From assembly GCA_009392075.1 (NCBI GenBank), contig VFHG01000182.1, forward strand, positions 1 through 12,517: a stretch of DNA of 12,517 nucleotides, given 5' to 3'. This document shows, in pieces, positions 1 through 12,517 of this stretch (position 1 is its first letter; each line of letters opens with the position of its first letter). Under the pieces are notes generated by a model, which saw only the letters and a list, made by a program, of their open reading frames with translations, was not told the DNA's origin and searched no databases. The position numbers and the translations under genes are program-made. Source of the stretch: SAR202 cluster bacterium (GTDB lineage: Bacteria > Chloroflexota > Dehalococcoidia > UBA3495).

Positions 1-172
1 AATCTCATTCTAGTGTATCGCTGAAAACGGGGCATCGATCAGTGTCTTGCGAAATCTGGGCATGAGGGAAGAAGGCCGATTGCGGGAGAACGAGTTCTTC
101 AAAGGGCGTTGGTGGGACACTCTGGTCTTCGGCCTGCTGATGGAAGAGTGGGTAGGATCTACCCGAAGATAA
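1..172 (+). CDS. GNAT-family N-acetyltransferase, C-terminal part (5' end outside window)
   Basis: The frame with codons starting at 14, 17 and so on reads CIAENGASISVLRNLGMREEG and later GRWWDTLVFGLLMEEW, ending at TAA 170-172. The pattern N-x-x-S-I-x-V-L-x-x-L-G-x-R-E-E-G followed by K-G-R-W-x-D-T-L-V-F-G-L-L-x-E-E-W is the acetyl-CoA-binding end of RimJ/RimL-type acetyltransferases, which acetylate protein N-termini or small amines. An in-frame TAG lies at 11-13. The three codons before it (ISF) still fit the family pattern R-I-x-x-x-C-x-x-E-N-x-x-S, so the gene may carry a nonsense mutation or base error; too little is visible to decide. Its last 14 bases overlap the end of the convergent hydrolase gene. 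Family assignment is fairly sure, intactness is not. Confidence 0.6.
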
Positions 173-923
173 AATCTCGGATGGCGGTGAAGTATTCGTC
201 CAGCCCCTTGAAGAGCAGGTCGTTATGGCCGGCCCCGGGGATCATCAGCATCTTTTTATCGGTCGAGGCGAAATTCCGGAACATATCCTCGGCGTCTTCC
301 AGGGGCGCCAACGCGTCCATCTCCCCGTGGATCACTAATACTGGGATGGCTATCGACGCCGCCTTGGCCCGGTAGGCTTCCTCTAGTTCGGCGGCCTGCT
401 GCTGACCCAGTCCGCTGGTGAACTGCCCCAGGCTGGGCCGTCCGCTTTCGATGATCACGCCGTTAATCACCTGTTCTTCTTTGGCCGCCAGCTCAAAGGC
501 CGAATGACGCCCCATCGACCGCCCCATCACATAGATGGGCCCGTGAAATCCGCTGGCTCCCAGGACGATTTGCATCGCCTCAAACACGGTGTTGGCGTCG
601 GAGAGCATGGTGGTGAAGGACGGAGTGCCGCCGCTCTTTCCATAGCCACGGTAGTCGGCAACGAAGAAGTTGATTCCGATCTGGTTGTACATCGGAGCGA
701 TGGAGTTGTAGTCGATGGCTGTCTCGCCGTTGCCGTAGAAGAACAATATGGTCGGATTGCTGTTACCCGCCGGGAAAAACCGGCAGGACAAGCCAATGTC
801 ATCTCCTACGTTCACCGTGTAGTCCTGCACGCCTTCAGGTGTGTCGGACCAGCCCTGCCGGGGAAAGAAGGAGCTCATTGATATCTGGGGGTCGTCCAGA
901 GGTGAGTAGTCGACTTGGGCCAT
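159..923 (-). CDS. alpha/beta hydrolase (serine hydrolase, Bem46/S33-like)
   Basis: A 254-residue cytoplasmic alpha/beta-hydrolase that probably cleaves an ester, amide or similar bond; the substrate is unknown. The strand after the N-terminal region reads FFYGNGET (61-68, oxyanion-hole region), then DYRGYGKSGG (90-99). The nucleophile elbow is GRSMG (134-138) with Ser136. The acid is probably Asp203 in HGEMDALAP and the base His233 in GAGHNDL. The YGNG and DYRGYGKS pattern is closer to the Bem46/ABHD13-type group than to classical lipases. I chose the start at 923 because a GGAG lies 8 bases upstream on the minus strand; a start at 968 would add 15 residues and overlap the preceding gene. 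It follows the upstream hydrolase gene by 25 bases, so both are likely one transcript with the dioxygenase at 1914-2963. There is no signal peptide. Confidence 0.88.
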   Translation of the reverse strand: MAQVDYSPLDDPQISMSSFFPRQGWSDTPEGVQDYTVNVGDDIGLSCRFFPAGNSNPTILFFYGNGETAIDYNSIAPMYNQIGINFFVADYRGYGKSGGTPSFTTMLSDANTVFEAMQIVLGASGFHGPIYVMGRSMGRHSAFELAAKEEQVINGVIIESGRPSLGQFTSGLGQQQAAELEEAYRAKAASIAIPVLVIHGEMDALAPLEDAEDMFRNFASTDKKMLMIPGAGHNDLLFKGLDEYFTAIRDFIFG

Positions 924-948
924 GTTTAATACTCCACAAATGCCGAAC

Positions 949-1821
949 TTAGCCGAAGAACCCATCATTGATGTGGCTTTTCAAGACTTCCGCGACCAGT
1001 TCCGGCCTCTGGATGGGCACGTCATGGACGCTGTTTTCAAGCCAAACAGTCTTGCTATTAGGCAGCATCTCCTCAGCTTCGTCCACTGAAAACATCCGGC
1101 GCTGGCCCCGGTCCTGGGTGGACGGGTCGGCCTGCTGCCGGGCCGGCATGATCAACACTGGGCATTGTACCTGCTTGTAGAGTTGAACCGGCCGGTGGTC
1201 CCAAAGAGCTTCAATAATCCTCAGGTGGTTGGCCCGGGTGAGCCGCGCTTTGATGGTCTGGTCCGCCAAAACTTCAAAATTGGCCATCACCACTTCGTGG
1301 GACCCGGGTGCCATGCCTCCGCCTTGGTGCCGATTCCGGACCCGTTCTTTGAAGTCCTCCAATTTCACGCCGGTGAAGTCCGGCGGCGACATCTCCAACT
1401 TTGCGTCCTCAACGCTGTCATAGCGGGCGGAGGCGTTAATCATTCCACCGTCGACCCAGGCCATGCCATTCAACGATTCGGGCGCGCGCACCGCCAATTC
1501 TAAGGCGACACTGCCTCCCCAAGAGTGGCCGACCACGATCGGAGGGGGCCCTCCCAAATGGTCAATGACACCGAGCACGTCTCGGGTCACGGAGGCGAAG
1601 TCGTATCCCTCGGTGGGCTTGGCGCTCTCGCCGTGACCCCGCTGATCCAGGGCGATCACTGCGTAGTCTTTGGCCAGGATCGGGGCGACCATGTCCCAGA
1701 TATGACAGCTGGAAGCCAGGCCATGAAGCAGCACCATAGGCGGCCCGGACCCGCCCCAGTCCCGGTAGTGGAAGTCCAACCCGTTAACTGTCACCCATTT
1801 TTCGCTAGGGGCCTGTGCCAT
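949..1821 (-). CDS. alpha/beta hydrolase (GHSWGG type)
   Basis: A 290-residue alpha/beta-fold hydrolase. Visible in order: LLHGLASS (31-38, oxyanion loop), ALDQRGHGES (57-66), nucleophile elbow GHSWGG (98-103) with Ser100, a cap region of about 125-210, probable acid Asp232 in QQADPST, and base His266 in SVHDVPIQRPE. Length and motif order match the large family that includes C-C bond hydrolases, epoxide hydrolases and perhydrolases. Serine as nucleophile argues against a haloalkane dehalogenase or epoxide hydrolase, which use Asp. The start at 1821 has a GAGG 7 bases upstream. It sits between a ring-cleavage dioxygenase and a second hydrolase on the same strand, so hydrolysis of a ring-opened product is plausible but is inference from neighbours only. 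No transmembrane segment or signal peptide is seen. Confidence 0.9.
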   Translation of the reverse strand: MAQAPSEKWVTVNGLDFHYRDWGGSGPPMVLLHGLASSCHIWDMVAPILAKDYAVIALDQRGHGESAKPTEGYDFASVTRDVLGVIDHLGGPPPIVVGHSWGGSVALELAVRAPESLNGMAWVDGGMINASARYDSVEDAKLEMSPPDFTGVKLEDFKERVRNRHQGGGMAPGSHEVVMANFEVLADQTIKARLTRANHLRIIEALWDHRPVQLYKQVQCPVLIMPARQQADPSTQDRGQRRMFSVDEAEEMLPNSKTVWLENSVHDVPIQRPELVAEVLKSHINDGFFG

Positions 1822-1853
1822 CTATCAAACCTCGATTAATACCGGACTCAGAC

Positions 1854-1885
1854 CGGCCCGCCCCGACCGTAGTCGGGGCGGGCCG
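1854..1885 (-). terminator. GC-rich hairpin between dioxygenase and hydrolase genes
   Basis: A perfect 14-bp inverted repeat, CGGCCCGCCCCGAC (1854-1867) and its complement (1872-1885), with a 4-base loop CGTA. It lies 28 bases after the stop of the minus-strand dioxygenase gene and 32 bases before the start of the next hydrolase gene. There is no T-run on the minus strand, so it is not a canonical intrinsic terminator. It may attenuate transcription or protect the 3' end of the dioxygenase mRNA inside the operon. Confidence 0.45.
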
Positions 1886-1913
1886 TCTTCGATTCTTGAA
1901 TGCGCCGGTTGGT

Positions 1914-2963
1914 TTACTGCCAGAGAGCGAATCCCCAGCCACCGCCGGTACCCGCAGGCGACCGGTAGACCGGTACGTACTCCACAACTTCCATGTCTAG
2001 ATGCTCGCAGGCTCCGGCCGCGGTGATCCAGTTGAGGATCTCCGAGTTTCCGGAGTTCAGCCGATACCGAGGCAGCGCCGCCAATTGATTTACGTCTTTT
2101 TCCCGCATCCCTTTGATCGCCAGTTGGTCGATCTCTTCGTCCACTAAGAAATGGCTCAGGCCGCCGGAACCGACCACGGCCACCTTCTTCTCGCTATCCC
2201 AGTCCTTGATGATCTTGGCCATGGACCGGCCCAGGTTGTAGCAACGCTTGGCGCTGGGCTGATTGGGCGGGTAGAAGGTGTTCTGGGTCACAGGCACGAT
2301 GGACCTGATCTTGTTATTCATGATCCGCTTGACCACGAACGCATAGGCGTGGGGCATGGCTTGTGGCCTTCGCTCGGTCACGATGGGAGCGTTCAGGTAC
2401 CCAACCGGCCCGACCGTCCCGCCGGCCTCTTTGTTCATGTAGCGGGCGTGGGCGATGTCGAAGTCGTCCTCGATCAAGTTTTCGATCAGGTGCAATGCCA
2501 ATTGTGAGTCTACCGGCACGTCTATTTCTTCGGTCCCGTAGCCCCACATGGAGGCTTTGACTGCCGGTGGAGAATCCTCTCGCACCGGTCGGGGAGTGAG
2601 ATGCATAGTGTCGCCCCAGTAGATGGAAAACATAGGCATGTTGTCGTCGAAGAACAGCTCTTCTTGGTCGTCCCCGACGATCACCACCACATCGGGGTCA
2701 GCCTCGAGTAAGGCTCCCTCCAATGCTACGAGGCCTTTCTGGCAGGCTTCGAACTGGGCTTCAAACTTCTCTACGGTCAATCTTGTTGCGATGGCCGGGT
2801 CGGCCGTGGCTAGGAGTTCGTCGTAGGTCTTAGTTGAGCCGTCCTCTAGGGACAGCAACATCGGGTTTCCTTTGTCGCGGGCCGCATAATCGCCCCACAT
2901 GTTGCCAGGCAGGCTCAGCATAGGGCTATGAGAAGTGCCAAGGCCCAAAACGATCTCAGCCAT
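1914..2963 (-). CDS. LigB-family (class III) extradiol ring-cleavage dioxygenase
   Basis: A 349-residue protein of the LigB superfamily (protocatechuate 4,5-dioxygenase beta and relatives), which open catechol-type rings next to the hydroxyl pair using non-haem Fe(II). Matching landmarks: GTSHSPML at 9-16 (His12, first metal ligand position), a second-ligand segment VIVGDDQEELFFDD at 94-107, GSGGLSH at 265-271 (His271, catalytic-base position) and NSGNSEILNW at 303-312 (Glu308, third-ligand position). His205 in MPHAYAF is another conserved-looking histidine. Oddly, the second-ligand segment, usually N-D-H, reads D-D-Q (Gln100), so metal binding may differ. The start has a strong AAGGAG just upstream. 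It is first in a minus-strand group with two alpha/beta hydrolases, a layout seen in meta-cleavage pathways. Family is secure; substrate and even dioxygenase activity are not. Confidence 0.85.
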   Translation of the reverse strand: MAEIVLGLGTSHSPMLSLPGNMWGDYAARDKGNPMLLSLEDGSTKTYDELLATADPAIATRLTVEKFEAQFEACQKGLVALEGALLEADPDVVVIVGDDQEELFFDDNMPMFSIYWGDTMHLTPRPVREDSPPAVKASMWGYGTEEIDVPVDSQLALHLIENLIEDDFDIAHARYMNKEAGGTVGPVGYLNAPIVTERRPQAMPHAYAFVVKRIMNNKIRSIVPVTQNTFYPPNQPSAKRCYNLGRSMAKIIKDWDSEKKVAVVGSGGLSHFLVDEEIDQLAIKGMREKDVNQLAALPRYRLNSGNSEILNWITAAGACEHLDMEVVEYVPVYRSPAGTGGGWGFALWQ

Positions 2964-3048
2964 GTTCTCTCCTTCTTGGGGCCGGTTTCACTCGATATAA
3001 CCGGGGAAGAAATTACTGGATACATAATCCGCTGGAACAGCAGAATTC

Positions 3049-3063
3049 GCAAGCATTGCTTGC
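3049..3063. promoter_or_regulatory. 15-bp palindrome, possible operator
   Basis: GCAAGCA (3049-3055), one central T, then TGCTTGC (3057-3063): a perfect 7+7 dyad. It lies 86 bases upstream of the dioxygenase start, in the region where that gene's promoter should be. On the minus strand TTATAT (3000-2995) and TTATGT (3028-3023) are only weak -10 candidates. The dyad could bind a dimeric regulator such as a TetR- or GntR-type protein; no such gene is in the window. Confidence 0.35.
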
Positions 3064-3117
3064 AGGTGCACTCCTGTTCATACCGAAGTAATCATGCCCG
3101 ACCCATGCAGGCCTTCA

Positions 3118-3260
3118 CGTAGGGGCAGGTTTTCAACCTGCCCTGCTGGCAGTTGAACGTCCTGTTGTTGCAGGTTATGTGGGGGGCTGACATCGAGTGG
3201 GGTCTCCGATATAAAATAGGTGAACCCGAGATCGAGCGGGTTAGAAACCACGCCCCTACG
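3118..3260. repeat. degenerate inverted-repeat element (GTAGGGGC...GCCCCTAC type)
   Basis: CGTAGGGGC at 3118-3126 is repeated inverted as GCCCCTACG at 3252-3260, bounding 143 bases. Inside the left end is a hairpin, GGGCAGGTT (3123-3131) and AACCTGCCC (3135-3143) with loop TTC. The stretch has no credible gene, and frames across it on both strands lack family features or ribosome sites. It resembles short non-coding inverted repeats scattered between genes in some Chloroflexota; that comparison is from memory. The rest of the gap (2964-3306) holds only weak promoter candidates. Confidence 0.45.
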
Positions 3261-3306
3261 GCAAATTGCACAGGATTCTTGGAATCTGTTACAGGCCCGG
3301 ATGACA

Positions 3307-3342
3307 AAGAGAAGGGGCTGCCTGGTGGCAGCCCCTTCTCTT
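3307..3342 (-). terminator. Intrinsic terminator of the dienelactone hydrolase gene
   Basis: A perfect 16-bp stem: AAGAGAAGGGGCTGCC (3307-3322) and its complement (3327-3342) around the loop TGGT. It begins 21 bases after the stop codon of the minus-strand gene. Read on the minus strand the descending arm ends in CCTTCTCTT followed by TGTC, a T-rich tail partly inside the stem. Confidence 0.75.
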
Positions 3343-3363
3343 GATCTACGGTCGTATTCCGGT

Positions 3364-4107
3364 TTAGCTGAGGTGCTTCCCAAAGAAGGAGACGACCTTT
3401 TCCCAGCCGTCGGTCGCTGCTTCCTGGTGGTAGCTGGGCCGGTCTACTGCGAAGAATCCGTGGCCGGCTCCGGGGTACATGTGGAACTCATAGTTCTTGT
3501 TCAGACGTTTGAGCTCCGCCTCAGTCTCGGCGACGTCGGCTGGCGACGGACGGCCGTCTTCCTCGCCGAACAGTCCGAGGAGTGGGCAATCCAGGCCATC
3601 AGTGAAGTCGATGGGCCACTTGGGCATGGCGGGGGTCAGTTCGTCATTCCCCTTGGTCACTCCACCGCCCCAGCAGTCCACTGCAGCATCGACGTTGTCT
3701 AGAGTGCAGGCGCCCAGGTAGGTCTGGCGTCCGCCGGAACAAAACCCGATGAGTCCAACCTTGCCGTTGACGTAGGGCAAGCTACGCAGATATTCCATGG
3801 CTGCGGCCACATCGCCCATGGTCCGCACGTCGGGCATACCGCCGGCCTCGCGGATGCTGGTGCTGTTGTCGGTAGGCGAACCCTTGCCCTCGCGGAAGTG
3901 GAGGTTGGGGGAGATGGTCGCAAACCCGTTATAGGCCAACTTCCGGGCCATCTCTTTGGAGGCTGCGTCCCAGCCTGGCATATGATGAATCAAGACCACG
4001 CTGCCAACGGGTCCGGCGCCCAAGGGGCGCGCCAGGTAGGCATCAATCTGGTCTCCCTCATGTCCATTGATGAGAACGGTCTCGGCTATCAGTCCTTCGT
4101 ACGGCAT
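3364..4107 (-). CDS. Dienelactone hydrolase family protein
   Basis: A 247-residue alpha/beta hydrolase of the dienelactone hydrolase family. Characterised members hydrolyse 4-carboxymethylenebut-2-en-4-olide to maleylacetate in chlorocatechol-type ortho pathways; many relatives have other ester or lactone substrates. The nucleophile elbow is GFCSGG (121-126) with Cys123 in place of the usual serine, which defines the family. The acid is probably Asp184 in FGEEDGRPSP and the base His216 in YPGAGHGFF, followed by the typical C-terminal helix. IHHMPGW (40-46) supplies the oxyanion region. Length is normal for the family. The start at 4107 has GGAGG 7 bases upstream. The gene has its own promoter candidate (4180-4208) and terminator (3307-3342), so it is probably a single-gene transcript, divergent from the flavin monooxygenase operon. 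No signal peptide: cytoplasmic. Confidence 0.92.
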   Translation of the reverse strand: MPYEGLIAETVLINGHEGDQIDAYLARPLGAGPVGSVVLIHHMPGWDAASKEMARKLAYNGFATISPNLHFREGKGSPTDNSTSIREAGGMPDVRTMGDVAAAMEYLRSLPYVNGKVGLIGFCSGGRQTYLGACTLDNVDAAVDCWGGGVTKGNDELTPAMPKWPIDFTDGLDCPLLGLFGEEDGRPSPADVAETEAELKRLNKNYEFHMYPGAGHGFFAVDRPSYHQEAATDGWEKVVSFFGKHLS

Positions 4108-4179
4108 GGATAGTCCTCCAAAATCTAACTAAAAATCCCGGAATCTATGGTCGTTCCGGCGTGCGCGTAGTGCCGCAGT

Positions 4180-4208
4180 AGATTACTACCGGCAACGGAC
4201 TGCGTCAA
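4180..4208 (-). promoter_or_regulatory. Candidate sigma-70-type promoter for the dienelactone hydrolase gene
   Basis: On the minus strand TTGACG (4208-4203) is followed after 17 bases by TAATCT (4185-4180). The -35 box is strong and the -10 box moderate. Transcription would start near 4173, giving a leader of about 65 bases. Confidence 0.4.
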
Positions 4209-4240
4209 TCGGACTTTGGCGATAACTGTGGCGTTCCCCG

Positions 4241-4270
4241 TTGGCATTCGAAAGTGGGTACGGCTATAAT
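4241..4270 (+). promoter_or_regulatory. Sigma-70-type promoter for the LimB-like operon
   Basis: TTGGCA (4241-4246) is followed after 18 bases by a perfect TATAAT (4265-4270). Transcription would start near 4277, leaving a leader of about 110 bases. That leader holds an imperfect hairpin, TGCCC (4334-4338) pairing with GGGCA (4357-4361). The bases AATGCGCCCAA at and after the -10 box recur at the ferredoxin promoter. Nothing else is seen in the 4108-4388 gap. Confidence 0.65.
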
Positions 4271-4388
4271 GCGCCCAATCACCCACCGCGCTCATATTAT
4301 GTCGATCACCACGCCTGCATTTCCGTAGATTGATGCCCGCGGGGGTTACGGCCGTGGGGCAATAGGTTATTTAGGAGAGTAGAACAAC

Positions 4389-5555
4389 ATGGCTCTACCA
4401 GAGCGGATGAAATTCGGAATATTCATGGGACCTTTCCACCGGGTTGGAGAAAATCCCACATTGGCCATCGACCGTGACCTGGAGCTGGTGCAGTGGCTGG
4501 ACCACCTGGGCTTCGACGAGGCCTGGATCGGCGAGCACCACAGCGCTGGTTGGGAGACCATATCCTCACCGGAATTATTCATGGCCGTGGCTGCCGACCG
4601 CACCAAGCACATCAAGTTGGGCACGGGCGTGATCAGCCTGCCCTACCACCATCCCTTCATGGTGGCCAACCGGATGGTCCAGCTTGACCACATGACCCAC
4701 GGAAGGGTGATGTTGGGGGTTGGCCCCGGCGCGCTACCAGGCGATGCCTACATGTTGGGAATCGACCCGACGACGCAACGCCAACGCATGGATGAATCGT
4801 TCGGACTTGTCCTGCGCTTGATGACTGAGACTGAACCCATCACCTACAAGAGCGACTGGTTCGAGCTTCGCGAGGCCATGCTGCAACTGCGCCCCTACAC
4901 GAAGCCCCACATGCCGATCTCCGTGGCCTCGGTACAGTCTCCCGCCGGAGTCGCCCTGGCCGGCAAGTACGGCGCCTCGGTGCTGACGATCACCCGGCCC
5001 CGTGACCCAGGCGCTCCGGAATCAGATCTGGCCGCGCTCTGGGACGTCGCCGAGGAATCGGCCGCCGAGCACAACAAAGTGGTGAACCGGGACGACTGGC
5101 GCCTGGTGATTCCCGTGCACATCGCCGAGACCCGGAAAGAGGCCATCGAGCAGGCTCGTATCGGCGCCGGCCGTTACCAGGGTGAGTATTTCGAGCACAC
5201 CATGGGCCGGGACCCAGTGATTGACGGCCCTCAGGAAAAAATCATCGAGGCCATGATTGACAACGGTAGCTGGATCATTGGCGACCCCGACGATTGCATC
5301 GCCGGTATCCGCAAGCTTGAAGAACGGAGTGGCGGCTTCGGTGGTTTCATGGTCCAGACCATTGACTGGGCGCAGCGGGAGCAGGTCCTCCACAGCTTTG
5401 AGCTACTGGCGCGGTACGTCATGCCCCAGTTCCAGGGTTCGACTCTCAGCACCGCTGCTTCCAACCAGTGGGCATATGAGCACCAAGAGATCTTGAGCGC
5501 CGGCCGGGTGCAGGCCATCAACCGGGCGAAGTCGGACTACGCGACCCGGACCTAG
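4389..5555 (+). CDS. Luciferase-like flavin-dependent monooxygenase (LimB-like)
   Basis: A 388-residue member of the luciferase-like (LLM) flavin monooxygenases, TIM-barrel enzymes that use reduced flavin and O2 to insert oxygen into organic substrates. Landmarks: KFGIFMGPF (8-16, first strand), DEAWIGEHHSAGWE (43-56), KLGTGVISLPYHHP (76-89), GRVMLGVGPGALPGDAYMLG (105-124), and WIIGDPDDCI (295-304) near the end. The length and WIGEHH/YHHP pattern are closest to the limonene 1,2-monooxygenase-like branch; the substrate itself cannot be read. AGGAG lies about 11 bases before the ATG, a rather long spacing. First gene of a three-gene operon, 11 bases before the quinone reductase, which might supply or process a partner substrate (inference). 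Cytoplasmic, no signal peptide. Confidence 0.92.
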   Translation: MALPERMKFGIFMGPFHRVGENPTLAIDRDLELVQWLDHLGFDEAWIGEHHSAGWETISSPELFMAVAADRTKHIKLGTGVISLPYHHPFMVANRMVQLDHMTHGRVMLGVGPGALPGDAYMLGIDPTTQRQRMDESFGLVLRLMTETEPITYKSDWFELREAMLQLRPYTKPHMPISVASVQSPAGVALAGKYGASVLTITRPRDPGAPESDLAALWDVAEESAAEHNKVVNRDDWRLVIPVHIAETRKEAIEQARIGAGRYQGEYFEHTMGRDPVIDGPQEKIIEAMIDNGSWIIGDPDDCIAGIRKLEERSGGFGGFMVQTIDWAQREQVLHSFELLARYVMPQFQGSTLSTAASNQWAYEHQEILSAGRVQAINRAKSDYATRT

Positions 5556-5566
5556 GCGCAAAAACT

Positions 5567-6547
5567 ATGAAAGCAGTGTGGTACGAGCGTAACGGCGACG
5601 CCGACATTCTCGAATACGGCGACATGCCCGACCCCGAGCCGGGGCCGGGCGAGGTCTTGGTCCGCATAGTGACCTCCGGTGTTAACCCGTCAGACTGGAA
5701 GCGCCGGCAGGGGCTGACAAACCTGATCGATTTTCCCAGAGTCATACCCAATCAAGACGGGGCTGGGGTGATTGAAGCCGTGGGCTCAGGCGTGGACCAG
5801 TCTCGGGCGGGTGAGCGGGTCTGGCTATTCGAGTCCCAATTCCGGCGCCCCTTCGGCACCGGCGCTGAGTACACTGCACAGCCCAGCGGTCACGCGGTCC
5901 GCTTGCCGGATAACGCTGACTTCGCGGCAGCAGCGGGTCTGGGCGTTCCTGCCATGACCGCGCACCGCTGTGTCTTCTCCGATGGCCCGGTCACCGGAAA
6001 GACCGTCCTAGTACCGGGCGGAGCGGGCGCAGTAGGGCACTACGCTATCCAACTGGCCAAGTTGGGAGGCGCGGCCGTCATCAGCACCGTTAGCTCGGAT
6101 GAGAAGGCTCAGATCGCCCTGGCGGCGGGCACCGACCATACTATCAACTACCGGGAAGAGGACGTGGCCGAGAAGATCTTTGATCTAACCGGGGGCGCGG
6201 GCGTCGAAATCGTAGTTGAGGTAGATATGGCGGCCAATTTCTCAGTGAGCCAGCAGGTGCTGAAAAGCTCCGGGGTGTTGGCGGTTTACGCAGCGGGCAG
6301 TTCCCAGGGACCAGCGGTGCCCCTCAAGTTTAATTCTACCAACGTCACGGTACGCATGGTTTTGGTCTACGATATGCCGGAGGTCGCCAAGGCCGCGGCG
6401 GTGGCCGATATCACCAACTGGCTGGAGCAGGGCAAGCTAACTTCCTTTGCCGGCCCCCACTTCCCTCTGGAAAGACTCAAAGACGCTCACCTGGCTGTCG
6501 AGAACGGCGCCGTCGGCAAAGTCGTCGTCGATGTTAGCGATGAGTAG
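5567..6547 (+). CDS. Zinc-independent MDR oxidoreductase (NADPH:quinone reductase-like)
   Basis: A 326-residue medium-chain dehydrogenase/reductase of the quinone oxidoreductase/zeta-crystallin group. The N-terminal GroES-like domain (1 to about 120) starts MKAVWYERNGDADIL and contains GVNPSDWKRRQG (38-49) and NQDGAGVIEAVG (62-73). The Rossmann domain has VPGGAGAVGHYAIQLAKLGGA (149-169) for NAD(P)H. The catalytic-zinc and structural-zinc cysteines of alcohol dehydrogenases are absent. These enzymes reduce quinones or the double bond of enones. The length equals that of bacterial Qor. No clear ribosome site is seen in the 11-base gap after the monooxygenase, so translation is probably coupled. 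It may reduce an unsaturated product of the upstream monooxygenase, which is inference from position. Confidence 0.9.
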   Translation: MKAVWYERNGDADILEYGDMPDPEPGPGEVLVRIVTSGVNPSDWKRRQGLTNLIDFPRVIPNQDGAGVIEAVGSGVDQSRAGERVWLFESQFRRPFGTGAEYTAQPSGHAVRLPDNADFAAAAGLGVPAMTAHRCVFSDGPVTGKTVLVPGGAGAVGHYAIQLAKLGGAAVISTVSSDEKAQIALAAGTDHTINYREEDVAEKIFDLTGGAGVEIVVEVDMAANFSVSQQVLKSSGVLAVYAAGSSQGPAVPLKFNSTNVTVRMVLVYDMPEVAKAAAVADITNWLEQGKLTSFAGPHFPLERLKDAHLAVENGAVGKVVVDVSDE

Positions 6548-6550
6548 ATC

Positions 6551-7687
6551 ATGACTAGCTCTGGAAACAACATGGAAGGAACAGTGGCCGTGGTAGGCGG
6601 TGGTGTGGTTGGATGCTTCATCGCCTACCGGCTGGCGGCGATGGGTGTTTCGATTACTCTTGTTGAACAGGAAGGCCCAGGCGCCGGGGCAACGGGAAAT
6701 TCGGCAGGAAACATTCAGCCTGCTTCAGGTGATGACGACGCTTACAAGATCGCGTTAGGCGCGGAGAGCCTCGCCCTTTGGCGCAATCAACTGCCTCGGA
6801 TCAAAGAAGCTGCTGGGGAAATCGATTTTCTCGAGCAGGACGTACGCTATTTCTACGCCGCCACGAACAATCAAGAAGAAGAGGATGTGCGCCGCATCCT
6901 GCGCGACGTCACCGCCGCCGGGTTAAAAGCCGAATGGGTGGATGGCGCTGCCGCCCGCCAGATGGAGCCCCGTCTATCGCCGTCGATAACCGGCGGAATG
7001 CTCCACACTGACTGCATCCAGATGGACCCCAAGTTGTTCATGGCGGCTTTTGCCAACGCTGCCGAGGCTGTCGGCGTGACGTTTCAGCGCAAGAACCAGG
7101 CTGCAGGTCTGACCGTCACGGGCGGCCGCATCAGGGGCGTTAAACTTCAGGACACAAGCACTCTGGAATGCTCATCTGTAGTCCTGGCGACCGGGGCCTG
7201 GACCCTGAAAGCAGTTTCCGATTGGCTGGGCTACGACCTCCCGGTGGAACCATTCGGACTGCAAAAACTTCACCTGGGTCTGGGCACGGCCGACCCACTA
7301 CACTGCGCCGTCCGTTGGAACGGGGTGAACATCGTCTGTCGTAGAGACGGGCTGGTGCACGCCGGTAGCCGGTTCGACCCCGCGGGGTTCGATGCCCAGC
7401 CTTCGGCCGAATCCGAACAATGGCTGCTGGAGCAGGTGGCGGCGATCCTACCCGGTTTTCAGCCTTCCGGAGTCGAGAACATCGCCGCATTCGCTGCCTC
7501 CACTCCTGCCCGCATACCCCTAATTGGCCAATTACCCGGAATCGACGGCATCTACCTTGCTGTTCCAAGCACCGATGGCTTTCTCATGGCTGCGGTGTTG
7601 GCCGAGATGACGGCCAATCTCATGGTCAACGGTGCTACCCACCATTTGATGGGCCGAAGCCCTCTGGCCCAAGCCAAAGCCCGTTAA
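6551..7687 (+). CDS. FAD-dependent oxidoreductase, DAO family
   Basis: A 378-residue flavoprotein of the D-amino-acid oxidase/glycine oxidase superfamily. The dinucleotide fold is VAVVGGGVVGCFIAYRLAAMG (12-32, G-x-G-x-x-G), with the ribose-binding acidic residue Glu39 in LVEQ. ATGNSAGNIQP (47-57) is the FAD pyrophosphate segment. VVLATGAW (210-217) and the C-terminal STPARIPLIGQLPGIDGIYLAVP (317-339) are typical. Such enzymes oxidise C-N bonds of amino acids, N-methyl amino acids or related amines, making an imine and H2O2 when O2 is the acceptor. The substrate is unknown. It starts 3 bases after the quinone reductase stop; an internal ATG at 6572 (residue 8) is an alternative start just before the Rossmann strand. 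Last gene of the operon; a T-run at 7692-7699 follows but no convincing hairpin. Confidence 0.9.
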   Translation: MTSSGNNMEGTVAVVGGGVVGCFIAYRLAAMGVSITLVEQEGPGAGATGNSAGNIQPASGDDDAYKIALGAESLALWRNQLPRIKEAAGEIDFLEQDVRYFYAATNNQEEEDVRRILRDVTAAGLKAEWVDGAAARQMEPRLSPSITGGMLHTDCIQMDPKLFMAAFANAAEAVGVTFQRKNQAAGLTVTGGRIRGVKLQDTSTLECSSVVLATGAWTLKAVSDWLGYDLPVEPFGLQKLHLGLGTADPLHCAVRWNGVNIVCRRDGLVHAGSRFDPAGFDAQPSAESEQWLLEQVAAILPGFQPSGVENIAAFAASTPARIPLIGQLPGIDGIYLAVPSTDGFLMAAVLAEMTANLMVNGATHHLMGRSPLAQAKAR

Positions 7688-7768
7688 CTACCCCCTTTTT
7701 TGGCCCTCATCTCACTCGATTGGAATTGCCATTTTCGTGCCTAATATGGTGTCTTAAATTGCAATTAA

Positions 7769-8172
7769 AACGGGGTCGAGCGCAAGTCCTATCTGCTCAA
7801 GCAGTCGATTTACGACGTTTTGGGACTGGTCCGCATCATCGAAACGATGTATGAAGGCCCGCCATACTGGACTCGGGAATCATCCAGAGAATGGCCCGCC
7901 TGTTCTGCAAGCACGCCGACAATCTCGACACCGGCCCCAATGACACAGAGCAAGACCTGCTATGTCTCATGTCTGAAGGATATGACGACGGCCAATTGCC
8001 CGAAACACTCCGCCTAGACGGCCAACAGGTGATGGAGTGCTGAGAATCTATATATAGAAAATCCGGCCTCAATCAAGGGACTGATTACGAACTGCGGATG
8101 ATGGCAGTCAGACGATTCGTGAGCCAGATCCACAAGGCCCCATTAACCGATGCCTACCGGGCTGTGAGTTAG
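7769..8172 (+). pseudogene. Frame-broken coding remnant of unknown family
   Basis: Three protein-like segments line up. Codons starting at 7769 read VERKSYLLKQSIYDVLGLVR then IIETMYEGPPYW. A change of frame near 7855-7880 is needed to continue as ILDSGIIQRMARLFCKHADN, then MSEGYDDGQLPETLRLDG up to MEC at 8038-8040. A TGA at 8041-8043 interrupts, and the same frame continues ESIYRKSGLNQGTDYELRMM and RRFVSQIHKAPLTDAYRAVS to TAG 8170-8172. No start codon or ribosome site precedes the first segment, since a TAA stands at 7766. I do not recognise the family. The segments have amphipathic, natural-looking composition unlike the flanking frames. Most likely a decayed gene with one frameshift and one nonsense change; two or three unrelated short frames is the alternative. 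The bases 7688-7768 before it are AT-rich and show nothing. Confidence 0.45.
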
Positions 8173-8218
8173 CCTACGTAGAAAAAATGATGACGATAAC
8201 GGCGATATATGAAACCTA

Positions 8219-8359
8219 ATGTTTCAAATAAAGGCTGGCGGATCATTGCAGGCCCATCCCACAGCACCGAAAAAAGAAACGCTCGATATTACCGGTTGGC
8301 CCGACAAAACCGCTCCGGTGGTCAAAGTGGGGCTGAAAGAACACGCCCTGGTCGGTTGA
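8219..8359 (+). CDS. Hypothetical small protein or 3' gene fragment
   Basis: A 46-residue frame beginning MFQIKAGGSLQAHPTAPKKE and ending VKVGLKEHALVG. Its codon use favours G or C at the third position, as in the flanking real genes, and it has no low-complexity run. There is no ribosome site before the ATG and a stop lies just upstream, so it may be the C-terminal remnant of a larger decayed gene, perhaps related to the broken frames before it. Its stop overlaps the -35 box of the ferredoxin promoter. No family is recognised and no function is proposed. Confidence 0.25.
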   Translation: MFQIKAGGSLQAHPTAPKKETLDITGWPDKTAPVVKVGLKEHALVG

Positions 8360-8384
8360 CCGCCCATTACCCCGCTGATAGAAT
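8356..8384 (+). promoter_or_regulatory. Sigma-70-type promoter for the ferredoxin gene
   Basis: TTGACC (8356-8361) is followed after exactly 17 bases by TAGAAT (8379-8384). Transcription would start near 8391, about 72 bases before the ferredoxin ATG. A small hairpin, CCTGG (8393-8397) and CCAGG (8401-8405), lies at the predicted transcript start and could be an operator half-site pair. Confidence 0.65.
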
Positions 8385-8462
8385 GCGCCCAACCTGGCAA
8401 CCAGGCTAGATTTTAGGCTCAAGCTCATTACCACAACGCTCAATTTGCGGGGTTCAAATACT

Positions 8463-8687
8463 ATGGCAAGAAAGATTTCCGTGTCCGTTGACCACGACAT
8501 CTGCGTGGGCAACGCAATGTGCATCACCATCGCCACCAAGGCTTTCGAGTTAAACGCAGAAAGGCAAGCGCAATCCGCGAACCCTGACGGCGATACCGAA
8601 GAACTGATCATTGAGGCCGCCGAGAACTGCCCGGTAGCGGCAATCACCGTCACCGCCGCCGACACCGGCGAGCAACTTTTCCCCTAA
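8463..8687 (+). CDS. P450-type [3Fe-4S] ferredoxin
   Basis: A 74-residue acidic ferredoxin. Cysteines fall as C14-x5-C20 (DICVGNAMC) and C56-P57 (ENCPVAAITV), the three-cysteine pattern of the single-cluster [3Fe-4S] ferredoxins that pass electrons to bacterial cytochromes P450. The usual fourth cysteine position within the first motif is Asn17. The start at 8463 begins the standard strand ISVSVDHD; an ATG at 8445 would add six residues of no family character. The ribosome site is weak (GGGG upstream). It has its own promoter and a strong terminator (8712-8749), so it is transcribed alone. No P450 or ferredoxin reductase is in the window, so its partner must be elsewhere or be a different oxygenase. 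Confidence 0.88.
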   Translation: MARKISVSVDHDICVGNAMCITIATKAFELNAERQAQSANPDGDTEELIIEAAENCPVAAITVTAADTGEQLFP

Positions 8688-8711
8688 CTTCTAGCCCGGC
8701 GACTAAGTTTT

Positions 8712-8749
8712 AAAAGTCTTCCTTTGCGGTGCCGTAAAGGAGGGCTTTT
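8712..8749 (+). terminator. Intrinsic terminator after the ferredoxin gene
   Basis: An 18-bp stem with four G-U type pairs: 8712-8729 (AAAAGTCTTCCTTTGCGG) pairs with 8732-8749 across a 2-base loop that in practice opens to four or more. The descending arm ends in CTTTT followed by AATTTG, giving a T-rich tail. The AAAAG at the other side means it could also act on the minus strand. It starts 25 bases after the ferredoxin stop. Confidence 0.8.
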
Positions 8750-8816
8750 AATTTGACCTGATTTCCTGTCACTGCAACCTGAATGACCAACCCGTCAGCT
8801 AATCCGGAGGAGCACC

Positions 8817-9692
8817 ATGGACATCGGCATCGCCTTATTGATGACCCAGCACGATTTCAACACCATAGGCCTGGCCCGGCTGGTTGAAGAGCTGGGTTTC
8901 GAATCCCTCTGGGCGCCGGAGCACGGCATAGTTCCCGTCGATTTCAAGGTGGACCCACCGCTGGGCCAACAGGGCGGCGTACCCCGGTTTTACACCGAGG
9001 GCGGCATCAACCAGATCGTTGACCCTTTAATATTTCTGGCCGGGGCTGCGGTCGCAACTACCAAGATCAAATTGGGCACCGGAATCTGCTTGGTGCCGGA
9101 GCGCAATCCCATCCGCCTGGCCAAGGAAGTGGCGACGCTGGACCAAATATCGGGCGGGCGGTTCCTATTTGGCGTGGGCGCGGGTTGGCTGAAAGGCGAG
9201 TCTGAGATTCTCGGCGTGGACTTCCCACACCGTTGGAAGCAGACCCGGGAATATGTGAACGTCATGAAGGAACTGTGGACCACCGATGTAACTGAGTATC
9301 ACGGCGAATATATCGATTTTCCACCGTTGGTCTGTTCTCCCAAGCCGGTACAGAAGCCACACCCGCCCATCTTCGTGGGAGGCGAGTTGGAAAGCGCCGC
9401 TCGCCGCATCGCCAGCTACGGCGATGGTTGGCTTCCCAGGGCACGCAATACCTCCCGGTATCAGGACCCGGACAAGCTGTCTGGTGCCCGAAAACACATC
9501 GAGGAATTGATGACTGCCAGAGGCCGAGACACGTCGGCTTTCAACATCACCATGTGGGACGCGCCCCCCGACCGGGAGATGAACCAGCGGTTCTCCGACG
9601 CTGGGGCCAACCGGGTGGTCCACATGCTGAACACCACCAACGAGAAGTCGGCCCATGAAGACATCGAGCGGGTGGCCGAAGCGGTTCTGTGA
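8817..9692 (+). CDS. Luciferase-like oxidoreductase, F420-type branch
   Basis: A 291-residue luciferase-like monooxygenase of the shorter branch that includes many predicted coenzyme F420-dependent oxidoreductases; whether this one uses F420 or FMN cannot be decided by eye. Landmarks: DIGIALLMTQHD (2-13), SLWAPEH (30-36), KLGTGICLVPERNPIRLAKE (85-104), then TLDQISGGRFLFGVGAGW (107-124), HRWKQTREYVNVMKELW (138-154), PPIFVGGE (183-190) and ASYGDGWLP (199-207). The start has a strong GGAGGAG six bases upstream. It follows the ferredoxin terminator, so it has its own promoter; TTGACC at 8753-8758 is a possible -35 box but the -10 is poor. The next gene, the OsmC-like selenoprotein, begins 51 bases after its stop and is probably cotranscribed. 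Confidence 0.9.
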   Translation: MDIGIALLMTQHDFNTIGLARLVEELGFESLWAPEHGIVPVDFKVDPPLGQQGGVPRFYTEGGINQIVDPLIFLAGAAVATTKIKLGTGICLVPERNPIRLAKEVATLDQISGGRFLFGVGAGWLKGESEILGVDFPHRWKQTREYVNVMKELWTTDVTEYHGEYIDFPPLVCSPKPVQKPHPPIFVGGELESAARRIASYGDGWLPRARNTSRYQDPDKLSGARKHIEELMTARGRDTSAFNITMWDAPPDREMNQRFSDAGANRVVHMLNTTNEKSAHEDIERVAEAVL

Positions 9693-9743
9693 TCGCAACG
9701 CCCATACACGTTAAATAGCCTAAAAATACATAAGGAGCGACAC

Positions 9744-10253
9744 ATGACAACCGAGTCCGGTCCCAATTACGACCCGTTTCAAGGGGGTGGCAGTCACCGG
9801 TCCATGGTCATCGAATGCGAAGTCGATGATCTGGGAAACATGTTGCGGAGGGCCAAGGTCGGTGGTTTTGAGATAATGTGCGACGAGCCTGAGTCCATCG
9901 GCGGCAGTAACACTGCGCCTGCTCCACTGCATTACTTCGCCGCTTCCATCCTGTTTTGAGAGATGACTCAGATTGAGAGGTACTCTCAATTGATGAAGGT
10001 GAACATCACCAAGGTCAGGGCCGAAGCCTCGGTCCACTTTGACATCACAGGCTCGGTGCTAGCCGGCACCATCATGGCCGGAGCGCCCAAAGTGGAGACT
10101 AGGTACGAGATCGAATCGCCGGACGAACCCGCTAAAGTGGCGGCCATGCTGCGCAACGCCAAGAACGGCTGCTGGGTAAGGGCCGCCGTGGCTAACCCGA
10201 CCCCCTTCGAAGAAACCTTGACGTTGAACGGCCAACCCTTCAGCCTGGACTAG
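9744..10253 (+). CDS. OsmC-family peroxidase with in-frame TGA (probable selenocysteine 72)
   Basis: OsmC/Ohr-family proteins reduce organic hydroperoxides with a reactive cysteine pair. This frame runs 170 codons with one internal TGA at 9957-9959 (codon 72). Before it: FEIMCDEPESIGG (42-54), then APAPLHYFAASILF (58-71), the family's D-E-P-x-x-x-G-G and P-x-P-L-x-Y-x-x-A motifs, which lead straight into the peroxidatic cysteine. After it, in the same frame: EMTQIERYSQLMKVNITKVR, then GSVLAGT, and NAKNGCW with Cys143, 71 residues on, at the place of the resolving cysteine. The TGA thus stands exactly at the active-site cysteine, and a SECIS-like hairpin follows (9972-9990). The ATG at 9744 has AAGGAG upstream; the ATG at 9963 after the TGA has no good ribosome site. 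A TGC-to-TGA nonsense mutation is the alternative. The neighbouring flavin enzyme may be a peroxide source (inference). Confidence 0.8.
9972..9990 (+). promoter_or_regulatory. Candidate bacterial SECIS element in the OsmC-like gene
   Basis: ATTGAGAG (9972-9979) and CTCTCAAT (9983-9990) form a perfect 8-bp stem around the loop GTA. The stem starts 12 bases after the in-frame TGA (9957-9959), close to the 11-base spacing of the Escherichia coli fdhF element, and the apex reads GGTAC, with the G-U needed for SelB recognition. It lies inside the coding frame, as bacterial SECIS elements do. The fit is by eye; no folding energy was computed. Confidence 0.7.
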
Positions 10254-10313
10254 CTGTCGCCCCAGCAGGCCAGGAACGAGCGGCCATTGAATATTAAGTC
10301 TGGGATATTCGTG

Positions 10314-10342
10314 TTGACTTACCCCTTCAGGTCGTTTATCCT
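10314..10342 (+). promoter_or_regulatory. Sigma-70-type promoter for the ABC importer genes
   Basis: TTGACT (10314-10319) is followed after 17 bases by TATCCT (10337-10342). Transcription would start near 10349, about 105 bases before the binding-protein ATG. Just upstream GAATAT (10289-10294) and ATATTC (10305-10310) form a small dyad that could bind a regulator. Confidence 0.6.
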
Positions 10343-10453
10343 GCCTCGAGCCTATCTACCAGACAGCCGTCTTGGTGACTAAATCCCTGGTTCAATCCCG
10401 CACCGTATCGCATTGGGACCGGCAGAAAATTCGTAGGAATTAAGGGAAGGATT

Positions 10454-12130
10454 ATGGCTAAACACAGATTATTGCGCATCCCGTTTCTGATTGCTGTGCT
10501 AACGGCAACGATGCTTGTCGTATCAGTCGCATGCGGCTCTTCAGCTGAACCGACTGACGAACCGGCAAGTCAACCGGCCAGTTCGTCTGGAGGCGCGCCG
10601 GCTCCCACGGCTGTCCCGGCTACATCTCCGCCGACTGCTGTGAAACCGACCGGAAAGCTGACCATCGCCATTACAGACATGGGCAACGAGACCCCAAGCG
10701 TGTGGCAGGAATTCGCCTTTGGTAAGGCTTACATGCGTTTCCTCTACGACGCGTTGACCGGCACCAATGACGCGGGTGAAGTAGATAAGACCACCGGCGC
10801 TGCCAAAGAGTGGTCCATGTCTTCCGACGCCAGGAAATGGACCTTCATCTTGAGGGATAACATCAAGTTCCATAATGGTGACCAACTTACTGCCGAAGAC
10901 GCCAAATTCTCGATCGGCTTGGTTACCAGCGAGGATTCGATCACCTCGTACAAAGGCACCGTCAAAGCCGCCATCGCCGACCAAGACAGCATCACCGTGG
11001 TTTCGCCAACTGAGTTGGTGATCAACACCTCTTCGCCTTCAGGGTTCTTGAACTGGTTCATTTCAGACATCCAAGGTGTTGAGGGTTTGATTCAGCCCAA
11101 GAACTACACAGAGTCCGTTGGCAATGACGAATTCGCCCAGAATCCTGTTGGCAGCGGCCCCTACAAATGGGTGGACCAGCGGAAGGGCGATTTCATGGAA
11201 ATGGAAGCTGTGGACAACCACTGGCGCGACGGCGCTTCCAGGTTCAAGACCCTCCTTTGGCGCATCATCCCTGAAGAGAGCACCAGGATCGCAGCCCTCA
11301 AGGCGGGTGAGGTGGACGTCATTTCCGTCTCCCGGGAGCGGGCGCCAGAGCTGAAAGCTGATGGTCTCAACATCTTCAGCAAGGAAGGGGCCAGTGTATT
11401 GGGCCTCTATTTCCACGAACAATGGCGGGATAATTCCGTCTGGAAAGACATAAATGTGCGAAAGGCCTTTAACCTGGCCATCAACCGAGAAGAGATCTGT
11501 GAATTCGTCTTCGCAGGCCAATGCTCACCGGCTCGAGTCTATCCTTGGCCGGACATAGCTCCCGGTACCGACAATTCTCTGGAGCCCGTGGCGTTCGATC
11601 CAGTTGAAGCCAAGCGGCTGCTTGATGCGTCGAACTACAATGGAGAAGAGGTCGCGATCCGTTCGTACCCCCGGGCTGACGTTCCCGAGGGACCACGGTT
11701 CATCGAGGCTGTCGGCGCGTATCTGACCGATATCGGCGTCAACGTGAAGATCATCCCTACCGAATACGCGTCCTACCGTCAGGAACGGCTGGCGCACACA
11801 CTAGATAACGGTAGTGGTTACCTGGCGGCCCCCAACCGGCCGTTGGCGGGTTTCGTGGGCCTGATGCGTGTCCTGAACCATACCGATGGTACGTTCACAT
11901 CCACCCACGACCCCGAGATTGACCGCCTCATCGAAGCTTTGGAGGCGGGCATAGCTCCAGCCGACGTCGAAGCAGCAAGCATCGAACTTTACCAATACAT
12001 GTATGCCCAATACTCGCATCTCACTTGCTGTAACATGAACATATCCTACGCAACCAACGACAAGATCACGTCCTGGGACCTGGGCAAGAGGGTCTGGGAC
12101 GACGGCTTCACCAACCTGGTCCAGCGTTAG
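10454..12130 (+). CDS. ABC transporter solute-binding lipoprotein, family 5 (peptide/nickel type)
   Basis: A 558-residue extracytoplasmic binding protein of the DppA/OppA/NikA family (SBP_bac_5). Residues 1-27 are a lipoprotein signal: positive MAKHR, hydrophobic core 9-24, lipobox SVAC with Cys27. A Ser/Pro/Ala/Thr-rich linker (28 to about 66) tethers the mature domain. Family motifs: FILRDNIKFHNGDQLTAEDA (131-150), NPVGSGPYKW (230-239), RIAALKAGEVDVI (278-290) and DINVRKAFNLAINREEI (332-348). A Cys pair at LTCCNM near the C-terminus is unusual for an exported protein but not diagnostic. The ligand could be an oligopeptide, nickel chelate, opine or other organic compound; sequence alone does not say. 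GGGAAGGA precedes the ATG. First gene of an importer operon, with the permease beginning 105 bases after its stop. Confidence 0.93.
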   Translation: MAKHRLLRIPFLIAVLTATMLVVSVACGSSAEPTDEPASQPASSSGGAPAPTAVPATSPPTAVKPTGKLTIAITDMGNETPSVWQEFAFGKAYMRFLYDALTGTNDAGEVDKTTGAAKEWSMSSDARKWTFILRDNIKFHNGDQLTAEDAKFSIGLVTSEDSITSYKGTVKAAIADQDSITVVSPTELVINTSSPSGFLNWFISDIQGVEGLIQPKNYTESVGNDEFAQNPVGSGPYKWVDQRKGDFMEMEAVDNHWRDGASRFKTLLWRIIPEESTRIAALKAGEVDVISVSRERAPELKADGLNIFSKEGASVLGLYFHEQWRDNSVWKDINVRKAFNLAINREEICEFVFAGQCSPARVYPWPDIAPGTDNSLEPVAFDPVEAKRLLDASNYNGEEVAIRSYPRADVPEGPRFIEAVGAYLTDIGVNVKIIPTEYASYRQERLAHTLDNGSGYLAAPNRPLAGFVGLMRVLNHTDGTFTSTHDPEIDRLIEALEAGIAPADVEAASIELYQYMYAQYSHLTCCNMNISYATNDKITSWDLGKRVWDDGFTNLVQR

Positions 12131-12135
12131 GTTGA

Positions 12136-12176
12136 AGCAACCTCCCTGGAGAGCCAGTCTCTCCAGGGAGGTTGCT
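12136..12176 (+). terminator. Strong hairpin between binding protein and permease genes
   Basis: A perfect 18-bp stem, AGCAACCTCCCTGGAGAG (12136-12153) and its complement (12159-12176), with loop CCAGT, five bases after the binding-protein stop. The tail CTATTC is only weakly T-rich. Because the permease of the same importer follows, this is probably a partial terminator or mRNA-stabilising structure that keeps the binding protein more abundant than the membrane subunits. Confidence 0.75.
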
Positions 12177-12235
12177 CTATTCATGGCACCGGAACCTTAG
12201 CCGCTCACCTCCGGCAATAAAGGTCACAGTGGCGA

Positions 12236-12517
12236 ATGCAAAGATATATAGTTAGACGTGTCGGAGAGGCCGTACTGGCGCTCTTCGCCCTCTCCATAAT
12301 CATCTTCCTAATGGTGCGCCTCACCGGCGACCCAGCGCTTTTGATGCTGCCTCCTGATGCTGGCGCAGATGCCCTGGTGGACATTCGGCATTCCATGGGG
12401 TTGGATAAACCGTTGGTTACCCAATACGGGTTGTTTATCCGGGACTATGCTAAGGGAAGTTTTGGCGACTCTCTCAGGAGCAAAACACCAGTATCTGAGT
12501 TGATTAAAGACCGACTT
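12236..12517 (+). CDS. ABC transporter permease, DppB/OppB type (3' end outside window)
   Basis: The first 94 residues of an inner-membrane permease of the peptide/nickel importer family. It begins MQRYIVRRVGEAVLALFALS with a first transmembrane helix at about 9-27, then RLTGDPALLMLPPDA (28-42) and GLDKPLVTQYGLFIRDY (55-71), then KGSFGDSLRSKTPV (73-86), all characteristic of DppB. These residues include the periplasmic loop before the second helix. The frame stays open to the last base. AAAGGT upstream is a modest ribosome site; a GTG at 12229 is in another frame. It should pair with a DppC-type permease and ATPases beyond the window, serving the lipoprotein encoded just upstream. Confidence 0.9.
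   Translation, partial: MQRYIVRRVGEAVLALFALSIIIFLMVRLTGDPALLMLPPDAGADALVDIRHSMGLDKPLVTQYGLFIRDYAKGSFGDSLRSKTPVSELIKDRL

Follow-up and report, generated by a model that had tools for sequence, protein, structure and literature searches.

The window analysed here, the whole 12,517-nt stretch at positions 1 to 12,517 of contig VFHG01000182.1 from a SAR202 cluster bacterium, very probably carries a gene for an OsmC-family redox protein in which the catalytic cysteine is replaced by selenocysteine (Sec). The gene occupies positions 9744–10253 of the forward strand, as do all features below, and its in-frame UGA is predicted to be decoded by way of SelB at a hairpin. A preliminary description of this DNA had placed Sec at the peroxidatic position of an OsmC-family protein; the conservation of the TGA, the covariation of the hairpin and the machinery encoded by related genomes all agree with that proposal. 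In the mechanism that we envisage, SelB carrying Sec-tRNA-Sec would bind the hairpin 12 nt downstream, and the UGA at 9957–9959 would consequently be read as Sec by the ribosome.

The gene and its predicted protein

Two small open frames, 9744–9959 (71 residues) and 9963–10253 (96 residues), share a common reading frame whose sole break is the TGA at 9957–9959. When this codon is translated as Sec, a protein of 169 residues results, with Sec at codon 72, a cysteine at residue 143 and a TAG stop at 10251–10253; a Shine–Dalgarno-like AAGGAGC (9732–9738) precedes the ATG at 9744. The read-through protein scores 51.6 bits against the OsmC superfamily model PF02566 (gathering score 27.5) and 165.9 bits against NCBIfam NF041052 (OsmC_like_Se; cut-off 95), and TGA-bearing orthologues support the same gene. 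The frame, the length and the PF02566 match bear out the earlier view that the two frames are one OsmC-like protein split by TGA. An AlphaFold2 model made with the family alignment (pLDDT 91.6) matches OsmC and Ohr structures by Foldseek and VIA-align.

The putative Sec begins a UEMT sequence (residues 72–75), which conforms to the published UxxT motif. Cys143 (TGC, 10170–10172) is the candidate resolving cysteine. Its retention had been pointed out before, and column conservation is in accord: C occupies this column in 86 of 87 TGA rows and in 88 of 92 rows overall, and is invariant across the 61 rows of alignment A1 (61 of the 64 rows of alignment A2, described below; L049, L103 and L110, which have extra stops, were left out).

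Predicted activity and gene neighbourhood

Proteins of the OsmC/Ohr family have a two-Cys active site and reduce peroxides. By analogy, the window protein is probably an antioxidant, and we favour, with moderate confidence, the reading that its substrate for reduction via Sec72 and Cys143 is an organic hydroperoxide or an oxidant of similar kind. The Sec selenolate would attack the peroxide to form a selenenic acid; Cys143 would resolve this acid, and a cellular dithiol would carry out the final reduction. A Sec-containing redox protein with another activity, such as one in thiol-disulfide or reactive-sulfur chemistry, is a real but less probable alternative. It would suit the lack of an Ohr-specific model among the protein's NCBIfam matches at E 0.01, the identity of the closest solved relative by sequence (3cje, an OsmC-like protein) and the variable gene neighbourhood described next, whereas the OsmC fold and the retention of both redox positions speak for hydroperoxide reduction. 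Within A1, 3 of the 61 rows match the Ohr model NF052637, with a best E of 1.5e-4.

We compared neighbourhoods at 27 loci (the window, L002–L007 and L166–L185) and found no partner gene common to all of them. In the window, a luciferase-like flavin monooxygenase (PF00296; 8817–9692) lies 51 nt upstream of the OsmC gene, as it does in L002, L003, L004 and L006; a peptide-binding (solute-binding) protein is encoded downstream in these five loci and in L005. Judged by eye from sequence, L179, L180 and L181 share a long CarB-like gene immediately upstream, and L169 and L171 share an ABC-like gene downstream. The flavin-monooxygenase context noted in the preliminary description is therefore real as far as the gene at 8817–9692 is concerned, but is kept only in close relatives; since it is limited to these, it says little about function and we propose no partner.

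The TGA is conserved among relatives

Loci from named metagenome-assembled genomes (MAGs) carry TGA at codon 72 in eight cases out of eight. Seven of them span the whole protein or almost all of it and are 67–97% identical, and L008 spans 73 residues. All are titled Dehalococcoidia, Chloroflexi or SAR202 except L008, which is on a 3.8-kb contig in a Gammaproteobacteria-labelled bin and is perhaps misbinned.

We then considered an order sample of 250 genomes drawn round the nearest genome compared. An OsmC match was present in 81 of these genomes, giving 91 matches in total, and codon 72 was TGA in 86 of the 91, across 78 genomes; the remaining five have TGC and are distant homologues. The TGA rows contain near-copies, with L045 and L046 encoding the same protein and the named loci L001–L007 recurring among the order genomes. 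L046 (G216:C59) and L045 come from genomes of different genera, and L046 is perhaps misbinned. No match to the OsmC gene was found in the nearest genome compared (G001, 84% complete).

In a phylum sample of 400 genomes there were 52 matches at E 1e-10, 28 of them with an internal TGA; 23 of these 28 were inspected, two are the L103 and L118 genes, and those of G439, G470 and G401 were left out. Among the 28 loci inspected in this sample, TGA stood at the equivalent place in 23 (21 from other classes and two from the same class) and was absent from five. The in-frame TGA aligns with the Cys of homologues, as is characteristic of selenoprotein genes, and the alignment at codon 72 called for in the preliminary description gives TGA, not TGC, in close relatives and Cys in more distant homologues. 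A tblastn search against plasmids returned 12 records, at 22.9–31.8% identity.

Coding constraint beyond the TGA

Downstream of the TGA, the window and L045 differ synonymously at 25 codons and by an amino-acid change at one; upstream of it the numbers are 11 and three. The corresponding numbers for L047 are 37 and six after the TGA, and 20 and six before; for the more distant L061, 34 and 26 follow the TGA. In close relatives, synonymous changes thus exceed amino-acid changes downstream of the TGA.

These observations bear on the view that this is an OsmC gene interrupted by a single premature stop, either a pseudogene or the product of an assembly or sequencing error, which we regard as very improbable. 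Such a view could draw on a decayed-looking gene nearby in the window and on further in-frame stops among the relatives, which count against Sec. Stops of this kind, named in the preliminary description as a sign that would refute Sec, do occur, but in only four of 86 TGA copies, all in other genomes (L049, L103, L110 and L130). Against decay or error stand the recurrence of this TGA in 86 further matches, across many independent assemblies, the excess of synonymous changes after it, and the covariation of the hairpin described below.

Several of the loci just mentioned deserve description in their own right. The L049/L006 gene, from a UBA2158 MAG, has a second in-frame TGA at codon 144, after the resolving Cys, where the window has Trp; this may be a point mutation, an error or decay. 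L110 (G066) is a second OsmC copy with TGA, in which a further TGA lies near the end, the resolving Cys is replaced by Ser and the hairpin has GATAC in place of GGTAC; this copy is perhaps decaying. The decayed-looking gene of the window, at 7769–8166, consists of pieces in two frames plus a stop and provides a contrast case for the Sec-OsmC gene. Its pieces match open reading frames of 182–231 aa in L002, L004 and L006, which by eye resemble response regulators.

It is similarly hard to sustain the idea that two separate proteins are made, one being the N-terminal 71 residues and the other the C-terminal 96, started from the ATG at 9963. In its favour, this ATG lies 3 bases past the TGA, and the second half has database entries of its own (P0004 and others). 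The split would nevertheless fall inside helix 61–83 of the predicted fold and remove the catalytic residue, members of the LLTQ type have no ATG just past the TGA, and by eye there is no well-spaced Shine–Dalgarno-like site before the ATG at 9963. With the Sec reading, a gene stored as halves in databases is corrected to one Sec-OsmC gene.

A SECIS-like hairpin follows the TGA

A candidate bacterial SECIS element lies at 9972–9990, its stem beginning 12 nt downstream of the TGA. It has an 8-bp stem (arms 9972–9979 and 9983–9990) and a GUA loop (9980–9982) whose first base is G. The perfect 8-bp, GUA-looped hairpin of the preliminary description is thus found at the stated distance from the TGA, and its pairing covaries in relatives. 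A position just downstream of the TGA and a G in a small apical loop are the features given for such elements in the passages of the Sargasso Sea study (PMC1088965). In isolation, the window hairpin has modest stability (z −1.75; 11 of 200 shuffles as good), and Rfam returned three sub-threshold matches elsewhere in the window and none at the hairpin, so that the SECIS assignment depends on comparison and not on a library model. It is the comparison with relatives, through covariation, codon constraint, a constant position among TGA rows and the lack of a counterpart in a Cys orthologue, that marks the hairpin as more than chance.

Covariation was assessed in alignment A2, which holds the 64 of 87 TGA rows that are less than 93% identical to one another, all of them free of gaps, L128 and L130 having been left out beforehand. 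Across the eight stem pairs, 81.1% of cells were paired, compared with 61.2% after shuffling; 87 cells were altered on both sides, compared with 28.7; and the covariation score was 0.429, compared with 0.146 after shuffling and at most 0.144 for slid versions. None of 500 shuffles reached any of the three observed values. The other two of the five measures did not exceed the shuffles (double-change pairs, six vs 5.8; further pair types, 16 vs 14.1).

Contiguous stems of at least five pairs were present in 95 of 110 TGA rows and in 23% of shuffles, and when the stem was also required to have the window's offset and a loop beginning with G, the figures were 69% of TGA rows and 0.5% of shuffles. 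The shuffles here preserved base composition only. The 15 rows with fewer than five contiguous pairs, 10 of which have one common A-A mismatch, count against the Sec reading. Codon choice is also constrained. The loop G falls at the third position of the Arg79 codon, which is CGG or AGG in 85 of 86 cases, compared with 270 of 718 Arg codons elsewhere in the same genes; for Tyr80 the codon is TAC in 74 of 74, compared with 257 of 359.

In the Cys orthologue L143 the hairpin is absent, the best stem at the site having two pairs. Seven others of the 10 Cys rows have 3–4 pairs there, and two distant Cys rows, L163 and L164, have stems of eight and six pairs at other offsets, which counts against the Sec reading.

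Sec machinery in related genomes

The preliminary description had asked for tRNA-Sec, SelA, SelB and SelD, and most of the eight related genomes that we surveyed have them: tRNA-Sec with a TCA anticodon was found in seven, SelB above cut-off in six, SelA in seven and SelD in seven. Each of these selD genes (L029–L035) has an in-frame TGA, and SelD is therefore probably a selenoprotein itself. In G001, the SelB-specific match is a 140-residue C-terminal piece only. G005, which carries the TGA gene and is 78% complete, has SelD only, with no SelA or SelB above cut-off, and this counts against the Sec reading. Its one tRNA-Sec model match above cut-off is a tRNA-Ser according to ARAGORN.

SelA is general in the order (201 of 250 genomes) and is therefore a weak discriminator. 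It was found in 71 of 78 genomes with the TGA gene and 130 of 172 without it in the order sample, and in 22 of 23 genomes with TGA and 10 of 11 with a stop-free match (Cys seen in five of the 11) in the phylum sample; SelA occurrence does not separate TGA from stop-free forms.

Genome-wide reassignment of UGA, which might be supposed from the Trp (P0033, P0034) or Gly (P0002, P0003, P0006) that database proteins have at the Sec place, is exceedingly improbable as a substitute for site-specific Sec: the window gene at 8817–9692 terminates in TGA, as do 27 of the 87 OsmC genes that carry the TGA, homologues have Cys at this place, relatives have tRNA-Sec, SelA, SelB and SelD, and the Trp proteins are what table 4 translation of L112 and L111 would give. 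The two Trp proteins are 98.6% and 99.3% identical to L112 and L111 respectively, and are therefore likely table 4 gene calls; the Gly forms, compared as proteins only and 83–86% identical to L045–L047, may be table 25 gene calls. We dropped both as candidate natural variants, the Trp forms being near-identical to TGA loci.

Sec and Cys forms in one tree

We built a tree of 95 proteins, of which 81 are Sec and 14 Cys forms, from the 61 rows of A1, 25 of the 28 phylum loci (L154, L155 and L157 being left out), four of the five TGC rows (without L135) and the database proteins P0035–P0039; it did not include P0040 or the database forms with Gly or Trp. The Sec/Cys label switches at least five times on this tree, four of the switches being forced by well-supported branches, and six Cys rows (P0035–P0039 and L143) are nested among Sec rows. 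Because the tree is midpoint-rooted and has several long branches, it does not itself give the direction of change; repeated Sec-to-Cys change is the likelier reading. We give roughly even credence to the fuller proposal that Sec is the ancestral or long-standing state in this phylum's OsmC subfamily, kept with its hairpin down to ∼27% protein identity, and that several independent Sec-to-Cys replacements were followed by loss of the hairpin, a loss seen in DNA for one case, L143. If this is true, the family would stand out among selenoprotein lineages for its durability, and would offer a natural series in which to ask why Sec has been retained. The occurrence of Cys and Sec forms in one tree also provides paired enzymes for testing the benefit of selenium in an OsmC-type active site.

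In P0040, which is 52% identical to L129, Glu takes the place of Sec and Ser that of the resolving Cys, so that the two redox residues are lost together.

Comparison with known OsmC-like proteins

The OsmC-like selenoprotein family is already known, and its wide distribution in the order is what we add. Passages of the Sargasso Sea study of 2005 (PMC1088965) report three sequences, with UxxT in Table 3, those of the GOS survey (PMC2398784) report five, and two reviews list the family in the parts consulted (PMC9312934, PMC13188914); the statement in the preliminary description that such proteins had been described in marine surveys is correct. In these passages the Sargasso Sea and GOS selenoprotein shares COG1765/PF02566, UxxT and a SECIS element with G in a small apical loop with the window gene. 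They give no host lineage for their three and five sequences, whereas here there are 86 TGA matches across 78 genomes of one order. What had been described from a few marine reads is therefore a common family in one order, with the TGA form in 78 of 250 genomes; the named MAGs of this order here are Chloroflexi, Dehalococcoidia and SAR202. A search of the open-licence PMC literature found no paper joining SAR202 and selenoproteins, and two joining SAR202 with selenocysteine; passages of one of these, PMC5649159, report that SelA and SelB co-occurred in most of its sponge-symbiont bins, and list SAR202 bins.

The curated family NF041052 (OsmC_like_Se), compared by score, name and description, has no defining difference from the window protein, which exceeds its cut-off; all 61 A1 rows match it at E 0.001, an E threshold and not the curated cut-off. 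The Ohr and classical OsmC hydroperoxide reductases have the same fold as the window model, and the OsmC/Ohr structures aligned with it, other than 3cje, are 11–19% identical to the window protein. The best solved relative by sequence, 3cje from Jannaschia sp. CCS1 (29% identity over 100 aligned residues), has CxxT at the aligned place and Cys at the resolving place, and so differs in having Cys where the window protein would have Sec.
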